From a virus, in IMG/VR virus record IMGVR_UViG_3300050821_008688, positions 35,669 through 99,668 of that record: DNA of 64,000 nucleotides; one strand, 5' to 3'. Numbering within the stretch: position 1 is the first letter of the stretch; each line of letters opens with the position of its first letter. The notes under the pieces were generated by a model. The model saw only the letters and a list, made by a program, of their open reading frames with translations. It had not been told where the DNA came from and searched no databases. Positions 1 through 64,000 of the stretch are shown here, piece after piece. The position numbers and the translations under genes were made by a program.

Positions 1-20
1 TCGCGGAGCGAATCAAGTGA
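1..20 (+). CDS. 3' end of an upstream gene (partial)
   Basis: An open frame entering from the left edge reads five codons (Ala-Glu-Arg-Ile-Lys) and stops at TGA 18-20. The stop overlaps the GTG start of the next gene in a GTGA junction, the coupling style used throughout this genome. Nothing can be said of its function. Confidence 0.5.
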
Positions 21-292
21 GCAATCTTACCGAACTACGTTTTCGTGTACAGACCTTAGCGGTACTGCTGGATAAACCATATCCGGGACTGGCATCGTGG
101 CGCACTGCATACGAAGCCGCGTCGCGTAGCATCTTAGACTTCTACGGCATCAACGTTGAGAGAATTAAAGCTGAGACTTGGACGCTAGCGGTGGAACAAA
201 CCATCGGTGATATGGAGCGGCGTAAATCTCGACGGTCGTTGTTTGACGCGCAGCCAAATATTGTAGGGGCTCCAACTAAATTAGATTTGTAG
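17..292 (+). CDS. Unknown 91-aa protein
   Basis: The start is GTG, chosen because GGAG lies 8 nt upstream and the codon forms a GTGA overlap with the preceding stop. The product is soluble and mixed-charge, with a basic stretch (MERRKSRRS) near residue 70. It has no signal peptide or membrane segment and matches no family I recognise. It is translationally coupled to the gene before it. Confidence 0.7.
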   Translation: MSNLTELRFRVQTLAVLLDKPYPGLASWRTAYEAASRSILDFYGINVERIKAETWTLAVEQTIGDMERRKSRRSLFDAQPNIVGAPTKLDL

Positions 293-301
293 GAGGAAAT
301 C

Positions 302-562
302 ATGGGTGCGTTTATTTTGGGATTGCTTGTCGGGGGCGGGCTGGCGTGGGTAGTGTCGCTGTTTGTTCGTACTCACGACGCATGGTTATTGCGTCAAGCT
401 GTGTTTTATGGTCCGTATACGTGTTTGGAGTGCGGGCGAATGATTTGTGAGTCGTCGTTTGAAGATGGTAGGAAAGCGTACGACTACCCTGAAGACGGCC
501 CCATCTACCCCAACACGCGATGGAACCGTCACGAGTGTGCGGCGACGGACTACAATTACTAG
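302..562 (+). CDS. Small membrane-anchored protein with CxxC
   Basis: A strong ribosome site (AGGAGG) sits 6 nt before the ATG. Residues 2-22 are a hydrophobic segment (ILGLLVGGGLAWVVSLFV), followed by a positively charged flank, so an N-in membrane anchor is likely. The soluble part has CLECGRMIC (CxxCxxxC) and a late Cys, a possible metal site. Its TAG stop overlaps the stop of the convergent recombinase gene in a shared CTAG. Function unknown. Confidence 0.75.
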   Translation: MGAFILGLLVGGGLAWVVSLFVRTHDAWLLRQAVFYGPYTCLECGRMICESSFEDGRKAYDYPEDGPIYPNTRWNRHECAATDYNY

Positions 563-1122
563 GCGAACGTGATGGCGTTGACCACGGTCTGCGCGCGACT
601 CGTGTCATTTTCCTTGAGGTAACAGAGCGCAGTGGCGGGAGACCGGTGTTGCAAGAAACCGGAGACCGCGCCGAGTCTCTGGGTCTCGTCAAATATCTTC
701 ATCGCGATTGAGTGTCGGAAGACGTGAGAGTGACCGAAATCGCTGTGGAGCCCCGCCGCGTCGCAATAAACTTTCAGACGGTCGTTGAAATTCTGCCGAT
801 GGCTGGTGCTGAACAACAGATTCGTGCGCCGAGTCGCGGCCAGCCTGACCAGTGGCGTCATATCAAAGGCTGGGTCCGCGTCAAAGTGCAAATCCTTGAA
901 GGCTTTGCTACCGCCCTTGCGCGCGTGAATCTTGACCACGAGACGACCGTCAGCTTCAAAAATATCCTCACCCTTGAGGCTGAGAATCTGAGAGATGCGA
1001 GCGCCGGTAAAATAGCCGAGGAGCGCAATCAGGTGGTCGTTTTTGCTGGCGTCGCTGGTCTTGCTCGCCTCGTGAATCGTGCGAAATAACTTGCTCAGGT
1101 CTTTGGTTTCGAGGTATTCCAT
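559..1122 (-). CDS. Catalytic-core tyrosine recombinase (phage integrase family)
   Basis: This 187-aa protein has the tyrosine-recombinase signature: the first Arg in GARISQILSL, a Lys in the beta-hairpin region (HARKGGSKAF), HVFRHS (HxxR), and LQHRSPATALCYL ending in the nucleophilic Tyr. Family integrases usually have 300-400 residues with arm-binding and SAM-like domains. Those are absent, so this is a minimal catalytic unit. It may resolve genome multimers, invert a segment or integrate with a partner. The ATG overlaps the previous stop as TAATG. No att site was recognised. Confidence 0.85.
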   Translation of the reverse strand: MEYLETKDLSKLFRTIHEASKTSDASKNDHLIALLGYFTGARISQILSLKGEDIFEADGRLVVKIHARKGGSKAFKDLHFDADPAFDMTPLVRLAATRRTNLLFSTSHRQNFNDRLKVYCDAAGLHSDFGHSHVFRHSIAMKIFDETQRLGAVSGFLQHRSPATALCYLKENDTSRAQTVVNAITFA

Positions 1123-1376
1123 TAGCGCACCGCCTCGTTGAATTCCTCGTTGTCCAGTTCTTCGGTGAGGGAGCCGACGTAAGGGTCTAGCACAGGTTTC
1201 GGTGCCAAAATTTGCCCCATGAGTTCGTTGTAGAGTTTGGCCCATTTGTTGGTGTCAGAAAAAACCACGAATTTGGAATCGGTCGGGATGCCTTCAAATT
1301 CGCAGGCGCGAGCCCAGACCAAAGAAACAGATTGATAAACCGTGATGTGTTTTGTGGTCATTGTCGTGTTCTCCAT
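1122..1376 (-). CDS. Unknown 84-aa protein with leaderless-type start
   Basis: First gene of a leftward operon with the recombinase. The promoter -10 (GATAAT) ends 6 nt before ATG 1376, so the message should begin at the start codon. Codons 1-2 (ATGGAG) contain GGAG, which is spaced correctly for an in-frame second ATG at 1361, so products of 84 and 79 aa are both possible. The body (MTTKHITVYQSVSLVWARAC) is predicted alpha/beta with an acidic C-terminus. The same opening (MENT-MTT) occurs in the gene at 8963-9427. Function unknown. Confidence 0.75.
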   Translation of the reverse strand: MENTTMTTKHITVYQSVSLVWARACEFEGIPTDSKFVVFSDTNKWAKLYNELMGQILAPKPVLDPYVGSLTEELDNEEFNEAVR

Positions 1377-1426
1377 GACTCCATTATCACTTTTGGGTTG
1401 GATTTTGTCCATAGTACGGAAGTACC
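1377..1426 (-). promoter_or_regulatory. Leftward promoter with GTAC operator
   Basis: Read leftward: -35 TGGACA (1411-1406), 17-nt spacer, -10 GATAAT (1388-1383), then 6 nt to ATG 1376. The operator AGTACGGAAGTACC (1413-1426) lies one base beyond the -35. That spacing recurs at 2208, 3412, 9464, 9778 and 49117. Confidence 0.75.
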
Positions 1427-1449
1427 GAAAATCCTTAGTACGAGGCACT

Positions 1450-1464
1450 GTGTAAATTTTACAC
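1450..1464. promoter_or_regulatory. 15-bp palindrome of the TGTAAA-TTTACA family
   Basis: GTGTAAATTTTACAC is a perfect 7+1+7 palindrome. It lies between the stop of the 1467-1625 gene and the GTAC promoter. Related copies lie at 10258, 10276, 10291, 10341, 10854, 10907 and 40786, which suggests a protein-binding site. Confidence 0.6.
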
Positions 1465-1466
1465 GG

Positions 1467-1625
1467 TTACCGCAGATGTTCCTTGCGCACAAAGTCCAGC
1501 ATAGTCTCGGCGACCCGAATCTCTTCCTCCGTGGCCTGCGGGTTCCTGATAATCGCGTCTAGGCGTCGCGCCTCGCGGTTCCATTGCTCAATGAGCCAAT
1601 CCTGATTTTGCTGAACGTCGCTCAT
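1467..1625 (-). CDS. Small 52-aa charged protein
   Basis: ATG at 1625 overlaps the TGA of the gene before it (ATGA). The product begins MSDVQQNQDWLIEQW and is rich in Glu, Arg and Gln, with heptad-like spacing that suggests one helical hairpin. It ends just before the palindrome at 1450. Last gene of the operon that starts at 2151. Function unknown. Confidence 0.65.
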   Translation of the reverse strand: MSDVQQNQDWLIEQWNREARRLDAIIRNPQATEEEIRVAETMLDFVRKEHLR

Positions 1626-1816
1626 GATTGCGCTGCTTTCGCCGCATAGACTTCGCGAATGAATTCCGCGACGCCTGCACGGTATCCGCGAGAATAATTA
1701 TCATCGGGCGTTTCGGGTTGCAGCATCTGCATAACTTTGAGGCAGCGGCCTGCGCGCGCGTCTTCGAGCCCGTGCCACTTGCCGCTTTCGTGGGTGGTCA
1801 TTGGTGTGTCGCTCAC
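1622..1816 (-). CDS. Unknown 64-aa protein
   Basis: The GTG start overlaps the TGA of the DUF2958 gene (GTGA), so translation is coupled. It is soluble, with the segment DNYSRGYRAGVAEFIREVYAAK near the C-terminus, a pattern seen in small phage helical proteins. No motif assigns a function. Third-from-last gene of this leftward unit by position; it precedes the 52-aa gene. Confidence 0.65.
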   Translation of the reverse strand: MSDTPMTTHESGKWHGLEDARAGRCLKVMQMLQPETPDDNYSRGYRAGVAEFIREVYAAKAAQS

Positions 1817-2151
1817 GATTGCACCGCCTTACGAACGGTCGGCGGATAAGTGGTGGTGTCCAGAACCATTCCATCAAAGTACATATCGCGTTCAATTCCC
1901 AGACCGAGGCGGCCTTTGTAATTCGCCAATTCGGATAGGAGAAAATTTCCCAGTTCGGCTTCGTGGCCTTCAACGAGCCCGAAGAACAGCCAATCGCCGT
2001 CTTCTTGCAGTTCGCCTTCCGTGGCGTACCATGTCCAGTTTCCGGTTGGATTGAAAAACTTCACGATGATTGGGCGGGTCTTGAGACCATCGGTTGAGCC
2101 GAGCGGTGATTTCTTCAACTTTGCGATTATCGCGGCAGTGAGTAGCTTCAT
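1813..2151 (-). CDS. DUF2958 family protein
   Basis: The 112-aa product begins MKLLTAAIIAKL and contains VKFFNPTGNWTWYATEGE, a DWLFFGLVEGHEAELGNF segment and LGLGIERDMYF. These are the hallmark blocks of DUF2958, a small family common on plasmids and phages and of unknown biochemical role. Length is normal for the family. AGGAGG with a 9-nt gap precedes ATG 2151. It is first in its operon, under a GTAC-operator promoter. Confidence 0.85.
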   Translation of the reverse strand: MKLLTAAIIAKLKKSPLGSTDGLKTRPIIVKFFNPTGNWTWYATEGELQEDGDWLFFGLVEGHEAELGNFLLSELANYKGRLGLGIERDMYFDGMVLDTTTYPPTVRKAVQS

Positions 2152-2177
2152 TGGTGTTGCCTCCTGTACTGTGATGA

Positions 2178-2221
2178 TAGTATGCGGAGCCGCCGCCCCG
2201 GTCAATAGTACTAAAGTACCG
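2178..2221 (-). promoter_or_regulatory. Leftward promoter with GTAC operator
   Basis: Read leftward: -35 TTGACC (2206-2201), 17-nt spacer, -10 TACTAT (2183-2178). Operator AGTACTAAAGTACC (2208-2221) lies one base upstream of the -35. Initiation should give a leader of about 20 nt containing AGGAGG, so this member of the family is not leaderless. Confidence 0.75.
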
Positions 2222-2225
2222 ACTT

Positions 2226-2363
2226 TCAGTCGGGATTTGCGTTGGTGATTTTGTCGAGTATAGCGACGCGCGCCTCCGCGCGGGTCTTTCCCGTTTGTAT
2301 CATGACGCGAGTGACCCAGTCTTTTAGAGCCTTGCCTGCAACGTGTTCCCATCGAGTTTTCAT
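2226..2363 (-). CDS. Small 45-aa basic protein
   Basis: Starts ATG 2363 (MKTRWEHVAGKALKDWVTRV) and ends next to the GTAC operator at 2208-2221. The composition (Lys, Arg, Trp, an amphipathic helix) would suit a nucleic-acid-binding or toxin-like peptide, but there is no family match. Follows the gene at 2372-2599 after 8 nt. Confidence 0.55.
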   Translation of the reverse strand: MKTRWEHVAGKALKDWVTRVMIQTGKTRAEARVAILDKITNANPD

Positions 2364-2371
2364 GGTGTCTC

Positions 2372-2599
2372 CTAGACAATCGCTTTGACGTTCAGGTCTC
2401 CCGGTTCGTTGCGAAGCCCGAAAGCCTTCTCCAGTTCATACATCAGCGTATGAAACCCGCCAGTATCGCCACAGTTCGGGCATCCGCCGTGGTCATTGTT
2501 GTAGCCTGCATTGCTCAAGCCAGCGTCAAATATTTTGCGTTGGACCTTGAACACCTCAGCTATCTTTCGTTTTTCTTTCAGACTGAATGAAGTTTTCAT
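2372..2599 (-). CDS. 75-aa protein with CxxC zinc motif
   Basis: GGAGG precedes ATG 2599. The segment GGCPNCGDTGGFHTL holds a CxxC pair and a nearby His, a zinc-knuckle style site. The N-terminus (SLKEKRKIAEVFKVQRKIF) is a basic helix. It could bind nucleic acid or a partner. Middle gene of the leftward unit 3290-2226. Confidence 0.65.
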   Translation of the reverse strand: MKTSFSLKEKRKIAEVFKVQRKIFDAGLSNAGYNNDHGGCPNCGDTGGFHTLMYELEKAFGLRNEPGDLNVKAIV

Positions 2600-2609
2600 A
2601 GTGCCTCCA

Positions 2610-2780
2610 TTATTTTTTCAGATTTAATTCTTCGAGCAGGTAGTCCGCTAGACTTATCCAGTTGTCGGAGAGGTACGAGCCGACTCCGCTGTATTCCGCA
2701 TAGTCCGCTTTTGTGTTCGCCAACTCAGTGACGAACGCGAGCAACTTTTGCGCCTGCTCTTGCGTTATGGGTTCGGCCAT
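2610..2780 (-). CDS. Small 56-aa acidic protein
   Basis: ATG 2780 follows GGAGG after 5 nt. The product (MAEPITQEQAQKLLAFVTELA...) is acidic, helical and ends LEELNLKK. It is the first gene after the 312-nt structured non-coding stretch. Function unknown. Confidence 0.65.
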   Translation of the reverse strand: MAEPITQEQAQKLLAFVTELANTKADYAEYSGVGSYLSDNWISLADYLLEELNLKK

Positions 2781-3092
2781 CGTATCCTCCTCGAAAATTT
2801 TGCGGGCTCTTTTTCGCTGATGAGCCTATGTAGAGTCGGCACCTTGCGGTGGGCAACTCCTCACATAGCCAGCGATGGAGCCCTTACGACGGCGCGTCTT
2901 ACCCATTAGGCCGCGCGCCGAAGATTGGTGGCTTCTACGTTGCCCGGTGGAACAATCCACTGTGGAGTCTTGTGTTGCTGCGACCTTACCGGGTGAGAGC
3001 AGGATTTCCGTCCCGCGTCTCCACTCTTTTGACCCGTCTTATTCGCATTCTCCATCGCGGGGCGATTCGTCGTAGTGATAGCGCCACCGATG
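2781..3092 (-). other. Structured non-coding stretch (possible leader or small RNA)
   Basis: No convincing gene lies here, although 5' and 3' neighbours are co-directional. Several inverted repeats stand out. CTATGT/ACATAG with nested GAGT/ACTC and CACC/GGTG lie at about 2826-2870, seven pairs CGGCGCG/CGCGCCG at about 2890-2925, and GTGGAG/CTCCAC enclosing GCGGGA/TCCTGC at about 2960-3035. On the minus strand these would fold into successive hairpins just upstream of gene 2780. It could be an mRNA leader or an independent RNA. A weak 49-aa frame exists but lacks a ribosome site. Confidence 0.4.
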
Positions 3093-3290
3093 TTAAGAAA
3101 CTTTTTTGATGAGCCCGTTTTCCATTGTGACTTCGGCGAACCAGTTGCGCTTGTATGGCGACGGCCCGACCACACAGAACTTGCCGTCTGTTTTGAATTC
3201 AGGGCCGAATGCGCTGGTTTCCTCGTAGCGCAACGGCAGGCCGACCGCCGCTTTCAGGGCTTTCTTGGTCGCGTAATTGGCTCCCATCAT
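3093..3290 (-). CDS. Unknown 65-aa protein
   Basis: Start ATG 3290 (MMGANYATKKALKAAVG) follows AGGAGG by 9 nt, the same leader text (CACACGACA) used by other leftward genes here. The fold looks alpha-then-beta, with FCVVGPSPYKRNWFAEVTMENG at the C-terminus. First gene of its unit, downstream of a roughly 85-nt structured leader. Function unknown. Confidence 0.65.
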   Translation of the reverse strand: MMGANYATKKALKAAVGLPLRYEETSAFGPEFKTDGKFCVVGPSPYKRNWFAEVTMENGLIKKVS

Positions 3291-3312
3291 TGTCGTGTGC
3301 CTCCTGAGATAT

Positions 3313-3378
3313 TGTGGCGGTCGCCGAGGGCAAGTAGCACTACATTGACTACCGCATCTTCTCTGGTTTCCGCCACAA
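3313..3378 (-). promoter_or_regulatory. Structured 5' leader with 9-bp helix
   Basis: TTGTGGCGG (3378-3370, minus strand) pairs perfectly with CCGCCACAA (3321-3313) and encloses a shorter helix (GTAG/CTAC). It sits between the promoter and the ribosome site of gene 3290, so it is transcribed as a leader. It could control translation or attenuation. Confidence 0.5.
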
Positions 3379-3381
3379 CCC

Positions 3382-3425
3382 ATTATCACTTTTCCTGAGA
3401 TTCCTGTCTATAGTACTTTAGTACC
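3382..3425 (-). promoter_or_regulatory. Leftward promoter with GTAC operator
   Basis: Read leftward: -35 TAGACA (3410-3405), 17-nt spacer, -10 GATAAT (3387-3382). Operator AGTACTTTAGTACC occupies 3412-3425, one base from the -35. The operator also lies 10 bp upstream of the divergent rightward promoter, so one bound protein could govern both directions. Confidence 0.75.
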
Positions 3426-3435
3426 GATTTTTTGC

Positions 3436-3463
3436 TTGACAAGGAAACTCACGGGTGTACACT
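3436..3463 (+). promoter_or_regulatory. Rightward promoter giving a leaderless mRNA
   Basis: TTGACA (3436-3441), 16-nt spacer, TACACT (3458-3463), then 6 nt to ATG 3470. Initiation about 7 nt after the -10 would start the transcript on the ATG. No ribosome site precedes the start. Same geometry as the promoters of 40047, 39938, 9741, 9427, 1376 and 49080. Confidence 0.7.
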
Positions 3464-3469
3464 CAGTTC

Positions 3470-4801
3470 ATGTCAACGTTTTCCATCTCAGGCACTATCT
3501 CTCCTGCGTCCTTTGTGAATCCTGCCACTACCATCGTGACATGGAATATGGGTTTTCCTCACTGGGGGAATGTGTCGCCTGCGGCTGACGGTACATACAC
3601 GATTCCTAATTTGGCTCCCGGAACCTATATCATTCAGGTAACCGGTTCAAATTTTTTGTCTCCCGCACAAACAGTGATTGTGAGCAATGCCAACGTGACT
3701 GGAATAAATTTTGTTTGTACGGCTGCTCCGAATATAGGAGTTTTCACGCCAATTTTTTCGGATTCTTTTCAGCGAGCGAATGAAACTCCACTTGGTAGCA
3801 CAGTAGGACATCAGCAGTGGTCACCGCCGAACGGCAGTCCGGGGCTTATTACTTCAACGTATCCTGAAATTTTGAACGACCAAGCGATAAGCGAACTTAA
3901 TGGTACGCTTGACGGAACGGCGGTGTATCTGGATGTTGCTCCATATCCTGTGCTGCCTGCGGACCAGTTCTGTCAGTGGACATTCAAAACTCTGAAAAAC
4001 GGAAATGCGTGGATATATGTTCGCAGCACACTGCCCGGTACGGGGTCAGGCAACAACGCACTTGAAGTTAATTGGAGTTTTTTTGCGATAAACGGAGCCG
4101 GTGTTCGTGGATGGGGATTTGCACCGGAAGACGACAATTCCGGTAATATTCCATACAACTTTGTTCCATTTCAGCCGTGGCCTGTTAGCGAAGGTGATAC
4201 TTGGGCTGTTGGGATTGCGGGACAAGGCGTCAACAGCGTTGCATATGTTTTTGTGAATGGCGTGTGTATATGGCAAGGGTCTCTAGCACCGAATCCAGAT
4301 TTGAATAAGATGTTGCCGAATGGCACCGTTGGAATTCAAATAAATCCCTACTCTACTCCGCCATTGGCGAGCGATATAGGCATAATCAATTTTGTGTCTG
4401 GGGCTTTTTCTGTGACTTCTCCCTCAGTTCCGAGCGGGATTCGCGGTATTCTTTCGTTTAGCAAACGCACTACGACCGCCGTTACAGTTTTTGCGTGTCT
4501 GGGTGCAGCAACAAAAGCATTTCATCTCGCTAACACCCCGAGCATAATGAATTCGCTGCATCTTGAACACGTGGAGCTATTCAGTTTGTATCGCCGAGTT
4601 TGTCACCAAGATAAAATGAATCAGGCTGCGGATTTGGATGCCACTATCGCGAAAATCGTCACCGTGGTCGGGCAACTGAATGCGACGGTACAATTAATCA
4701 CGCCGACGTTTCGGAATGCTGTAGAAGTACAAGAAGTTCAAATTGTGATTGCGAATGCAGCGCAGACTATGAATCTAGTTGTACTCGCGGAGACTCCATG
4801 A
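3470..4801 (+). CDS. Secreted/virion-like adhesin-type protein (443 aa)
   Basis: Start ATG 3470 is chosen because it lies exactly at the predicted transcription start. Residues 1-80 resemble a carboxypeptidase-regulatory-like/Ig-type beta sandwich (SISGTISPAS, DGTYTIPNLAPGTYIIQVTG). Residues 90-330 look like a concanavalin/lectin-like jelly-roll. The remainder is helical (LEHVELFSLYRRVCHQ). The composition is Thr, Ser, Asn and Gly rich, as in tail fibres. It is odd that it opens an accessory operon under an early-type promoter rather than lying in the virion region. Confidence 0.6.
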   Translation: MSTFSISGTISPASFVNPATTIVTWNMGFPHWGNVSPAADGTYTIPNLAPGTYIIQVTGSNFLSPAQTVIVSNANVTGINFVCTAAPNIGVFTPIFSDSFQRANETPLGSTVGHQQWSPPNGSPGLITSTYPEILNDQAISELNGTLDGTAVYLDVAPYPVLPADQFCQWTFKTLKNGNAWIYVRSTLPGTGSGNNALEVNWSFFAINGAGVRGWGFAPEDDNSGNIPYNFVPFQPWPVSEGDTWAVGIAGQGVNSVAYVFVNGVCIWQGSLAPNPDLNKMLPNGTVGIQINPYSTPPLASDIGIINFVSGAFSVTSPSVPSGIRGILSFSKRTTTAVTVFACLGAATKAFHLANTPSIMNSLHLEHVELFSLYRRVCHQDKMNQAADLDATIAKIVTVVGQLNATVQLITPTFRNAVEVQEVQIVIANAAQTMNLVVLAETP

Positions 4802-5052
4802 AAATTATAAGGAAAGAAGCAGGTGATGAGCACACGGTGCCTTACGAGGTATTTTGCGAGGAGCACAACACGCAATTTCCTTTCAAAATTAGTTTCTTCG
4901 CACTATCTGCGGCTCCTAGTCCAAGAGCATTGATTGAGGAGATTGCAAGTCAGGTGTTGCGGAGTTGTTGTTCTGGATGTAGAGGATTGGACGCGCCGTT
5001 GCCACCGACACGCTGGCCGAACGCGGGGGAACCGGGAGGAGCCGAACTGTGA
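4798..5052 (+). CDS. 84-aa protein with Cys cluster
   Basis: ATG overlaps the preceding stop (ATGA). The product carries FCEEHN and VLRSCCSGCRGLD, giving possible metal ligands. There is no membrane segment. It is coupled at its 3' end to the next gene by a GTGA overlap. Function unknown. Confidence 0.65.
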   Translation: MKIIRKEAGDEHTVPYEVFCEEHNTQFPFKISFFALSAAPSPRALIEEIASQVLRSCCSGCRGLDAPLPPTRWPNAGEPGGAEL

Positions 5053-5249
5053 AAGACCCACTGATTGATAATTATCGGATGCAGGCTGCGAGACACTATG
5101 TTGAAGATTGTTTAGTTTTTATAGACGGTTCTATTGAAGCGGGCATAAGGCGTATTGGTACGGATGGATTTGAAAAAATAGTACGGGATGTTTATAAAGC
5201 AATGCCGGGGAGAGCAAATGAGCATAGCAAGATTTGCATCCAAGATTGA
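5049..5249 (+). CDS. Unknown 66-aa protein
   Basis: GTG start overlapping the previous TGA, with GGGAGGAG upstream. A mostly helical sequence (MQAARHYVEDCLVFIDGSIEAGIRRI...). Its 3' end overlaps the next gene by 32 nt in another frame. Function unknown. Confidence 0.6.
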   Translation: MKDPLIDNYRMQAARHYVEDCLVFIDGSIEAGIRRIGTDGFEKIVRDVYKAMPGRANEHSKICIQD

Positions 5250-5373
5250 AGCCACGAAAGCCCACTGGTTTTCTCGCAGACACGAAACCGGTGGCCCAAA
5301 CTCTGACGCGCGCGAAAAGTACAAAGCAGAACAGCAAGCAAAGCGCGACCGCGCCACAGGTCCGAGGGTCTAA
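5218..5373 (+). CDS. Small 51-aa basic protein
   Basis: ATG 5218 follows GGGGAGAG and was preferred to an upstream ATG at 5188 that lacks a ribosome site. The product (MSIARFASKIEATKAHWFSRR...) is strongly basic (KYKAEQQAKRDRATG). It may bind nucleic acid or another protein. TAATG joins it to the next gene. Confidence 0.6.
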   Translation: MSIARFASKIEATKAHWFSRRHETGGPNSDAREKYKAEQQAKRDRATGPRV

Positions 5374-5639
5374 TGTTCAAACGAAAAGAACCAATCAAAC
5401 TCGACATAAGCCTCGGTCAGTTTCCACACTGCGACCAGCGTATTCTTCACGCGCCTAGAGAATGCCAGTACTGCGATAAACATCAGGATTGGCAAGCGCT
5501 GCGCGTTGCATGGGGCATCGCTTTTACTGACTACGAGCCTGAAGGAACTGAGCTACCGTGCCCTGCCGATTATGCGCGCAGTGACAAACACAAATTGTGG
5601 GGCGGTAATATAGCTAAACCAGCGGAGCCCAAATCATGA
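5373..5639 (+). CDS. 88-aa Cys-rich protein
   Basis: Begins in a TAATG overlap. HCDQRILHAPRECQYCDKH gives a C...CxxC set compatible with a zinc site, and WQALRVAWGIAF follows. No recognised family. Coupled to the next gene by ATGA. Confidence 0.65.
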   Translation: MFKRKEPIKLDISLGQFPHCDQRILHAPRECQYCDKHQDWQALRVAWGIAFTDYEPEGTELPCPADYARSDKHKLWGGNIAKPAEPKS

Positions 5640-5803
5640 AATACATTTACAAGGTTGAGTGCGATGGTGACTCGCTGTACATTCTCGCGGAGAGCCAAGA
5701 GTCGGCGAGACAGCGCCTGCACGCAATCTGTGGCCGGGTGCCTGAGTATTTGGTGAAATGGACTATTGTTACGGCGCTGCCGAAAGGCGAGGAGTTTCTA
5801 TGA
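5636..5803 (+). CDS. Small 55-aa protein
   Basis: ATG overlaps the previous stop and its own TGA overlaps the next ATG. The product (MKYIYKVECDGDSLYILAESQESARQRL...) has a beta-strand pair followed by a helix, like the small alpha/beta proteins encoded at 10.9-12.6 kb. Function unknown. Confidence 0.65.
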   Translation: MKYIYKVECDGDSLYILAESQESARQRLHAICGRVPEYLVKWTIVTALPKGEEFL

Positions 5804-6066
5804 AATATGTTTCGCAGTCAGGCACCGTTGTGGAAGCGCACAAGATTAAAGCATTCGGGAACGACGCGATTGGACCCTACGTGGTTTTTGAAAACGGAGA
5901 GCATCATTCGCGTCCCCTTGTGCATGGATTCATTCCAAGCGTTGGCGACTACTTTGTGCAAGATGCGCCACACACTGTGGACACAGTTCCGGCTTATGTT
6001 GAAGCGGGTGCCACGGCCATCATTGCGGCTGCAATTTTCAATAAGCTGTATACACCACAGGAATAG
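5800..6066 (+). CDS. Unknown 88-aa protein
   Basis: ATG 5800 lies 6 nt after GAGGAG and overlaps the previous stop. The product has mixed beta strands (VSQSGTVVEAHKIKAFG, GPYVVFENGEHHSRPLV), then an Ala-rich segment (VEAGATAIIAAAIFNKLY) that could be a short membrane-facing helix. Many small phage proteins of this layout exist, with no known role. Confidence 0.65.
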   Translation: MKYVSQSGTVVEAHKIKAFGNDAIGPYVVFENGEHHSRPLVHGFIPSVGDYFVQDAPHTVDTVPAYVEAGATAIIAAAIFNKLYTPQE

Positions 6067-6076
6067 GAGGATTCAA

Positions 6077-6379
6077 ATGGACTTGAAAGATTTTCGTACG
6101 GCAATAATTACGAGTACTGAACAGCTAAGCTTGTTGCAGGCGGTGAACGAGGGCTATGAATTTTTGGCGGAACACATTTTCGCTGAGGTAGCTCCGAGCC
6201 CCCAGCGTACGATTGCGCTGCATCGGCTGCTTGAATCAAAAATGAACTTGGTCCACGGTATTACGCATCCGCCGCAGTACCTTGCACCTGTGGATGTGTT
6301 GAAACCGCGCCGAGATGCGAATTACGAATTCGGAGAATTAAGAAAGTCAGCGGAGTACTCTAAGAATGAGAGTCGGTGA
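6077..6379 (+). CDS. Unknown 100-aa helical protein (weak Acb2-like candidate)
   Basis: GGAGG lies 6 nt before ATG 6077. The segment PSPQRTIALHRLLESKMNLV resembles the pattern of the small phage family that includes the cyclic-nucleotide sponge Acb2 (helical pair, then an ALxxLLESxM-type helix). This is by-eye pattern similarity only. If true, it would sequester CBASS or Thoeris signalling nucleotides. It lies in an accessory operon, which suits a counter-defence role. Confidence 0.5.
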   Translation: MDLKDFRTAIITSTEQLSLLQAVNEGYEFLAEHIFAEVAPSPQRTIALHRLLESKMNLVHGITHPPQYLAPVDVLKPRRDANYEFGELRKSAEYSKNESR

Positions 6380-6555
6380 TGCGCCGCCTCTGTGTGTTCT
6401 ACTACAAGGCGGCAGAGTGGCAAGGTAAGCCTGTTCAGTGGATTGTATGTACAAAATGCCGTGCGAAGATTCGCCACTGTCAGTTGACCAGTTTGTTGAA
6501 AGATGCAGCGCGACGCGCACAGTTCGCGGACAGCCAATATGGGAGTGAAAAATGA
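6379..6555 (+). CDS. Small 58-aa zinc-ribbon-like protein
   Basis: Begins in a TGATG overlap and ends in an ATGA overlap. IVCTKCRAKIRHCQL gives CxxC plus a later His and Cys. Too short for an enzyme; probably a metal-stabilised adaptor. Function unknown. Confidence 0.6.
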   Translation: MRRLCVFYYKAAEWQGKPVQWIVCTKCRAKIRHCQLTSLLKDAARRAQFADSQYGSEK

Positions 6556-6743
6556 TAATTGATGACTACACGTTTTCGTATCTGATTAAGCGGGTTCTGG
6601 GCTCTGGTGTGTCAGTGAACGAATTAGCAGAAACGCTGGGTGTGAGCGGATACACCGTGCAGTGGTGGGCAGGTGGGAGAAGTTTACCGCACCCAGCGAT
6701 GCGCCAAGGGATTCGAGAAGCAATCGATTCAATATACGGATAG
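6552..6743 (+). CDS. HTH DNA-binding protein (63 aa)
   Basis: The sequence VSVNELAETLGVSGYTVQWWAGG is a classic Cro/CI-type helix-turn-helix, with the recognition helix at about residues 32-42. The protein is little more than the DNA-binding domain. It is a natural candidate to recognise one of the operator families in this window (GTAC-N4-GTAC or the TGTAAA palindrome), but that link is inference. Confidence 0.75.
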   Translation: MIIDDYTFSYLIKRVLGSGVSVNELAETLGVSGYTVQWWAGGRSLPHPAMRQGIREAIDSIYG

Positions 6744-6752
6744 GGAGAAATC

Positions 6753-6962
6753 ATGAGCAGACAATCAGTACGAGAAGAGAAGCATGAAATGCGTGTGATG
6801 CGAGTACTCAGCAAAGCGGTGCATGCGATGCAAAAGCTGACTGCACACGCACGCGTGGTTGACACGTTTCCAAACACGACCAAAGAAGCGTGTATTGAAC
6901 TGATGAATGTAGAAGCCCGTACGCGAATCCGATTTGCCATGAAAGATTCAGAGGCGGTCTAA
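6753..6962 (+). CDS. Unknown 69-aa basic protein
   Basis: GGGAG precedes the ATG. The sequence is helical and Arg/Lys rich (REEKHEMRVMRVLSKAVHAMQKLTAHARVV). Last gene before the structured leader at 6971-7059. Function unknown. Confidence 0.6.
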   Translation: MSRQSVREEKHEMRVMRVLSKAVHAMQKLTAHARVVDTFPNTTKEACIELMNVEARTRIRFAMKDSEAV

Positions 6963-6970
6963 ACATATCA

Positions 6971-7059
6971 GGACTACGTCCTGCTGCTTCATTGCAGGCT
7001 AGCGATGATGCTCAACGGCGCGCGGATGGGTTCCAGCACCTCCTTTCCTGTCCGCGCGA
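6971..7059 (+). promoter_or_regulatory. Structured leader with anti-Shine-Dalgarno-like loop
   Basis: Three hairpins in 90 nt: AGGAC/GTCCT (6971-6983), CTGC/GCAG (6985-6998) and CGCGCGGA/TCCGCGCG (7020-7059). The last has a 24-nt loop with CACCTCCTTTC (7038-7048), the core of the 16S rRNA 3' tail. It lies directly upstream of the gene at 7078. It could mask ribosome sites or act as a regulatory RNA. Confidence 0.45.
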
Positions 7060-7077
7060 CGAGCGAGGCGAAAAAGT

Positions 7078-7320
7078 ATGGCTGAAGAATTCATGACGCC
7101 GGATGGATTGCGTGCGGCGGTCAAGCAACTGATGGGCGAGGCGCGTGGAGCAGGCGAGTTCCAAGTGGGCTTGGCGCGACAAATGGAAGAGAAATATCTT
7201 TGGCGTCACGGGCGTGCGTGGATGGTGTGGCGCGTCCAGTACCTTGATGGTGAGTGGTCACCGTGGCATGTGCGAGCTACAGCATTACCGGAGGTTCCGT
7301 TCGTGGAGATGAAACCGTGA
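7078..7320 (+). CDS. Unknown 80-aa protein
   Basis: GAGG lies about 9 nt before ATG 7078. The N-terminus is helical (AEEFMTPDGLRAAVKQLMGEARG). A beta-rich Trp-containing end (AWMVWRVQYLDGEWSPWHV) follows. It overlaps the next gene by GTGA. The structured RNA just upstream may regulate it. Confidence 0.6.
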   Translation: MAEEFMTPDGLRAAVKQLMGEARGAGEFQVGLARQMEEKYLWRHGRAWMVWRVQYLDGEWSPWHVRATALPEVPFVEMKP

Positions 7321-7511
7321 TTAGAGAATTCGCATCTATCGAATTGAAATGCGATAACGCGCCATGCAATGCCGTTGTGTATGTAACCGAAGCCAGTCTT
7401 GAATTGTGCAACGAGAAGTTGCTTCATATGGGCTGGCGTATTTGGAGTCAGCGAGAACAAATTCTGTGTCCGATGTGTGTAGCGAGGAGAAAATGGTTAT
7501 CGGAATCGTAG
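7317..7511 (+). CDS. 64-aa zinc-binding-type protein
   Basis: GTG 7317 is favoured: GGAG is well placed and GTG overlaps the previous TGA. Cysteines occur as KCDNAPC and ILCPMCVARR, a two-knuckle zinc ribbon. It overlaps the following gene by 19 nt. It may bind DNA or RNA. Confidence 0.65.
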   Translation: MIREFASIELKCDNAPCNAVVYVTEASLELCNEKLLHMGWRIWSQREQILCPMCVARRKWLSES

Positions 7512-7927
7512 GTGCAGAGGCTGCAAAATTCACGCCGTTCACTGAGATGCAAGCGAAAGCGATTATTCGCGCGCTGCTATCAGGTCCGTACGTCACCGGC
7601 TATTCAAGCGGCCACTGTCATCTTGGCGGTGTGGATATTTGGACTGAAGAGATTGGAAACGAATTGGGATTGAAGCCGTTTATTTATCCACCAAAAACTT
7701 TGTCATGGGCCGATGGATACAAGCCGCGCAATCTGCAAATCGTAGCAGCCAGCAATGAAGTCCACTGTATCACTGTGGAAAAGCTACCCGTAGGGTACAA
7801 AGGCATGGAGTTTGATAGTTGCTATCACTGTAAAGGGCGTAACCGAGAGCACTGCAAAAGTGGGGGATGCTGGACCGCTTGGAAGGCAGCAGCCGTTGGA
7901 AAGCCTGCGTACTGGCACATCATATAG
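7493..7927 (+). CDS. SLOG/DprA-like Rossmann protein (144 aa)
   Basis: The blocks MVIGIVGAE at the N-terminus, SSGHCHLGGVDIWTEEIG near residue 40 and GYKPRNLQIVAASNEVHCI near residue 85 match the SLOG superfamily layout (glycine-rich turn, GGVD-xxxE helix, RN-xxxI-xxS). SLOG domains bind nucleotides or nucleotide-derived signals. The C-terminus adds CYHCKGRNREHCKSGGC, a likely zinc knuckle. Roles could be nucleotide salvage or interference with host signalling; context (an accessory operon) favours the latter weakly. Confidence 0.6.
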   Translation: MVIGIVGAEAAKFTPFTEMQAKAIIRALLSGPYVTGYSSGHCHLGGVDIWTEEIGNELGLKPFIYPPKTLSWADGYKPRNLQIVAASNEVHCITVEKLPVGYKGMEFDSCYHCKGRNREHCKSGGCWTAWKAAAVGKPAYWHII

Positions 7928-7976
7928 GAGGATTTATTTTAGTTCTAACAGTTTGCAAACGGTCAGTCAGACCGGT

Positions 7977-8093
7977 ATGAAGGTGGGGAGCCGCGAGGCA
8001 TACCATTCTTCTTATGACTATCTCGGTGAGCAATTCCGAGCGCAGCGCAAGTCAGGCGAGAGAGATGGCATCTTAGGCGTGTTTCGGTTCTAG
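7977..8093 (+). CDS. Possible 38-aa peptide
   Basis: An AGGAGG site at 7926-7931 has no ATG at normal distance. The first in-frame ATG is at 7977 (MKVGSREAYHSSYDYLGEQF), and a non-standard start nearer the site is possible. It ends by running 21 nt into the convergent gene at 8073. Weak evidence. Confidence 0.3.
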   Translation: MKVGSREAYHSSYDYLGEQFRAQRKSGERDGILGVFRF

Positions 8094-8423
8094 TTTTGGT
8101 TCGATTTGAAAAGCAGCACGGATGCGTTTGTTCTTTTTGCAGTTCAAAACCTCACGGTCTCGCACCACACAAAAATGATTGCTGCAATGGATGAAGAATT
8201 CGCCCTCGGGAAATGCCAGTAAGAACTGACGCATTGTTGTTGGTGTAGGATGGATGCGACGCACGGTGCGATGTTCATGAATTCGAGTAAGTAAATCTGA
8301 AAGATGCATGCCATATTTTGGGCTGGCTTTCAAGTCATCGGTCGGCACGTTCAGATTGTCCAGAGCTATGAGCCCGCAGTTGTAGCTGTTGCCTGCCATG
8401 CCGTTTTGACTGTCTTGATTCAT
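8073..8423 (-). CDS. Papain-like (C39/transglutaminase-type) candidate, 116 aa
   Basis: NSYNCGLIALDNL places a Cys (C16) at the start of a helix after a Gln/Asn-rich strand. FFIHCSNHFCVVRDREVL supplies a His (H83) at the start of a strand with Asp (D89) and Asn nearby. This Cys, His, Asp order and the short NCG-helix and H-strand pattern resemble minimal papain-fold peptidases. There is no signal peptide. GAGG precedes ATG 8423. Last gene of the unit that starts at 9427. It could cleave or cap a host protein. Activity is inferred. Confidence 0.5.
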   Translation of the reverse strand: MNQDSQNGMAGNSYNCGLIALDNLNVPTDDLKASPKYGMHLSDLLTRIHEHRTVRRIHPTPTTMRQFLLAFPEGEFFIHCSNHFCVVRDREVLNCKKNKRIRAAFQIEPKLEPKHA

Positions 8424-8427
8424 GATG

Positions 8428-8637
8428 TTAGTCCACCTCTTGGGCTTCGTACGCGCCGGGGAGAATCTGAATCGCTGCGAGCCCGTTCGCAACGCGTATC
8501 GGGTTTGCCCAAGCTACGCAGTCGGCGCAGATGGGCTTGCGAAAGCCGTTGACCGTGACGCTAGGCACTAAATTAGGATTGAACGAAAACAGTTTGTGGC
8601 ATCGCATGCACTCGCCTGTAGCCAGCATGAATCCCAT
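8428..8637 (-). CDS. 69-aa zinc-ribbon protein
   Basis: Two CxxC knuckles (ECMRCHKLF and PICADCVAW) separated by about 22 residues form a textbook zinc ribbon. It ends inside the ribosome site of the next gene, so the two are coupled. It probably binds nucleic acid or a host protein. Confidence 0.7.
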   Translation of the reverse strand: MGFMLATGECMRCHKLFSFNPNLVPSVTVNGFRKPICADCVAWANPIRVANGLAAIQILPGAYEAQEVD

Positions 8638-8638
8638 T

Positions 8639-8800
8639 TTATAATCCTTCCATCACAATTCGCGAAGCATAGCGGTAGACCTTCAGTTCTAGCGCCGCTG
8701 CGTATTTTTCAACCAGTCGTCTCGCGGCCTCGGCTGCCTTGTAGTCTTCCTCTCCAGCACAATAGTGAAACAATTCAATGTGGTCTAGTAGGATTTGCAT
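8639..8800 (-). CDS. Small 53-aa helical protein
   Basis: ATG 8800 (MQILLDHIELFHYCAGEEDY) follows GGAGG with 6-7 nt spacing and overlaps the previous stop (TGATG). It is predicted as two helices (YKAAEAARRLVEKYAAALELK). An upstream ATG in frame has no ribosome site and was rejected. Function unknown. Confidence 0.6.
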   Translation of the reverse strand: MQILLDHIELFHYCAGEEDYKAAEAARRLVEKYAAALELKVYRYASRIVMEGL

Positions 8801-8961
8801 CAGCGTGCCTCCACGGTCTGAGTGTGTTTCTGGTTCTTGAAATACGTAAGCCACTTCGGAGTGGCGTGCAGCCGTGCTTCTTCTCGCTTCCATTTCAAAG
8901 TAGCGGCGCGGTCAAAGCCTGAGATGCTGGAACCGCAGGTGCATCGGGCTTCGTAGCGCAT
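8800..8961 (-). CDS. Small 53-aa protein with CxC
   Basis: Starts ATG 8961 (MRYEARCTCGSSISGFDRAA) directly after the preceding gene's stop. It is basic and Trp/Lys/Arg rich (LKWKREEARLHATPKWL), with CTC near the N-terminus. Function unknown. Confidence 0.6.
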   Translation of the reverse strand: MRYEARCTCGSSISGFDRAATLKWKREEARLHATPKWLTYFKNQKHTQTVEAR

Positions 8962-8962
8962 G

Positions 8963-9427
8963 TTAGCTCACATCCGCAGGCAACAGGTTAGCGTCGGCAG
9001 GAACCAGGAATACATCGTAGGTCTTGTGCTTGGTTTCCACGATGAACACCAGTTCGTTGCTCGGTAGGCGATAGACGGTATGCGTCGGGCTGTAGGCATA
9101 CGGCGAAGTAATCGCCGCGACGCGTGGGATTGCGTAGTTTGTGTCAGCCAACGTCGCGAGAAAGCGCGCGTGACCGACGTGTGAGGTAATGCGCTTGATG
9201 CGCTTCGGCATGGGTTCGCGGCCAATGAGTTGAAAGCGGATATCGGCATCGCGATAACCGGGGCGTTCACGATTCACTTTCACTGCCTGTTCAGCGAAGG
9301 CTTGCGCCTCTTCGTATGTGCCGAACCATGAAGAGTGATGTTCGCGAATGCCGCCGAGCAGCCAGCCGTTGTTATGCAGCAGAGTGATAACCGCTTTGTA
9401 TTGGGTTGTCATTATCGTGTTCTCCAT
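8963..9427 (-). CDS. Unknown 154-aa protein, leaderless start
   Basis: Promoter -10 TATACT ends 6 nt before ATG 9427. As in gene 1122-1376 the coding start is ATGGAGAACACG followed by a second in-frame ATG at 9412, so a leaderless and an internal start may both work. Residues 10-60 (YKAVITLLHNNGWLL...FGTYEEAQAFAEQAV) have the beta-beta-helix-beta pattern of the small proteins at 10.9-12.6 kb. The rest contains HTVYRLPSNELVFIVETKHK. Function unknown. Confidence 0.7.
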   Translation of the reverse strand: MENTIMTTQYKAVITLLHNNGWLLGGIREHHSSWFGTYEEAQAFAEQAVKVNRERPGYRDADIRFQLIGREPMPKRIKRITSHVGHARFLATLADTNYAIPRVAAITSPYAYSPTHTVYRLPSNELVFIVETKHKTYDVFLVPADANLLPADVS

Positions 9428-9433
9428 GTCAAG

Positions 9434-9477
9434 AGTATAGCGATTATCACATTTCAGTGCAATGGTACTTTAGTACT
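9434..9477 (-). promoter_or_regulatory. Leftward promoter with GTAC operator
   Basis: Read leftward: -35 TTGCAC (9462-9457), 17-nt spacer, -10 TATACT (9439-9434), 6 nt to ATG 9427. Operator GGTACTTTAGTACT (9464-9477) is one base from the -35 and contains the stop codon of the gene at 9470-9610. Confidence 0.75.
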
Positions 9478-9610
9478 GTTTTTTAGTCGCTTCGCAGATG
9501 GGATATCGCAGGTGGCAGTTAGGATTGGCGTTGCGATTTTCGTGTCTGGGTACGCGACCTGTTTTCGTGAGCCGCACTCGCACTCCGCAGCGCGGGCAGT
9601 GAACAGTCAT
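9470..9610 (-). CDS. 46-aa zinc-ribbon peptide
   Basis: ATG 9610 overlaps the stop of the preceding gene (ATGA). MTVHCPRCGVRVRL gives CxxC, and NCHLRYPIC gives a second Cys pair with a His. Too short for more than one zinc site. It ends within the operator of the next promoter. Confidence 0.6.
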   Translation of the reverse strand: MTVHCPRCGVRVRLTKTGRVPRHENRNANPNCHLRYPICEATKKQY

Positions 9611-9741
9611 GACTTCCCCCGTGGCTTTTGGCCGACGCGGATGTGTTGCTGAGTGTCGCGCAGTTGTGTGCCGCGCCAGCCCGCGAGACCGCGATAGACC
9701 GTCGTGCCTTGAATCTTAGTGGTGATGAATACTGGCTTCAT
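9607..9741 (-). CDS. 44-aa basic peptide, leaderless start
   Basis: Begins ATG 9741 (MKPVFITTKIQGTTVYRGLAG), exactly 6 nt after -10 TATCCT, with no ribosome site. The product is basic (GWRGTQLRDTQQHIRVGQ). It is too short to have been called by length alone; support comes from the promoter geometry and the ATGA link to the next gene. Confidence 0.6.
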   Translation of the reverse strand: MKPVFITTKIQGTTVYRGLAGWRGTQLRDTQQHIRVGQKPRGKS

Positions 9742-9747
9742 GTAGAC

Positions 9748-9791
9748 AGGATACCAATCATCACATTTCAGGTCAATAGTACTTTGGTACC
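9748..9791 (-). promoter_or_regulatory. Leftward promoter with GTAC operator
   Basis: Read leftward: -35 TTGACC (9776-9771), 17-nt spacer, -10 TATCCT (9753-9748), 6 nt to ATG 9741. Operator AGTACTTTGGTACC (9778-9791). The spacer is nearly identical to that of the 9427 promoter, which suggests duplication of the promoter block. Confidence 0.75.
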
Positions 9792-10240
9792 GAATTGTGA
9801 TGGTAGTGAACGATATTCACGGGCAGTGATTGAAATTCATGGCGCAAGGCGCGCTTGCACTCCGCAAGGCTCGGTCGAGGCATATTAGTCGAGCAGCATT
9901 TCAAAGCGACCGCGACCCGCCAGTTATGTGGGTCAGTTCGTACAGGTATACGCTGTGAGGCACAGGAAGGTATAGTAGAGAGGTAGAGGCCGAGAGAGTA
10001 GCAGAGTGGCACAATCATACTGTGTGCGCGGTAGCTGGCTTCTAAGGCGATGCTCGCTACACAGACTATCAGTAGTGAGCAGCGCGAGGTATATCACCAG
10101 ATTAGAGGCTTTCACCGTTTGCTGAAACACACCATCACACTGTGTTCGTGATTACTCATGCGAACGCATGCGGCGTGTTATCACATTTGATGGAGACGAA
10201 CGTGTGTGGCGTTGGGCGCAATTTTGATGCCAAACTATTT
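9792..10240. other. Non-coding stretch with hairpins
   Basis: No gene is convincing. A 36-aa minus frame at 9773-9883 (MPRPSLAECKRAL...) has no ribosome site. A 9-bp hairpin GCTCGCTAC/GTAGTGAGC (10052-10060 and 10072-10080) with an 11-nt loop stands out, plus an ATGCG/CGCAT mini-hairpin near 10160. The stretch may encode a small RNA or hold regulatory sites. Confidence 0.35.
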
Positions 10241-10537
10241 TTATTTTGCGTTGAGGTGTGTAAATTTTACATACTGTGTAATTTTTACATAGTAAATTTT
10301 ACATAGTGCGCGCCGCCGAGCACGTTTGATGCCAATCACCGTGTAATTTTTACATAGTCGGTCAAAGTGATAGTGGCGATGTCGCCAATACACGTCGCGT
10401 ATCTCGTGTGCTGTCAATGAATTATTCCAAATTGGTATTTTCGCATAGTCAGGCGCGCAGCTAAGTGCTGCGTTATCATGCAGCGCGCGCTCGGATGGCG
10501 AGATTGTGCTGACCGCGCGCATCGCAATGTCCATCAC
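10241..10537 (-). CDS. Doubtful 98-aa basic protein
   Basis: An open frame from ATG 10537 (MMDIAMRAVSTISPSERAL...) with protein-like stretches (YAKIPIWNNSLTAHEIRDVYW) and a basic end. Its last third is encoded by the palindrome cluster (LCKIYYVKITQYVKF), which argues against it or for a very unusual C-terminus. No clear ribosome site. Confidence 0.3.
   Translation of the reverse strand: MMDIAMRAVSTISPSERALHDNAALSCAPDYAKIPIWNNSLTAHEIRDVYWRHRHYHFDRLCKNYTVIGIKRARRRALCKIYYVKITQYVKFTHLNAK
10258..10355. repeat. Cluster of four TGTAAA-TTTACA palindromes
   Basis: Copies at 10258-10272, 10276-10290, 10291-10304 and 10341-10355 fit RTGTAAWTTTTACAT. Three are almost contiguous at 15-18-bp pitch, like iterons or a multi-operator site. 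Single copies elsewhere (1450, 10854, 10907, 40786) sit next to gene starts or ends. Confidence 0.65.
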
Positions 10538-10752
10538 TCGCGCGCCCCACGCAACTAATTGATTGCGCGATAGTTAAAACATTTTCGTTTGGCCCTGTTC
10601 GTGCGTGCGCACATTTTTTCGCAATGGCCCTAAAATTGCGAGGACCCTTTGGCACTCCACATGCGGGCAAAAACGCCCCACGGAGGTCGCCTGCCAGCCG
10701 AGCCTAACTACACCCCCCTAACAGAGTTTATTTAATCTGCTTACGATTTCGC

Positions 10753-10782
10753 TTGACAAGTTCTAGGCGCTCGCGGTATCCT
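10753..10782 (+). promoter_or_regulatory. Rightward promoter
   Basis: TTGACA (10753-10758), 18-nt spacer, TATCCT (10777-10782). It lacks a GTAC operator. It is the likely start of the long small-gene operon beginning at 10935. Confidence 0.6.
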
Positions 10783-10853
10783 ACAAAAGTTCCAAGGTCT
10801 GGGTTCTCAGGTGATTTCAAAAGCCCCCGAAGTCGGACATTAGAACGGACATC

Positions 10854-10921
10854 GTGTAAAATTTACACGGTGCGCCGTAAGTGTCGTTCAGGCGGGCCTT
10901 GGGACTATGTAAATTTTACAT
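10854..10921. promoter_or_regulatory. Two 15-bp palindromes in the leader
   Basis: GTGTAAAATTTACAC (10854-10868) and ATGTAAATTTTACAT (10907-10921) are perfect palindromes. The second lies directly before GGGAGC and ATG 10935. The same arrangement (palindrome, GGAG, ATG) occurs at 40786. In RNA each could also fold as a hairpin next to the ribosome site. Confidence 0.6.
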
Positions 10922-10934
10922 AGTGGGAGCATCC

Positions 10935-11138
10935 ATGAGCGTTCCAAAAGTGATAGTCAAAATCAAAAAGCGATTCGGTATCTTCGTTCAGGACACCAAC
11001 CCTCCCTATCGGTCGCATGTCTATCCCCGAGCCTACACCAGCCGCGCCCATGCGAAGCGTGCGATACTTGATTCTATCGTCTACGAAGTGCGCCCACTTT
11101 CTCTGGCGCGTCCATTTTCTCTTCGAGGTGAAAAGTGA
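10935..11138 (+). CDS. Small alpha/beta protein, tandem family member 1 (67 aa)
   Basis: GGGAG lies 8 nt before the ATG. The pattern is beta strand (KKRFGIFVQD), a variable loop, a helix after S-RAHAKRAILD, then a strand (VYEVRPLS). Five further genes downstream share this layout. No known family recognised. First gene of the operon. Confidence 0.65.
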   Translation: MSVPKVIVKIKKRFGIFVQDTNPPYRSHVYPRAYTSRAHAKRAILDSIVYEVRPLSLARPFSLRGEK

Positions 11139-11326
11139 TAATCAAGAAAGCGAAACAAGTTTGGGTCATCTGGTATAAAATCGAGTCCGGTGGCTTTCGG
11201 TCTTTGAATGAGGGAACCACGGACACGTACGAGACCAAGGCCGCAGCCGAGGAAGCGTTGAAGAAGTATCTCGCCACGTATCCACCTGTGCTTCCCGGCT
11301 CTCGGTACGACGTACGCCCGCTTTGA
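11135..11326 (+). CDS. Tandem family member 2 (63 aa)
   Basis: The GTG start overlaps the previous TGA. Strand KQVWVIWYKIES, helix ETKAAAEEALKKYLATY, strand YDVRPL. Aligns by pattern with members 1 and 3-6. Function unknown. Confidence 0.65.
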   Translation: MIIKKAKQVWVIWYKIESGGFRSLNEGTTDTYETKAAAEEALKKYLATYPPVLPGSRYDVRPL

Positions 11327-11351
11327 AGTGAAAAGTGAGGAGAGAAAAATT

Positions 11352-11564
11352 ATGAGCAAACGAAAAGTCATACGAAAAGCGCGGTCGCATCGGTTTGGTG
11401 TCTTCGTTAATGACGGCCACGGTACTGGCGTACGGTCGTATTCTCTGCCGAAGGTCTATGGTAGCGCAGTGAGAGCGCAGATAGCTGCGGAGGCCAAAAG
11501 TCTCGCGCTGATAGAGAGAGTGGATATGTTTGTTGTCCGCGAACTGCGGCAGGGAGAAAAATAA
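11352..11564 (+). CDS. Tandem family member 3 (70 aa)
   Basis: ATG 11352 follows GGAGAG; an in-frame upstream start was rejected. Strand HRFGVFVNDGHG closely resembles member 1 (FGIFVQD), then helix VRAQIAAEAKSLALIE and strand MFVVRELRQGEK. The basic N-terminus (MSKRKVIRKARSH) suggests nucleic-acid contact. Confidence 0.65.
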   Translation: MSKRKVIRKARSHRFGVFVNDGHGTGVRSYSLPKVYGSAVRAQIAAEAKSLALIERVDMFVVRELRQGEK

Positions 11565-11746
11565 TGGTAGAGCGAATCATTCTTCGCAGTGGTAGAAGTA
11601 TTGAAGACCCAACTGATTCGGCACCGATAACCTTGACTATGACGGGCGGCACTCCGGTTTTTCTGGCCGCGATTGGCTGGCCCGTTAGATTAGCGATTTG
11701 GGTTTTGCGGCGCTATGTTCGGAGGATAACCGAAAATGAAAATTAA
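11564..11746 (+). CDS. 60-aa single-pass membrane protein
   Basis: Begins in a TAATG overlap. The segment GGTPVFLAAIGWPVRLAIWVL is a likely membrane helix, followed by a basic tail (RRYVRRITENEN). Inserted between tandem family members 3 and 4. Function unknown. Confidence 0.6.
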   Translation: MVERIILRSGRSIEDPTDSAPITLTMTGGTPVFLAAIGWPVRLAIWVLRRYVRRITENEN

Positions 11747-11924
11747 AATTAGAAAAGCAATCACGCGCTATCGCGTCGCATTGGGAAATCTGGGCTGGTC
11801 GGCAGACCTTCCTGACTTTTACAAGTCGCGGTTGGCTGCTACTCGTGCGGTCACGAAACATCTGAAAGAAATCCACGGGACGGCAGCGGAGATGTGCTAT
11901 AGTGTTGAGAGGGTGATACTGTGA
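11736..11924 (+). CDS. Tandem family member 4 (62 aa)
   Basis: Overlaps the preceding gene by 11 nt. Strand ITRYRVALGNLGW, helix SRLAATRAVTKHLKEIHGT, strand CYSVERVIL. GGAGG lies 13 nt upstream of the ATG. Coupled to the next gene by GTGA. Confidence 0.65.
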   Translation: MKIKIRKAITRYRVALGNLGWSADLPDFYKSRLAATRAVTKHLKEIHGTAAEMCYSVERVIL

Positions 11925-12169
11925 AGGGCGGCGCGCAGTTCTACAATTCGGAAATCGTGAAGGGATACCAGACGTACGTTATTGGAACAAAAGCGTGTAT
12001 GTTTTTGGATGAGCGAAAGCTACCGTCGTCGTTCCGTATTCGGTGGCGTGTGCTGGACATTGATGAGTTTTATTACGCCTTGCGTTTTGAGGCGGTTGAG
12101 ACTAAGATGGGTTTCACGAAAGAGAACGGCGTGTTCCAATGCCGATTCGCAATGAAGGCGGTGTCATGA
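11921..12169 (+). CDS. Unknown 82-aa protein
   Basis: GTG start overlapping the previous stop. The sequence is beta rich (YQTYVIGTKACMFLD, RIRWRVLDIDEFYYALRFEAVETK). The phrase KACMFLDERK parallels AACMFGQVERK in the next gene, so the two may share ancestry. Function unknown. Confidence 0.6.
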   Translation: MKGGAQFYNSEIVKGYQTYVIGTKACMFLDERKLPSSFRIRWRVLDIDEFYYALRFEAVETKMGFTKENGVFQCRFAMKAVS

Positions 12170-12369
12170 TGGCTAAGAAGTATGTTATCACGTTCAATGC
12201 GGCGTGTATGTTTGGTCAGGTTGAGCGAAAGCGTTCTGGAAGTATTCCCTATGAGTTTGATACGCGCGCCGAGGCTGAAGTTGCGCTTACAAATTCGCTT
12301 CGGTTGCATCCTCTTCGGGTTTGCACGCCGGAACAAATAGACTACCAAGTAGTGGAGGTGAGCGAATGA
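12166..12369 (+). CDS. Tandem family member 5 (67 aa)
   Basis: ATG overlaps the previous TGA. Strand KKYVITFNAACMF, then FDTRAEAEVALTNSLRLH (helix) and IDYQVVEVSE (strand). Nearly the same helix signature (TRAEAE) occurs in member 6, so these two are recent duplicates. Confidence 0.7.
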   Translation: MMAKKYVITFNAACMFGQVERKRSGSIPYEFDTRAEAEVALTNSLRLHPLRVCTPEQIDYQVVEVSE

Positions 12370-12566
12370 GCGCCAAAAAGAAAGCGAAGAAGTTGCCGGT
12401 GCGTTATCAGGTTGTGTACGAATCGGATGCGACGAGAAAGACAGAGCCATCCACAAATTATCCCGGAAAGTTTAAGACGCGCGCCGAAGCCGAGCAGCTT
12501 CTTAATGGACTTGATGAGTGGTTTCGCGAGTCAATGGGCTACCGAGTTCAAGAGGTGCGCGCGTGA
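12366..12566 (+). CDS. Tandem family member 6 (66 aa)
   Basis: ATG overlaps the previous stop. Basic N-terminus (MSAKKKAKKLPVRYQVVYE), helix KTRAEAEQLLNGLDEWF, strand YRVQEVRA. Ends the run of small alpha/beta paralogues. Confidence 0.7.
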   Translation: MSAKKKAKKLPVRYQVVYESDATRKTEPSTNYPGKFKTRAEAEQLLNGLDEWFRESMGYRVQEVRA

Positions 12567-12640
12567 TGATTCTTATCGCGCTCGGGATTGCGGTGTCGTG
12601 CTGGATATATGTGCATCATCCGCCAACGAGGTTCCGATGA
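12566..12640 (+). CDS. 24-aa membrane micro-peptide
   Basis: ATG in a TGATG overlap; the product is MILIALGIAVSCWIYVHHPP plus four residues. It is almost entirely one membrane helix. Support comes from perfect coupling to both neighbours and from two similar micro-genes immediately downstream. Confidence 0.5.
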   Translation: MILIALGIAVSCWIYVHHPPTRFR

Positions 12641-12729
12641 AAATTCTTTTGATTCTTTTGATTCTCGTGGTTCTGTGGCTTTTGAGTGGTCCAGACAACG
12701 ACGACGATGATGATGGCGGTTGGGCATGA
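12637..12729 (+). CDS. 30-aa membrane micro-peptide with acidic tail
   Basis: ATGA overlap with the previous gene. MKILLILLILVVLWLLSG is a membrane helix, followed by DNDDDDDGGWA. A hydrophobic helix with a poly-Asp cytosolic or external tail suggests a small membrane effector or holin-like peptide. Function unknown. Confidence 0.55.
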   Translation: MKILLILLILVVLWLLSGPDNDDDDDGGWA

Positions 12730-12797
12730 TTTACGTGGCGATTCATTTTTTGATTGTTCTTGAATTGATTCGTGAGACGAAGGGGATGAAGATATGA
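12726..12797 (+). CDS. 23-aa membrane micro-peptide
   Basis: ATGA overlaps at both ends. MIYVAIHFLIVLELIRETKG is a short hydrophobic helix with a charged end. Third in the run of membrane micro-peptides. It may mainly serve translational coupling. Confidence 0.45.
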   Translation: MIYVAIHFLIVLELIRETKGMKI

Positions 12798-13921
12798 CCG
12801 AGAGCGAGTACCGACTGAGCGATGACCCGAACAGATTTATTGATGGCTGTCCATGCATCGCCTGTGAGCGCGGGCGTGAGCATGAACGTGAGTGGAAATT
12901 GGCGATTGAAAAAGAAACCGCCGCCGCAACAGAAGCTCTTGCGCCCGCACTAGCTGGTGAACCGCGCGGCTATTGCGCCAAGTCTACCCATCCACATCCG
13001 AAGTACACGCTATGTGTAGACTGGAATCCATGCACTACGCGAGGAACTTGTTTTCTTCTTGACACTCCGCACACGCGATGCGGCAATTTTGATTGGAAGC
13101 CGGTGCTTTCAATGTCGTATCCGAAAGACGCCGTAGAAAAATTGAAGTTAGCTATTGCTCCGACGTACGGAACGTGCGACGAGTCAAAAGTTCCGCACAC
13201 GAATTGTGGCGGGAATACGAACTGGACGCCGTCGCCGCAGTACACGGTGCCGACCGGGGCGGATGGCGATGACTTGCCGAAAAAAATCGGCGGGCAGACG
13301 CAAATATTCGTTCCGAAGCCCGTGCTGGGAACTTGCGACTTGGACGTAAAGACAGCGGGACCGCATCCGCAATCGGTGTGCTGTTTGAACTGGAAGCCGC
13401 TGTCTGGGATTTTGACCGAGGCAGAAAACAGAGCAGTCGTTCTTGGAACAGTGCCGATGCTTTCAGAGAAGCGGCCTGCACCAGACCAATGCGCCGACGA
13501 AACGCCGTATACCACTTTTATTTTGCCTCCTGCACTGTGTGATGAGATTGTTGAGCAGCCCGTAATGCCGATTTACGACGCCGCCACTGGACAACTCAAA
13601 GTCGATGACCCGTGGATAGAGGGGACTCCACTTGAGCGGGAGATAGACCAATTTTCTATGATTAATTTTCCGTATCTCCGCTTTGATAGTTTCTTAGTCA
13701 AACAGTTAGCAAAATTTGTTCAGCGTAAGATTGATAAGGCTACCGAAGACGAGCGTCGTCTCCATGCGCCGAAACTACCCGGACAGTACAGATACCTTGT
13801 TGATGATGCTGATATTATTCCAGCGCCTGTGCCGGTCACCAGACTGTTGGGGCGGTGTGACAACGGAGTTTTCCCGCATGTGAAAAATAACGATTGCAAA
13901 AATTGGGTGCCTATGCGATAG
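12794..13921 (+). CDS. 375-aa protein with five Cys/His/Trp repeats
   Basis: A repeat of the form GxC-x(5-9)-PH-x(3-6)-C-x(2-4)-W-x-P occurs five times: RGYCAKSTHPHPKYTLC, RGTCFLLDTPHTRCG, YGTCDESKVPHTNCGG, LGTCDLDVKTAGPHPQS and LGRCDNGVFPHV. Each supplies two Cys and a His, so each may fold around a metal or disulfide. The N-terminus also has CPCIACERGREHE. The region between repeats 4 and 5 is helical. No family recognised. Possibly a virion or surface protein. Confidence 0.65.
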   Translation: MTESEYRLSDDPNRFIDGCPCIACERGREHEREWKLAIEKETAAATEALAPALAGEPRGYCAKSTHPHPKYTLCVDWNPCTTRGTCFLLDTPHTRCGNFDWKPVLSMSYPKDAVEKLKLAIAPTYGTCDESKVPHTNCGGNTNWTPSPQYTVPTGADGDDLPKKIGGQTQIFVPKPVLGTCDLDVKTAGPHPQSVCCLNWKPLSGILTEAENRAVVLGTVPMLSEKRPAPDQCADETPYTTFILPPALCDEIVEQPVMPIYDAATGQLKVDDPWIEGTPLEREIDQFSMINFPYLRFDSFLVKQLAKFVQRKIDKATEDERRLHAPKLPGQYRYLVDDADIIPAPVPVTRLLGRCDNGVFPHVKNNDCKNWVPMR

Positions 13922-13923
13922 TA

Positions 13924-13939
13924 GACTTTCTGTTCTATA
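13924..13939 (+). promoter_or_regulatory. Late-type promoter motif GACT-N7-CTATA
   Basis: GACT 13924-13927, 7 nt, CTATA 13935-13939, 12 nt before ATG 13952. One of six matching sites in the window. Confidence 0.6.
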
Positions 13940-13951
13940 TTAGGAGCATCT

Positions 13952-14410
13952 ATGAGCGAACGCTTGCAGCCCACGTATTTCGTGAAGCATATTGACAACT
14001 CGTATTCTATCGCGGAACCGCAACCTGTCTACGTCCCCGCAAGTGAGACCGTCACTTGGCAGAATATGGGTCCAGTTGGCTGGTCGGAAGACCCGAGTCG
14101 TGTCGGTACTCCGGGACGATTGATTAGTCAACTTCGATTCATCGTGGACCAAGCGCCGATGCTGAATGTTCCCACGGGTCAGGATGCTTTGGCGCGTCTG
14201 AACAATTCAGTGGTGCCGTACATCTATATGAATCCGAAGACGTGGGAGTCGCTTTCCGAGCCACTGTTTAATGTGGGCCAAGCGCGACCGAAGCTGGTGT
14301 ACTACCGTCTCTCGTTCAAGTGTCCGACGAAATTTGTGCCTCTCGATTTGATACCCGAGGGCCGAATGCTTTGCACGTCAAACAAAATTCCGGGGGTGGA
14401 GGGGTTGTGA
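13952..14410 (+). CDS. Unknown 152-aa protein
   Basis: GGAGC precedes the ATG. Sequence: short strands and Pro-rich turns (EPQPVYVPASETVTWQNMG), then FIVDQAPMLNVPTGQDALARL and a C-terminal block PTKFVPLDLIPEGRML. Its late-type promoter suggests a virion or assembly role. Function unknown. Confidence 0.6.
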   Translation: MSERLQPTYFVKHIDNSYSIAEPQPVYVPASETVTWQNMGPVGWSEDPSRVGTPGRLISQLRFIVDQAPMLNVPTGQDALARLNNSVVPYIYMNPKTWESLSEPLFNVGQARPKLVYYRLSFKCPTKFVPLDLIPEGRMLCTSNKIPGVEGL

Positions 14411-14595
14411 TGAAGCATTGTCCTACAGATTGTCCGTGTCGTTTTCCACGTAGCCGAACACTGACGGGGCAGGACCACATTCGGATGGAGTACAATCATT
14501 TTGATGAGACCGGTGAGCCGCGATACCCGCAGACGGAAACCACCCCGCCGCAGGGCGAGGTTCATTGGTTAGACTGGCACGAATCGGAGGAATGA
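14410..14595 (+). CDS. 61-aa Cys/His protein
   Basis: Starts in a TGATG overlap. MKHCPTDCPCRFPRSRTL gives a tight Cys cluster; the rest is acidic (GEVHWLDWHESEE). Possibly metal binding. Confidence 0.55.
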   Translation: MKHCPTDCPCRFPRSRTLTGQDHIRMEYNHFDETGEPRYPQTETTPPQGEVHWLDWHESEE

Positions 14596-14765
14596 TGAAA
14601 GAGACACATGCAATTTTCGTGCGGGGCCGCGCATATAATGTGTACGAGTGCGCGGGCTATGTGAAGGCAAGCATGGACGGAATTTTCGGCTGGTCCTCCG
14701 TGTGGGCTGAAGACGAATTTCATTTGTTGATGCGAATCGTGACGGCGCTGGACGGCGAGCAATGA
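14595..14765 (+). CDS. Unknown 56-aa protein
   Basis: The second of two adjacent ATGs is chosen for better spacing from GGAGG. Strand-rich N-terminus (THAIFVRGRAYNVYEC), then a helix with LLMRIVTALDGEQ. ATGA overlap with the next gene. Confidence 0.6.
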   Translation: MKETHAIFVRGRAYNVYECAGYVKASMDGIFGWSSVWAEDEFHLLMRIVTALDGEQ

Positions 14766-14992
14766 AAATTGTAAAGTATGGCAAGGTTATTCTTGAACAG
14801 GGCACGGTGCCTCGCATTGAGGGCTGGCTGATGATGCCGGAGATAGAAGACCCACCCGACGCTTCGCCGGAGCAACTGGTTGCAGCGGTTGCTGCGGAGT
14901 GGGCGCTGAAACATTTGCAGGCGGTGTACAGCGGAGCCGTGCTAGACGGGCTGATTCAGGCGGGAAAGAAAATCAAAAAGGAACCGTCATGA
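14762..14992 (+). CDS. Unknown 76-aa protein
   Basis: N-terminal strands (MKIVKYGKVILEQGTVPRIEG) then helices (PEQLVAAVAAEWALKHLQAVYSG) and a basic end. Coupled at both ends by 4-nt overlaps. Confidence 0.6.
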   Translation: MKIVKYGKVILEQGTVPRIEGWLMMPEIEDPPDASPEQLVAAVAAEWALKHLQAVYSGAVLDGLIQAGKKIKKEPS

Positions 14993-15219
14993 CACCCGAT
15001 GATGGTCTCAGAGGCTTGGGGCTTTGCTTCGCAATTCTGGGAACCCAAAAAGAATTGGCGGAAGCGGTGACAGCAGACAATTGGAAAGAGCGGTGCGTTC
15101 TTTCAATTCGGTTGAAACGGTTGGAGGGAGAATTAGATGCGCTACGTCGTGAGATTGAACCCACACTCGTACAATCCGCTCACGAAGAAAGTCATGGTAA
15201 ACAAACTGTGGGAAGTTGA
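14989..15219 (+). CDS. 76-aa helical protein
   Basis: ATG 14989 overlaps the previous TGA. The protein has a coiled-coil-like stretch (RLKRLEGELDALRREIEP). It overlaps the next gene by 83 nt in another frame, which is long for this genome, so one of the two may be shorter than drawn. Confidence 0.5.
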   Translation: MTPDDGLRGLGLCFAILGTQKELAEAVTADNWKERCVLSIRLKRLEGELDALRREIEPTLVQSAHEESHGKQTVGS

Positions 15220-15415
15220 GCAGCGCGCGGACAAAGATAGCGAGAGAGTAATTTGGCATTGTGCGAACGTGCGGATTGGCGTGAACCCGATTGAGTATTT
15301 TTTTACGGTTCCGAAAAAGAACGAGCCCCCGTGGGAGTTGCATTACCAAGGAACGTGTTATACGGACGGGCAGGATAACGCGATTGTGATTTTGGGGGTG
15401 CCTGATGTCAATTAG
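15137..15415 (+). CDS. 92-aa beta-rich protein
   Basis: GGGAG lies 7 nt before ATG 15137. Sequence MRYVVRLNPHSYNPL...NKLWEVEQRADKDSERVIWHC is mostly strands. It starts inside the preceding gene. Ends 11 nt into the next gene. Function unknown. Confidence 0.6.
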   Translation: MRYVVRLNPHSYNPLTKKVMVNKLWEVEQRADKDSERVIWHCANVRIGVNPIEYFFTVPKKNEPPWELHYQGTCYTDGQDNAIVILGVPDVN

Positions 15416-15650
15416 TTTGAAACCAATCTATCAGATGTTCGCGCCGGTTGACGGTTTCGCGGAGTTTGTAGTTTTGGTGTCGCTCACGGCGATTATCGTG
15501 CTGGCCTTCATGCATATTCTCACGGATGCTTTTGCTATGGCGCTCACAGCCGTTGGTGGTCTCGGAGTTGTTCACGATAATTGCGCTGCGTATTTGGCGA
15601 GTCGCGCGGAAAGATTCTCGCATCCAGAGGGAGACCATGAAGGTCACTGA
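15405..15650 (+). CDS. 81-aa membrane protein
   Basis: Two hydrophobic segments, FAEFVVLVSLTAIIVLAFMHI and AFAMALTAVGGLGVV, suggest two membrane passes, with a His-rich tail. Could be holin-like, but lies far from any recognised lysis gene. Confidence 0.55.
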   Translation: MSISLKPIYQMFAPVDGFAEFVVLVSLTAIIVLAFMHILTDAFAMALTAVGGLGVVHDNCAAYLASRAERFSHPEGDHEGH

Positions 15651-15945
15651 TAAAAATGAAACGTTGCAGCCACCAAAGGGTTTTGAGGCGTACGATGTAC
15701 GAGCCGATGGCGCATATCTTCGGCTAGAGTACAGCCAAACCAAATACGTTCCTGACCCCACGGATAAATGCATGGGGCAGAGGATGGACGGTTGGACTAC
15801 GGTGGTAATTTATTTGAACGACCAAGGGCGCGAAGTTCTTCGCACTGAGGTGTACACTAGAATGGCGTTACCACTGCCGGATGCGATTCCAAAGCCGTGG
15901 TACTTTAAGTTTGCTGATATGATTTTAGATGCATTTAACGCATAG
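15637..15945 (+). CDS. Unknown 102-aa protein
   Basis: ATG 15637 follows GGGAG. Beta-rich centre (AYLRLEYSQTKYVPD, GWTTVVIYLNDQGREVLRTEVY), then a helix (WYFKFADMILDAF). Overlaps the preceding gene by 14 nt. Function unknown. Confidence 0.6.
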   Translation: MKVTDKNETLQPPKGFEAYDVRADGAYLRLEYSQTKYVPDPTDKCMGQRMDGWTTVVIYLNDQGREVLRTEVYTRMALPLPDAIPKPWYFKFADMILDAFNA

Positions 15946-15953
15946 GAGGCTTT

Positions 15954-16256
15954 ATGAGTCAGGAAGAAATCAGTCGTAAAGTAAGACGGACGTGCGAAGG
16001 TTGCGGGAAGGCAGTTGAATACGAGTTTATTGGAGCAACCGATGCTGCGCTTGTCGAAATGATGAGTTGGTACACGATAGTTCGGCAGTTTCTGATTAAC
16101 GGTCGGCCAGAAAAACTCATGGTGCAGGCGTGTTCTATTACCTGTGTTCCAGCGGCGGCGCTAAAGTTGGAAGCAGTTCCGTCCGGGTTAGATGAGCCCG
16201 CCGACCAGATTGATTTGTCTACGTTGCAGGTCAATCCAGACCCAACGGTAAACTAA
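15954..16256 (+). CDS. 100-aa zinc-finger-like protein
   Basis: AGGAGG precedes the ATG. CEGCGKAVEYEF provides CxxC, and ACSITCVPAAALK provides a second pair about 40 residues on. Ends in a TAATG overlap with GroEL, so it is translated with the chaperonin. It may be a chaperonin cofactor or client, but this is speculation. Confidence 0.6.
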   Translation: MSQEEISRKVRRTCEGCGKAVEYEFIGATDAALVEMMSWYTIVRQFLINGRPEKLMVQACSITCVPAAALKLEAVPSGLDEPADQIDLSTLQVNPDPTVN

Positions 16257-17845
16257 TGAGCAAAACTATCCAACATGGCGATACAGCACGTCAGTCAATT
16301 CTCCGGGGTGTTGATTTCCTCGCGGACGCGGTGAAGATTACTGAAGGTCCGCGCGGGCGCAATTGTATTTTGGGCCAGCGTGCGTTAGGACAAAGCCCGA
16401 AAGTTACGCGTGATGGTGTGACAGTTTCAAATTACGCGGACCCGATGGACACGACTGAACAACTCGGAGCCGACCTTGTGCGCGAGGCCGCGCAGAAGAC
16501 CGACAACTCCGTGGGAGATGGTACGACCGCAGCAATCGTTCTCGCGCAGGCAATGATTCACGCCGGTTTTGATTTGATAAAAGATGGCGCAAATCCGATG
16601 GCGATGGAGCGCGGAATTCACAAAGCGACCGAGGCTGTAATTGCGCGTCTTCAAAAGATGGCGGTGGAAGTTTCGGGCGAAAAAGTTTTTCAAGTCGCAA
16701 CTGTGTCGGCCCACGGGGATGCGGAGATTGGTAAACTCGTTGCGACTGCGGTTGAAAAGGCGGGTAAGGATGGAGTGGTTACCGCCGAGCCGTCGTCAAC
16801 GTCGGACACGTACATTGAGACGGTCGCAGGAATTGAGCTAGAAAAGTCCAGTCTGATATCGGCGGCGTTCATTACAAACCCGGAAGAAATGAAAGCTGAG
16901 TTACCTGACTGCCGAATTCTTTTGTGGGAGGGAGTGATTGGGACAGCGAAATCATTGGTTCCGATTCTTGAGCAGGTTCATAAAACTTCAACGCCGCTGC
17001 TTATCATCGCGGGCGGATACGAGCAGGAAGCCTTGGCGTGCATCATCAACAATAAATTGAAACTGCATCTGCCGCTGATTGCCGTTCGCATGGAAGCGTA
17101 TGGAGAGAGCCGAAAAAATCTGATGGCTGATATATCAACACTGATTGGTGGCACGGAGTACACTGAAGACAAGGGGATGAAAATAGAAAACGTAAAAATT
17201 GAAAATCTAGGTTCGGCGCGTAAAGTCGTTACGAGTATGTCAAAGACTCAAATCATCGGCGGCAAAGGTAGTCAGACTGAACTGGCTGGACGCGTTCAGC
17301 ATCTTCGCGAAGCTATAGATATATCTGAACCGGTGCTAAAGCCGAGCCTCAAACGACGGCTGGCGGCGTTGCTGGGCGGCATCACGATTATCAAAGTCGG
17401 CGGCGTCACCGTCACCGAGATGGAAGAGAAGAAAGACCGAGTGGTTGATGCAATGTCGGCGGCGAAGGCCGCAGTTGAATCGGGAGTCGTGGCTGGTGGC
17501 GGAATGGCACTGTTGGAAGCCTCGCATATTCCTGTACTCAATGTTCCGAGCGGCGAAGAAGCGAAAGGTGTACAAGTGGTGCGTGTTGCGTGTCAGGCTA
17601 TCGTCAAACAAATCGCGGAGAACGCGGGCGTCAGCGGCACGCTAATATTGGACCAACTGATGGCGACACCGGATTTGGGATTCAATGCGATGACTGGTGA
17701 GTTTGAAAATCTCGTCAATGCTGGAATTATTGACCCGGTTAAGGTCGTGGTGGAATCGCTTCGGAATGCATCCGCTGTTGCGTGCAGTATTCTTACGATG
17801 GGCGCAACGGTCGCAGAGAAGTCCACGGAGAAAATCGATGGCTAA
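16256..17845 (+). CDS. groEL: Phage chaperonin GroEL (60 kDa, 529 aa)
   Basis: A complete group I chaperonin subunit; the family norm is about 540-550 aa. It has the ATP site GDGTTAAIVLAQAM near residue 86, KVTRDGVTV with the Asp equivalent to E. coli Asp52, and DAMSAAKAAVESGVVAGGG with the hydrolytic Asp. The C-terminal Gly-Gly-Met tail of cellular GroEL is missing. Sequence is divergent elsewhere, so it is a phage homologue rather than host carry-over. It probably folds capsid or polymerase proteins. Overlaps groES by 8 nt. Confidence 0.95.
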   Translation: MSKTIQHGDTARQSILRGVDFLADAVKITEGPRGRNCILGQRALGQSPKVTRDGVTVSNYADPMDTTEQLGADLVREAAQKTDNSVGDGTTAAIVLAQAMIHAGFDLIKDGANPMAMERGIHKATEAVIARLQKMAVEVSGEKVFQVATVSAHGDAEIGKLVATAVEKAGKDGVVTAEPSSTSDTYIETVAGIELEKSSLISAAFITNPEEMKAELPDCRILLWEGVIGTAKSLVPILEQVHKTSTPLLIIAGGYEQEALACIINNKLKLHLPLIAVRMEAYGESRKNLMADISTLIGGTEYTEDKGMKIENVKIENLGSARKVVTSMSKTQIIGGKGSQTELAGRVQHLREAIDISEPVLKPSLKRRLAALLGGITIIKVGGVTVTEMEEKKDRVVDAMSAAKAAVESGVVAGGGMALLEASHIPVLNVPSGEEAKGVQVVRVACQAIVKQIAENAGVSGTLILDQLMATPDLGFNAMTGEFENLVNAGIIDPVKVVVESLRNASAVACSILTMGATVAEKSTEKIDG

Positions 17846-18167
17846 GTCAGTTTTGGAACCGGCAACAGACCATGTTATCGTGGTTGATGAACCGCGCTCG
17901 GTAACCATTGGTGGGATTGAACTGCCCGACAATGTGAAAGGTCTGGAGCTATTTTACGGCACCGTAGTGTTTGTTGGTCCTGCTGTAAATAAAATAATGA
18001 CTCAAGTTCGGGATGTGGTGTGTTATGGTCCCTACGCCGGAAAGATGGCAGTCATCAACGGCACAGAGTTTCGGATTTTGAAAGAGAGCCAGATTGAAGC
18101 ATATGTGCGGCCAGTAGAGGAGGAGACGTATCCTGCTGGTGGCAGTGGAACGGATTTGACGGAGTGA
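17838..18167 (+). CDS. groES: Co-chaperonin GroES-like protein (109 aa)
   Basis: Blocks VLEPATDHVIVVDEPRS, GGIELPDNVKG (mobile loop), GTVVFVGPAVN and GKMAVINGTEFRILKESQI follow the 10-kDa chaperonin fold. Compared with cellular GroES (about 97 aa) it has a longer acidic and Gly/Ser tail. The ATG lies inside the groEL end. Order GroEL then GroES is the reverse of the usual bacterial operon. Confidence 0.88.
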   Translation: MAKSVLEPATDHVIVVDEPRSVTIGGIELPDNVKGLELFYGTVVFVGPAVNKIMTQVRDVVCYGPYAGKMAVINGTEFRILKESQIEAYVRPVEEETYPAGGSGTDLTE

Positions 18168-18170
18168 TGT

Positions 18171-18686
18171 ATGGAAGAACTAACGAAGAGAATGTCGGTG
18201 GAGGATTTGAAAAAGACGCCTGAGTTCCAACACTTGACTCAGAAGCAGCGGCTATTTGTGGCAACATACTGCGCGGGCGGGCTGTTGGATGGGAACTATG
18301 ACCCTATTGCGGCGACACGAACGGCGTACAACTGCAAGAACTACGAGTCTGCGCGCTGCATGTCGTATCCCATCATGCAGAACATCCGAATCGTGGCCGT
18401 GCTGAATTTGCACTTTGGTCGGACGCCTATTGAGGATTTCATCGTGCTGCTTGACCGGGCCATCAACAATAAGAAACTGACCAACGCTCAGCTGGGCGCG
18501 CTGCGACTGAAATCCGATTTGCTGCGTCGCCCATCCGCAATTCCTAACCGCGCCAACGTGGGAGTTTTACCAGAAGACGTGCGCGCCGCAGAAAAGAAAA
18601 AAAAATCAAAAAAACCCAGAGAAAGCCAGCCTCCTGATATCGGTGAGTACGTCAAGCAAGCTCAAAGCCTGAAAGTTCAAAAATAA
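18171..18686 (+). CDS. Terminase small subunit
   Basis: LTQKQRLFVATYCAGG, PIAATRTAYN, SARCMSYPIM and IRIVAVLNL reproduce the Terminase_2 small-subunit pattern (LTxKQxxFVxEY, ATxAxxxAGY, a partner-binding helix). 171 aa, with a Lys-rich linker (EKKKKSKKPRESQ) near the C-terminus. It would recognise packaging sites and deliver DNA to the large subunit encoded at 25274. Separation of the two subunits by about 6.6 kb of fibre-type genes is uncommon. Confidence 0.75.
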   Translation: MEELTKRMSVEDLKKTPEFQHLTQKQRLFVATYCAGGLLDGNYDPIAATRTAYNCKNYESARCMSYPIMQNIRIVAVLNLHFGRTPIEDFIVLLDRAINNKKLTNAQLGALRLKSDLLRRPSAIPNRANVGVLPEDVRAAEKKKKSKKPRESQPPDIGEYVKQAQSLKVQK

Positions 18687-18702
18687 GACTTTTCTTTCTA
18701 TA
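18687..18702 (+). promoter_or_regulatory. Late-type promoter motif GACT-N7-CTATA
   Basis: GACT 18687-18690, 7 nt, CTATA 18698-18702, followed by GGTGAAGAGG. ATG 18719 lies 16 nt further on. Confidence 0.7.
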
Positions 18703-18718
18703 GGTGAAGAGGCCATCT

Positions 18719-18979
18719 ATGCCCGATTCGCCTATTTCCGTCCACGAGTCGGAGACTAAACAGCGCCTCTTAGACTATCAGATGGAGTTGTCTGTTTGGC
18801 CCGATTTGGAGACAATCATTATGGCTGCTAAGATGGGGAAGGCTCAAGCGTTCCACGAAGTATTCCACAACAAACCAAAGACAGTTGATACCAGCAAGTC
18901 TGCGACGGGCCAGCGTAAACAAATGATTGCGATTGCTCTCTCAAAGGCTGGTCTATCAAAGCCCGGAAAAGGGAAATAA
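18719..18979 (+). CDS. Unknown 86-aa protein
   Basis: ATG 18719 is preferred to an upstream start inside the promoter motif. MPDSPISVHESETKQRLLDY is followed by helices and a basic tail ending SKAGLSKPGKGK, a C-terminus resembling GGLSKPGAKAGK of the gene at 22836. Probably a small virion or assembly protein. Confidence 0.6.
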   Translation: MPDSPISVHESETKQRLLDYQMELSVWPDLETIIMAAKMGKAQAFHEVFHNKPKTVDTSKSATGQRKQMIAIALSKAGLSKPGKGK

Positions 18980-18982
18980 TTT

Positions 18983-20764
18983 ATGGCGAATTCAATCATC
19001 ATAGGCCAAGGTGGAAGCGGTGTAGGTGGCGGGTCTAGTACAAACCTATCAGTCGGCCCGAATGGTGGGACCGGGCCTACCAGTTCAACTCAAATTGGAG
19101 ATGTCGTTGCTGGAGTTTTCACGCCGTTTGGTCCTAGCAATCCTATACCGATTTCAGGAACCATTACAGCATCTAACCCATCGGTCGGTGCGACAGGAAG
19201 TGCCGCGCCCGCATTTGCGACTGAGATAGGTGTCATCAACGCTGGTGGTCTTCTAGAAGGCGCGAGCGCGTCAAATCCTGTTCGCATTGACCCGACTGGT
19301 ACCACGGTTCAGCCGGTGAGCGGAACCATCACGGCGCTTCAAGGTACTTCGCCTTGGGTCGTGAGTGGAACGGTTACAGCCACTATAGCAACTCCTACGG
19401 ATTGGGGCACGGCTCCTGCGACTTCGGTTTTGGTTCCTGCGGTTAATGCTGAACTTTTTGCAGGACAGGTTCTTCTTGCAGCCGCACCTGCGAGTACGGT
19501 TGCAACTGCGGTGCAAACTTCTCTTGTCGTGCAGGTTTCTCCAAATCAGCCGTCCGCGCTTTTTGCTGGAACCGTTCCGGGTACGCCGCCGCTCAATACT
19601 ATTTTGACGGGCATGATTTATAATTCTTCTGCTCCGGCTCCAACTGCGGGACAGACTCTTCCGCTACAATCTGACGTAGTCGGAAATTTGAAGGTCACCG
19701 TAGCTACTTCTCCGAGTACGCCGCTTAATGATAATATCGCCGAGTGGGGTAGTGTTGCAGTCGCTGCCGCCACGAACACAATGACAGTGGGAACCGAGAG
19801 TGCTCCCGTTGTCCGACCGATTCAAGCAAAACACTGTGTTATCTTGACCACTACACCCCTTGCGGCGAACGGAGTATTCACATCCGCATCAGGTACAGGT
19901 CCGAGCGGGTGGTTTGATACGGAGGTTACTGGTGACACTTTCGTATTTGCTCGCGCATTATCCAACGTTGGCAGCGCCAATCCCGGTTTCGCGATTCAAG
20001 TTTCTGACGACCCGACAAATGCAGGACTAACTCAAGCGTTGGCTCAAGTAACGACATCAGCAAACGTCGTTGGTACTGTCAATTGTAGTATTCCGACTCG
20101 CTATTGGAGAATTGTTTATACTAACGGCGCGACTCTGCAAACCACTTTTGAACTCGCCGTGGTGAGTGGCCCGATGGGTGCCGCGCTTCTTGGACAAGGT
20201 ATAGTAACGGCAGCGGGAGCTACATATAATCTTACTCCGGTATGGGCGGTTCAAAATAACACTGTTGGTGACGCGAGTACAGCTAATGGATGGGAAAATT
20301 CATCTGGTCTAGCGTCGGCGGCTGCGGTAGCGGTTGGATACACCACTGGTCCGCAGTCAGCGGGTGCTAACTATTCTGCTGCAAGAACTCCGAATATTTT
20401 TCACACTGCCTCGGTTCCTGCTACGGCTTCTGGCAACACCGCAGTATGGACTCCAACATCCGGCAAGAAATTTCGTCTAATGCGATTTCAAATTACAGCG
20501 ACGGATTTATCGGCGACAGCGGCGGCGCTCCTCACCATATCGTTTCAAGACGCAACTACAGCAATTGGTATTGGAACGTACGATGTGTGGATACCTGCGA
20601 CTGCGAGTCTCGCGTCGGGTATTACTACAGTGTCTGCATGGGTTGATATAGGTAATGGTTATCTTTCAACCACTATAAACAACGTACTAAATGCAAATAT
20701 TAGCGCCACACTCTCGGGCGCGACCGGAACGTTTCGTGTAAACGTTTGCGGGACAGAGGAATAA
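18983..20764 (+). CDS. Virion fibre-type protein (593 aa)
   Basis: A low-complexity N-terminus (GGSGVGGGSSTNLSVG), then repeats of the form QPVSGTITA. Overall Ala, Thr, Ser, Val and Gly dominate and charged residues are scarce, typical of trimeric tail fibres or head fibres. The C-terminal domain (residues 400-593) is a beta-structured tip. The PVSGT repeat is shared with the next gene. Receptor binding is a reasonable inference. Confidence 0.65.
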   Translation: MANSIIIGQGGSGVGGGSSTNLSVGPNGGTGPTSSTQIGDVVAGVFTPFGPSNPIPISGTITASNPSVGATGSAAPAFATEIGVINAGGLLEGASASNPVRIDPTGTTVQPVSGTITALQGTSPWVVSGTVTATIATPTDWGTAPATSVLVPAVNAELFAGQVLLAAAPASTVATAVQTSLVVQVSPNQPSALFAGTVPGTPPLNTILTGMIYNSSAPAPTAGQTLPLQSDVVGNLKVTVATSPSTPLNDNIAEWGSVAVAAATNTMTVGTESAPVVRPIQAKHCVILTTTPLAANGVFTSASGTGPSGWFDTEVTGDTFVFARALSNVGSANPGFAIQVSDDPTNAGLTQALAQVTTSANVVGTVNCSIPTRYWRIVYTNGATLQTTFELAVVSGPMGAALLGQGIVTAAGATYNLTPVWAVQNNTVGDASTANGWENSSGLASAAAVAVGYTTGPQSAGANYSAARTPNIFHTASVPATASGNTAVWTPTSGKKFRLMRFQITATDLSATAAALLTISFQDATTAIGIGTYDVWIPATASLASGITTVSAWVDIGNGYLSTTINNVLNANISATLSGATGTFRVNVCGTEE

Positions 20765-20765
20765 A

Positions 20766-21755
20766 ATGGCAAACACTGTTATAAATTATGCTACTTTTCT
20801 CATTCAGGGTGACGGGTCGTCGCTAACCGCGACCATTCCTCTCGGCTACACCCCTACATCTGCTGTTCTTATAGATGCTGCAAATAATTTGGGTGTGGAT
20901 GTCTCGGCGAATATTTCTAACATCACGATAAGCGGCACAAATCTTCTTGTCAATTTTGTGGCCGCTTTCTCGTATCTCGCAACGCTACTGATAAATATTC
21001 AGCCGATTGAAGTTTCTGCGGTTGTGGTGCAACCGGTCAGCGGTACAATTTCTGTTTCAAATTTTCCTGCGACGCAGCCAGTATCTGGGACAATCGCAGC
21101 CACGCAATCGGGAACGTGGAACATTGGCACGATTACGACTGTGACTACGGTGGCCGCAGTGACCGCGATTACGAATGCGCTTCCTGCGGGCGCAAACACG
21201 ATTGGCAAAGTGGATTTACTTGGTAACGCAGGCGCTATACTTGATGGTGTGATTACGGCGGCTACGGCTCCGGCGAACGGACTCGTTGGTTTGTCTGTGT
21301 ATGAATCTACCGCGCCTTCTCTGACAACCGGGCAATCTGTTGCACAGCAATGTGATTATGCAGGAAGTGTTTTTGTTAAGCCTGTTCGTCGGAGTCAATC
21401 GGCTCAAGCGAACGGAACAATAGCATCCACGACAGCCGCCACCATGTTGGCTGCGCAAGGCAGCGGTATTTTTGCCGACCTTGCTAGTCTCGTGCTGACT
21501 GTAACCGCCGTCAGTACGGCGGCAATCATCACGGTGAACATTTCAGACGGCACGAACACATATAAATTTGCGACGGCACCGAACCAAAGCGGTACAGGTA
21601 CTAGTGCCGAACAGGTGGGATTTGCTCCGTTCACTATGAATTGGAACATTCCAATTCCCGCAACGACCGCTAACGTCGCTTGGACCATAGCACTGAGCGC
21701 GGCGGATTGCACTGTGGCATATGTAGCAACTTTCACTTTGCAGAAGGCAAGTTAA
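20766..21755 (+). CDS. Virion fibre-type protein (329 aa)
   Basis: Start ATG 20766. It carries VQPVSGTISVSNFP, TQPVSGTIAATQSGTWNIG, then Ala/Thr-rich strands. The shared repeat suggests the same structure as the 593-aa neighbour, perhaps as a hetero-complex or a shorter variant. No signal peptide. Confidence 0.65.
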   Translation: MANTVINYATFLIQGDGSSLTATIPLGYTPTSAVLIDAANNLGVDVSANISNITISGTNLLVNFVAAFSYLATLLINIQPIEVSAVVVQPVSGTISVSNFPATQPVSGTIAATQSGTWNIGTITTVTTVAAVTAITNALPAGANTIGKVDLLGNAGAILDGVITAATAPANGLVGLSVYESTAPSLTTGQSVAQQCDYAGSVFVKPVRRSQSAQANGTIASTTAATMLAAQGSGIFADLASLVLTVTAVSTAAIITVNISDGTNTYKFATAPNQSGTGTSAEQVGFAPFTMNWNIPIPATTANVAWTIALSAADCTVAYVATFTLQKAS

Positions 21756-21764
21756 GGTGCGCTG

Positions 21765-22481
21765 ATGGCTCCAGCCTTCGTTCAGGCGTGCGTAAATACG
21801 AATACCGGTATAGCGACAGCGACCGCTACGTTTGGTAGTAACGTTACAGCCGGAAACTTGCTTGTTGTCTTGGCGTGCTCTACTCAAGCCACGACTCCGG
21901 CGTCTTCTTTTTCTCTCTCGGATACGCTCGCCAACAAATGGAACCCTGTTTGGCCTACGCCACAGAATCCATCTGGTGGCTCTATCGCGAAATTTATTCA
22001 GGGGTGGTGGACGATAAACACAACTACGGGAGCCGACACTGTTACCAACGTGACGAACCAGACTTTGTTTGGCACCAACATTTTATATGCCGCCGAGTTC
22101 TCTTTGGGATTTTCCTTGGCGGGAGTGGACCAAATGTTAGCCGCTGCGGGAGCCGGTTCTTCTTCTGTGGACCCGCTGAGTTTTACTACTACGCGGAATA
22201 ATGAAATTGTTTTTGTTTTTGGTTTTACCAACCCAACAATAAGTTGGAGCGGGGTCACGGTTAACTCACCGTTTGTGTTTGCGGCGTCCACGGGCGCTTT
22301 TGATGGTTTTTGTGCGTACGCTATCGCTCCCACAGCGGGAGCGTATGGATTCGGCGGCACGTATACCGGGTCAGGTTCTGGCGCGAACACTAACGCATCG
22401 GCGGGATTTTCAATTGGTCCAGCTACTATTCCCGGTACGGCACAGGGACCATCTTTGATGCAGTTTGGACTTGGAATGTAG
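21765..22481 (+). CDS. Virion-type beta protein (238 aa)
   Basis: MAPAFVQACVNTNTG, then SSFSLSDTLANKWN and GADTVTNVTNQTLFG; the pattern of small residues and beta strands matches phage surface or decoration proteins. The C-terminus (IPGTAQGPSLMQFGLGM) is short. Exact role unknown. Confidence 0.6.
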   Translation: MAPAFVQACVNTNTGIATATATFGSNVTAGNLLVVLACSTQATTPASSFSLSDTLANKWNPVWPTPQNPSGGSIAKFIQGWWTINTTTGADTVTNVTNQTLFGTNILYAAEFSLGFSLAGVDQMLAAAGAGSSSVDPLSFTTTRNNEIVFVFGFTNPTISWSGVTVNSPFVFAASTGAFDGFCAYAIAPTAGAYGFGGTYTGSGSGANTNASAGFSIGPATIPGTAQGPSLMQFGLGM

Positions 22482-22493
22482 ATGGAGGATGCT

Positions 22494-22802
22494 ATGAGCA
22501 TTGAACTGATTTTACTTTTTGGGATTGCGCTACTGGCGTCGGGAAATCTCTACGCATCTATATCGCTCTTGCTGCGGAAGTCTGCGATTGTACCGCACGC
22601 GACTGTATCGCAGCCGCAACCGGTTCCCGCGTCACTGCTCGCTTCTTTGTCTGCACTAACACAGCCTGCGGGGAAAAATACTATCCTTACGAGCGCGCCG
22701 CCCGCGCTGGCTGCAAATACAAGAGAGTGTGCGGTATGTTACCGAGTAGTGGCCCGATATAACGCAAATGGGGTTTGTGCTAACTGCGCTCCACCGAAAT
22801 AA
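22494..22802 (+). CDS. 102-aa membrane protein with zinc ribbon
   Basis: GGAGG lies 3-7 nt before ATG 22494; an earlier ATG within the ribosome site was rejected. Residues 3-22 (ELILLFGIALLASGNLYAS) are a membrane helix, then a Pro/Ala linker and RECAVCYRVVARYNANGVC (two CxxC). A membrane-tethered zinc ribbon. Function unknown. Confidence 0.65.
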   Translation: MSIELILLFGIALLASGNLYASISLLLRKSAIVPHATVSQPQPVPASLLASLSALTQPAGKNTILTSAPPALAANTRECAVCYRVVARYNANGVCANCAPPK

Positions 22803-22803
22803 G

Positions 22804-22819
22804 ACTTTCTGTTCTATAG
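22804..22819 (+). promoter_or_regulatory. Late-type promoter motif GACT-N7-CTATA
   Basis: GACT 22804-22807, 7 nt, CTATA 22815-22819, then GGTGAGAGG. ATG 22836 is 16 nt downstream. This is the most typical copy. Confidence 0.7.
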
Positions 22820-22835
22820 GTGAGAGGCTACTTCT

Positions 22836-23078
22836 ATGGCTGTTCTGTCGTCTGCGACTCGTAAAGCGATGCCGAAAAAGCAGTTTGCGCTTCCCGGAAA
22901 ACGGGAGGGCGGGAAAGGTGGCTATCCAATCCCAGACGCGACCCACGGGCGTAACGCATTAGCGCGCGTAGCGCAGCACGGTACTCCCTCGGAGAAGGCT
23001 ACGGTACGCGCAAAGGTACACGCGAAGTTCCCCGGCATCGGTGGGTTGTCTAAACCGGGCGCAAAAGCAGGAAAATAA
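22836..23078 (+). CDS. 80-aa basic protein of a common phage family
   Basis: RKAMPKKQFALPGKREGG and YPIPDATHGRNALARVAQHG, then KFPGIGGLSKPG, match a conserved phage and bacterial block (PIPD, HxRNALARV, GTPxEKAxV) whose role is not established. The product is strongly basic and could bind DNA in the capsid. Confidence 0.65.
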   Translation: MAVLSSATRKAMPKKQFALPGKREGGKGGYPIPDATHGRNALARVAQHGTPSEKATVRAKVHAKFPGIGGLSKPGAKAGK

Positions 23079-23081
23079 TCC

Positions 23082-23201
23082 ATGCTGAAGGTGAAGATTA
23101 AAGCCGAGGGCACGGAAGCGAAAAAGATTTTGATGAAGTCGGGAATCAAAGGTTTGAACAAACCGGCTTCTAAGGGAAAAAAAGATGGCAACGGAAGATG
23201 A
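23082..23201 (+). CDS. 39-aa basic peptide
   Basis: Starts ATG 23082, 4 nt after the previous stop; MLKVKIKAEGTEAKKILMKS, then Lys/Gly. Overlaps the next start by 17 nt. Possible virion peptide. Support is context only. Confidence 0.4.
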   Translation: MLKVKIKAEGTEAKKILMKSGIKGLNKPASKGKKDGNGR

Positions 23202-23751
23202 TGGCGGGGTCACAAAAGCAGTTAGTGGCGCGAAAGCTGCGCTAACGCAAGCGCGCGCAAAATTTCCGCAGCCAAAAGCGGTTCCGTCTGCGACGCCGCG
23301 CATCGCGTCGCCCACGATGACGCCTGTGGCGAAACCAAGTCTTGGTGATGAGTTGAAATCAAAGTCAACCAACATAGACCAGTATATACAGTCCGTTCCG
23401 AAAATGCATACTGGTGGGCCGGTTAAGGTATCCGGTATTTATCATCTGAAGGCGGATGAACACGTTCTTACGGCCAAAGATGCGAAGAGTTTGAAAGACG
23501 CGCACGGCAAAGCAAAAACAATTCTTTCAATGACTCAGGGATTGAAATCTTTGCATCGCGCGGGAGCGATGCCGCCTCCAGCGCCGTCAAATACTGAAGG
23601 TTCGCTGTCAACCGATAAGACGGAAAATAATTCAATGTCTATTGAGACGCCGAAGCCCGTACCGCCGAAGGGTAGCGTTGAACCGAAACCAAAAAGTAAT
23701 CCCTCGGGATACCCTGTGGAAACACCGGGACATCGCGAGGAAAAGGCTTAA
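23185..23751 (+). CDS. 188-aa Lys/Pro-rich structural-type protein
   Basis: The N-terminal half is Ala/Pro/Lys rich; the middle (KMHTGGPVKVSGIYHLKADEHVL) resembles the MHxGGxVxxxGxYxLxxGE block seen in phage head-associated proteins. The C-terminus is a Pro/Glu-rich tail. Probably a minor virion protein. Confidence 0.6.
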   Translation: MATEDDGGVTKAVSGAKAALTQARAKFPQPKAVPSATPRIASPTMTPVAKPSLGDELKSKSTNIDQYIQSVPKMHTGGPVKVSGIYHLKADEHVLTAKDAKSLKDAHGKAKTILSMTQGLKSLHRAGAMPPPAPSNTEGSLSTDKTENNSMSIETPKPVPPKGSVEPKPKSNPSGYPVETPGHREEKA

Positions 23752-23769
23752 TTTTAGAGGAGTACCACA

Positions 23770-24090
23770 ATGATTATGGCAAAAGGAAATTCTGGCGCGA
23801 ACAAAGCACCTCAACCGAAGCACGTTTCGGTTTTTAAGGGAATTAAGGGTCTGGTCGCCTCGGGTCCGGGAATGACAAAGGCAGTGAAGCACGGTGTGAT
23901 TCGTCCCGAGAGCAACCCTGTCCACATTGACGCGGGGAACCTGAAGAAATCCACGAGTGTGTCGGCGACTCCTGCGGGCGCTCCGAAGAAAATTACAACG
24001 AGCGGTCATAAGGGCGTGCTTGTTCCGCATAATCCCGAGCCTGCAATTCGCCGGGACTCTGCGAGCGTCGTGAAACCGTTTAAGAACTAA
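23770..24090 (+). CDS. 106-aa basic virion-type protein
   Basis: GAGGAG lies 8 nt before ATG 23770. Composition Lys, Pro, Ser, Val (HVSVFKGIKGLVASGPGMTK; HKGVLVPHNPEPAIRR), little charge balance. Presumably structural. Confidence 0.55.
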   Translation: MIMAKGNSGANKAPQPKHVSVFKGIKGLVASGPGMTKAVKHGVIRPESNPVHIDAGNLKKSTSVSATPAGAPKKITTSGHKGVLVPHNPEPAIRRDSASVVKPFKN

Positions 24091-24101
24091 GGGAGAGTCA
24101 A

Positions 24102-24764
24102 ATGGGAATTCCACGTACAATCGGTGCTGTAGCTGTGGGGGCTTTGCCTCCTACTCCCGTGTATCATGGGCCGATTATTCCGGCTGTCAGTTTTTCAATT
24201 CTTAACGGTATCGCCACGATTGTGCTTAACGTGGCGGGGTTGACGCCGCCCGCTTTTCCAACGAACGGCTATAATGGGCCGAACGGTTACCCGCTCCCGC
24301 TAAACTTGGGGAATAACGGGCAGTTTGATATTCACGGCGGCATTAACGTCGCGAACGCGGGCAGCGGTGGTCCTGCGGGCGGGCAGCAAGTCACTCTGTG
24401 GGGTTTCACGACTGCGACATATTTCAATGGTAGAACCGTCACAGTTCTTGATTGTAACCCTGCATTAAATTCATTCCGATTTTATTTCAATAACGCGAAC
24501 GTTGCGTCAACAGCGGATGCAGGCAATACCGCGACTTCGCCGTTCCAGCACTATCGTGTAGTTCGGCTTGAATGCAGTCAGACTCTCGGCACCGATATTA
24601 TTTATGTCGGCGACTTGAACGTTTCCTCGACGCGATATTTTGCGGCGCTTTCTTTGGCGGGTCAGTTCTCAATTGAAGTGGCGAGCGAGAATATTCCTGC
24701 CGACCGAATCTGGATAACGGGCACGGGTCCAACAGACTCAGTACAAGTGTCGTTGATTTATTAA
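24102..24764 (+). CDS. 220-aa beta-rich virion-type protein
   Basis: GGGAG precedes the ATG. Gly, Asn and Pro rich segments (NGYNGPNGYPLPLNLGNNGQ) then a beta domain (FNGRTVTVLDCNPALNSFRFYF) ending in DRIWITGTGPTDSVQVSLIY. Resembles fibre or decoration domains. Confidence 0.6.
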   Translation: MGIPRTIGAVAVGALPPTPVYHGPIIPAVSFSILNGIATIVLNVAGLTPPAFPTNGYNGPNGYPLPLNLGNNGQFDIHGGINVANAGSGGPAGGQQVTLWGFTTATYFNGRTVTVLDCNPALNSFRFYFNNANVASTADAGNTATSPFQHYRVVRLECSQTLGTDIIYVGDLNVSSTRYFAALSLAGQFSIEVASENIPADRIWITGTGPTDSVQVSLIY

Positions 24765-24777
24765 TTGAGGAGAGTTC

Positions 24778-25251
24778 ATGGCGGTAATCGGCGGAACAGA
24801 GATTATAGAAACTCGGGGAAGCGGCGGCGCGCCTCTTAATTCTCCCGCGTTCACCGGAACACCAACCGCACCGACTGCGGCTCCGGGAACTAACACTACT
24901 CAAATTGCAACCACGGCCTTTGTCACGGCGGCAGTTTTAGTAGAAACGAATCGTGCGGAAGCAGCGGAAGCCGCACTTCCACAGCGAATCGCTAGCGGTA
25001 CCGCCGCATTGGGAACAACCGCTATCCCGGCCAATACCGCAGAAGCCACGGTCACCGTTGCGGCTGCGGGAGTTCTTGCTACGGACTCTATTGAGTGGGC
25101 ATTTAATGCTGCGCCGGGAACGGGATATGTTACGGGTCTATATGTTTTAGCGTACGTTACCGCAGGCAATGTGAACTTCGTTGTTGTGAACCCGACTGCG
25201 GGGGCGCTAACACCTGCGGCGGCAACTTTGAACTGGCGCGTAATCCGCTAA
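24778..25251 (+). CDS. Tail-fibre-repeat protein (157 aa)
   Basis: Residues 17-45 carry the classic phage fibre repeat APLNSPAFTGTPTAPTA followed by TTQIATTAFV. A helical Ala/Glu section follows (ETNRAEAAEAALPQRIA), then a beta tip. Probably a short fibre or an attachment module. Confidence 0.75.
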   Translation: MAVIGGTEIIETRGSGGAPLNSPAFTGTPTAPTAAPGTNTTQIATTAFVTAAVLVETNRAEAAEAALPQRIASGTAALGTTAIPANTAEATVTVAAAGVLATDSIEWAFNAAPGTGYVTGLYVLAYVTAGNVNFVVVNPTAGALTPAAATLNWRVIR

Positions 25252-25273
25252 AATTACTCGGGGGAGCAGCCTC

Positions 25274-27181
25274 GTGAATCGTAATCACCTTCAAGACTAT
25301 ATAAAATCTGTTGACCTGACAAATTTCCCTCGCGGGTTCATGACGTGGTTTAATCAGGCAAAAAAAGATACCCCAGAGAAAATTGAACAGTGGTATAAAG
25401 ACCGCTACGAGTGTTTGTGTGACCCGATAGCTTTGGGCGGGTATGCTCCGGTAACACAGACAGACCCGGATGCGCCTGAAGAATGGGTACCAATTCTTGG
25501 AATGGACTTTCAAGAAAATCCACATAGGCTTCTGTTCAGCCAGTTTGTTCAGACGAAGCCGGGAGAGGGCGTTGTATTGTCTAACTTGGACACGACGGTC
25601 AAAAAGAGAATGATTCTATGGCAGCGCGGCGTATTCAAAACCAGCGCAGTCCGCGTAGACATTGTTCAGAAAATTTTAAACTACCCCAACATTCGTATTT
25701 GCTTCCTCACGGGTGGCGACCAACTTGCCAAGCGGCAACTCGCGACAATCAAACAATTTTTTGAGAAGCCGACCCCGCGTTTCAAATTTCTCTTTCCCGA
25801 ATTTTGTCTGAAGAGTGTACAGACTAAGAAAGCAATAGGTATAGATAGCGACGGCGAGCCCGTACGCGCGTGGGAAGACCGGCTCTGCAAAATGGGTACC
25901 GCCCACGAGTTCACGGTACCTGCGCGTACTAATACGACGTTCCCGGAACCTACGTTTGCTATCTCCACGGCGAAATCAGTAAAGGCGGGCTCTCACTACG
26001 ACATAATTTACATTGACGACCTTGTGAACGAGACGAACTATCGTAGTGTGCCTGCACTAGAGAAATGCTATCAGGACTATATAGACATTTGCCCGCTGCT
26101 CACGGTGACGGGCTACATGATTTTGACGGGTACTCGATATAGTTTTGGTGATACCTACGAGCGCATTCAGGAGTTAGCCAAACAAGAAGAGACGGAGACG
26201 GGTAAAACTATTTGGAAGTTTTCAATTCGAGACTGCTGGAGTCTTGGTTGCGCGAACTGCTCGCACACGGATGTCTACCACGACAGAGGTATCAACATTC
26301 TTGAGCCTCCATGCACTGTGGAGGGTTGTAAGTGTATCGGATTTGCTCCGAATGGTGTGAAAGGGGTTTTATTTCCAGAAGCGATAACACATGATGGAAA
26401 TCCAATTGGCGATACGGTAGAGTCGCTAGAAGCCAAACGCCGTGAATTGGGCGCTGAATTTTTTGCGAATCAGTACGAAAATAATCCAATTGCTTCGGGT
26501 ACACAGACGTTCACTCAGGAGATAATTGACGTTCAAACGCTTCATCATCTCTCGCAGTTTCCGCAGCCTAATCAGTCTTTTGTTTTCGCGGTTGGTGACC
26601 TTGCGTACGTTGGAGAAGAGGGGCGAGATTTTTCGGTAATTTATCTGTGTCGCCTGTTTCAAGGACAAATTTTTGTTTATGACTGCATGTTCGGTAATTG
26701 GGACTCAGGCAAAGTGTCTGACATTACGATGGATATTTTACTGAAACACCGGCCTAACATCATCTACTACGAAAAATTCAACGGGTGGGAGTCGTACAAC
26801 AACAACATCACGGCGAAAGCGGCAGCGATGGGCATTCAGAAGGTGCCTATTGAGTGGGTAAAAATCTCGCACGTAAAGAACGCCAAGCTGATTCGCATCG
26901 GGTCCATCAAAGGTGTGCTTACAAACCACCGGCTCTGGTTGTATGCAGGGATGTTGGGGTTCGCTAAACTGGTTCAGCAACTTTTGAAATGGCCTAAACT
27001 CGGGCGTCACGACGATTTTGGAGACTGTTTGGGGCAGGTTGTAGCTGCGCCGACCGGCTATCAGCTTACCGTTCCGCCTACACAAGTGGCCGTATCAAAC
27101 TGGTTGCGCAAACTCAATCAGGCAGCCCCCGTGGACGACTCATACACCGACAACGGCTGTGGAACTGGCATTATTTGTTGA
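25274..27181 (+). CDS. terL: Terminase large subunit
   Basis: The GTG start has GGGGGAG upstream. The ATPase shows a degenerate Walker A (GVFKTS near residue 118) and Walker B IYIDDL (near 244). The nuclease has Asp in FAVGDLAYV (near 440), Glu in YYEKFNG (near 497) and HDDFGD (near 579), so all three metal ligands are present. An insertion near 321-350 (CWSLGCANC, then C-x4-CKC) looks like a zinc-binding loop between the two domains, unusual for the family. Length 635 aa, at the upper end. Confidence 0.92.
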   Translation: MNRNHLQDYIKSVDLTNFPRGFMTWFNQAKKDTPEKIEQWYKDRYECLCDPIALGGYAPVTQTDPDAPEEWVPILGMDFQENPHRLLFSQFVQTKPGEGVVLSNLDTTVKKRMILWQRGVFKTSAVRVDIVQKILNYPNIRICFLTGGDQLAKRQLATIKQFFEKPTPRFKFLFPEFCLKSVQTKKAIGIDSDGEPVRAWEDRLCKMGTAHEFTVPARTNTTFPEPTFAISTAKSVKAGSHYDIIYIDDLVNETNYRSVPALEKCYQDYIDICPLLTVTGYMILTGTRYSFGDTYERIQELAKQEETETGKTIWKFSIRDCWSLGCANCSHTDVYHDRGINILEPPCTVEGCKCIGFAPNGVKGVLFPEAITHDGNPIGDTVESLEAKRRELGAEFFANQYENNPIASGTQTFTQEIIDVQTLHHLSQFPQPNQSFVFAVGDLAYVGEEGRDFSVIYLCRLFQGQIFVYDCMFGNWDSGKVSDITMDILLKHRPNIIYYEKFNGWESYNNNITAKAAAMGIQKVPIEWVKISHVKNAKLIRIGSIKGVLTNHRLWLYAGMLGFAKLVQQLLKWPKLGRHDDFGDCLGQVVAAPTGYQLTVPPTQVAVSNWLRKLNQAAPVDDSYTDNGCGTGIIC

Positions 27182-27187
27182 TTTTAA

Positions 27188-27203
27188 GACTTTTTGTTCT
27201 ATA
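27188..27203 (+). promoter_or_regulatory. Late-type promoter motif GACT-N7-CTATA
   Basis: GACT 27188-27191, 7 nt, CTATA 27199-27203, followed by GACGAGAGC, 13 nt before the portal ATG. Confidence 0.7.
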
Positions 27204-27216
27204 GACGAGAGCAACT

Positions 27217-29445
27217 ATGTCCGATAAAGACGCTATCACTACTGTCCATTTCAAGGATGAAGGGCAAATCCGTATCCTAGACCTTCCCGGAGCCGTAGAT
27301 TACGGGATATTTGCGCTTCCAATTGGTCCTACTGAGGTTGGATTTGCTGACCAACCGCGTGATGACGTGTCAATGTTGAAGGAAGCGAATCTCAACCGAG
27401 AGGAATCGGAAAGTTTTATCGCAACTCGTGGTTTAATCGGACGCTGGAACACCGCTGAACTTATGCTTCGCGCGTGGGTTGAGCCGATTAAGTGGAAAGG
27501 TAGCGAACAGTTTCGGTCTCACCTCGGAATTCCGCTTGTCGCGGAACAATTTTACAGTATTCACAGTGTTGTGAACCAGACTTTGTTTGGCGGCTATCGA
27601 GTTTTCAAAATTGACGCTACTTCTGGCACGCCACTAGAGTGCGCGCTGGCGCAGGAAGCTATTTTGAAAGCTGAATTGCGAACCTGCGGCTTTAAAGGTG
27701 TGTCTGCGAAGTCCGAGATGCGGGAAATTACATACGACGGAATTTTTTACGGTTTCGGCGTCGCGATGATTGGTTGGAAAACAATCAAGCAGAACATCAT
27801 CAAGAAAGTTCAGAAACTGCACACACAAACAACGACCATTAATGGTATTTTAATTCAAGTTCCAGACCCAGACCAAGACACTATCGATGACGTGGAAGAT
27901 AAAGTCATCGGCATTCAAGAATTTAACTCTCCAGTTTTGGAGCATGTGCCTCTTCGTCGCGCGCGCTACGCACCAGACCTTCGCCGAGGAGACCCGCGCT
28001 GCGCAGAATGGTTCGGACGCATCATTTATCCGACCGGATACGACCTTGACGCGCTCCGCAACACTGTGGGATGGAAAATTCCGGCTCGTCCAGACCTTGT
28101 AAAGTTGACGACACCGCAAATGCAGGATGAAGCCGCTACAAATCCGCTGGAAACTCTCGGGTCTAACACTGGGAACCCGATTTTTCAGCAAACAACGACT
28201 CCACAGAAGGCGTATCCTGAAAATTATACCGAACGCACCGCGCACGACCCGCTGATGCGGAAATTTGAGGTGTTTGACTACTGGACTGCGGTTCGGCACT
28301 GTGTGATTTTGAATAAACAGTACGTTTTGCTAAATGAAATGCATAAATTTGGTCGTGTACCGTTCTTGGGCTTTTGTTTCCGCAACGCTCCTGACTCTGC
28401 GAACGGATATGGCGTCGCTTTTTGGCTCACAGACTTTCAGCGGGTTTGTCAGGGCGTTATCAACGCCTATTTGGACGACATGAACCTGAATTTGATGGGC
28501 GTTTACACTTCTCCGGCTGGCGCGAACAATTCTGCGCAAGCCCAGTGGATTTTCCCCGGAAAAGTTTTCAAATCTGACCCGCAGGGCAAGGTTGAAGCCT
28601 TGGAACGCAACGGAGTGGACGCAAAAGAACCTCTGGCGGTCATTGCGCAAATGAAAACGTGGGCGGCGTCGATTGTTGGCGGCGGTCCCGGCACTTTAGG
28701 CTCAAATCCCGGCGCTGCGGGCGATATGCGTACACCTGCGGGTGTCGCGGCCATCTCGGGCGGTGAAACCGTCAAGATGCAAGACTTGATTGACGTGATT
28801 TCTGAACAGGTCTTCATTCCGTTCTTGGAATTTTGTGTGGAGCACAACAAGAAACTAAAGCCGTCGCAGGTTCGTGACATGCTCTCACAAGAACTGGGTG
28901 ATGCTTTCAGAGAGACACCACTGAACGTACTTAATGGCACTTATAAAATAGAAATCTCTGCCGGAACTAAACTTGCGGCGCGCGAACTACTCAACAAGTA
29001 TATGGGTGTTCTCCAAACGTTCCTACAATCACCGGGCACTGTTGAGAATCTTGCTGTGCAGGCGATGAAACTTGATTATAACGCCATGTTTGAGGCGCTT
29101 TATGACAGCTTCGGTGTGCCGTATAAGGAAAAGATTATCGTCCCGATGAACGCCGAGGATAAACAGCGCGCGATGATGAATACTCAAGCCGCTGCAATGC
29201 AGGGGAAAGCGGCTATTGAACAGTTGAAGGGTCAAGTAAAGCAGAGCGTGGATAATAATCAGTCTGAGAATCGTATGATTATTGAAACCGGTAAGCACAC
29301 GTTGAAGTCTCAAGGTACCGACCACGAGGCTGCGATTGACGCGGCGCAGGCGAAGGCGGAAGCGGCCACACCAGAAGCGCAGGGGCTAGACCGCGCGGCA
29401 CGCAGTTCATTTGCGAAATCCGATTCAGTTGCGTTTGGTAGCTAA
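27217..29445 (+). CDS. Portal protein (742 aa)
   Basis: The position between large terminase and scaffold, the length and the family blocks identify it: N-terminal helical region, a long central domain (CVILNKQYVLLNEMHKFGRVPFLGF, YGVAFWLTDFQRVCQGVINAYLDDMN), a Gly-rich tunnel-loop region (GGGPGTLGSNPGAAGD), and a helical C-terminal crown (EDKQRAMMNTQAAAMQGKAAI). The large size resembles portals of short-tailed phages. It forms the dodecameric DNA channel. Confidence 0.82.
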   Translation: MSDKDAITTVHFKDEGQIRILDLPGAVDYGIFALPIGPTEVGFADQPRDDVSMLKEANLNREESESFIATRGLIGRWNTAELMLRAWVEPIKWKGSEQFRSHLGIPLVAEQFYSIHSVVNQTLFGGYRVFKIDATSGTPLECALAQEAILKAELRTCGFKGVSAKSEMREITYDGIFYGFGVAMIGWKTIKQNIIKKVQKLHTQTTTINGILIQVPDPDQDTIDDVEDKVIGIQEFNSPVLEHVPLRRARYAPDLRRGDPRCAEWFGRIIYPTGYDLDALRNTVGWKIPARPDLVKLTTPQMQDEAATNPLETLGSNTGNPIFQQTTTPQKAYPENYTERTAHDPLMRKFEVFDYWTAVRHCVILNKQYVLLNEMHKFGRVPFLGFCFRNAPDSANGYGVAFWLTDFQRVCQGVINAYLDDMNLNLMGVYTSPAGANNSAQAQWIFPGKVFKSDPQGKVEALERNGVDAKEPLAVIAQMKTWAASIVGGGPGTLGSNPGAAGDMRTPAGVAAISGGETVKMQDLIDVISEQVFIPFLEFCVEHNKKLKPSQVRDMLSQELGDAFRETPLNVLNGTYKIEISAGTKLAARELLNKYMGVLQTFLQSPGTVENLAVQAMKLDYNAMFEALYDSFGVPYKEKIIVPMNAEDKQRAMMNTQAAAMQGKAAIEQLKGQVKQSVDNNQSENRMIIETGKHTLKSQGTDHEAAIDAAQAKAEAATPEAQGLDRAARSSFAKSDSVAFGS

Positions 29446-29465
29446 GGTTGACACAGAGCAACATC

Positions 29466-29888
29466 ATGAGCGACGAGAAGCAACCGGAAGTAACTGTAGC
29501 TACACCAATCATACCAAGAACCACTCCGAATATTGAGCGCGCCAATCGGCTTATGAGTTTGAAAAGCCACCCCGGCTTCTATGACTGGCTCCGCATCTCG
29601 CAAGAACTTGTGGACGAAGCCGCCGCCGTTTCTATTGACTACGGTGGATGGGACGCGCAGCAAATTACTGTTCTGAAGTGTCGAGCGCAGGCTGCGAAAG
29701 AGCATCACCAGCTTATGATTGCCAAAATGTTGGATGCAATTCGGATTGGAGTAGAGGAAGCCCGAGTACAAATGACCGTGGAGCCTCAAAAAACAACCGC
29801 CGAAATGATTGAACAGGGTGACTTGGTCAGAATAAAAACGCTGGAACATTTTGACGAGATGGACGGACGCGTGGCTGGAAGTTATTGA
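29466..29888 (+). CDS. Unknown 140-aa helical head-region protein
   Basis: ATG 29466 follows GAGCAACATC, matching the local ribosome-site style (GAGCAAC before the portal). A TTG 18 nt earlier is an alternative. Acidic and helical (ERANRLMSLKSHPGFYDWLRI, QAAKEHHQLMIAKMLDAIRIG). Between portal and scaffold; possibly a head completion or chaperone-like protein. Confidence 0.6.
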   Translation: MSDEKQPEVTVATPIIPRTTPNIERANRLMSLKSHPGFYDWLRISQELVDEAAAVSIDYGGWDAQQITVLKCRAQAAKEHHQLMIAKMLDAIRIGVEEARVQMTVEPQKTTAEMIEQGDLVRIKTLEHFDEMDGRVAGSY

Positions 29889-29915
29889 GTTGTTGAAAAC
29901 TTATTACAAGTTTTG

Positions 29916-29931
29916 GACTAATCAACCTATA
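29916..29931 (+). promoter_or_regulatory. Late-type promoter motif GACT-N7-CTATA
   Basis: GACT 29916-29919, 7 nt, CTATA 29927-29931, then GTGTAGGGGAG. ATG 29950 is 18 nt downstream. The spacer differs from other copies, which shows that the two blocks and their distance are what is conserved. Confidence 0.6.
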
Positions 29932-29949
29932 GTGTAGGGGAGAAAAATC

Positions 29950-31083
29950 ATGTCTGAACCTTCTGTTGAAGTGGTGATGACCGAAGAAATGAAAGCCGCC
30001 GTTGCTGCGGCCACGAGTCCCGAAGCAATTCGTTTGGCTGTTATGGCTGGAGTTGAGAAGCAGTTTGCAGACTTGAAGGCGAAGAATGCTGAAGCTGAAG
30101 CTACTGCTGCGGCGACCGCTGCTGCTGCCGCTGCTGATGCCAACGCTCCGAAAGTTTTTACGCGTACCGAGACCATTAACGGTCGTGAGTTTATTTTTGA
30201 GGCTGAGAGTGAATTGGAATTAGAGCGCACGGTTAATAATGCACTCCGAGTTGGCATGATGGTACAACAGCCGACTGAGCAGCCCACGGTGGTTGTTGAA
30301 GACCCCGGTGCTGCGCGCGCGGCTGCGGCTGAAGCTGCTACGGCTGCTGCGGAGCAAGCTGCTGCGAATGCCGAGCTTGAATTAAAGTTCAAACGTGGTG
30401 AGATTGACGTAAAAACTTATCTGGAACAGTCGGGAGCCGTGCGCGACTACCTCGCGCAACAGGGCATTCCTATTGATGATTTGAAGGCTTCGGTTGAACA
30501 GACGCAGAGCAAAACCTACGAACAGTCGTGGGCGGATGCTACGGAAGAATTTTTGAATGGTCCATACGGTTCGGACTGGCCGGGTGGAGACCAAAATCGC
30601 GAAATTTTGGGAATGAAACTTGTGCAGCTTGGATTGGAAGACGCGCCTGATAAAGTTCAGGCGTTGGCTCAAGCCTATGCTGCACTGAAATCCAGTAAAA
30701 CACTTTTTCCGTATGTACCTCCGGCTGATACTCCGGCTGCAACTCCTACTGCCGCACCTGCGGCAACACCGACTGCGGCACCTGCGGCTACTCCAACGGC
30801 GGCTCCTCCGGCTGGTACGACTACGGCAACGCCTGCGGCACAAGTTGCAGCGGCAACACGACAAGCACCGCAGACTGCGCCAACTTCTTCGACAATATTT
30901 AGCGCGAGTTCTGGCGTGGGTGCGGGTACTCAGGTCACGCCGCATCAAGTAGAGGCCGCGAAACTAATTCCTCCTGAAGCAACGCCTCAACAGATTCTTG
31001 ATGAGTGGAAGCAGCAAACTTTACGAGCAGGAAAGAATCTGGATTCTGAATTTATTCAGACCTATAACGGGCGACCGGCCTAA
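29950..31083 (+). CDS. Scaffold-type protein (377 aa)
   Basis: Lies directly before the capsid gene. It is acidic, helical and Ala/Glu rich over residues 1-150, with a long central helix region and a Pro/Ala/Thr repeat linker near 260-290 (ATPTAAPAATPTAAP). The C-terminus (QQILDEWKQQTLRAGKNLDSE) could dock on capsid. No protease motif seen. Identity rests on composition and position. Confidence 0.7.
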   Translation: MSEPSVEVVMTEEMKAAVAAATSPEAIRLAVMAGVEKQFADLKAKNAEAEATAAATAAAAAADANAPKVFTRTETINGREFIFEAESELELERTVNNALRVGMMVQQPTEQPTVVVEDPGAARAAAAEAATAAAEQAAANAELELKFKRGEIDVKTYLEQSGAVRDYLAQQGIPIDDLKASVEQTQSKTYEQSWADATEEFLNGPYGSDWPGGDQNREILGMKLVQLGLEDAPDKVQALAQAYAALKSSKTLFPYVPPADTPAATPTAAPAATPTAAPAATPTAAPPAGTTTATPAAQVAAATRQAPQTAPTSSTIFSASSGVGAGTQVTPHQVEAAKLIPPEATPQQILDEWKQQTLRAGKNLDSEFIQTYNGRPA

Positions 31084-31099
31084 AATTCTTTAGGTTTGT

Positions 31100-31115
31100 G
31101 ACTATCGAATCTATA
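31100..31115 (+). promoter_or_regulatory. Late-type promoter motif GACT-N7-CTATA
   Basis: GACT 31100-31103, 7 nt, CTATA 31111-31115, then ATTGAGAGAGG, 20 nt before the capsid ATG. Confidence 0.6.
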
Positions 31116-31135
31116 ATTGAGAGAGGTATCATACC

Positions 31136-32131
31136 ATGATTCTGCCGCCCGGAGTTCAGTCAACAACCCTTGCTGCTTTCCCGCAGATTGCGTACGACCG
31201 CACTGCGATTTTGGAGTGGCAGTTCAACACTCCGTTCCTTGAGGAACTTTGCGACTTTCGTCCGCTGCCTCGCCGGTCTGGTCGGACGCTCCAGTTCTAC
31301 GGCCAACAGCCGTATGCTGCTGCGACCTATGACCTGTCCGAAGGTATTCCGGGACCGTCGCTGCAACTCAACCAAGTTTTCTCTGATGCATTCGCCGATG
31401 AATATGGCGACTGGATTGGAATTTCAAACGTCGCTCAACAGATGTTCCTCGCGGACATTACGTTGGACGCAAGCCGCAACTTGTCGTATCGGGGCGCTCT
31501 CACGAGCAACTTGATTGCGATAAACGGCTTTGAAGCGGCTGCGACGGCGCAGGCTTCCGCGCGTATCGATTTGCTTGACAACGAATACATGTTGTCAAAC
31601 ACGATTCGCAAATCTGAGTCTCAGTTGATGGGCAACGCGGTTCCGGGGCGCGACGGCGGGTTGTATACGTCGGCGATGCATCCGTATGTTGTTTATGACT
31701 TTTGCTCAGATAACAGTGCGGGTTCCGCAGTTGACGTTATGAAGCGCGTCGAGTCGGGTCAGGCGTTTTTCAAGTCCGACATGACGAAGGGCTACTCAGT
31801 TTTAGAATGGGCTGGAGTTCGTATCATCCGCACGCAGACCGTGCCGACGTACGCGAACTATCCGTCCACCGGCAAGACGGGCTACGCCACGTATGTGGTT
31901 GGCCGCGAAGCAATGATGGCTTCCGAGCTACTGGGAAATCGCGTTCCGCGTAATCCCAGTTTCAAGGTGAACGTCAAGACCTTCGGCGACAACGACATTG
32001 ATTTGAGCAACCCGATGTTGCAGACCCGAGCAATCGTTTCGTACGATTGGTTCTTGGGCGTAGTCGCGCGTCCCAACACGAACAACACTCCGGGCTTTCG
32101 CCGGATTCGTGGTGAAGTGAGCGCGGTCTAA
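31136..32131 (+). CDS. Major capsid protein (331 aa)
   Basis: Follows the scaffold gene. The sequence has the HK97-like order: N-arm, a loop with DLSEGIPGPSLQLNQV (E-loop region), spine helix (FADEYGDWIGISNVAQQMFLADITLDASRN) and a beta/A-domain end (YATYVVGREAMMASELLGNRVP). Length is normal for an unprocessed capsid subunit. It likely needs GroEL/ES for folding. Confidence 0.82.
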   Translation: MILPPGVQSTTLAAFPQIAYDRTAILEWQFNTPFLEELCDFRPLPRRSGRTLQFYGQQPYAAATYDLSEGIPGPSLQLNQVFSDAFADEYGDWIGISNVAQQMFLADITLDASRNLSYRGALTSNLIAINGFEAAATAQASARIDLLDNEYMLSNTIRKSESQLMGNAVPGRDGGLYTSAMHPYVVYDFCSDNSAGSAVDVMKRVESGQAFFKSDMTKGYSVLEWAGVRIIRTQTVPTYANYPSTGKTGYATYVVGREAMMASELLGNRVPRNPSFKVNVKTFGDNDIDLSNPMLQTRAIVSYDWFLGVVARPNTNNTPGFRRIRGEVSAV

Positions 32132-32194
32132 ACTTTTGCTCTATCCAAGAGGGGTAGCATAAAACCCTGCCCAACTTTTTAAGGGAGAATTAAA

Positions 32195-32803
32195 ATGTCG
32201 AATGCTTCTACAGTTCGTCGGCAGATTGCGGGAACGCAACAGTTGACCATCGCTCCGTTGCTGGGCACGGTCATTACGACTACGCCGACCGCGTTTCAGT
32301 TGAATAACAACGGCCTGACGCTGACTGGTGGCGGGGTTATCCCGCTGTCCGCTGGTGTTACTGGTCTGTATGCGGGTACGGGCGAGGTGTTGAGGTATCG
32401 CGCTACTGGCACGTACACGGGCGCAACGGCGGCTTCAACCACGTTGAAACTGCAAGCCTATGAAATTCCTGCGGCTTTGCTGCCAATCGCTAATACATTG
32501 GTGGCCGCGCAAACGTTTACAAACTGGAATCCAATTGTTCCAGCTTCTAACGCGACAGCGGTTGGTCAGGCCACGGGTTCTTTTGCTGTTGACCTTCGCG
32601 TGCAGTTGGACGCCTTCGGCAATTTGAGCGGTTCTATCAAGTTTCTTATTGATGGCACGGTGATTGTGCCAGAGACCGCGATTACCGTGGTCACGGGTTT
32701 GGTCGGTGAGGCCGATTTGAACTTTGTGATTGTGGCGACGCTGGGGACGGCAACAACGGGAGTCATTCTTACTCTAGATGAGTTTGGTCTGGACCTTGAA
32801 TAA
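32195..32803 (+). CDS. 202-aa head decoration-type protein
   Basis: GGGAG precedes the ATG. Beta rich and Thr/Ala/Gly rich (TPTAFQLNNNGLTLTGGG, GEADLNFVIVATLGTATTG). It is immediately downstream of the capsid gene and ends at a strong terminator, so decoration or cement protein is likely. A degenerate late motif (AACT, CTATC) precedes it at 32133. Confidence 0.6.
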   Translation: MSNASTVRRQIAGTQQLTIAPLLGTVITTTPTAFQLNNNGLTLTGGGVIPLSAGVTGLYAGTGEVLRYRATGTYTGATAASTTLKLQAYEIPAALLPIANTLVAAQTFTNWNPIVPASNATAVGQATGSFAVDLRVQLDAFGNLSGSIKFLIDGTVIVPETAITVVTGLVGEADLNFVIVATLGTATTGVILTLDEFGLDLE

Positions 32804-32845
32804 GTCGGGCGCACGATAAACGAATCGGGCGCAAGCCCAATTAAC

Positions 32846-32878
32846 ATGCTCTGGGCTAAAACCCAGAGCATTTTTTTT
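32846..32878 (+). terminator. Rho-independent terminator
   Basis: Perfect 10-bp stem ATGCTCTGGG/CCCAGAGCAT with a CTAAAA loop and 8 T. It closes the capsid transcription unit. Confidence 0.93.
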
Positions 32879-32892
32879 ACAGGAGGTGTAAG

Positions 32893-33102
32893 ATGTCAGG
32901 TTACCTTTATCCGTATGCTTTTCCAGCAATGAGTGCGCAGGGCACCGAGGCGTTTGGAAAACTCATTGACCCGGTGACGGGTCTCATTACCACACCGAAC
33001 AGCCAGATTACCGATACGCCCGCGAACGTTGCGAAGGCTATCTCGGCGGTGTATGCAGGCGAGGGGCAAAACGTTTTTCCGTTGCTCCGTATTACAAAGT
33101 AA
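32893..33102 (+). CDS. Unknown 69-aa protein
   Basis: AGGAGGTGTAAG precedes the ATG. MSGYLYPYAFPAMSAQGTEA then Thr/Pro rich strands. First gene after the terminator. Possibly a small virion protein. Confidence 0.6.
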   Translation: MSGYLYPYAFPAMSAQGTEAFGKLIDPVTGLITTPNSQITDTPANVAKAISAVYAGEGQNVFPLLRITK

Positions 33103-33119
33103 ATTTGAACGGAGGAAAA

Positions 33120-33455
33120 ATGAACCTTTTCATCGTGGCGGCTATTTTGGTGTCTATTGCGGCATTCTTTGACCAGTTTACCACGCAGTTGTGTATTAAG
33201 GCGGGTGACATTGAGGCCAACCAAGTGCTGGACTGGTTGTATCGCACGAATAAACCGACACCACTACAGGGCTACGGGTTCAGCGTTCTTGCAATTGCTG
33301 CTGAGATTTCATTGTACTTGGCGCTGTATCATTTTTTTGGGCTTTGGATTGGCGTAGGCATCATACTATTGTCGGCGGAAACCGCAGTGCATGTGGCTTG
33401 CGCTATTAGCAACTACAAACTCGTGAAAACAGGCAAGGCATTGTTTGTACTGTAA
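33120..33455 (+). CDS. 111-aa membrane protein
   Basis: GGAGG precedes ATG 33120. Three hydrophobic segments: FIVAAILVSIAAFFDQF, FSVLAIAAEISLYLALYHFFG and IGVGIILLSAETAVHVACAI. Suggests a three-helix membrane protein, possibly a holin-type protein. Confidence 0.65.
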   Translation: MNLFIVAAILVSIAAFFDQFTTQLCIKAGDIEANQVLDWLYRTNKPTPLQGYGFSVLAIAAEISLYLALYHFFGLWIGVGIILLSAETAVHVACAISNYKLVKTGKALFVL

Positions 33456-33465
33456 GGGAGACACC

Positions 33466-33609
33466 ATGATTTCTCTAATTTTGATTCCAGTGAAATTGGG
33501 TATTTGGCTCGCAGTCGCGGCCCTTGTACCGGCGTCATATTATGGGGCGCTATTTGTAAAGCAAGTTATTTTCAAGAAACCGGGTGGATTGTTTACCGCC
33601 AAGTTTTAA
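33466..33609 (+). CDS. 47-aa single-pass membrane protein
   Basis: GGGAG lies 6 nt before ATG 33466. MISLILIPVKLGIWLAVAAL continues into a hydrophobic helix, then a basic end (KKPGGLFTAKF). With 33120 it forms a membrane-protein pair, perhaps part of lysis. Confidence 0.55.
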   Translation: MISLILIPVKLGIWLAVAALVPASYYGALFVKQVIFKKPGGLFTAKF

Positions 33610-33629
33610 GGTCTCGCAGGAGGGATGTT

Positions 33630-33830
33630 ATGACGCTTATAGTACCAGTTGTGAATCCGAGTTTGGCTCTGATTACGCCCGGTTATCCTTTGGTTGTTAT
33701 TCCAAAGTCAAATCCAACGGCGGGGGCAGAACTGGCTGAACCGCCACAAAATCCAACGGGTGTGGCTCAATCGGCAGTTAAACAAAAAGCCATTGCTCAG
33801 GCTGGTCATCAAAACGACCGGGTGATATAA
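33630..33830 (+). CDS. Unknown 66-aa protein
   Basis: GCAGGAGGG precedes ATG 33630. MTLIVPVVNPSLALITPGYP then a Pro/Ala/Gln-rich tail. Possibly a virion or lysis peptide. Last coding gene before the tRNA block. Confidence 0.5.
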   Translation: MTLIVPVVNPSLALITPGYPLVVIPKSNPTAGAELAEPPQNPTGVAQSAVKQKAIAQAGHQNDRVI

Positions 33831-33859
33831 AATTTTTATAGGGGGAATAATCCCACGAT

Positions 33860-33974
33860 ACTGGCGGGCTGCATCTTTCAAAGCGACGCTAGGCACGGTC
33901 GGATGTTGTAGCGTTCGGCACGGCATTTCGGTCGCCACAGGTCATTGCAGGACCGGGGTGCAGCCCAGACCAGT
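33860..33974 (+). ncRNA. Structured RNA candidate upstream of tRNA-Met
   Basis: A closing helix joins ACTGG (33860-33864) to CCAGT (33970-33974) and GGGCTGCA (33866-33873) to TGCAGCCC (33959-33966). Inside lie ACGCTA/TAGCGT (33886-33891 with 33909-33914) and hairpin GGTC/GACC (33940-33943 with 33951-33954). No gene or tRNA matches this stretch. Its place at the head of the tRNA block suggests a small RNA or a processing leader. Confidence 0.5.
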
Positions 33975-33983
33975 AAACAGTTT

Positions 33984-34061
33984 CGCGGGGTCGTCTAGTC
34001 CGGTCTAAGACGCGGGTCTCATAAACCTGCATCGTGGGTTCAAATCCCACCCCCGCTACCA
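33984..34061 (+). tRNA. tRNA-Met (CAT)
   Basis: Full cloverleaf: acceptor GCGGGG/CCCCGC, D arm GTCT/AGAC, anticodon arm CGGGT-CTCATAA-ACCTG, T arm GTGGG-TTCAAAT-CCCAC, discriminator A and encoded CCA. Anticodon CAT reads Met, or Ile after lysidine modification. The first pair C1-U72 is a mismatch, as in initiators, but the anticodon stem lacks three consecutive G-C pairs. Confidence 0.92.
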
Positions 34062-34066
34062 TTTTC

Positions 34067-34141
34067 GCGGGCTTGGCCTATTGGCAGGGCATCTGCCTTC
34101 CAAGCAGAAAAAAAAGAGTCCGATTCTCTTAGCCCGCTCCA
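34067..34141 (+). tRNA. tRNA-Gly (TCC)
   Basis: Acceptor GCGGGCT/AGCCCGC, anticodon arm TCTGC-CTTCCAA-GCAGA, T arm AAGAG-TCCGATT-CTCTT, discriminator U, encoded CCA. An unusual run of A in the variable loop. Reads GGA/GGG codons. Confidence 0.95.
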
Positions 34142-34149
34142 TATTTTTC

Positions 34150-34179
34150 TTGACTGGACAGGGAAGTGAGGAGTAGTAT
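34150..34179 (+). promoter_or_regulatory. Promoter of structured RNA/tRNA-Thr/Asn unit
   Basis: TTGACT (34150-34155), 18-nt spacer, TAGTAT (34174-34179). A transcript would begin about 34186. Confidence 0.5.
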
Positions 34180-34185
34180 CAAACG

Positions 34186-34315
34186 TATATCAGGGTAAGG
34201 CCCGCGTGGATTGCGGCATGCAGCGGAGTGATAGGAATAGTACCTCTGGCCGAGGGAAGACCCAATCAACTCAAACAGACATGCGAATCCTAAAGCCTTG
34301 TAAGAGGGGCGGGCC
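34186..34315 (+). ncRNA. Structured RNA candidate between tRNAs
   Basis: A closing 7-bp helix GGCCCGC (34199-34205) / GCGGGCC (34309-34315), then GGATT/AATCC (34208-34212 with 34286-34290), GCATG/CATGC (34216-34220 with 34280-34284) and hairpin CCTC/GAGG (34243-34255). The nested pairing over 117 nt is far more regular than coding sequence. It resembles none of tmRNA, RNase P RNA, 6S RNA or a group I intron as far as I can tell. Confidence 0.5.
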
Positions 34316-34330
34316 TCCTGCTTTTTCTAT

Positions 34331-34403
34331 GCCGGTGTGATGATAGACGCTAGGAACCTACGGTGAAATCCACCACAGCCTCCGGGAGAGGCAACCGGCT
34401 CCA
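34331..34403 (+). ncRNA. tRNA-like element ending in CCA (non-canonical)
   Basis: 73 nt long with GCCGGT (34331-34336) pairing ACCGGC (34394-34399), then U and CCA. Inside are GGTG/CACC and GCCTC/GAGGC hairpins and a weak TAG/CTA pair. No 7-nt anticodon or T loop can be made, so it is not a translating tRNA. It may be a relic or an independent element of the structured RNA. Confidence 0.4.
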
Positions 34404-34409
34404 TTTTTG

Positions 34410-34479
34410 TGGAGTGGGTGCATACGAAGACCATTGGCGACGTATGCATGGTTAGAGACCGAACCACTCCAGCCTTTTT
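34410..34479 (+). ncRNA. Double stem with U-run (terminator-like)
   Basis: TGGAGTGG/CCACTCCA (34410-34417 with 34464-34471) encloses TGCATACG/CGTATGCA (34419-34426 with 34441-34448) and an unpaired 15-nt segment, followed by GCCTTTTT. It could end the structured transcript or form a separate RNA domain. Confidence 0.5.
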
Positions 34480-34537
34480 AGGAGTACTGAGATGATTGAC
34501 GTGTGTGATGGAACGATAACAGGTGGCGTGACAACTC

Positions 34538-34612
34538 GCCCCTGTAGCGTTAAGGCAGAGCGCCGCACCCGTAATGCGGAGGTTGGTGGTTCAAGTCCAC
34601 TCAGGGGCTCCA
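34538..34612 (+). tRNA. tRNA-Thr (CGT)
   Basis: Acceptor GCCCCTG/CAGGGGC, anticodon arm CCGCA-CCCGTAA-TGCGG, T arm GGTGG-TTCAAGT-CCACT, discriminator U, encoded CCA. Position 33 is C instead of the nearly universal U, which is unusual for an elongator tRNA. Confidence 0.9.
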
Positions 34613-34615
34613 TTT

Positions 34616-34691
34616 TGGGATGTGGCTCAACTGGTACAGCAGGTGATTGTTAATCACCCACTTGTAGGTCCGATTCCTACCGTCCCAGCCA
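34616..34691 (+). tRNA. tRNA-Asn (GTT)
   Basis: Acceptor TGGGATG/CGTCCCA, anticodon arm GGTGA-TTGTTAA-TCACC, T arm GTAGG-TCCGATT-CCTAC, discriminator G, encoded CCA. Confidence 0.95.
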
Positions 34692-34705
34692 GTTCGGAGA
34701 ATGTG

Positions 34706-35362
34706 ATGATTAATATGGCTCCTGATTGTGAATTGATTGGCTATATTTTGCGGCACGGTGAGACAGTTCTGAACGCCAATAATTGTTGGCGCGGTTGGGA
34801 AAACCCGCCGCTCAATGAAAAAGGTACGGAGGCTGCCGAAGCTGCCGGTCACTATCTCGGGTTTCAAAAGCTAGGCCGTATTGTCAGTTCTGATTTGCTG
34901 CGCGCTTCGCAGACCGCAGAAATTGTTATGAGTTGCGCGAGTGTGGAATGCCCGTACATTTCCTACGACCCCAACCTTCGCCCGTGGGCTATTAGTAGTA
35001 AATTTGCCGGAATGGAAAAAACAGCGGAGCGATTGAAAGATTTCAAGTTTTATATTGACCACCCAGATGTACCGATTCCTCCAGACGGTGAGTCTTTGAA
35101 TCAACATCGTGACCGCAACGAAGTTATTTTTCCATATCTGGCTACACCGTATAAAGGTCTTCCGACTTTAGTCGTCTGTCACACAAGCAACGTGACTGCC
35201 GCTGTGCGACGCATCGATGAAGAGACGTTTCAGCAAGAAGAGTGGACCGATGTGGTTGAGCCCGGAGGATTAATTGCGGTGTATATGGATGGCAAAGGTA
35301 CTCTTAGCGTAATACCTGTTTTGGGCGCAGTGAAAACAGAACCACAACCGGAAGCATCCTAA
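34706..35362 (+). CDS. Histidine phosphatase (218 aa)
   Basis: ATG 34706 follows GGAGA. LRHGET (RHG motif), SSDLLRASQTAEIV, PPDGESLNQHRDR and VVCHTSNVTA (second His) are the conserved blocks of the phosphoglycerate-mutase-like phosphatase superfamily, with both catalytic His present. The substrate cannot be told; nucleotide or sugar phosphates are usual. Reading through the tRNA-Asn gene was rejected as its start. Confidence 0.85.
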   Translation: MINMAPDCELIGYILRHGETVLNANNCWRGWENPPLNEKGTEAAEAAGHYLGFQKLGRIVSSDLLRASQTAEIVMSCASVECPYISYDPNLRPWAISSKFAGMEKTAERLKDFKFYIDHPDVPIPPDGESLNQHRDRNEVIFPYLATPYKGLPTLVVCHTSNVTAAVRRIDEETFQQEEWTDVVEPGGLIAVYMDGKGTLSVIPVLGAVKTEPQPEAS

Positions 35363-35373
35363 CGAGGTGATGT

Positions 35374-35937
35374 ATGGCAGACGAGCAAGCACCATATCAA
35401 GACCCGGCGACGCCGATTCTATCGCAGTCAACCGATATAGACGACGAAAAACGCGCCGACCTATTTGATATTTTCCACAACTCAAAAGACCACAACGAAC
35501 TGGCGCGCAAACTTCAGCCCGTGGCGGCTCCAGACCAGTTGAAATCGCAATTATTTGAAGCAAAAAAGAAATTTACTGTTACGGACCCCGCCGAGCGCGC
35601 CGCCGCGTCAATTGAGCGACTGGCGCAAATCAAACCTGAAATCTTGGACCTAGCCGAAAACCATCCAAATGTAATGAAGGCTTTTATGGCGACCGCTACA
35701 AAGGGGGAGGAAAAAGCCTCTGGGGAGCCCGCACAGGCGGGCGGGAAGCAGCCGGGGGGAAAGAGCCAAGGAACCGGGAAAGCTGCCCCAGTTGTCGTCC
35801 CAGACGTGCCGCCGACCCCTTCAGGGCATGCTCTGGTTAAAACCCGAGACCACGCAATCCATCACATCCCGGTAGAGAACATTGATAAAGCGCGCGCCAT
35901 TGACCCCGAATTGCAGGTTCTTCATGTGGAGCCCTAA
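35374..35937 (+). CDS. Unknown 187-aa acidic protein
   Basis: GAGGTGATGT precedes the ATG. Helical N-terminus (DIFHNSKDHNELARKLQP), a Gly/Lys/Glu linker near 110-135, and a C-terminal strand block (HALVKTRDHAIHHIPVENIDKA). Directly before the large virion-type protein, so perhaps its chaperone or partner. Confidence 0.6.
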   Translation: MADEQAPYQDPATPILSQSTDIDDEKRADLFDIFHNSKDHNELARKLQPVAAPDQLKSQLFEAKKKFTVTDPAERAAASIERLAQIKPEILDLAENHPNVMKAFMATATKGEEKASGEPAQAGGKQPGGKSQGTGKAAPVVVPDVPPTPSGHALVKTRDHAIHHIPVENIDKARAIDPELQVLHVEP

Positions 35938-38799
35938 ATGTCTAGTTCGTCCACGTTGCCGCCTACCGTTAATACGCCGCCTGCTCCTAGTATTGCTGAT
36001 TTGTATGGCGACACAGGCCGACTTGTAGTCGCGCCGCCCGCGCCACCTGCCACAGTTACGGAACCGGACCCGAACCGTGTTCGTCCCGTTGAAGCCCTTG
36101 ATGCGGAATCCCCGTTTCTTCAGCACGTTGGTAAAGCTGTAGAAGGCGCGGGTCAGATGGTTAAATCTGTTGTGGCTCCCAAGGGCGCAACGGAAAAAGA
36201 ACGACTCAAAAATATTGCCAACGAAGCCCTGATTGAACCCGAAAAACAACAGACAATCAAAGCAGGCGAAGCCTTGAATCGCGCGGACGCCGAAAAAGCA
36301 GCGGGGCATCCTGTGCGCGCGGCCCTCGCCAAAGTGGAAGCGGGTGGACACGCGCTTGCGAGCGGTGTGCCCTTGGTCGGCCCGTGGGCTGCTGGTGTCG
36401 CTGAAGAAGCTGGACAGGAAATTGGACGGCGTGAGTACGGAGCCGCCGCTGGAGATGTGGTTGGAAACGTGGCGGTCGGAAAAGCATTAGAAGAGGGTGG
36501 CGAGGCAACAAAGGGCGCAGTAGAGAGCGCAGTGAGTCATGCGGGTGAGACTGCGAAAAATGCTATCAGTTCAGCGGGTTCTGAAGCGGGTAGGATGGCG
36601 CGTGCGACCGCTCCCGAAGGAAGTACAGAGGCAGGCTTTGCTAAGTTGGGCGGTAAGAAAGTAAGCGCCGCCAAGCCAGCCGCCGAACCTGTGGACTTGA
36701 GTCCTGCGTATGGTGCCACAGGAAAAGCAATTCCAGAAACTGAAGTTTCGCATACCGGTAATGCGGGCTCCATCAACGAAGTAAAAGTAAAACAGGGCGG
36801 CGAGGATATCGGGGCTCTGCATTTTACGCACGAGGGTGATGTCGCGTCGGTCAACGATACTTGGGTGGACCCGAAGTCGCAGGGTCAAGGTCACGGCCAG
36901 CGTCTGATAACCGAAGCTGCGGCTGCTGCAAAGAAAAACGGCGCGAAAGTTTTCACTTCGGACCCGAACGGCGAAACCAGTCCTGCTGCGGCTAACGCGT
37001 GGGATGCTCTCGTTCGCAGAGGGCAAGCTGAGGAAACGGGAAGTACGACCGGTCCAAAATATCAAATGAATCTAGAAGACCAAAGCGACACGTCTTTCAA
37101 GTTTGGCGAGAACATAGAGCCTGAAAAGTCTACGACCGTGCCTGATTTTGCTCAAAAAGCTGCGGACATTGCGAAGACACAAGGCGGCGGATTCACTATA
37201 GACCCACGCACGGGCGAGGTTCCGAAGACTGGCTATCAAATTGAAGCGGCTCCCGAACAGCGTGTGACGCTGGACCATCCTGCGACCGCGAAAGATATTC
37301 AAGAATTCGCAAACAAGAACAGAGACCTACTCGACAAACATCCTGAGTTGCACGTCGGCGGCTACGGCAATGAGTTGAACATTAGCGCAAAGGTGGACTC
37401 GCTAGAGGCTGCGAAGCAGGTGGCAAAAAAACTTGACCAGATTTCTGTTTGGGATAACGCCAAAGGCGAAGAAGTTAAGACGGGCGGCACGAGTCAGCGT
37501 CAGGAGTTTTCAAATTACCCACTGGCCGAACGGCTTAATGAACTGAAGGGAAACACCGCTTCTGATATTCCGGGGTTTGAGCACCTGTCAAAAGATTTCC
37601 ACGATAACATGGAGCCCGATGAACGCGAATACTTGAAAGGCAACAAACTCCTTCAGCGGAATGCGATGAAAGAGTACCACAAACTTTCTCCGTCCGTTCC
37701 TGAGACCACGAACGCGATGCAGGCGGGTGCGGCGCTGGGCGGCTGGTGGCAGCGGTACATCGATGTGTTCCACGATTTGACTGACGGCGGCAAGGAAGTC
37801 GCCAACACCGTGGGTCCGTCACACGCGGAAACTTTGAAGCAATGGCATGCGGCGCTCTCGGGAAATAAATCCGTTCAGGACGCGAACAATATAGCGTGGC
37901 ATTCTTACGCCGACTGGCTTGATGCGGGAAAGCCGACTGACCGACCGAGTATTGATGCTATTGTTCGGAAAACCGGTGCGCAGCCCGAGGGTAGTGGCAA
38001 GAGAGGTAACGCGGCTATTTCTGACACGCTTGATAAAAAAGGTAAAGTCAAACATGAAGGTTTGGATACAACCAAGCTATTCAATCTCGTAAATAGTCCT
38101 GAAATGAAAGGTGAGCGTCCTTTCTCGGGTAATGCGTTTGATGAGGGCTCTAAAAACCCACTGATGGGAACGACCGAGGGTGCGCGCAAAATTCCCTCGA
38201 TGGGCGCGACTGTTGCTGGTAAGGGGAATTTGAATCGTCTTGTACTTGATGCCCATATGCGAGACTTTTATGGACTCAGCACAACTCACGGTCCCGCTGC
38301 GCAATATATTGCTGACTCCGTGCATCTGCGGCAGGCGGCAAAAGCCCTTGGATTGAAGGGCGGCGAGGGGCAGGAACAACTGTGGGGGACGGTGCTTGGT
38401 TTGAAAACGCTCATAAAAGAGGGATTGACAAACCCGGAAGTTAGTGGTAAGTTGAACGCAGACGTAATCAATAAGATTGGTAAGGATTACGCGGAGGTAA
38501 TGGCAAATGACCCAGAAATCAGTCAACCCGGTGGCGTCCTCGACCGGCTCAAAGACAAATACGGCATTGGACGCGGAGCGGCTGGCGCTAGCGAAGCGTA
38601 TAGCAAAGCATCAGGCACCCGTACAAGTAAAGCTGGACCCGCAGGCGGCGAAACTCCAGTTAATCAGGCTCTCCTCGCAAAAACTGCTGAACGCATTAGA
38701 GGCCAAATCTCACCCTCAAAAATAAAGAAGCCTGCCGCTGCGCCGACTGAAGGTGGTTGGCTTTCCATGCTGAAAAATCCCGGTTCTAAAGCAAAATAA
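35938..38799 (+). CDS. Large virion-type protein with GNAT domain (953 aa)
   Basis: N-terminus Pro-rich and disordered, then helical Ala/Glu segments. Residues about 278-380 form a GNAT acetyltransferase-like domain (IGALHFTHEGDV, NDTWVDPKSQGQGHGQRLIT with the acetyl-CoA loop Q/RxxGxG/A, then AANAWDALVRRGQAEE). Later blocks (FSGNAFDEGSKN, LNRLVLDAHMRDFYG) recur in phage internal proteins. The whole looks like an ejected or internal virion protein carrying an enzyme domain. Confidence 0.65.
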   Translation: MSSSSTLPPTVNTPPAPSIADLYGDTGRLVVAPPAPPATVTEPDPNRVRPVEALDAESPFLQHVGKAVEGAGQMVKSVVAPKGATEKERLKNIANEALIEPEKQQTIKAGEALNRADAEKAAGHPVRAALAKVEAGGHALASGVPLVGPWAAGVAEEAGQEIGRREYGAAAGDVVGNVAVGKALEEGGEATKGAVESAVSHAGETAKNAISSAGSEAGRMARATAPEGSTEAGFAKLGGKKVSAAKPAAEPVDLSPAYGATGKAIPETEVSHTGNAGSINEVKVKQGGEDIGALHFTHEGDVASVNDTWVDPKSQGQGHGQRLITEAAAAAKKNGAKVFTSDPNGETSPAAANAWDALVRRGQAEETGSTTGPKYQMNLEDQSDTSFKFGENIEPEKSTTVPDFAQKAADIAKTQGGGFTIDPRTGEVPKTGYQIEAAPEQRVTLDHPATAKDIQEFANKNRDLLDKHPELHVGGYGNELNISAKVDSLEAAKQVAKKLDQISVWDNAKGEEVKTGGTSQRQEFSNYPLAERLNELKGNTASDIPGFEHLSKDFHDNMEPDEREYLKGNKLLQRNAMKEYHKLSPSVPETTNAMQAGAALGGWWQRYIDVFHDLTDGGKEVANTVGPSHAETLKQWHAALSGNKSVQDANNIAWHSYADWLDAGKPTDRPSIDAIVRKTGAQPEGSGKRGNAAISDTLDKKGKVKHEGLDTTKLFNLVNSPEMKGERPFSGNAFDEGSKNPLMGTTEGARKIPSMGATVAGKGNLNRLVLDAHMRDFYGLSTTHGPAAQYIADSVHLRQAAKALGLKGGEGQEQLWGTVLGLKTLIKEGLTNPEVSGKLNADVINKIGKDYAEVMANDPEISQPGGVLDRLKDKYGIGRGAAGASEAYSKASGTRTSKAGPAGGETPVNQALLAKTAERIRGQISPSKIKKPAAAPTEGGWLSMLKNPGSKAK

Positions 38800-38826
38800 A
38801 AAAAGGAGCCCCAACTTCAGGGCTCC
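38796..38826 (-). terminator. Leftward rho-independent terminator
   Basis: On the minus strand GGAGCCC (38826-38820) pairs with GGGCTCC (38811-38805), and the T-run (A-run 38798-38804 on +) follows. It closes the unit of genes 39938-38853. It also lies at the end of the converging 953-aa gene. Confidence 0.85.
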
Positions 38827-38852
38827 AATTAGCCTATTTCGCCGCATAGTGG

Positions 38853-39284
38853 TTAGCTTTTCTTGCTTTTGCGCTTCTGCTTGGGCTTGTTTCCTTCGGT
38901 CAACAACGGCTGTGCCTCAATCGCAGGCACTTCAGTCGCGGGTTCCGCTGCCGGTAGCTCTGTCGAAACGACGTACTTGCTTTTTGGTAGCTCTGTTGAA
39001 ACAGCGAAGTCTACGTCTCGAACCGTTTCCGTTGCCGACTCTGCTATCTCGTTTGTGTTTCGTACTCCAGCACGACGAACGGCGATAACAGTGTGCATGC
39101 CTTCGGCGTCTGGGAACTTCAAGCGAACCACCGCCACCAGTTCTGTTCCTTCCGGCACTAAATTCGCTGGTAACAACTCTTCTATCAGCGATTGCGGCGG
39201 AAGAAAACTTTCCGCCACTAACTTGAGAAGTTGAACGAACCGTGACTGCGGTACTTCTTGCTGCTGTGCTGATTCTTGGCTCAT
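38853..39284 (-). CDS. 143-aa acidic protein with basic tail
   Basis: CAGGAGGGGG precedes ATG 39284. MSQESAQQQEVPQSRFVQLL, central beta region (ELVAVVRLKFPDAEGMHTVIAV), then Glu/Pro rich linker and KPKQKRKSKKS. The tail could bind nucleic acid. Last gene of the leftward unit. Confidence 0.6.
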   Translation of the reverse strand: MSQESAQQQEVPQSRFVQLLKLVAESFLPPQSLIEELLPANLVPEGTELVAVVRLKFPDAEGMHTVIAVRRAGVRNTNEIAESATETVRDVDFAVSTELPKSKYVVSTELPAAEPATEVPAIEAQPLLTEGNKPKQKRKSKKS

Positions 39285-39339
39285 GTTTACCCCCTCCTGT
39301 GGGATTGTTTCAAATTTACTTCTCAATAATTCTTTGGAC

Positions 39340-39714
39340 TTATACCGAAAAGGTTCGCCACGAGTGTTTGACCACCTCGCGTTTTTGCTTCGCGGTGTCT
39401 AACGTAATCCAGAATTCCTCGCCGTCTGGAAAAAGTTCGTGATTGTTTATGAATGTAGCGAACGATTCCGCCAAGCGCAGGTTGTCAAATTCCATCGCTT
39501 GGGACTTATCGTGGGCTACGATGATTCGCGGCGAGGCTCCTTTTTCTTTCTGTTGAGCGATAACAAAGTAGCGCCGCTTCGCAACCGGTGCATCTGGTCT
39601 TGGAGTGACCAGATAAAAACTTTCGGTGCATCGGGGTTGAATTGGAAGTTCTGATACGTCATCTACATGGGCTCTAAACGCATGCGGGGAATACACCATC
39701 GCTGGTTTGTTCAC
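39340..39714 (-). CDS. Unknown 124-aa protein
   Basis: GTG start overlapping the previous TGA (GTGA). YFVIAQQKEKGASPRIIV, then SQAMEFDNLRLAESFATFIN: beta strands then a helix, like the small alpha/beta family at 10.9-12.6 kb but longer. Function unknown. Confidence 0.6.
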   Translation of the reverse strand: MNKPAMVYSPHAFRAHVDDVSELPIQPRCTESFYLVTPRPDAPVAKRRYFVIAQQKEKGASPRIIVAHDKSQAMEFDNLRLAESFATFINNHELFPDGEEFWITLDTAKQKREVVKHSWRTFSV

Positions 39715-39938
39715 GCTGTTCTCCGTTGTGCGAGTTTTGTACGGAATGCTCGGATGTGGTCACAAATCAAATCGCGAAACTGATTGTGCTCACAGGAGCA
39801 AATCCATCTGCGACCCCGTTTCACGACCGTATGATTGACGCGGGTGCCGCGCGACCGAGATTGGACTATCCCGTAGGCGATAACACCGAACCTTCGGGCC
39901 TTTGCGATTCTGACTGATAATACTTTGGGTAGTTTCAT
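39711..39938 (-). CDS. SWIM zinc-finger protein (75 aa), leaderless
   Basis: CSCEHNQFRDLICDHI is a CxCx(n)CxH SWIM motif near residue 48. It lies on a very basic protein (KVLSVRIAKARRFGVIAYG...RSRGTRVNHTVVKRGRR). SWIM domains bind DNA or mediate protein contacts. The start ATG 39938 lies 6 nt after -10 GACACT with no ribosome site, so it is leaderless. First gene of the unit. Confidence 0.75.
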   Translation of the reverse strand: MKLPKVLSVRIAKARRFGVIAYGIVQSRSRGTRVNHTVVKRGRRWICSCEHNQFRDLICDHIRAFRTKLAQRRTA

Positions 39939-39944
39939 AACGCT

Positions 39945-39973
39945 AGTGTCTCAGCAAACGGTCGCGGTGTCAA
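39945..39973 (-). promoter_or_regulatory. Leftward promoter, leaderless
   Basis: Read leftward: TTGACA (39973-39968), 17-nt spacer, GACACT (39950-39945), 6 nt to ATG 39938. A single GTAC site lies at 39995. Confidence 0.7.
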
Positions 39974-40011
39974 GAGAATAACGACAAAACGAAAGTACCG
40001 ATTTTTAAGGC

Positions 40012-40040
40012 TTGACACCAGTACGTTCGTTTGGTACTAT
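40012..40040 (+). promoter_or_regulatory. Rightward promoter overlapped by GTAC sites, leaderless
   Basis: TTGACA (40012-40017), 17-nt spacer, TACTAT (40035-40040), 6 nt to ATG 40047. GTAC half-sites lie at 40021 and 40034, inside the promoter, a repressor position. Divergent from the promoter at 39945. Confidence 0.75.
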
Positions 40041-40046
40041 TCACAA

Positions 40047-40370
40047 ATGTCGCCACGCCTTGCGGACCTTCTAGCTCTCCTAGCGATTCCAGAGTTTTTA
40101 GTATTGGTGTGGATTGCCATTCAAGGGCAGGTGGTGTGGCATTACGAGCGAGAAACATATAGGATGGCGAAAGAGCGGTATGACGAGAGGGCCAAATGGC
40201 GCGAACAAAAAAGGCAACAACTCCTGAAGAAAGAGAACGAGAAAAAGACCGAAGGCTCCAGCATAAATACAATATCACCCTTGCCGGTCGAAACCAACTC
40301 GCTGTCGAGCAAAATTTCAAGTGTAAAATCTGTGGCGGCCCCCTCGACCAGTTCGGACCTTGTTGCGTAG
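40047..40370 (+). CDS. 107-aa membrane-anchored coiled-coil protein
   Basis: Leaderless ATG 40047. Residues 8-28 (LALLAIPEFLVLVWIAIQG) form a membrane helix, then a highly charged helix (HYERETYRMAKERYDERAKWREQ) and a Ser/Thr-rich tail. It overlaps the endonuclease gene by 175 nt in another frame, which is exceptional here. Possibly a spanin- or Rz-like protein, though context suggests early expression. Confidence 0.6.
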   Translation: MSPRLADLLALLAIPEFLVLVWIAIQGQVVWHYERETYRMAKERYDERAKWREQKRQQLLKKENEKKTEGSSINTISPLPVETNSLSSKISSVKSVAAPSTSSDLVA

Positions 40371-40699
40371 ACCACTATCACTTTAAGGTGCGGGCGTCTC
40401 TTGAGATTCATCCATACTCAAAGGATGTAAAATGGCTTGCGCAGACGTATAATGAACAGGGTAACATAGTTGATGTTCGGCACGCGAAGACGAAGGCGGT
40501 GGCTATCTCGGACGCGAAGCGCGCAGGCTTGAAGTGGGCTATCCGTGGGCTGCTCTGCGTCAAATGTAATTATGGACTGGGCTGTGTTGAGAGATTCTTT
40601 GACGCGGCGGCGCACCCGGAAAATCTGGACCCGGTGCGGACGTATCTCTCAAATCGCCTGTACCATCCGAATTCGCTTGACACGAAACCAGTACTTTAG
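40196..40699 (+). CDS. Endonuclease VII-type recombination nuclease (167 aa)
   Basis: KCKICGGPLD (first CxxC), CCVDHYHF (His-Me core) and RGLLCVKCNYGLG (second CxxC, Asn-His-Asn-type end) are the signature of T4 endonuclease VII. It resolves branched DNA such as Holliday junctions. It starts inside the preceding gene; the N-terminus (MARTKKATTPEEREREKDRR) is disordered and basic. Confidence 0.85.
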   Translation: MARTKKATTPEEREREKDRRLQHKYNITLAGRNQLAVEQNFKCKICGGPLDQFGPCCVDHYHFKVRASLEIHPYSKDVKWLAQTYNEQGNIVDVRHAKTKAVAISDAKRAGLKWAIRGLLCVKCNYGLGCVERFFDAAAHPENLDPVRTYLSNRLYHPNSLDTKPVL

Positions 40700-40705
40700 T
40701 ACTAT
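40677..40705 (+). promoter_or_regulatory. Rightward promoter overlapped by GTAC operator
   Basis: TTGACA (40677-40682), 17-nt spacer, TACTAT (40700-40705). Operator AGTACTTTAGTACT (40690-40703) covers the spacer and most of the -10. Initiation at about 40712 would begin the transcript right at the three-way junction. Confidence 0.75.
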
Positions 40706-40713
40706 CCGAAGTG

Positions 40714-40782
40714 ACGGTGAGCCCCATGTTTTGTCAACATGAGGACGCGTTGGGGTACCACCAGCGGAAACGGGCTCACCGT
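40714..40782 (+). promoter_or_regulatory. Three-way-junction leader RNA (riboswitch-like)
   Basis: An 11-bp helix ACGGTGAGCCC (40714-40724)/GGGCTCACCGT (40772-40782) closes two hairpins. They are CATGTT/AACATG (40725-40730 with 40736-40741) and CGTTGG/CCAGCG (40748-40753 with 40761-40766), with junction strands AGGACG and GAAAC. It sits at the 5' end of the transcript for gene 40814. No known riboswitch or ribozyme class matches. Confidence 0.55.
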
Positions 40783-40785
40783 ATC

Positions 40786-40800
40786 GTGTAATTTTTACAT
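40786..40800. promoter_or_regulatory. 15-bp TGTAA-TTACA palindrome
   Basis: GTGTAATTTTTACAT, followed directly by the ribosome site GGAGG of gene 40814. Same placement as the copy at 10907. Confidence 0.6.
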
Positions 40801-40813
40801 AGTTGGAGGCACC

Positions 40814-41569
40814 ATGTCATCTTCCCCTGTAGCACCCATTTCCACCGTGGTTAGAGACCTAGATTGGATTCGCACACACGCTATCATCGCATTAGCGGCC
40901 ATCGCAATAATCGCAGGCTGTATCATTGGCGGCGTCGGTTTATTTAATCATTTGGAAGAGGTACACGACGCGCGTGTCGCAGCAGCCGATTTGAAGAAAG
41001 AAAATATTGACACGTCGGCGCAGCAAGCTTTGGTCACAGAGTTAGCAAAAGAGCACTCTGATGACCAAGTACGCGACGCACAGCAAACCGCCACAATTCA
41101 GAATCTTGTCGCGCAGATGATTGCGCAGCGCGCGCAGACGGCCAAGCAGATTGCAACGGACGCCACGCTGAATGCGCAGGACGCGGGTGCGCGCCTCGCG
41201 AGTCAAACTCACGCAGGCACCGGCGACATTACTGCGGCTAACACTTCAGTTACTATGTCTCTTCCATTAACTCGCATCGTGATTCAGGACTTGGACCAGC
41301 TACAGCAATCGCAGAGCGATGTGACCAATCTTACCGGTCAGTTGGCCGCGCAGCAAGTTATCACGACGGATGCAAAGACCGAACTAGCGACAGCGAATCA
41401 GGTAATCGCGGCAGATAAAACGGAACTAGTCGCGACAGTCAAAGCAGACAACTCGGCATGCGTTGCCAGCACAAAAATCGCGGTGGATGCGGAAGCTGCT
41501 AAGGGTCGCAAGCGCGGTTTCTGGATAGCCGTGGCGAGTATCGTTTTTGGTTACGCGATTCACAAGTAA
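40814..41569 (+). CDS. 251-aa membrane/coiled-coil protein
   Basis: GGAGG precedes ATG 40814. Residues 24-50 (IIALAAIAIIAGCIIGGVGLF) are one membrane helix and the extreme C-terminus (GFWIAVASIVFGYAIH) is a second. Between them is a Gln/Ala/Thr rich coiled coil. Both ends anchored with a periplasmic or cytosolic rod; may span or crosslink envelope, or organise replication. Confidence 0.65.
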   Translation: MSSSPVAPISTVVRDLDWIRTHAIIALAAIAIIAGCIIGGVGLFNHLEEVHDARVAAADLKKENIDTSAQQALVTELAKEHSDDQVRDAQQTATIQNLVAQMIAQRAQTAKQIATDATLNAQDAGARLASQTHAGTGDITAANTSVTMSLPLTRIVIQDLDQLQQSQSDVTNLTGQLAAQQVITTDAKTELATANQVIAADKTELVATVKADNSACVASTKIAVDAEAAKGRKRGFWIAVASIVFGYAIHK

Positions 41570-41583
41570 TTAAGGGAGACCAG

Positions 41584-43197
41584 ATGGCCGCGAAGGATAC
41601 GAAAGTTACCAACGAGCAGGTAGCAGCAGCGTTCAAAGCAGCAAACGGTAGCATTCGGGAAACAGCAAAGAGGCTCGGCGTATCGCGACGCACGGTGGCG
41701 CGACACATCCGAGCCGTGGGGTTGGGAAAAAAACCAGTAGCCAGTGGGTCAACGCACGGCGTTAAAACTGCTAAGAGAGCCTTGCCGGAAAAAGGCAAAA
41801 TTCGTCGCTACATCGTAACATCCGCACAAAATAATACTTACGTCCACGACCGTGTGTGGGAGAATATCCTAGCGTTGGCAAAGTACCACGACGCTGAAAT
41901 TATCGTCGGTACTTTTTCGTACAATCAAAATAATTACGGCCCGCTTGCGGTGAAGCGCGGTAAAAAAGCTGAGTACGAGCGCACATTGTGGTATGATGAG
42001 AAGATTGAGCCGTATCTTAACGATGAACGTGTGCAACTTGGCAAAGGTCTTGTTTGGTGCGGTGAAATGAATATCATGCCGACCGCAGAAGACCCACTGT
42101 CAGGACTTGAAACGTACTCGGGTCGGCAGTCTGCTATATTTCCGCATGCGAAGATTGCAATGCGTTCTATTGCATCAATTCAAGGTAGTGGTGCGAAGTT
42201 AAATTACACTACTGGCACGGTGACAAAGCGCAACTACATTCAGAAGAAAGCGGGATTGGTTGCAGAATTTCATCATACGTATGGCGGGCTGATTGTTGAG
42301 GTAGACGATGCGGGTATATGGAAGGTTCGCCAGCTTGATGCCGAAGATGTTTCTGGCACAATCTATGACCTAACGTTGAAAGTTGAAAACGGCATCGTGA
42401 CCGACGGGCATCGCGTTGAAGCCATTACTTGGGGCGATATTCATGCGACTACTATAGACCAGACGGTGTTTGACCTTTCGGCGATACGTCCCGGCAACAT
42501 GCTTGATGTTTTGAAGCCGAAGTATCAGTTTATCCACGACCTGATGGAAGGGGTGTCGGTCAACCATCACGATGTACGCAAGCCTCTGGAACGATTCAAA
42601 GCATCACTGCGTGGACTGAGTATGGTTCGTACCGAACTGATTCGGAGCGCGGAGGTTCTTACTCAGTATCACCGAGACGGCACAGAAATGATTGTGGTAA
42701 ATTCCAACCACGACCGGTGGCTTGACCGATGGCTTGACAATTATAATCCGCAGTTAGACGACCCACGCAACGCGGAAATTTACTACGATGGTAATGCGGC
42801 GCGGTATCAAGCTGCGCGCGAGGGCTCGGATTTGAATGTTCTAGATTACTTGATTCGTAAACATGGTGGTCTAAAAATTTCTGCGCGATTTCTTGGTCAG
42901 GATGAATCATTCTTGACATGCAACAAGCGCATTGAAAACGGCCAGCACGGGGACTTGGGACCAAACGGTGCTAAGGGTTCTTCAACGGCTCTAGCCAAAT
43001 GCGGTCGGCGGTCTATCATCTGCCACACGCACACGACTGGTATTTGGGATGGTTTGTATGTCGCAGGCACCAGCACCAGTTTCCGTATGGGGTATAATCA
43101 CGGACCCAGCGGATGGACCCACAGTCATGTGCTTACCTACGAAAACGGGAAACGCGCTATAATCACGATGTACAAGGATGCGTGGCGAGCAGAGTAA
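41584..43197 (+). CDS. HTH-calcineurin-like metallophosphoesterase (537 aa)
   Basis: Residues 12-46 (SIRETAKRLGVSRRTVARHI) are a Fis-type helix-turn-helix. The rest has phosphoesterase motifs: VNHHDV, NSNHDRWLDRW (GNHD-like) near residue 375, and CHTHTTGIWDG (GHTH-like) near 480. Phage relatives of this layout include T5 A1-type proteins implicated in host DNA degradation. Here it may be a DNA-targeted phosphodiesterase. Confidence 0.75.
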   Translation: MAAKDTKVTNEQVAAAFKAANGSIRETAKRLGVSRRTVARHIRAVGLGKKPVASGSTHGVKTAKRALPEKGKIRRYIVTSAQNNTYVHDRVWENILALAKYHDAEIIVGTFSYNQNNYGPLAVKRGKKAEYERTLWYDEKIEPYLNDERVQLGKGLVWCGEMNIMPTAEDPLSGLETYSGRQSAIFPHAKIAMRSIASIQGSGAKLNYTTGTVTKRNYIQKKAGLVAEFHHTYGGLIVEVDDAGIWKVRQLDAEDVSGTIYDLTLKVENGIVTDGHRVEAITWGDIHATTIDQTVFDLSAIRPGNMLDVLKPKYQFIHDLMEGVSVNHHDVRKPLERFKASLRGLSMVRTELIRSAEVLTQYHRDGTEMIVVNSNHDRWLDRWLDNYNPQLDDPRNAEIYYDGNAARYQAAREGSDLNVLDYLIRKHGGLKISARFLGQDESFLTCNKRIENGQHGDLGPNGAKGSSTALAKCGRRSIICHTHTTGIWDGLYVAGTSTSFRMGYNHGPSGWTHSHVLTYENGKRAIITMYKDAWRAE

Positions 43198-43222
43198 ATT
43201 AAGTTCTGACTAGGAGCAAGTC

Positions 43223-43759
43223 ATGAATTTTTCTGAGCGACCGATTATAATCACCGATTTTGAAACTACTGGACTGGACTCACGAACCCAAGATATCATC
43301 GAAATCGGGGCTTTCAAAGTAGACCAGAAAAATCTCGTGGTGAGTGGATTTTTTGATACGAAGGTGCATATTCAGCATCCGAACACTATTTCTCACGAAG
43401 CCTTGGCGGTCAATGGGTACACAAAAGATTCTTGGGGCGACGCTGTTTTCCTCCCCCACGCTATACAAAATTTTTCTAAGTTTGCAGCGGACGGTGTGCT
43501 CGCGTCGTGGAACATCACGTTTGAGTATGATTTCTTAGCGGAAGCCTTTCGCCGAGTAGGTTTAGCCAACCCGATGGACTACCATCGCATTGATATTCCT
43601 AGTATCGCGTGGTTCAAATTTTCTCCCATCAACAAAATCTCTCAGGACGCAATCGGGGCTTTGCTGGGACTTCCAGAAGAAATCAAGCCACATCGCGCGC
43701 TTCAAGGCGCGCACTACGCACTAGACATTTTACGAAAGCTAAGAGGATTCAATGTCTAA
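43223..43759 (+). CDS. DEDDh 3'-5' exonuclease (178 aa)
   Basis: [10 protein letters not shown] (Asp-x-Glu), [11 protein letters not shown] (Asp) and [14 protein letters not shown] (His-x4-Asp) are the four DEDDh motifs of DnaQ-like exonucleases. It may proofread for the family A polymerase or trim recombination ends. Overlaps recA by 8 nt. Confidence 0.85.
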
Positions 43760-44768
43760 AGAAACTGAGAAAGAAATCGGTGGCACGATTGACGACGCCA
43801 TTGCTGGAATTGAGAAGCAGTTTGGCAAAGGCTCTATCATGCTGCTTGGTAGTAAGAAATTCGTGCCTGTCTCGGTGATTCCTACCGGTTCGCTGGCGCT
43901 GGATGAGGCTCTTGGCGTCGGCGGCTTCCCGCGTGGGCGTGTGGTTGAAGTATACGGGCCAGAATCCGGTGGTAAAACAACCCTCACACTGCACGTTATA
44001 GCGCAGGCTCAGAAACTTGGCGGTCAGGCTGCGTTTATTGACGCGGAGCACGCCTTGGACCCCGCCTACGCCCGCAAGCTGGGTGTAGACGTGGACAACC
44101 TGCTGGTGTCGCAGCCGGACAACGGCGAACAGGCGTTGGAAATTGCTGAAGCGCTGATTCGGTCGGGCAAAGTTGATGTGATTGTGGTGGACTCAGTTGC
44201 TGCCTTGGTGCCGCGCGCCGAACTCGAAGGCGACATGGGTGACGCGCAGATGGGTTTGCAGGCGCGCCTCATGTCTCAGGCGCTGCGGAAGCTAACCGCA
44301 ATTACCAATCGCACTAAAACGTGTTTGGTTTTTATAAATCAAATTCGTGAAAAGATTGGTGTGATGTTTGGCAACCCAGAAACCACCACGGGAGGCCGCG
44401 CGCTGAAATTCTATGCCTCCATTCGGCTTGATATCCGTAGAATTCAAACTATCAAAGACGGTGACAAAGTGATTGGCGCAAAGACTCGCATCAAAGTAGT
44501 TAAGAATAAGGTGGCGGTGCCATTTCGTGAGGCTGAAGTTGATATTATTTACGGTGAGGGCATCTCTCACGAAACGGATTTGCTGACAATTGGCGAGCGC
44601 GAGCACACAATTGAAAAGAGCGGAACGTGGTACGCGTATAAGAACGAACGAATCGGTCACGGAATTGAGGATGCACGACGATTTTTAGTGCAGAACCCCG
44701 AGGTAGCTGCTAAGATTGAAGCAGAGTTGCGTATTAAGTTGTTCAAGGGAGATTCACATGAGAATTGA
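43752..44768 (+). CDS. recA: RecA recombinase (338 aa)
   Basis: Full-length RecA: MAW-type N-terminus, Walker [10 protein letters not shown] (near residue 70), [18 protein letters not shown]-binding [16 protein letters not shown] loop L1/L2 region ([19 protein letters not shown]) and a C-terminal domain. Overlaps the next gene by 11 nt. It works with ERF and SSB in phage recombination. Confidence 0.95.
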
Positions 44769-45294
44769 AGACGTGAAGGTCGGACAAACAGTTCGTCGTA
44801 TATATGAGGATGGTCCCGGACGTGCGGTTGGGCTTGTTGTGAGCGTTGATATGCGTAATGACCATGTGACGCTGCATTATCCCACTCGTGACCGATGGCT
44901 TTCTTGTGCAAATGCGATTGATTTGGTGGAAGACGTGCCGGTTGTTGTGACTCATCCACTTCTGCCTGCCGATGCTGCCGCGCGAAAAGAAATTCCAATT
45001 GGGACCGGCGTGTTGGATTATTTTTCTGCCGCACTCGCGGAAGTTGCCAAAGTTTCGTTTGAGGGAAACAAGCAACACAATCCGGGACAGGAGTTGCATT
45101 GGGCGCGCGGAAAGTCCAACGACCAGTATGACACGATGATTCGGCACTCGCTGGAACGCGGGACACTTGACACAGATGGCGTACGCCACTCCGCGAAAAT
45201 GGCATGGCGTGCGCTGGCAGTTCTGCAACTTGAATTGGAAGCAGACGGCGCACCGATGTCGCGCGGCTCGCGGGAGCCCGAGGAGAAGAAATGA
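44758..45294 (+). CDS. dATP/dGTP diphosphohydrolase-N family (DUF5664-type) protein
   Basis: The first 60 residues are a small beta domain. Residues 85-165 ([26 protein letters not shown], then [35 protein letters not shown]) match the family named for phage dATP/dGTP diphosphohydrolases (DUF5664). It may control nucleotide pools for the adjacent polymerase. No PurZ is in the window. Confidence 0.7.
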
Positions 45295-45752
45295 ACTACG
45301 CAGCCGAGAATTTTATTTTCAATTTCATGCAGGTACAGATGTATGCAGCCGAAATTAATCACAAGAGCGGGTTTGATAAACCGGATTTGTTGATTGCCGA
45401 ATTTGAAAGATATCTCGCGAGTTTAGGTGAGCCGTCGTTGATGAGACGGCGTTTCTCTCCGCTGATTGATATGTTTAAACAGGCGCGCGCAGGACAGAAA
45501 CTTATGCTCACCACTGGAGAGTTAAGCGAAACGTTGGAAGCGGTCAGAAGGAATCTGGGACCGGATGAGCATATTCCCGCGTTTACTTCTGAAGAAGCTG
45601 AAGTTGCGGACGCGATTATTCGGCTGATGAACTACGCAACTGAACGTAAGTTGCGGCTGGCCGAAGCTATTATCTCCAAAATGGAGTTTAACAAGACTCG
45701 GTATGACCACAGTGAAACGGGGCGTGCAGAGGTTCACGGGAAACAATTTTAG
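45291..45752 (+). CDS. Unknown 153-aa helical protein
   Basis: ATGA overlap with the previous gene. Helical with charged repeats (FDKPDLLIAEFERYLASLG, EEAEVADAIIRLMNYATERKLRLAEAI). In the replication block; possibly a nucleotide-metabolism partner. Confidence 0.6.
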   Translation: MNYAAENFIFNFMQVQMYAAEINHKSGFDKPDLLIAEFERYLASLGEPSLMRRRFSPLIDMFKQARAGQKLMLTTGELSETLEAVRRNLGPDEHIPAFTSEEAEVADAIIRLMNYATERKLRLAEAIISKMEFNKTRYDHSETGRAEVHGKQF

Positions 45753-45760
45753 GAGGCATC

Positions 45761-46339
45761 ATGAGATACGGAATTGATTTGGATGGTGTTCTTGCCGATT
45801 TCACCGAGCGGGTTATTGGGATAGCTAATTCCCTTTGGCCGGGGAAGATGCCCATCAATTACGTCCCAAATAACTGGGACTATACGGGCATACTGTCAAA
45901 AGAAGACTGGGCTGAAGTCTGGGCTCGCATCAAAGTGACGCCTTATTTCTGGGAGGATATCGTGCCGCTTCGCGGGTTGCGTGAACTTCAAACGAGCAAA
46001 AACGCGAACGACGAAATTTTCTTCATTACATCGCGCGCCACAACCGTGGGCGATTCGCCGCTGGTGCAGTCGGCTCGCTGGTTATCAACTTACGGTATGT
46101 ACCCGCGCGCCGGGTATAGCGTCGTCCTGCCGGTAAGCGACCCTGCGTTTAAGCAGGATTTATTCCGAGGGCTAGGTTTGAGATTCATGCTGGACGATTA
46201 TCCGCCGACCGTGGAACAACTAAACAAGATTGAAGGGATGCATGCTTTTCTTCTTGATGCGCCGTATAATCAGTATGCGAAAGATTTGCCCCGAGTCTAT
46301 TCAGTTACGGAGTATCTGGAAAGAATCCGGGTACAGTAA
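45761..46339 (+). CDS. HAD-superfamily 5'(3')-nucleotidase-like protein
   Basis: MRYGIDLDGVLADFTERV holds the HAD motif I (DxDG), FFITSRATTVGD motif II (Ser/Thr), and FMLDDYPPTVEQ the acidic motif. 192 aa, the size of NT5C-type phosphatases. It likely hydrolyses nucleotides for the DNA precursor pool. Confidence 0.8.
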   Translation: MRYGIDLDGVLADFTERVIGIANSLWPGKMPINYVPNNWDYTGILSKEDWAEVWARIKVTPYFWEDIVPLRGLRELQTSKNANDEIFFITSRATTVGDSPLVQSARWLSTYGMYPRAGYSVVLPVSDPAFKQDLFRGLGLRFMLDDYPPTVEQLNKIEGMHAFLLDAPYNQYAKDLPRVYSVTEYLERIRVQ

Positions 46340-48595
46340 ATGGAATACGAATTCCTCTTCCTTGACTACGAGACCTTCTCCCTCGCAGACTTGAGCGAAG
46401 TCGGTCTTGATAACTACGCCAAAGACCCATCCACGGGCATAAGTGTGCTTGGATGGGCGCTGGACCGCGAACCAATTGAGCAGTGGTACCCGCATGTTGC
46501 TCGCCCTCCGAAAAAACTTCTCACCGCGATGCGTAATCCGAAAATTTTGAAGATTGCATGGAATGCTCAGTTTGAGTTTGAAATCACGCGCCGGGTTATG
46601 GGTCCACGATACATGGGCGAAGCGTTTGAGGTTCCCATTTCTGAATTCAGAGACCCGATGGTTTTGGCTCACGGTCTGTCGTTGCCGGGAAAACTTGAAA
46701 AAGTTGCGCAGCTTCTGAAGACGAAGGAACAGAAAGACCCGCGCGGCGACGTTTTGAAGCATATGTTTTGCAAACCCGTGAGCAAAGGCGGCGAGGAAAC
46801 TCTGTTCGGTATCTCGCCACCGTTGTTCCGAGACCACATCAGCCACCCAAAAGAATTCGCGGAGTACATGAAGTACAACGAGCAAGACGTACGCGCCGAA
46901 CGCGACCTATGGTACCGGTTGATTAAAATTCCTTTTCCTGACGCTGACTGGCAGTGCTGGATACTAGACCAGAAAATTAACGCCTTTGGAATGCCGGGAA
47001 ATCGCGAGCTAGCTAAAAAAATGTATCGCCTCGCTGAACGGTACATATTAGAACAGCGCAAGCGAGTGCAAGAATTAACCGGACTGAAAAATCCAAACTC
47101 TCGCGACCAAATGATAGAGTGGGCACAAGCACGCGGCTATCCGTGGAAGTCTTTGCTCGCAAGTTTCGTACAAATGGAGTTAGATAATCCCAACTCTCCA
47201 ATTACACCCGAGTGCCGTACGGCATTAACGATTCGTGCGACTTGCACACGGTCTTCGCATAAAAAATTGGAAAAATTCCTTCTCACGTTATCGAATGACG
47301 ATAGACTGCGCTACCAATTTCGATACATGGGTGCCCCACGGACAGGCCGATGGGCGGGCGGCACCGAAGACGGGAGCAGTTTCCAAGCCCAGAACATGCC
47401 GCGTGGTATGAAGGCTGTGAAAAAATTCCTAGAGCGAGCTCTAGAGTTGGTGCGCACAGAAGACTACGACGGTATTATCCGAGAATTCACCAACACAAAA
47501 AATCCGAAAGACTCCGTGACGGTCATCGAGTTAATCATCACGCTTCTGCGTTCGCTGTTCCAAGCCAAGCCGGGAAAGAAGTTGGTGGTGGCTGACCTGA
47601 ACGCCATTGAAAACCGCATGTTAGGCTGGGCTGCGAGTTGCTGGAATATTTTGGAGGTGTTCACCCATAAGCCGGAAGACGGCGGCGACCCGTATCTTTC
47701 GTTCGGCTGCCGCTTGTATAATAAAACCTACGCAGAGATGTGGGCGAAGTATATCTCGGGCGATGTAGACGACCGCCAGAATTCAAAGCCTGCCGTGCTG
47801 GGCGCGGGCTACGGTCTCGGCGGCGGCGAGATGAAGAAGAACGACAAAGGCGACATGGTGCGTGGCGGTCTGTGGGGATATGCGCTTAACGTTTGCGGCG
47901 TTGACATGTCGAAAGACTTGGCTCACAAAGCCGTGGATATTTTCCGAACTGCGTATCCTGAAGTTGTTCAGTTCTGGACAGACTTAGAAGAAGCATTTAA
48001 GCAGGTTCTGACCCGTGGCGGCGTGATTCAAGTTGGTCCGTTTACTTGGGATAAAAAACAGCGCGCGTGGGTTAAGAATCCAAAATTTTTAGGTTGTGTC
48101 CTCACTTTTAGTCGCATGAAAATGGAAGGTGGTGGTTACACCGTTTGCATGAAACTACCTTCGGGTCGCTCGCTCCACTATTTGAATGCGACGCTGGACG
48201 CTGAAGTAAAGCAGAGCAAAAAAACCGGCGAACCATACACCGTCCAAACTATTCACTACGACGGTATTGAACATAGCACGTCAAAAGACGCCACGGGACA
48301 GGATGAAAAGAAAACACACAAGTGGGGTCGGGTCAAGACGTACGGCGGAAAGATTTGCGAGAATGCGATTCAGGCGATGGCGCGCGATATTTTGCGAGAT
48401 GGTATACTGGCGGCTGACGAAATGGGTTTCCATATTTTTGGACTTTTCCATGACGAACCGGCCTGTGAAGAAGACGACGATATGTTTGGACTAGGCGTTA
48501 ACGACCTGATAGACTGTATAACGCGGGTTCCTTGGTGGGCTCCTAGACTACTCTTGGGCGCTGACGGGTTCGAGAGCTACGTCTACCACAAGTGA
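46340..48595 (+). CDS. Family A DNA polymerase with exonuclease domain (751 aa)
   Basis: Exonuclease motifs: FLDYETFS (Asp-x-Glu), WNAQFEFEI and YNEQDVRAE. Polymerase motif A is VVADLNAIENRML (near 419), O-helix region KPAVLGAGYGLGG, motif C HDEPACE (near 704). In motif A the usual SQxE becomes NAIE, as in some phage enzymes. It replicates the phage genome with the SSB, primase-helicase and RecA encoded nearby. 3' end converges on gene 48548 with a 48-nt overlap. Confidence 0.92.
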   Translation: MEYEFLFLDYETFSLADLSEVGLDNYAKDPSTGISVLGWALDREPIEQWYPHVARPPKKLLTAMRNPKILKIAWNAQFEFEITRRVMGPRYMGEAFEVPISEFRDPMVLAHGLSLPGKLEKVAQLLKTKEQKDPRGDVLKHMFCKPVSKGGEETLFGISPPLFRDHISHPKEFAEYMKYNEQDVRAERDLWYRLIKIPFPDADWQCWILDQKINAFGMPGNRELAKKMYRLAERYILEQRKRVQELTGLKNPNSRDQMIEWAQARGYPWKSLLASFVQMELDNPNSPITPECRTALTIRATCTRSSHKKLEKFLLTLSNDDRLRYQFRYMGAPRTGRWAGGTEDGSSFQAQNMPRGMKAVKKFLERALELVRTEDYDGIIREFTNTKNPKDSVTVIELIITLLRSLFQAKPGKKLVVADLNAIENRMLGWAASCWNILEVFTHKPEDGGDPYLSFGCRLYNKTYAEMWAKYISGDVDDRQNSKPAVLGAGYGLGGGEMKKNDKGDMVRGGLWGYALNVCGVDMSKDLAHKAVDIFRTAYPEVVQFWTDLEEAFKQVLTRGGVIQVGPFTWDKKQRAWVKNPKFLGCVLTFSRMKMEGGGYTVCMKLPSGRSLHYLNATLDAEVKQSKKTGEPYTVQTIHYDGIEHSTSKDATGQDEKKTHKWGRVKTYGGKICENAIQAMARDILRDGILAADEMGFHIFGLFHDEPACEEDDDMFGLGVNDLIDCITRVPWWAPRLLLGADGFESYVYHK

Positions 48596-48817
48596 TGATG
48601 GAGAATCAGGTTCAGCGGGAGTGTACGACTGAGAGACCACAAGGCAATGTTGGCGTGCTTCCCAGTTTCCCAGTTCGGCGTGGGTCGGTAGCCACATGCC
48701 TTTGAAGTCATAGCGGCAGTCCGGGTCGGCGAGTAGCGCCTCGTGGACGCGGTTCACTATCACTTTGCGGTCAGAGATTTTGAACGTTGGTGCGTTGAGA
48801 AGGTTAGCTTCGCTCAC
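48548..48817 (-). CDS. Unknown 89-aa protein
   Basis: GTG 48817 overlaps the previous TGA. MSEANLLNAPTFKISDRKVI then DPDCRYDFKGMWLPTHAELG, mixed alpha/beta. Its 3' end overlaps the DNA polymerase end. Second of a two-gene leftward unit. Confidence 0.6.
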   Translation of the reverse strand: MSEANLLNAPTFKISDRKVIVNRVHEALLADPDCRYDFKGMWLPTHAELGNWEARQHCLVVSQSYTPAEPDSPSSLVVDVALEPVSAQE

Positions 48818-49080
48818 AGGGAACCTACCTTTCGTGCGAATTCGTTTTCCACGTTGAATGTGTTCCATTCTTCGGCTTCGTGGGCGACTCGGGCGGCGGT
48901 GATTTGCATACGGTACCATTCGGCGGTGCGTTCAGTGAACGCCCGAATGACCGCGATTTCTGGGCCGTCGTCAGCAGGGTCTGCGAGTGGCAAGTATGGA
49001 AGATTTTTTGGGACATCGAGCCACGTCTTGTCGGTCATATATCGGTACGGGAAGTCATCTTGCATCGGTGTTTCCTCCAT
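48814..49080 (-). CDS. Unknown 88-aa protein, leaderless start
   Basis: ATG 49080 is 6 nt after -10 TACCCT; codons read ATGGAGGAAACACCG then a second ATG (49065), the same leaderless-plus-internal-GGAG start as 1376 and 9427. Helical C-terminal half (VIRAFTERTAEWYRMQITAAR, HEAEEWNTFN). Function unknown. Confidence 0.65.
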   Translation of the reverse strand: MEETPMQDDFPYRYMTDKTWLDVPKNLPYLPLADPADDGPEIAVIRAFTERTAEWYRMQITAARVAHEAEEWNTFNVENEFARKVGSL

Positions 49081-49086
49081 ACACAC

Positions 49087-49130
49087 AGGGTATCGCAGAC
49101 GGGATTTGGAGTCAATAGTACTAAAGTTTA
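49087..49130 (-). promoter_or_regulatory. Leftward promoter with GTAC half-operator
   Basis: Read leftward: TTGACT (49115-49110), 17-nt spacer, TACCCT (49092-49087), 6 nt to ATG 49080. AGTACTAAAG (49117-49126) has only one good half-site. Divergent from the promoter at 49141. Confidence 0.65.
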
Positions 49131-49140
49131 AAAAAAAGGC

Positions 49141-49169
49141 TTGACAATAGTTTGGTACCAAAGTACTAT
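49141..49169 (+). promoter_or_regulatory. Rightward promoter overlapped by GTAC operator
   Basis: TTGACA (49141-49146), 17-nt spacer, TACTAT (49164-49169). Operator GGTACCAAAGTACT (49154-49167) covers the spacer and -10, within a larger CAATAGT/ACTATTG palindrome. A ribosome site (GGAG) follows, so this message has a short leader. Confidence 0.75.
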
Positions 49170-49188
49170 TGCCTATATCGGAGTATTC

Positions 49189-49452
49189 ATGAGCGCACAG
49201 CAATCCCGCTCCATCTTAAAACGTCTTGTCTCCCAAGCAGGAGCCCAGTGGGTCGGTATCCAAGAAACCGTTCCGCCTGAGCCGCACGTATTGTTATTCA
49301 ACAGTCCCGCGACCGGGTCAACACTCGCCATTCATTTGGAGCCTGATATGGCTCCTCGCGAGATAATCGAAGCAATTCAAAAACGTCTTGCAGCAAGCAA
49401 CCAAGAATTTTTAAAGGGGAAGAAAAATGTCACTACTCGAAAAACTGAATAA
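49189..49452 (+). CDS. Unknown 87-aa protein
   Basis: CGGAG lies 5 nt before ATG 49189. Basic N-terminus (SAQQSRSILKRLVSQAGAQW), then beta strand VLLFNSPATGSTLAIHL and a helix. First gene of the ERF/SSB/helicase unit. Confidence 0.6.
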   Translation: MSAQQSRSILKRLVSQAGAQWVGIQETVPPEPHVLLFNSPATGSTLAIHLEPDMAPREIIEAIQKRLAASNQEFLKGKKNVTTRKTE

Positions 49453-50419
49453 AATTTACGATGCGATTGACCACATTGACAAGAAAGGTCGCAACAAATC
49501 GCAAGGCTATGATTATATCCGGTCAGTGGATGTGACTCGCGAAATTCGCAAACAATTCATCGAACAAAAAATCTATGCCGAAATTGATTTTGATTTTGTC
49601 GGCCTACCCTACACTATCGCACGCGAGAAGGCACCGAATGCACCATTTGCAGCGGTAAACGTGAAGTGCATCGCCACTTTTCATGATTTGGAATCCAAAG
49701 ATGTAGCGCGTGGCAGTGGTCTGGGTACGGGTGCAGACCTTGGTGACAAGGCTGCGTACAAAGCTCAGACTGGTGCGCTGAAGTACGCTCTGAAAAATTC
49801 TTTCCTCATCCCGGATGAAGCGGACCCAGAGGCCGACGAATCAACGGACGCAGGCTCAAATGATGAAACTCAGGAACGCGGTGACATGCCTGATTTCGCG
49901 GAAGCCAGCCACGAAGCACCGAAGAAAGCAGAATCCAAAAAGACTGTGGAGAAAGCATCGCGCCCTACACCAGCCGCAGCATTGGCGACAGTGCCAGCGG
50001 CGGTGTTACTGCCGCCCTTGAATACCTCGACTACCTCCGAGAACTCGGAATCTGCATCTGCGACTCGGACATCGGCTCCGGCCTCGGTCCCTGCCTCTGC
50101 CCAATCCACGCCGAGTAGCGCCACAGCGGATATCACGCTGCCAAACGCTGCGGAGTTGACTGAATTTCGGAAACTGTTCGCCAAACTCGGCGACGTGCTG
50201 TCAACCGATGGGAAGCTGAAAGCGAGCAAGCATTTGCCTATTAATCAAAAAAATCTCGTCTTCCTGCTCTCCATTACGGGAGCGAAAGACCCGAAGAACA
50301 TCACGAAGGCTCAGTGGCTTGACTTTTTCGCACGAGTGGAAAAAATCAAGACATTGGAGGGCGGCATGATTGCTCTCGCGAAGATGGTCAACGAGAGAAA
50401 CGGCATTGAAGAAAAGTAA
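49427..50419 (+). CDS. ERF-family single-strand annealing protein (330 aa)
   Basis: Residues 1-130 match the ERF recombinase family: LLEKLNKIYDAIDHIDKKGRN, ARGSGLGTGADLGDKAAYKAQTGALKYALKNSF. Residues 140-230 are a low-complexity Ala/Ser/Thr/Pro linker, and the end is a helical domain (SITGAKDPKNITKAQWLDFF). It pairs complementary strands with SSB. Confidence 0.88.
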   Translation: MSLLEKLNKIYDAIDHIDKKGRNKSQGYDYIRSVDVTREIRKQFIEQKIYAEIDFDFVGLPYTIAREKAPNAPFAAVNVKCIATFHDLESKDVARGSGLGTGADLGDKAAYKAQTGALKYALKNSFLIPDEADPEADESTDAGSNDETQERGDMPDFAEASHEAPKKAESKKTVEKASRPTPAAALATVPAAVLLPPLNTSTTSENSESASATRTSAPASVPASAQSTPSSATADITLPNAAELTEFRKLFAKLGDVLSTDGKLKASKHLPINQKNLVFLLSITGAKDPKNITKAQWLDFFARVEKIKTLEGGMIALAKMVNERNGIEEK

Positions 50420-50431
50420 AACGGAGGCACC

Positions 50432-50731
50432 ATGTTGACATTCTTGGAAGTGGAAGGATTGATTGAAACTGAACGACGGTATCAGGACCGAACGTACAAG
50501 CCTGAAGAAGCAACTAGCACCGGCGTGACTCGTGCGGTTCGTGACTTGGACCCGTCCACAGGAATTCTGATGCTGGAAGCCTACGTCCGCAAGGCGACAG
50601 ATGCGTGGGTGAACGACAGAGTGAGTAACACGCCTGCGTTGCAGCAAGTCGCCAAGATTGCGGCCATCGCAGTTCGGATTTTAGAGCGTGCGGGCGGCAG
50701 CGAGAAACTGCTTGAAGTCGGTCTGCGGTAG
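50432..50731 (+). CDS. Unknown 99-aa protein
   Basis: GGAGG precedes the ATG. Helical, charged (MLTFLEVEGLIETERRYQDR, LQQVAKIAAIAVRILERAGG). Between ERF and SSB genes; may be a recombination accessory. Confidence 0.6.
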   Translation: MLTFLEVEGLIETERRYQDRTYKPEEATSTGVTRAVRDLDPSTGILMLEAYVRKATDAWVNDRVSNTPALQQVAKIAAIAVRILERAGGSEKLLEVGLR

Positions 50732-50759
50732 AATTAAAACTCAAAACGAGAGGTGATTC

Positions 50760-51227
50760 ATGTCTGTGTCTATGAACAAAGTAATTCTTATTGGTCGGTT
50801 GGGAAAAGACCCGCAGGTACGTGAGGTGGGCGACACGTCCGTGGCGAATTTTAGTCTTGCCACAGACGAGTCATACAAAGACCGGGACGGCGAGAAGCAG
50901 AAAAAAACCGAGTGGCACAACATAGTCGTGTGGGGCAACTCGGCGAAAAATTTCGTTGAGCCTTATCTGCATTGCGGCGACCTGATTATGGTTGAAGGTA
51001 AACTCCAGACTCGCAAGTGGACCGACAAAGATGGGAACGACAAGTACACGACTGAAATCAACGTAACGAATATTCAGCCCGTCATTACCGGTAATAGCGG
51101 CGCGGCACAAGACCGTGGCACCAAGTCTGCTACGACAAAGGCCAAGCCAAAGACGCAAACGAAGGCGCGGGAGCAAGAGCCTGCGGGGGATACGGGCGAT
51201 GTTGAACGCGGAGAAATTACCTTCTGA
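50760..51227 (+). CDS. ssb: Single-stranded DNA-binding protein (155 aa)
   Basis: NKVILIGRLGKDPQVREVGD, VANFSLATDESY, TEWHNIVVWGNSAKNFVEPYL and GDLIMVEGKLQTRKW are the bacterial-type SSB OB-fold. The C-terminal tail is Lys/Thr then acidic, without the DDDIPF terminus of E. coli SSB, so binding of host partners may be reduced. Confidence 0.93.
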   Translation: MSVSMNKVILIGRLGKDPQVREVGDTSVANFSLATDESYKDRDGEKQKKTEWHNIVVWGNSAKNFVEPYLHCGDLIMVEGKLQTRKWTDKDGNDKYTTEINVTNIQPVITGNSGAAQDRGTKSATTKAKPKTQTKAREQEPAGDTGDVERGEITF

Positions 51228-51387
51228 CATTCTCTACCTGATTTGGGCGGGACTGTGGCAGGGGATTGGTCTTGAAATATCGTTTCTTTTTTTCTGGATT
51301 GGCTGGCACGCTTTGTACCGGCGCGTTGCGCATAAGTTTGACCCAGATGCGTTTTTTCATGTAATCCACGACTACTTCACAAAATGA
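51199..51387 (+). CDS. 62-aa membrane protein
   Basis: ATG 51199 overlaps the ssb end by 29 nt. LYLIWAGLWQGIGLEISFLFFWIGW is a membrane segment. Ends in an ATGA overlap with the helicase. Function unknown. Confidence 0.55.
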   Translation: MLNAEKLPSDILYLIWAGLWQGIGLEISFLFFWIGWHALYRRVAHKFDPDAFFHVIHDYFTK

Positions 51388-52961
51388 GCGACCTAGACCG
51401 CGACCAACAGGCAATAGTTGATTCCCCGGAAGGGGTTCGTATTGTGGTAGCTGGTCCCGGCACCGGCAAGACTACCACGATGGTGGAATTGATTCACTCG
51501 TTGCTAGACGCGGGGGTTTCTGCTTCAGATATCCGCGCGGTCACTTTCTCGAAAGAGATGGCTGATGTTTTAGAAAAGCGTACGAAAGTGGCGGGCATCG
51601 TTTCCACACTTCATAGCTTGGGATACAGAATTTGTTCCGAGACAGACCGTAAACCAGTTGAACCTGAACTACGACACCGGCTAATGTGCAAACTAATTCG
51701 CAAGTGGCACGTTGACTACAAAGAGCTAGACAATTTCATCGCAAAGATGCGTCGAGAAAACTTGGAGCCTCGGGAGGCAGCGGAATGCGGAAAATACGAT
51801 TACGGCTTTATCGGAGCCTACAGCGAGTACGAACGTGTCAGACGGGCGGAAGGTTGGATGGACTTCGACAGTATGTTGCACGATTCCGTACAAATGTTAG
51901 AAAATGCACAAACTCGTGCAAGGTGGCAATCCAAATACCTGATTGTGGACGAAGCGCAAGATACGGACGATTTGCAGTGGCGGATGATGCAACTCATGTC
52001 GGAGAAATACGGCAACGTCACCGTGGTCGGTGACCCAAATCAAGCCATATACGGTTTTCGTGGAGCAAAACCAGAGAATATTACTGAGTTTGAGAAATGG
52101 TTTCCCGGTGGTAGGAATCTTTATCTCGGGAGAAACTATCGCAGCACGCGCAACATCGTGAAATTTATTCGAGAAAATGCGCCGAAGGGTACGCCGAGAG
52201 AGTTGTTGGACAAAATGGTGGCAGTGCGCGACGAAGACGGGCCGATAATTGGTTTGAAGATGTACTGGAACGAGGATGTGGAGGCTGAATCGGCGTTGAA
52301 ATTGGCATCAGCGGACCCACTGAACAGCGTTATTCTGGCACGCACCAATCGGATGGTCGGTTTGTTAGAACGAATCTGCAACCGCCACAGTATTCGGTAT
52401 CACTTGTTGGGGAAGACGAGCTTCTGGAAGCAGAATGAGATTCGCAAGGCCGTTGATGCGCTGAAAAACTACCCGACTCTTTTGACTGAAGCCGCATGCA
52501 ATGTAGCACTACCGCATATTGAAGCGAAATATGCAGTGGAAGACCGCACCGACCGGGATAACGATGCGCTCGAAAATCTGGCGGTGTTGCGCATTATCGG
52601 TAAGGATTATAAGATGGCGCGCGATTTTGTAGTTTATGCCAACAAGATGATGCACCGTCGCAATGACCCGCGCGGGATAACGATTTCCACGATTCACCAA
52701 GCGAAAGGCGGCGAGTGGGACAACGTTTATCTCATTGGCGCGAATGCCAAGATGATTCCACACGTTAAGGGTGACCCGCTTGAAGAGGAGCGGATTTATT
52801 TCGTGGCGATTTCTCGCCCGCGCAACTATTTGCGTATTTCGTTTGCAGGAACGCCATCCCCGTATCTGCGGAAGTATCTGACCGAGGAAATTTTGGACAA
52901 GCTGACGGCATGCGCGGACGAGGTTCAGCGGTTAGGGGAACAACATGAACTTTTCTCTTGA
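51384..52961 (+). CDS. UvrD/Rep-type superfamily 1 helicase (525 aa)
   Basis: Motif I VAGPGTGKTT (near 23), II LIVDEAQDTDDLQW, III VVGDPNQAIYGFRG, IV YLGRNYRSTRNIV, V STIHQAKGGEWDNVYLIG and VI YFVAISRPRNYL are all intact. Shorter than host UvrD (about 720 aa). Probably unwinds forks or recombination intermediates. Confidence 0.92.
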   Translation: MSDLDRDQQAIVDSPEGVRIVVAGPGTGKTTTMVELIHSLLDAGVSASDIRAVTFSKEMADVLEKRTKVAGIVSTLHSLGYRICSETDRKPVEPELRHRLMCKLIRKWHVDYKELDNFIAKMRRENLEPREAAECGKYDYGFIGAYSEYERVRRAEGWMDFDSMLHDSVQMLENAQTRARWQSKYLIVDEAQDTDDLQWRMMQLMSEKYGNVTVVGDPNQAIYGFRGAKPENITEFEKWFPGGRNLYLGRNYRSTRNIVKFIRENAPKGTPRELLDKMVAVRDEDGPIIGLKMYWNEDVEAESALKLASADPLNSVILARTNRMVGLLERICNRHSIRYHLLGKTSFWKQNEIRKAVDALKNYPTLLTEAACNVALPHIEAKYAVEDRTDRDNDALENLAVLRIIGKDYKMARDFVVYANKMMHRRNDPRGITISTIHQAKGGEWDNVYLIGANAKMIPHVKGDPLEEERIYFVAISRPRNYLRISFAGTPSPYLRKYLTEEILDKLTACADEVQRLGEQHELFS

Positions 52962-52986
52962 CATGTTTTCAGAAGTTTGGTCTACT
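52958..52986 (+). promoter_or_regulatory. Promoter for the ParB-like/tRNA-like cassette
   Basis: TTGACA (52958-52963), 17-nt spacer, TCTACT (52981-52986). The TTTGGT element resembles the 49.1- and 40.0-kb promoters but without a second GTAC. It overlaps the 3' end of the helicase gene. Confidence 0.55.
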
Positions 52987-53051
52987 AAGTAAGAGTCTGA
53001 CATATACGCACGTTGTGTGGGGGACTCGGAGCATTCAGACAGGAGCATATT

Positions 53052-53981
53052 ATGAATTTCACCGTTGTACGAAAAAACATACCAATTGATGTTTCTCTGG
53101 TCAAATCCAACGAATTTGATGTTCGGGACGAGGCAGGTAAGGACCAATCGGCAATTGACGAATTGGTGGCTCAAGGATTTCTTTCTCAACTTCCAATTCT
53201 TACCTCGGATTATGTTCTTCTTGACGGACGAACGGGTTTTGAGGCTGAGAAAGTGTTGGATGGAAAGTTTGGCGAAGACGGCAAGTTAGTGGCACTCGCC
53301 ACTGTCGTGCGGGTAGACTTCGTTGGATTTGCGTGGGCGTCATTAACCCCTGAACAGAAACAGGAAGCCATTACATGGGCTCTTCAACGAAACTTACCCA
53401 CCTATGGTTTTTCACGCCCTGCCACTCAAGCGGACGTCCAGCATGTGGCGGTGCAGTTGATGGGGCAGGGGGCAGATAAAGCGAAAACAATAAAACTTCT
53501 GGTTTCGGCGGGCGTAAAGATTAGTCGCGCCACGAAGTTAAGTCAACTTGCCGAGAGTGAGATAAACGCTCGGGACACCCGTACCGCTGACACGTACAGT
53601 AAACAGCACGATGTCAGCCCAAGCGCGGCAGTATCAGCATTGGTGCGCCAAGGTGTAATTGCTCCTGCCCGTGCCGAAAAAGTGAAAGAAATGGTCAAGA
53701 ACTACGGGCAAAAAGGAAAGGTAAACCGTCCTCAGAGTACGTCATACGTTCGGACATCGCAAACGGCCCTGACGGATGCGATTGCCGCAGTGAAGCGGTA
53801 TAATGACGCCAATCTGAAAAAGTTTTTAGACGACAGCCACAAGTACACGGGAAAGTTTGTGGTTGACGTGGCTGATATCCATGTTCGGACGGCGGCGAAG
53901 ATTCTTGCTCAAGCCGAGCGTGGAGCAGACCGGATTCGGACGGAAGTGAATAAGCGGGTTCCATCCACACACCGCTTTTAG
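53052..53981 (+). CDS. ParB/Srx-fold protein (309 aa)
   Basis: VSLVKSNEFDVR, AIDELVAQGFLSQLPIL, LLDGRTGFEAEKVL and AITWALQRNLPTYGFSR follow the ParB N-terminal domain: partner-binding patch, then the DGRTxxxA box and the RN-L block. A helical C-terminal half follows (TADTYSKQHDVSPSAAVSA, IRTEVNKRV). ParB-fold domains load on DNA and, in several phages, take part in base-modification or nuclease systems. First gene of the cassette. AGGAGC precedes the ATG. Confidence 0.78.
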   Translation: MNFTVVRKNIPIDVSLVKSNEFDVRDEAGKDQSAIDELVAQGFLSQLPILTSDYVLLDGRTGFEAEKVLDGKFGEDGKLVALATVVRVDFVGFAWASLTPEQKQEAITWALQRNLPTYGFSRPATQADVQHVAVQLMGQGADKAKTIKLLVSAGVKISRATKLSQLAESEINARDTRTADTYSKQHDVSPSAAVSALVRQGVIAPARAEKVKEMVKNYGQKGKVNRPQSTSYVRTSQTALTDAIAAVKRYNDANLKKFLDDSHKYTGKFVVDVADIHVRTAAKILAQAERGADRIRTEVNKRVPSTHRF

Positions 53982-54016
53982 CGTTTGCTGTTGTACATGT
54001 TTTAGCCTTTTCAGTT

Positions 54017-54086
54017 GCAGGGCTCGTCCAACAAGGACACTCGGTCCTCCGAGGGAATATCGGTTTGACTCCGATGCCCCGCTCCA
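54017..54086 (+). ncRNA. tRNA-Gly-like RNA with 4-nt anticodon loop
   Basis: Acceptor GCAGGGC (54017-54023) pairs with GCCCCGC (54076-54082) with one A-C mismatch; discriminator U and encoded CCA. T arm ATCGG-TTTGACT-CCGAT is canonical in size. The D arm is GTCC-AACAA-GGAC, with no GG. The anticodon hairpin is CTCGG-TCCT-CCGAG, 4-nt loop with UCC. G1-C72, C2-G71, U73 and UCC are bacterial tRNA-Gly identity elements. T-loop position 56 is U, matching the missing D-loop Gs. It could be charged but hardly decode. Confidence 0.65.
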
Positions 54087-54103
54087 GTTTTACGGGGAGA
54101 ACT

Positions 54104-54718
54104 ATGTCACTTGAGCAATACACGGAAACAGAACTAGTCTTGCCCGAAAATCTTCCGAAAGACCAGTGGATTGCCGTAGGGGTGCGCCTGCGACTAGACC
54201 AAAAATCTATCCAGTGGTGGATTGGCGACTGGATAAACTACGGCGAAAAAGTTTACGGAGAAACGTATAAACTTGCGGCGAGTGCTACCGGGTATGAAGA
54301 AAGTTCACTTCAAACTATGGCGTCGGTCTCCAAGCGTGTTGAACCTTTGTTACGTAACAAGGATTTGTCTTGGAATCACCACAAAGAAGTAGCTTCGCTC
54401 GACACCCCTGAACAACAGCGATACTGGTTGAACTGCGCCGCCCAGAAACCGCCTCTATCTGTCCGAGAACTCCGAGACATGATTCACCAGAAACCCGAAG
54501 CACCTCGGTCAGAAGAAATTTGGCGGTTGCGGGAGTGGATTAAACAAAATTGTCCATCAGTACAGGCGTATGTTCAAAATTCAACGTATGATGTGGTTGA
54601 ACGCTTGAAGACAGGGGATGTGGATAAATTCGATTTAGAGATTCGTCTAGTATCGGCGGACGATGTTAAAGTAATTTGCGCTCGACTAGCGCAACAGGGG
54701 TTCCCCATTGAAGCGTGA
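54104..54718 (+). CDS. Unknown 204-aa protein of the cassette
   Basis: GGGGAG precedes ATG 54104. SIQWWIGDWINYGEKVYGE, KLAASATGYEESSLQTMASV, LSWNHHKEVASLDTPEQQRYW and SVRELRDMI form a conserved block that I have seen in ParB-associated and HTH-type proteins of mobile elements. Likely binds DNA or the tRNA-like RNA. Overlaps the next gene by 11 nt. Confidence 0.6.
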   Translation: MSLEQYTETELVLPENLPKDQWIAVGVRLRLDQKSIQWWIGDWINYGEKVYGETYKLAASATGYEESSLQTMASVSKRVEPLLRNKDLSWNHHKEVASLDTPEQQRYWLNCAAQKPPLSVRELRDMIHQKPEAPRSEEIWRLREWIKQNCPSVQAYVQNSTYDVVERLKTGDVDKFDLEIRLVSADDVKVICARLAQQGFPIEA

Positions 54719-55727
54719 ATATGACACCGAGCGTAAAGACTACGCTACAAGCACGGCATTAACACTAATACACCCTGACAAAATTCGGGTTCTTACTACT
54801 CCATCCAGCGTGATTGCTTTTTATCAGAAAAGAATGTCTAAAGCTGATTGGCGTCCCGCTCCGGGTAGAAAACTAGGATTTCTTGTAGTTCAGGATGACT
54901 ACCTGCTAGGTCTTTTATTTTTAGCCACGCCTGTTATTCGCATGACGGTGCGGGACGATTACTTGTTCCCTCCAAGTGTTCGGTTCAAGTGGATGATGGA
55001 GCATAACGCATCTATTTTTAATATAGGACTCGCAACTCGGGACTTCATGGACCTATCTGTTTGTGTATCCGCGCAGCCTATTGGGTGGCACTGGAACCTT
55101 GGAAAATTGATGGCTCTTATAGCGCCCACGCTTGGGGATTTTGTGAACGCTCGATACAGCCAAGATACTTTTCGCGGAGTCATCACCACCTCTGTGTGGG
55201 GACGAAGCGTTCAATACAACCGTGTCTATAGATTTTTAGGCTTGTCCAAAGGAAACGGGCGCGAACAATATGATGACGCTGCCGTTGCCCGCATGGTTCA
55301 GGAACTACGACAGCGCTGTCCTCACTGCAATGAACGCCGACTCGAAGCCGACGAGTACTATGCAATTCACCCATTAAGTAAAACACGGCGCGCGTATCTT
55401 CATGCCCGTGAACTTCGAGATAAATTATCTGTAGGGGCACTCAACAAAGAATACGCCGACTTGTGTCTTGTGCCGGGACAACGATTTGGAGAAGGAACTA
55501 ATTCAGTCATGAGAAAAATAGCAGCATACCGCCAAATGACAGGGGACAAGTCCATCACCCTTAAACATGGAAAAGCCCGAGGCGTGTACTACCACCCCGC
55601 CGTGCCTTCCACTCAACGTGCCGAAGTTATTCAACAGTGGTTTACCCGCTGGGGTTTGCCGAGGTATGAACGGACCAAAAATGAAATACCCCCGTATCAA
55701 AACGGGCTGGAAGGGAGACCAGCATGA
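54708..55727 (+). CDS. DruA/DUF4338-like (Mom-like GNAT-fold) protein (339 aa)
   Basis: TTG start with CAGGGG 8 nt upstream; the only alternatives are far inside. LLGLLFLATPVIRMTVRDDY, FNIGLATRDFMDLSVCV, GKLMALIAPTLGDFVNARY and GVITTSVWGRSVQYNRVYRFLGLSKGNG follow the layout of the DruA/DUF4338 superfamily and, more loosely, of Mu Mom (a GNAT-like DNA adenine modifier). CPHCNERRLEAD supplies a zinc knuckle. It may acylate DNA or process a modified substrate. Similarity was judged by eye. Confidence 0.55.
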   Translation: MKREYDTERKDYATSTALTLIHPDKIRVLTTPSSVIAFYQKRMSKADWRPAPGRKLGFLVVQDDYLLGLLFLATPVIRMTVRDDYLFPPSVRFKWMMEHNASIFNIGLATRDFMDLSVCVSAQPIGWHWNLGKLMALIAPTLGDFVNARYSQDTFRGVITTSVWGRSVQYNRVYRFLGLSKGNGREQYDDAAVARMVQELRQRCPHCNERRLEADEYYAIHPLSKTRRAYLHARELRDKLSVGALNKEYADLCLVPGQRFGEGTNSVMRKIAAYRQMTGDKSITLKHGKARGVYYHPAVPSTQRAEVIQQWFTRWGLPRYERTKNEIPPYQNGLEGRPA

Positions 55728-56854
55728 AACCGCATCTGTACATCAACTCGAAGGGATATCCGGTGAACCGCCATAGCTACTCGGGGAGCGATTCCTTCAA
55801 TTTCTGCGCGCGCAAGTATTATTTGGAGCGTATTCAAGGTTGGGCTGAAAAAACCGAGCGGTCGTCTAAATTTTTCGGCACCGCGATTGATACCTGTGTT
55901 CAATTCTACCATCAGCATCGCATGGACCTGACCGCTACTCTTGCGGAATTCCAACGGCTGTGGGCAGAGCACAAAGACCAGCCGTACCTATATAACAAAA
56001 CCGACAAAGATTGGGCGACCCTGAACGTGATGGGTCAGCAAATGATTCGTCTCTACGCTATCCGCTACCCGACACTCCCGTGGATTGTGAATAATCCCGA
56101 AGACTTTCAGGTTAAAAATAGCTTCGAGGTTTTTCCGGGCACAAAGCTGGCGGGTCTTGAATTCACTTCATACATTGACTGCATTGCGCAACTGAAAAAC
56201 ACGTTTGAACCCCTTATCATTGATTCAAAGACTAGCGGCAAAGACGTACCTGAGTTTACTGTGCTAGACCCACAACTCCGCAGTTACGCGTGGGTGCGTC
56301 GGCGTCCCGAAGATGCGGTGACCGCCGTAGCGTTCCTATGGCTTCGTAAATGCGGGCTTGAAGTTTCTAAGGGTGATAACGCAACGCTGCTAGAGGATGC
56401 TGGTGGTTTGCATGCGGGTGATGACGTGATTGTGCTGGCGTCAGACGCCTTTGGACTCTGGGTTACGCAGAATCCACAGGTTGTTGATGACATGGACGCG
56501 AAATTTAAAGGCAGCGCGAAAGCTACGGTTGCGGCGCGTACCGAATACATTCAGGCTAATGGCATCGGCGTCGCAGAACGTGCAGTCACGAAGCAAAAAG
56601 TCCAGTTCAAGATAGCATACATCACGAAAGAGAGCGCCGAAGATATCGGACGCTCAATTAAACAGGACATCATCAACATCGTCAAAGCAACCGAGAATGA
56701 TTTCTTCCCGATGCAGAGCGGTGTGCGTTTTCCGAATGAGAAGTGCCCAATCTGTCCGATGCGCGGAATTTGCGCCAACCGGCCTGATTTGCGGGATACG
56801 CTCCTAGTCCGAAAGCAGTTAGATGAATTTGATTTCGGAAAGGAAAGCGAGTAG
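55724..56854 (+). CDS. RecB/Cas4-like PD-(D/E)xK nuclease (376 aa)
   Basis: Catalytic centre LIIDSKTSG near residue 168 (Asp and Lys). A Cys in FNFCARKYYL near residue 27 and three Cys in KCPICPMRGICANRP near 345 match the four-Cys Fe-S cluster of Cas4/AddB-like exonucleases. Overlaps the DruA-like gene in ATGA. It would process DNA ends during replication or recombination. Confidence 0.85.
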   Translation: MKPHLYINSKGYPVNRHSYSGSDSFNFCARKYYLERIQGWAEKTERSSKFFGTAIDTCVQFYHQHRMDLTATLAEFQRLWAEHKDQPYLYNKTDKDWATLNVMGQQMIRLYAIRYPTLPWIVNNPEDFQVKNSFEVFPGTKLAGLEFTSYIDCIAQLKNTFEPLIIDSKTSGKDVPEFTVLDPQLRSYAWVRRRPEDAVTAVAFLWLRKCGLEVSKGDNATLLEDAGGLHAGDDVIVLASDAFGLWVTQNPQVVDDMDAKFKGSAKATVAARTEYIQANGIGVAERAVTKQKVQFKIAYITKESAEDIGRSIKQDIINIVKATENDFFPMQSGVRFPNEKCPICPMRGICANRPDLRDTLLVRKQLDEFDFGKESE

Positions 56855-56863
56855 AATCTCATC

Positions 56864-58848
56864 ATGAATAATTACGACGCGGTTCCTGAAATCCTGAAGG
56901 ATTTGCCACAGTGGATTGTCTGGAAGTTGGAGCGGCGCAACGGCAAAGCTACAAAACTTCCGTACGACGCTAAAAAAGCAGGAGTATATGCCAAATCAAA
57001 CGACGAGACTACGTGGGCAACTTTTGACGTGGCTCTTGACACGGCCTCCAACATCACAAACGACTATGATGGTGTTGGATTCATGCTTCACGGAACCGAT
57101 TTGGTTGGAATTGACTTCGACGGCGTCCTACATGATGGTTCTCCCGAACCGTTCGTACTCGAAATCCTCCGTCATCTTGGCGACCCGTATAGCGAAATCA
57201 CTCCATCCGGCAACGGGCTGCGGGCGTTCGTTCAGTGTAAAACTTTGCCGACCGGACAACGCAAATTTAGTGGCAACAAATATGGTGCCGAAATCTATAG
57301 CGGGTCTGAGGGCGGGCGATATCTCACAGTAACCGGCAATCAATTTTCCGGTACTGGTGTTCCAAAAATTGAAAATATTGACATCGCCTACTTCATGGTG
57401 ACGCAGATTCGCAACGCGAAGCTGAAAGCCCTGTGGATGGGTGACACTTCGGAATACAATAATGACCAATCCGCAGCGGACCTAGCTCTCCTCAACATTC
57501 TCAAACATCTTTTCAATGGCGACCCACAGAAGATGGAGCGATATTTCAGTGCGTCCGTGTTGGGCCAGCGCGAGAAGTGGACGCAGCGCGAAGATTATCG
57601 CAAGCGCACAATCGCTCGCGCGCTCGACGGCGAGACCCAGCCTGAACCTGAACCCGCCGCCACGAAGAAAAAAGCGAATGCACTTCCTGCCGCTGAAATG
57701 ATTGCGATAACGGGCGATAAAATTGTGCCGAAGAGAGTAAAGTGGCTGTGGCGAGACCGCGTTCCGTTTGGCAAAATCACGCTGTATGCGGGCAATCCTG
57801 ACAACGGAAAATCATTGGCGGGAATGGACCTTGCCGCGCGCGTTACGACTGGTCGAAGTTTTCCGCTGGGCGATGAAAATAAGTATGAGCCCTTCGATGT
57901 TTTGATGCTACTAGGCGAAGATGATTTGGATGATACTGCGGTGCCGCGTCTTATGGCTGCGGGCGCGGACATGAAGCGTATTCATTTTCCCGAAGGCGTC
58001 GTGCGACCCAACGACTCGGACTCTGAAGTCAGATTGGACTTGGATTTGCCTGCTCTTGACGCCTACCTCGACAAAAATCCCGCCATCAAGCTAATCGTTA
58101 TTGACCCTATCACCAACTATCTGGGCGAAGTCCACATGGTGGCGGAGCAGGAGGCTCGCTCGATTCTTATTCCCTTGAAACGGCTCGCCGCGAAGCGGAT
58201 GATTGCCGTGGTGATGGTGATGCACTTGAATAAAAAATCGGAACAGGACGCAATCTCCCGCGTCGGTGGCGCGATGGCGTTCATCGGTGTAGCGCGATGC
58301 TCTTGGATGTTCATTCGAGACTCTAGTACTGGCGAGGGGGAAATCAAAGACAGCTTTTCTATGGCGCGCATCAAAAACAACCTGACCAAAGCGTCGGGTA
58401 GTGGCATCGCCTATCACATTGACGTTCATAAAATAGAAATCCCCGGCGAATTGGAACCTGTGTGGGCTCCGTACGCGGTGTGGGATGAGTCTATCAACAA
58501 AACCGCTGACGACGTGCTAGACGAACGGCGCGAAAAGTCTGGGGGTGGAAGGCCAAAAGGCACGGATGACGTGCTACAGGAAGCCGTACGCTGGCTGGAA
58601 GGGGTTCTGGGCACGGGTGCCAAGGCTGAGAAGTGGATTGCCGACCACGCAAAACACGAAGCGGATATTTCCCCCGCGACTTTGCGGCGCGCGAAGACGC
58701 AACTGAAGGTGAAATCGCGGCAGGCAGCAGGCGGTTGGATATGGGAGATGCCAAAAGTGATGGCGGTTGAACCGAAAAGTGATGATGAGTGGGCTCCGCA
58801 AGATGAGGATGATATCAATCCCGAGACCACGGAGTTTGAACTTCGATG

Positions 58849-58849
<1 letters not shown>
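56864..58849 (+). CDS. Primase-helicase (PrimPol-RepA type), 661 aa
   Basis: N-terminal archaeo-eukaryotic primase-like domain (PQWIVWKLERRNGKATKLPYD, GIDFDGVL near 83 as the metal Asp, SGNGLRAFV). C-terminal RecA-fold ATPase with Walker A AGNPDNGKS near 310 and Walker B LIVIDPITNY near 409, then MHLNKKSEQDA. A winged-helix tail follows. The combination suits a phage replicative helicase-primase. Directly upstream of the putative origin. Confidence 0.85.
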
Positions 58850-59040
<191 letters not shown>

Positions 59041-59074
59041 ACCTACTTTCTTGTTGAGCATCTGGGAGGGTCCA

Positions 59075-59560
59075 ATGTACTCGTTGATTAAGGCACTGCC
59101 GAAAATTGCGGCGCGGGAGATGCAGAACACCCACGTCTTCCCGAAAAACCTGAAGGCGAAGTACGAACTGATTGCAGAAGCTTACGGAGCCGCCGCCGTC
59201 GAGGATGACTTTACGGACTGGTGCCGCGAGGTTCGCGACCGGAATCCCCGGTACCCTATCACCGAGTACATCAAGGTGGTGGACGCGCGCCTCGGTCGGG
59301 CGTTTGAGGAAGCGAAGGCTGACCTGAAAGACCCACGCATTCCCGAAATCGCGGCGCTGACTTATGACCTGACCGGCTATGTCCCGACGTTTCGTTCCGT
59401 GGGAAACATCTTGCTCTCGTTTACGCAGGAAGAAATTGAGGGCGCGCTGCGCGAATATGTTTCTACTTTGGACGACAAAGATGTTAAGATGGGAATGAAG
59501 ACGTTTTTCATGGAGGGCGGTGCGACGACTGTGATTCTAGCGCGCCAAAAACGAAAATGA
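59075..59560 (+). CDS. Unknown 161-aa protein
   Basis: GGGAGGG precedes ATG 59075. It starts MYSLIKALPKIAAREMQN. Helical with charged segments (KYELIAEAYGAAAVEDDFTD, FEEAKADLKDPRIPEIAAL) and ends VILARQKRK. First gene after the origin candidate; possible helicase loader or replication factor. Its last 30 nt are duplicated at 59899. Confidence 0.6.
   Translation: MYSLIKALPKIAAREMQNTHVFPKNLKAKYELIAEAYGAAAVEDDFTDWCREVRDRNPRYPITEYIKVVDARLGRAFEEAKADLKDPRIPEIAALTYDLTGYVPTFRSVGNILLSFTQEEIEGALREYVSTLDDKDVKMGMKTFFMEGGATTVILARQKRK
59531..59560 (+). repeat. 30-bp direct repeat, copy 1
   Basis: This 30-nt block at the end of gene 59075 matches 59899-59928 at 28 of 30 positions. It encodes VILARQK in both genes and contains the next gene's ATGA start. 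Confidence 0.8.
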
Positions 59561-59922
59561 TTACCGTCGTGAGAATTAGTCAAACACATTTGTGCGACCA
59601 CACGCGGTATATTGGCAGACCGTGGGCTGGACTGCCGGGGTCTATGTATTGCAATCCATTTCATCTTCAGAAGTATGCAAATCGGGAAGACTGCTTGCTT
59701 GATTTCGCGGAATATTGGTACTCGCCCGAGAAAAAGTGGTTGCGCGATGCAGCGGTGCATGATTTTGCAGAGAATGAAATTCTTGGCTGCTGGTGTCACC
59801 CGTTATTGTGTCACGGGGATATTGAGGCGGGTTATGTGAACTGGAAGCGTCACCCAGTACCGCCGCAGGAGATATTTGATTTTGGAGGGCCACCGAATGT
59901 GATTCTGGCGCGCCAAAAATGA
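59557..59922 (+). CDS. DUF4326 protein (121 aa)
   Basis: Start ATG in the repeat. YIGRPWAGLPGSMYCNPFHL, LLDFAEYWY and GCWCHPLLCHGDIEAGYV match the DUF4326 pattern (GRPxxW...GNPF, CxCxPxxCHxD) with Cys/His ligands. Family function unknown. Its C-terminus repeats that of the previous gene. Confidence 0.85.
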   Translation: MITVVRISQTHLCDHTRYIGRPWAGLPGSMYCNPFHLQKYANREDCLLDFAEYWYSPEKKWLRDAAVHDFAENEILGCWCHPLLCHGDIEAGYVNWKRHPVPPQEIFDFGGPPNVILARQK

Positions 59923-59928
59923 AAATGA
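59899..59928 (+). repeat. 30-bp direct repeat, copy 2
   Basis: Copy of 59531-59560. A C-to-T change turns CGA into the TGA stop of the DUF4326 gene, so that gene ends earlier in the repeat. Confidence 0.8.
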
Positions 59929-60083
59929 TGCAATGCAATTCATGCGGAGCGTTTGAAGGGTTAGAGTCGTGTCAGTACTGCGGGCTACTAATTTGTACTC
60001 GATGCAGGCATCCACATTCTGAAGCCTGCAAAGTTCATCAAGCGCGCAGAGGGCACGGACAAACAGTGAAGGAAATAAAGTGA
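59919..60083 (+). CDS. 54-aa zinc-finger protein
   Basis: MKMMQCNSCGAFEGLESCQY then CGLLICTRCRHPHSEACKVH: CxxC, CxxC, CxxC with His pair, similar to B-box/zinc-ribbon knuckles. ATG 59925 is an equally good start by analogy with copy 1. GTGA overlap with the next gene. Confidence 0.65.
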   Translation: MKMMQCNSCGAFEGLESCQYCGLLICTRCRHPHSEACKVHQARRGHGQTVKEIK

Positions 60084-60718
60084 GTGATTTCAAAACAGCG
60101 GACGAAGGCGGGCGGCTTCTGTGGGAGGCACAGGAGAGCGCGAAGGTGATGGCGGCGTACGAAGCCAACATCGAAAGTGGCTACGCACTTCTTGGCTGGA
60201 AGATGCTGGAAATTTCTGAGATGCAATACTGGCGCGTCGGCTACGCTACGTGGCGGGAGTATGTCAAAGTGGTAGCAGAGCACGCGCATAGAACACCGGG
60301 GCAAATTATGCAGTACTTTCTCACTGTTCGCGATTTGAGCGACACGTTCAGTATAAAACAAATGGAGGAGATGGGAATCACGAAAGCGGTAAAGTTGCGC
60401 GGCGCGAAAGATTACCTCCTGATATTTCCTGACGAGATTGTGGAAGCTGCGCTGGACCCGAAGGTGACGGTCAAGGAATTGAAGCGTATCATTGATAAAG
60501 AAATCAAGGCTCCTGAAGAGGAAGGCGATTGGTATGACGCGGAGATGGAATTCATGGTGACGCCAGAGCAGCGGGAACTGTTTGATAGCACAATAGAGAT
60601 TGCGATGCGTACGGACCCGCAGACAAAAACCACGATTTCAAAATCAGCGCAGATGTGCGACGTGTTTGAAAAGTTATGTATGGAATTCAGAGGTGCGCAT
60701 TCGGGAGACGGAAATTGA
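60080..60718 (+). CDS. Unknown 212-aa helical protein
   Basis: GTG start. LLWEAQESAKVMAAYEANIES, LLGWKMLEISEMQYWRVGYAT and LRGAKDYLLIFPDEIVEAAL: a helix-rich, HTH-like design. Possibly DNA binding. Overlaps the next gene by 4 nt. Confidence 0.6.
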   Translation: MSDFKTADEGGRLLWEAQESAKVMAAYEANIESGYALLGWKMLEISEMQYWRVGYATWREYVKVVAEHAHRTPGQIMQYFLTVRDLSDTFSIKQMEEMGITKAVKLRGAKDYLLIFPDEIVEAALDPKVTVKELKRIIDKEIKAPEEEGDWYDAEMEFMVTPEQRELFDSTIEIAMRTDPQTKTTISKSAQMCDVFEKLCMEFRGAHSGDGN

Positions 60719-61152
60719 CACATACAGAGTATATGCGGACGTGGCGAAAAACCCACCGCAAGCAGTGTCGAAAATACGATAAGAACTGGCGACACGCACA
60801 TCGCGGAACGGCGTTGGAGAGGAAAAGGTTAGAAAGGAAACTATATCCGATAAGTTACATGCTTCGTCGCGTGAAATATCGTGCCGCAAAAAGGCATTTG
60901 AATTTTAATCTCACCTTGGCGCACTTGGAGAGTTTGAAAGTGGATGTTTGCCCTGTTTTGGGTATAAAACTTCAATACGGGGGTGGTTCTTTATCTGACA
61001 ACTCCGCTTCGGTGGACCGCCGAGACAATACCAAAGGCTACATAGTAGGGAATGTTTTCATTATATCCCACCGCGCCAACGTCATCAAAAATTTCGGCAC
61101 CGTGGATGAACACCGCCGAGTCATTAAATATATGCAGGGAGACGGACAATGA
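60715..61152 (+). CDS. HNH-type endonuclease-like protein (145 aa)
   Basis: TTG start with GGAG upstream. Basic N-terminus, then CPVLGIKLQYGGGS, SASVDRRDNTKGYIVGNVFIISHRANVIKN: the core of a phage endonuclease family (C-x-Y/L-xxI, DRxDxxKGY-xxGN). The His-Asn pair is present; the upstream zinc cysteines are reduced to one. It may be a homing nuclease. Confidence 0.7.
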   Translation: MTHTEYMRTWRKTHRKQCRKYDKNWRHAHRGTALERKRLERKLYPISYMLRRVKYRAAKRHLNFNLTLAHLESLKVDVCPVLGIKLQYGGGSLSDNSASVDRRDNTKGYIVGNVFIISHRANVIKNFGTVDEHRRVIKYMQGDGQ

Positions 61153-61490
61153 AAGAGCGAATAGTTTGGGTTCAGATTGACAGCATGACGCAGAAGCCTG
61201 TTCGGATATTTAAAAACAGCAAGGCTGCGTTTGCATCTGAAGGGTTGATAACTTCCATGCGATATTCCGCAGCGGTGGAAAGTATCCGTCACGATTTGTT
61301 TATTCGCTCAGGCGGATGGTGTGAGTTGTGTGGCGACAGGGTCAGTGAATGCAGCGGCCACATGCATGAGCAAAAATTTCGCGGGAAGGGTGGTGAAATC
61401 AGTTTAGAGAACAGTGTTTTTATTTGCGCGAAGACTCATAAAGACGCGCACAAAGATAGGAACCCACAGTTTACGAGGAGAACACGATGA
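61149..61490 (+). CDS. HNH endonuclease (113 aa)
   Basis: WCELCGDRVSECSGHMHEQ, SLENSVFICAKTHKDAHK: CxxC, His catalytic, Asn and C-terminal HxxC/H ligands of an HNH nuclease. Preceded by a variable N-terminus. Paired with the gene upstream. Confidence 0.85.
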   Translation: MKERIVWVQIDSMTQKPVRIFKNSKAAFASEGLITSMRYSAAVESIRHDLFIRSGGWCELCGDRVSECSGHMHEQKFRGKGGEISLENSVFICAKTHKDAHKDRNPQFTRRTR

Positions 61491-61711
61491 CCGCCTATAT
61501 AAAAACGGACGGCGTAGTCGAACAAGACCAAGCGCGATGCATCGGAAAGCGAGGGGTCGGGCGCTGCACAAATATTTCGCCGAATTATCCGCACTTGCCA
61601 CCGTACCCCGAGCATCCAACGTGGCCGTATCTCTGTTCTGATTGTGCGAACGAGCCCGCGCGGAAAGGCAGCTATAACACCCGTGGAATTGTGGAAGAAA
61701 AAAAGGCTTGA
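61487..61711 (+). CDS. Unknown 74-aa protein with Cys pairs
   Basis: ATGA overlap. CIGKRGVGRCTNIS and LCSDCANEPARKG give four Cys in a zinc-ribbon arrangement. Ends RGIVEEKKA. Function unknown. Confidence 0.65.
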   Translation: MTAYIKTDGVVEQDQARCIGKRGVGRCTNISPNYPHLPPYPEHPTWPYLCSDCANEPARKGSYNTRGIVEEKKA

Positions 61712-61713
61712 CA

Positions 61714-61773
61714 ATGAAACGCGTTTCTGACAATCTGGATACTGACCTGTACAAGCGCAGGGGCGGGAAGTGA
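61714..61773 (+). CDS. Possible 19-aa peptide
   Basis: ATG 61714 lies directly after the previous stop with no clear ribosome site (MKRVSDNLDTDLYKRRGGK). The overlapped TTGACA is not followed by a good -10. Doubtful. Confidence 0.25.
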   Translation: MKRVSDNLDTDLYKRRGGK

Positions 61774-61795
61774 GGTGGGCAGACTTGCTTCCCGC
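61763..61795. terminator. 8-bp inverted repeat (weak terminator candidate)
   Basis: GCGGGAAG/CTTCCCGC with a 17-nt loop, followed by TAAAATTT rather than a T-run. Could attenuate between the units at 61711 and 61817. Confidence 0.4.
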
Positions 61796-61816
61796 TAAAA
61801 TTTCGGAGGAATTAAA

Positions 61817-62251
61817 ATGAGCGAATCAAAGAATAGTAGCGCCGCAGCCAAAGCTGTGGCGAAGTCGCAGAAGAAAGACGTAGTAGAACTTACCCCCATT
61901 GAAACAATCGCCAACGTTCGCAAGAATTTGGAAATCAAGTGGGCGATACCACCGCTTGCGGTCGCAGTTCTTCTGAAGGCGTACGACAACTCTCAAGTGG
62001 CTCTTGTTCAGACGAGCAACATGCTCCAGAGCGTAACTGAAACCCTTCAGGATGCGCAGAGAACCATTGAAGAGTTGCAGGTTGTGAACGTGGACCTGAA
62101 GGCGAAGAACGAAGAGTTTCGCATGGTGTACGAACAGGAAAATCGCAGTGTGGTGTTCAAGGTTGAGCGGTTTGTGGACGGGGACAGCCCGTCCGATTTG
62201 GTTCAGATTGAGGGACAGACTTTGCCTCTCGTTCAATCGAGTGGTGAGTAA
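61817..62251 (+). CDS. 144-aa coiled-coil protein
   Basis: GGAGG precedes ATG 61817. A long coiled coil (SVTETLQDAQRTIEELQVVNV, LKAKNEEFRMVYEQ) after a short N-terminal helix (ANVRKNLEIKWAIPPLAVAVL). Ends in TAATG. Function unknown. Confidence 0.6.
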   Translation: MSESKNSSAAAKAVAKSQKKDVVELTPIETIANVRKNLEIKWAIPPLAVAVLLKAYDNSQVALVQTSNMLQSVTETLQDAQRTIEELQVVNVDLKAKNEEFRMVYEQENRSVVFKVERFVDGDSPSDLVQIEGQTLPLVQSSGE

Positions 62252-62382
62252 TGCCGCATCCAGCATCCCGAGCGGCCAAGCGTAAGAACCACGCGCCACC
62301 GAATGCGGCGCATGTGAAGATGGCGGCGCGCAAAGCCGCGAGTAAACTCGGTGTCCCGAAATTCGTGGTGACCTATGCCTAA
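62251..62382 (+). CDS. 43-aa very basic peptide
   Basis: MPHPASRAAKRKNHAPPNAA then HVKMAARKAASKLG; net charge is high. TAATG at its start; overlaps the next gene by 8 nt. Possibly nucleic-acid binding. Confidence 0.5.
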   Translation: MPHPASRAAKRKNHAPPNAAHVKMAARKAASKLGVPKFVVTYA

Positions 62383-62608
62383 CAAGGCTCCTGAAAAAAA
62401 ATTCAAAGAAGAACCCAAGAAAGAAGTACTCGTAATCGAGGTTGCGGCGAAGCCAAAACTTGCGAAGGCGAAGGATGCTGGGCTTGTGCTTCGGTTCTGC
62501 AATTGCCGGTCGGCGTTTCAAGACAAAAAATATGGCGACGGCAAGCGCGTGTTTACCTGTGGCCCGAAAAACGGTCTGCATTGCACTGTCTGTGGAGCCC
62601 GAGGATGA
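62375..62608 (+). CDS. 77-aa zinc-ribbon protein
   Basis: A Lys/Glu-rich N-terminus, then RFCNCRSAFQDKKYG and FTCGPKNGLHCTVCGARG. Cys placement (CxC, C..C, CxxC) suits a zinc ribbon. ATGA to the cupin-like gene. Confidence 0.6.
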   Translation: MPNKAPEKKFKEEPKKEVLVIEVAAKPKLAKAKDAGLVLRFCNCRSAFQDKKYGDGKRVFTCGPKNGLHCTVCGARG

Positions 62609-63084
62609 GCCGCTTTGAACAATTTCTTCGGCGACACGTTCGGTACGAAGAAATCGGTTGGAAAGAAATCGGCGAGCATTTTACCCGATTTGTTCTTGCC
62701 AAAACTCCGTGGTTCAATATTTACTTGCATCGTCTGGACGCGCGCACTTGGCACCCTGAGTGCCATGACCACCCGTGGGGATTTGTTGCGATTCTATTGA
62801 AGAACGGATATCTGGAACGGGCTGAAGAGTATGAATGGGATGAAATGGGGGTAGGTGGTGGCCCGCGCTGTGTGATACGTGAACATAGGAGACGCCCCGG
62901 CAGTATTCTTTTTCGCCCCGCAACCTTTTTGCACAACGTTATTACTCCGTACGGCGTGTCTTGGTCAATAATTTTCACGACGCGGAAGACGCGAGATTGG
63001 GGATTCCAACCATGCGACCGAAGCAAATCGCCGTTGCCGTGGGATTTGTACCGAGCGACACATCGTGCAAAGAGGATGCTATGA
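62605..63084 (+). CDS. Cupin-fold protein (159 aa)
   Basis: FNIYLHRLDARTWHPECHDHPW holds the HxHPW cupin box, followed by FVAILLKNGYLERAEEY and PGSILFRPATFLHNVITPYGVSW (second His box). Such small cupins bind metals; phage members may be enzymes of cofactor or tRNA metabolism. Function open. Confidence 0.65.
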   Translation: MSRFEQFLRRHVRYEEIGWKEIGEHFTRFVLAKTPWFNIYLHRLDARTWHPECHDHPWGFVAILLKNGYLERAEEYEWDEMGVGGGPRCVIREHRRRPGSILFRPATFLHNVITPYGVSWSIIFTTRKTRDWGFQPCDRSKSPLPWDLYRATHRAKRML

Positions 63085-63329
63085 ACACAGCCCGTCTGAA
63101 TTTTGTTGAACTTATAGTTCCTCCTGAACGTAAGACAAGAGTTTGGGAAATCCGAAACCAAGCAGACGACACGCTCGGGCGCGTGACGTTCCGTCCACAG
63201 TGGCGTGCGTATGTTTTCGAGGTGCCGACTGGCGGGACTATCGGGCTCGAATGGTTCGACGCTTCTTGCTTGCAAGAAATTGTGGATTTTGTGAAGTTGG
63301 AAACGTATAAGTGGCGGGGTGGTCGATGA
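63081..63329 (+). CDS. Unknown 82-aa protein
   Basis: ATGA overlap with the cupin gene. RLNFVELIVPPERKTRVWEI, VTFRPQWRAYVFEVPTGGTI: strands, then helix LQEIVDFVKLETYKW. Matches the beta-helix layout of other small proteins here. Function unknown. Confidence 0.6.
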   Translation: MNTARLNFVELIVPPERKTRVWEIRNQADDTLGRVTFRPQWRAYVFEVPTGGTIGLEWFDASCLQEIVDFVKLETYKWRGGR

Positions 63330-63598
63330 ACGGCTCTACGGTCAAGATTGTGCAGCACGACACATCGGTCGAGACTCGCGTGATGGCGTTCGACCACAAT
63401 CCGTATTCGGTTAACCCGAACGGTGCGCCGGATGAAATCGCGGATGCGGTTCGGGCAGGGTTTGGTCTCAATATTCCAGAGTTTGACGCACGTCAGACAG
63501 AGTGGTCCGAGGAGAAAATTGATGTACAACATTCACACCGAAATACCTTCAGGCGCAATATCTCGCGGATACGAAGTGTCCGAGAAGGAAAAAGCTGA
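63326..63598 (+). CDS. Unknown 90-aa protein
   Basis: ATGA overlap. MNGSTVKIVQHDTSVETRVM, then helix GAPDEIADAVRAGFGL and an Arg-rich end. Overlaps the next gene by 77 nt. Function unknown. Confidence 0.55.
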   Translation: MNGSTVKIVQHDTSVETRVMAFDHNPYSVNPNGAPDEIADAVRAGFGLNIPEFDARQTEWSEEKIDVQHSHRNTFRRNISRIRSVREGKS

Positions 63599-63716
63599 CC
63601 TGTTTTTTGGAAGTATGGTTCGGCAAATTACCAGCATGACCGGTATGGTTGCCGATGTGGTGATGGTCGAAGACGGGCAGGAAATTCAGCGCCGGAGGAT
63701 TGGCGATGCTTCGTGA
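63522..63716 (+). CDS. Unknown 64-aa protein
   Basis: GAGGAG precedes ATG 63522. MYNIHTEIPSGAISRGYEVS, then VADVVMVEDGQEIQRR. Starts within the previous gene. Function unknown. Confidence 0.55.
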   Translation: MYNIHTEIPSGAISRGYEVSEKEKADLFFGSMVRQITSMTGMVADVVMVEDGQEIQRRRIGDAS

Positions 63717-64000
63717 TAAAACAGGCAGCCGGTTGTTTAAGTCGGTGAACATCAAGATTTATTTTCCTGATAAAATTTTTCCAGACAAGAAGCTGGCACA
63801 GCGTGCGCCGCCGAAGAAAGGTTTCTCGTCTGAAAATATCGACGACATATTGATGGAGGTTGCCGACCGGCTTGAAACTCTTTACCCGTGGTGGGAATTC
63901 AAGATGATGGAACTGGCTCCTACGGGACGCGCGGCCAATTTTATTTTCACTTTTGCGGGCTATCGCGCGGGTTCATTTCCCGCCGCGAAGCCTGAAGATT
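63706..64000 (+). CDS. Unknown protein, open at right edge (at least 98 aa)
   Basis: ATG 63706 overlaps the previous stop by 11 nt. MLRDKTGSRLFKSVNIKIYF then FPDKKLAQRAPPKKGFSSE, VADRLETLYPWWEFKMMEL. No stop before the window ends. Function unknown. Confidence 0.6.
   Translation, partial: MLRDKTGSRLFKSVNIKIYFPDKIFPDKKLAQRAPPKKGFSSENIDDILMEVADRLETLYPWWEFKMMELAPTGRAANFIFTFAGYRAGSFPAAKPED

Follow-up and report, generated by a model that had tools for sequence, protein, structure and literature searches.

A virus record of 99,668 bases includes the 64,000-nucleotide stretch of DNA analyzed here, which we call the window. Four elements follow one another on its plus strand (Table 1): an open reading frame (ORF) for a protein that resembles ParB by motif, a short tRNA-like RNA, an ORF that matches a family of regulators, and an ORF for a DruA-like protein. 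The order, common strand, and close spacing of these elements, as described in an initial annotation, are borne out by the ORF and RNA coordinates. The first ORF and the RNA are separated by 35 nt, and another 17 nt lie between the RNA and the ATG of the second ORF; the third ORF begins with TTG and overlaps the second by 11 nt. A promoter that had been placed at 52958 was not confirmed: no sigma-70-like promoter was found there, and the region has 1 site versus 2.6 expected by chance. The genes neighboring the cassette resemble phage replication genes, and a search for a close relative with an empty site between the helicase and RecB-like genes found none.

Table 1. Features of the cassette, with positions numbered from the first base of the window.
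Feature	Position	Strand	Evidence or remark
309-aa ORF, "ParB-like" by motif only	53052..53981	+	Same place as ParB in ParB-RNA-Mom loci
Non-decoding tRNA-Gly-like RNA, CCA encoded	54017..54086	+	R1 and R2 matches; cloverleaf fold
Acceptor stem, 5' strand GCAGGGC	54017..54023	+	Pairs with 54076-54082 (GCCCCGC)
Anticodon arm CTCGG-TCCT-CCGAG	54040..54053	+	Loop too short for decoding; CC retained
U73; CCA	54083; 54084-54086	+	Sequence and fold
LmbU-like putative DNA-binding regulator, 204 aa	54104..54718	+	NF038070 match below cut-off
DruA-like (PF14236/DUF4338) protein of predicted GNAT fold, 339 aa	54708..55727	+	Pfam DruA, AF2, Foldseek; proposed Gly-tRNA-dependent base-modifying enzyme

The RNA element is a degenerate tRNA-Gly. 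Its 70 nt (GCAGGGC-TC-GTCC/AACAA/GGAC-A-CTCGG/TCCT/CCGAG-GGAAT-ATCGG/TTTGACT/CCGAT-GCCCCGC-T-CCA) fold as a four-arm cloverleaf with G1:C72, C2:G71, U73, and an encoded CCA. The acceptor stem forms 6 of 7 pairs, with an A3 × C70 mismatch, and the remaining stems are fully paired. The features of a decoding tRNA, namely, a 7-nt anticodon loop, G18G19, and C56, are not those of this RNA, which should not decode because it has a 4-nt anticodon loop (UCCU), a D-loop without GG (AACAA), and U56 in its T-loop (UUUGACU). It is not called by ARAGORN and falls below the Rfam tRNA (RF00005) threshold. Our own pattern scans for degenerate tRNAs were poorly specific, and covariance models were used instead: R1 was built from 12 RNAs, and R2 was trained on R1 hits. 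R1, which was built only from the RNAs of other phages, matches the window RNA with 37.4 bits (E 2.3e-6), and R2 matches it with 38.6 bits (E 3.2e-6). Together with a DruA-like gene in the same cassette, these matches and the retained GlyRS identity positions place the window RNA among the Mom-associated tRNA-Gly-like RNAs defined by the models, save for one identity pair, 3:70, which is A × C.

The last gene of the cassette encodes a protein that is DruA-like by sequence and GNAT-like and Mom-like by predicted fold. Pfam DruA (PF14236) matches it with an E of 5.9e-6 and 26.1 bits versus a curated cut-off of 27.0, and relatives in other phages exceed that cut-off (L006, 41 bits; L005, 58 bits; L104, 39.5 bits). 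Structure prediction, which the initial annotation had suggested for comparison with Mom and DruA, yielded an AF2 model with a mean pLDDT of 77.9, for which the top Foldseek matches in the PDB are GNAT acyltransferases. The solved structure of phage Mu Mom, 8bv8, is the ninth PDB match (probability 1.00, rmsd 4.4, TMt 0.47, Foldseek E 7.3e-3), with other GNATs scoring alike, and the phage Mom S4TTR0 is the eleventh match in the viral structure library BFVD. A search of the protein against the Mom families PF25680 and phrog_1384 gave no match, and an hhalign comparison of DruA-like and Mom profiles was not significant (E 0.047). DruA-like proteins and Mom are thus linked by predicted fold and by a shared RNA, without significant sequence similarity. 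PADLOC reports the DruA-like protein as its sole match, and a weak one; the druE helicase and the Druantia partners are absent. No DruA-like relatives of this protein were found in bacterial genome contigs.

The product of the second ORF had been listed as unknown, which can be corrected: it matches the NCBIfam model of LmbU-family regulators (NF038070) with an E of 1.5e-26 and 93.4 bits, below the curated cut-off of 125, and Pfam HTH_ParB matches it weakly. For the product of the first ORF, a ParB fold had been proposed. A ParB-like PI.T...LLDGRTGFEAEK motif, spotted by eye, speaks for that assignment, but searches against Pfam (including ParB_N, PF02195), PHROG, and PADLOC gave no match, hhalign against phage ParBs gave no profile match, and the AF2 model was poor and unusable (pLDDT 48). 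Close relatives of this protein were found neither in IMG/VR nor among phages.

The initial annotation stood or fell chiefly with the recurrence of the RNA beside homologues of the DruA-like protein, and such co-occurrence is seen in several unrelated phage groups as well as at Mom genes. A protein search with the DruA-like sequence led to five loci, L002 to L006. Both L002 and L006 have a degenerate tRNA-Gly-like RNA immediately upstream of the DruA-like start, within the operon, and the D-loop AACAA is common to the RNAs of the window and L002. The RNA of L005 is embedded in the DruA-like ORF, in its N-terminal part (60.5 bits, E 2.7e-11; absent from training). Most window-type DruA-like relatives, including L003, L004, and L009 to L011, had no RNA that we could find in the locus.

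A separate search started with the RNA: a pattern matching 3' halves of tRNA-Gly that carry U56 returned 77 loci. Among these, a DruA-like gene lies directly downstream in L048 (the same locus as L002), L054, L086, L088, and L104 and 3.6 to 4 kb away in L047 and L092; an RNA-only search, started independently, thus led back to DruA genes. In T4-like marine loci (L104, L088, L054, L086, L177, and L187), a tRNA-Gly lies 10 to 17 nt ahead of the DruA start. The order in L104 is DNA polymerase, tRNA-Gly, DruA-like protein, and ParB/nuclease-like protein, the ParB part being a weak PHROG match. R1 matches 13 of 80 further T4-like DruA-like loci, and the tRNAs that simpler methods detect in them are nearly all Gly. 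DruA-like loci of cyanophages and pelagiphages, where the gene lies amid gp44/gp62 or peptidase genes, have no adjoining RNA. Over all the DruA-like loci, those with a neighboring RNA are the minority, which counts against the donor explanation given below.

The same RNA accompanies genuine Mom genes, which were located in phages by using Mu Mom as the query. Microbacterium phage Antuna carries ParB (gene 48), Mom (gene 49), and tRNA-Gly(ccc) (gene 50) in a row, and its 80 nearest relatives in IMG/VR, 491 kb in total, served as a set of Mom loci. ARAGORN calls seven tRNAs in this set, all seven of which are Gly and lie at most 40 nt from mom; in other phage loci, Gly accounts for 18 of 418 tRNAs (4.3%). 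At E ≤ 1, R1 has matches at the mom gene in 47 of these loci, and its only match at this threshold away from mom is a second copy in L226. R2 matches all 80 loci, each at E ≤ 1.4e-6, with a single weak match (E 0.26) elsewhere in the 491 kb; the two models are not fully independent, as about 27 of the 80 loci gave training sequences and about 53 are independent, some of the latter being near-identical to training loci. Second, identical copies of the RNA were found with R2 in L226 and L256.

The RNA is found at the 3' end of mom in all of these loci but L268, which has the order of the window, with the RNA between ParB and the enzyme. Of 82 matches, 61 are contained entirely in the 3' end of the mom ORF and 12 extend across its stop, while the remainder lie downstream, upstream, or, in L197, on the other strand. 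Because its position varies, coding constraint alone does not account for the RNA sequence. All but one of the 80 loci (79) have a ParB_N gene, at most 200 nt from mom in 75, and bona fide Mom genes of the large Antuna clade are nearly always downstream of it; the PF02195 (ParB_N) model matches 10 of 12 ParB members scanned from these loci. Isolated phages with the ParB-Mom-RNA unit include the Arthrobacter phages BarretLemon, Sonny, and Shade, whose host is Arthrobacter sp. ATCC 21022, and Zartrosa; ParB and Mom are annotated in these phages.

The distribution extends beyond phage contigs. About 11 of 15 Mom loci in bacterial genome contigs of several phyla carry the RNA, the carriers including Nitrosomonas, Tolumonas, Calditrichaeota, Blastocatellia, Deltaproteobacteria, Thermoanaerobaculia, and Planctomycetota MAGs. 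The mom gene of phage Mu and other diverse Mom loci (L193 to L196) have no such RNA nearby, which indicates that a dedicated RNA is not obligatory; host Gly-tRNA could serve. Taken together, these loci establish that the RNA is coupled to Mom and DruA-like genes. No report of a Mom-tRNA or ParB-Mom-RNA link was found in the literature covered, which left out preprints and most subscription journals, and earlier publication is possible.

Conservation of the RNA is concentrated where a glycyl-tRNA synthetase (GlyRS) would read it. The identity elements of bacterial GlyRS are G1:C72, C2:G71, G3:C70, U73, and the CC positions of the anticodon loop. Among 41 non-redundant RNAs, G1:C72, C2:G71, U73, and the anticodon-loop CC are present in all 41 and G3:C70 is present in 40, so that the A3 × C70 mismatch of the window falls where 40 of 41 relatives have G:C. 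Acceptor pairs 4 to 7 change freely, with compensation. Decoding features have drifted: anticodon loops close to 3 to 5 nt in many of the RNAs, the triplets are ACC, UCC, or CCC, D-arms are lost, and a bulged A occurs in the T-stem. Retention of GlyRS identity alongside loss of decoding features is, as far as sequence goes, consistent with an RNA that is charged by host GlyRS and does not decode.

Covariation supports the fold as well. In an alignment of 69 distinct RNAs that was fitted to the model and thus favors structure, 95.2% of cells pair and 380 cells are compensatory; shuffles give 90.7 such cells, and slid controls no more than 90. A first, MAFFT-only alignment agrees (97.2% paired, 72 compensatory cells versus 19.5); aligning every element at once with MAFFT gave a poor result, and a cleaner subset was taken. 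Compensatory covariation in all stems indicates selection on the folded RNA.

We think it quite probable that the RNA, charged by host GlyRS, is the glycyl donor for base modification of the Mom/DruA type and that the cassette as a whole serves to modify bases of phage DNA. The RNA would be transcribed with the operon and end in CCA. Host GlyRS would then charge it with glycine because it retains the identity positions of the acceptor, the discriminator, and the CC, and the changes in its anticodon loop, D-loop, and T-arm would keep it out of translation. The DruA/Mom-like enzyme, with its predicted GNAT fold, would move glycine from the charged RNA onto a base of phage DNA, which by analogy with Mom may be adenine at N6, and the ParB-like and LmbU-like partners might supply DNA binding or regulation. 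The product of Mu Mom is N6-carbamoylmethyl-adenine, which is derived from glycine and isomeric with N6-glycyl-adenine; a Smiles-type rearrangement, intramolecular and from N to C6, could convert the latter to the former. Phages that lack the RNA, such as Mu, could draw on the Gly-tRNA of the host, and phages with the RNA inside the mom ORF may face a trade-off between RNA release and mRNA translation. The interpretation offered in the initial annotation is, as a whole, partly supported.

Other roles for the RNA deserve consideration. In most Mom loci it lies within the mom ORF or across its stop, so its maturation would cut the mRNA, and the copy in L005 occupies the 5' end of its ORF; these placements would suit a cis-acting tRNA-like structure of the mom or druA mRNA, comparable to the 3' TLS of plant viruses or to a processing or regulatory element, that tunes stability or translation via RNase P, GlyRS, or the CCA enzyme and passes no glycine to DNA. 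We regard such a function as unlikely, given that the placement varies (inside, after, before, and on the opposite strand in L197), yet the GlyRS identity positions and the CC are fixed, and that regulation by RNase P alone needs no U73, C35, or C36, nor glycine specifically. Another view keeps the glycylated RNA as donor and replaces DNA with a protein, a peptide, or another RNA as the acceptor, for which the GNAT-fold Gly-tRNA transferases FemX and FemA are a precedent. The odds of this appear slim: Mu Mom modifies DNA adenine, a DNA-binding ParB_N protein is in constant company, and the DruA-like gene of L104 is paired with a ParB/nuclease-like protein, as in modification-restriction pairs.

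Two explanations that assign the RNA no role with the enzyme were rejected. The near-normal, 7-nt anticodon loops in L268, L177, L104, and L132 could belong to ordinary phage tRNA-Gly genes that serve glycine codons and lie beside mom or druA by chance, and the window phage does encode ordinary tRNAs elsewhere (33984-34691, by ARAGORN). We judge this very improbable, as the occurrence is of Gly only and at mom only, by both ARAGORN and R2, and as many of the RNAs have shortened anticodon loops, no D-arms, bulged T-stems, and mixed triplets; moreover, a canonical tRNA-Gly(UCC) is already present in the window at 34067. tRNA genes also commonly serve as att sites, and L226 and L256 each have two identical copies, which would be compatible with att remnants or mobile-element scars from tRNA-Gly genes. 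Such an origin is hardly credible in view of the compensatory covariation in all stems, and the elements are full-length, tied to mom or druA, and present in T4-like loci, which are lytic as a rule.

More broadly, we lean toward the existence of a widespread class of hypermodification of phage DNA by enzymes of the Mom/DruA type, with a dedicated tRNA-Gly mimic that does not decode as the aminoacyl donor; the mimic is often located inside the gene for the enzyme. If true, the source of the glycine used by Mom would be identified as well; no such donor was reported in the literature covered. Because the RNA keeps only what GlyRS needs and occurs in all 80 ParB-Mom operons of one clade and beside DruA-like genes, the questions of the RNA as donor and of the Mom donor can be put to a direct test in phages of Arthrobacter and Microbacterium that are in culture. 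The RNAs also constitute an unannotated family embedded in protein-coding genes, and their association hints at a biochemical function of the DruA family.

Among known systems, Mu Mom (PF25680, PDB 8bv8), which carries out adenine momylation, resembles the window enzyme in its GNAT-type fold, which is predicted for the latter, and the same kind of RNA accompanies genuine relatives of Mom that lie in ParB operons. Unlike Mu Mom, the window enzyme is DruA-like and outside PF25680, and Mu has no RNA adjoining mom and uses com, not ParB. Homology in sequence links the enzyme to DruA of Druantia (DUF4338, PF14236), for which we know of no described activity in defense. The window cassette differs from Druantia in being phage-borne, without druB-E or a defense context, and in having the RNA and ParB/LmbU-like partners.

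The staphylococcal FemX/FemA system combines GNAT-fold Gly-tRNA transferases with a dedicated, non-proteinogenic tRNA-Gly that has altered D and T loops and is kept from translation. The window cassette likewise joins a dedicated tRNA-Gly-like RNA to a GNAT-like candidate transferase, whereas the staphylococcal system has a peptidoglycan acceptor, an intact anticodon loop, and no phage operon. To our knowledge, neither an aminoacyl-tRNA nor a dedicated RNA acts as donor in any natural DNA modification. A parallel to the proposed product, a glycine-bearing base in phage DNA, is the glycine-amide cytosine modification made by CmoX/CmoY, whose genes also have ParBc genes in their vicinity (PMC12783734). 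Unlike the route proposed here, CmoX/CmoY relies on Cx-SAM and an ATP-dependent amide ligase with glycine instead of a tRNA donor (PMC12783734).

Throughout the ParB-Mom operons from IMG/VR (L197-L276), the tRNA-Gly-like RNA is in most cases wholly contained in the 3' end of the mom open reading frame, so that the same DNA both encodes the protein and specifies a structured RNA. In L005, a relative found with the window's 54708 protein, such an RNA (60.5 bits) lies within the 5' end of one DruA-like open reading frame. Two of the ParB-Mom contigs, L256 and L226, each carry two identical copies of the RNA; the L256 pair may have arisen by duplication around an inserted gene, and the L226 pair may be a terminal repeat of the assembly.

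Positions of features in the window and in related loci
Locus	Position	Feature
Window	33984-34691	tRNA cluster with four ordinary members: Met, Gly-UCC, Thr-CGU, Asn-GUU
Window	54104-54718	Gene resembling LmbU-family regulators, within phage operon
L005	5909-5981	tRNA-Gly-like RNA
L019 (Pelagibacter phage HTVC008M)	2989-3516	JmjC/cupin-like protein gene preceding DruA-like gene
L104 (marine T4-like contig)	7760-10273	tRNA-Gly, DruA-like gene and ParB-N-like protein, in this order, immediately following the DNA polymerase gene
L226	19-92; 2175-2248	RNA copies
L256	1312-1381; 2023-2092	RNA copies

The JmjC/cupin-like gene in HTVC008M and the 2OG-oxygenase genes in the neighborhood in phage Mosig possibly represent another DNA modification combination. 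In L104, the C-terminal part of the ParB-N-like protein is nuclease-like (IEVKCTQFSG), and together with the DruA-like gene it looks like a modification-restriction pair.

LmbU-family regulators, which the window's 54104 product resembles, are known from antibiotic clusters. In the phage tRNA-Gly genes of the T4-like marine loci L054, L086, L088, and L104, A19 and U56 replace the near-universal G19-C56 pair; these genes, with an otherwise intact anticodon loop, recur next to DruA-like genes. The tRNA-Gly-like genes of other phage loci (L037, L040, L066, L068, L071, L076, L127, L128, L216, and L249) carry the anticodon ACC (A34), which is unusual among bacterial glycine tRNAs.
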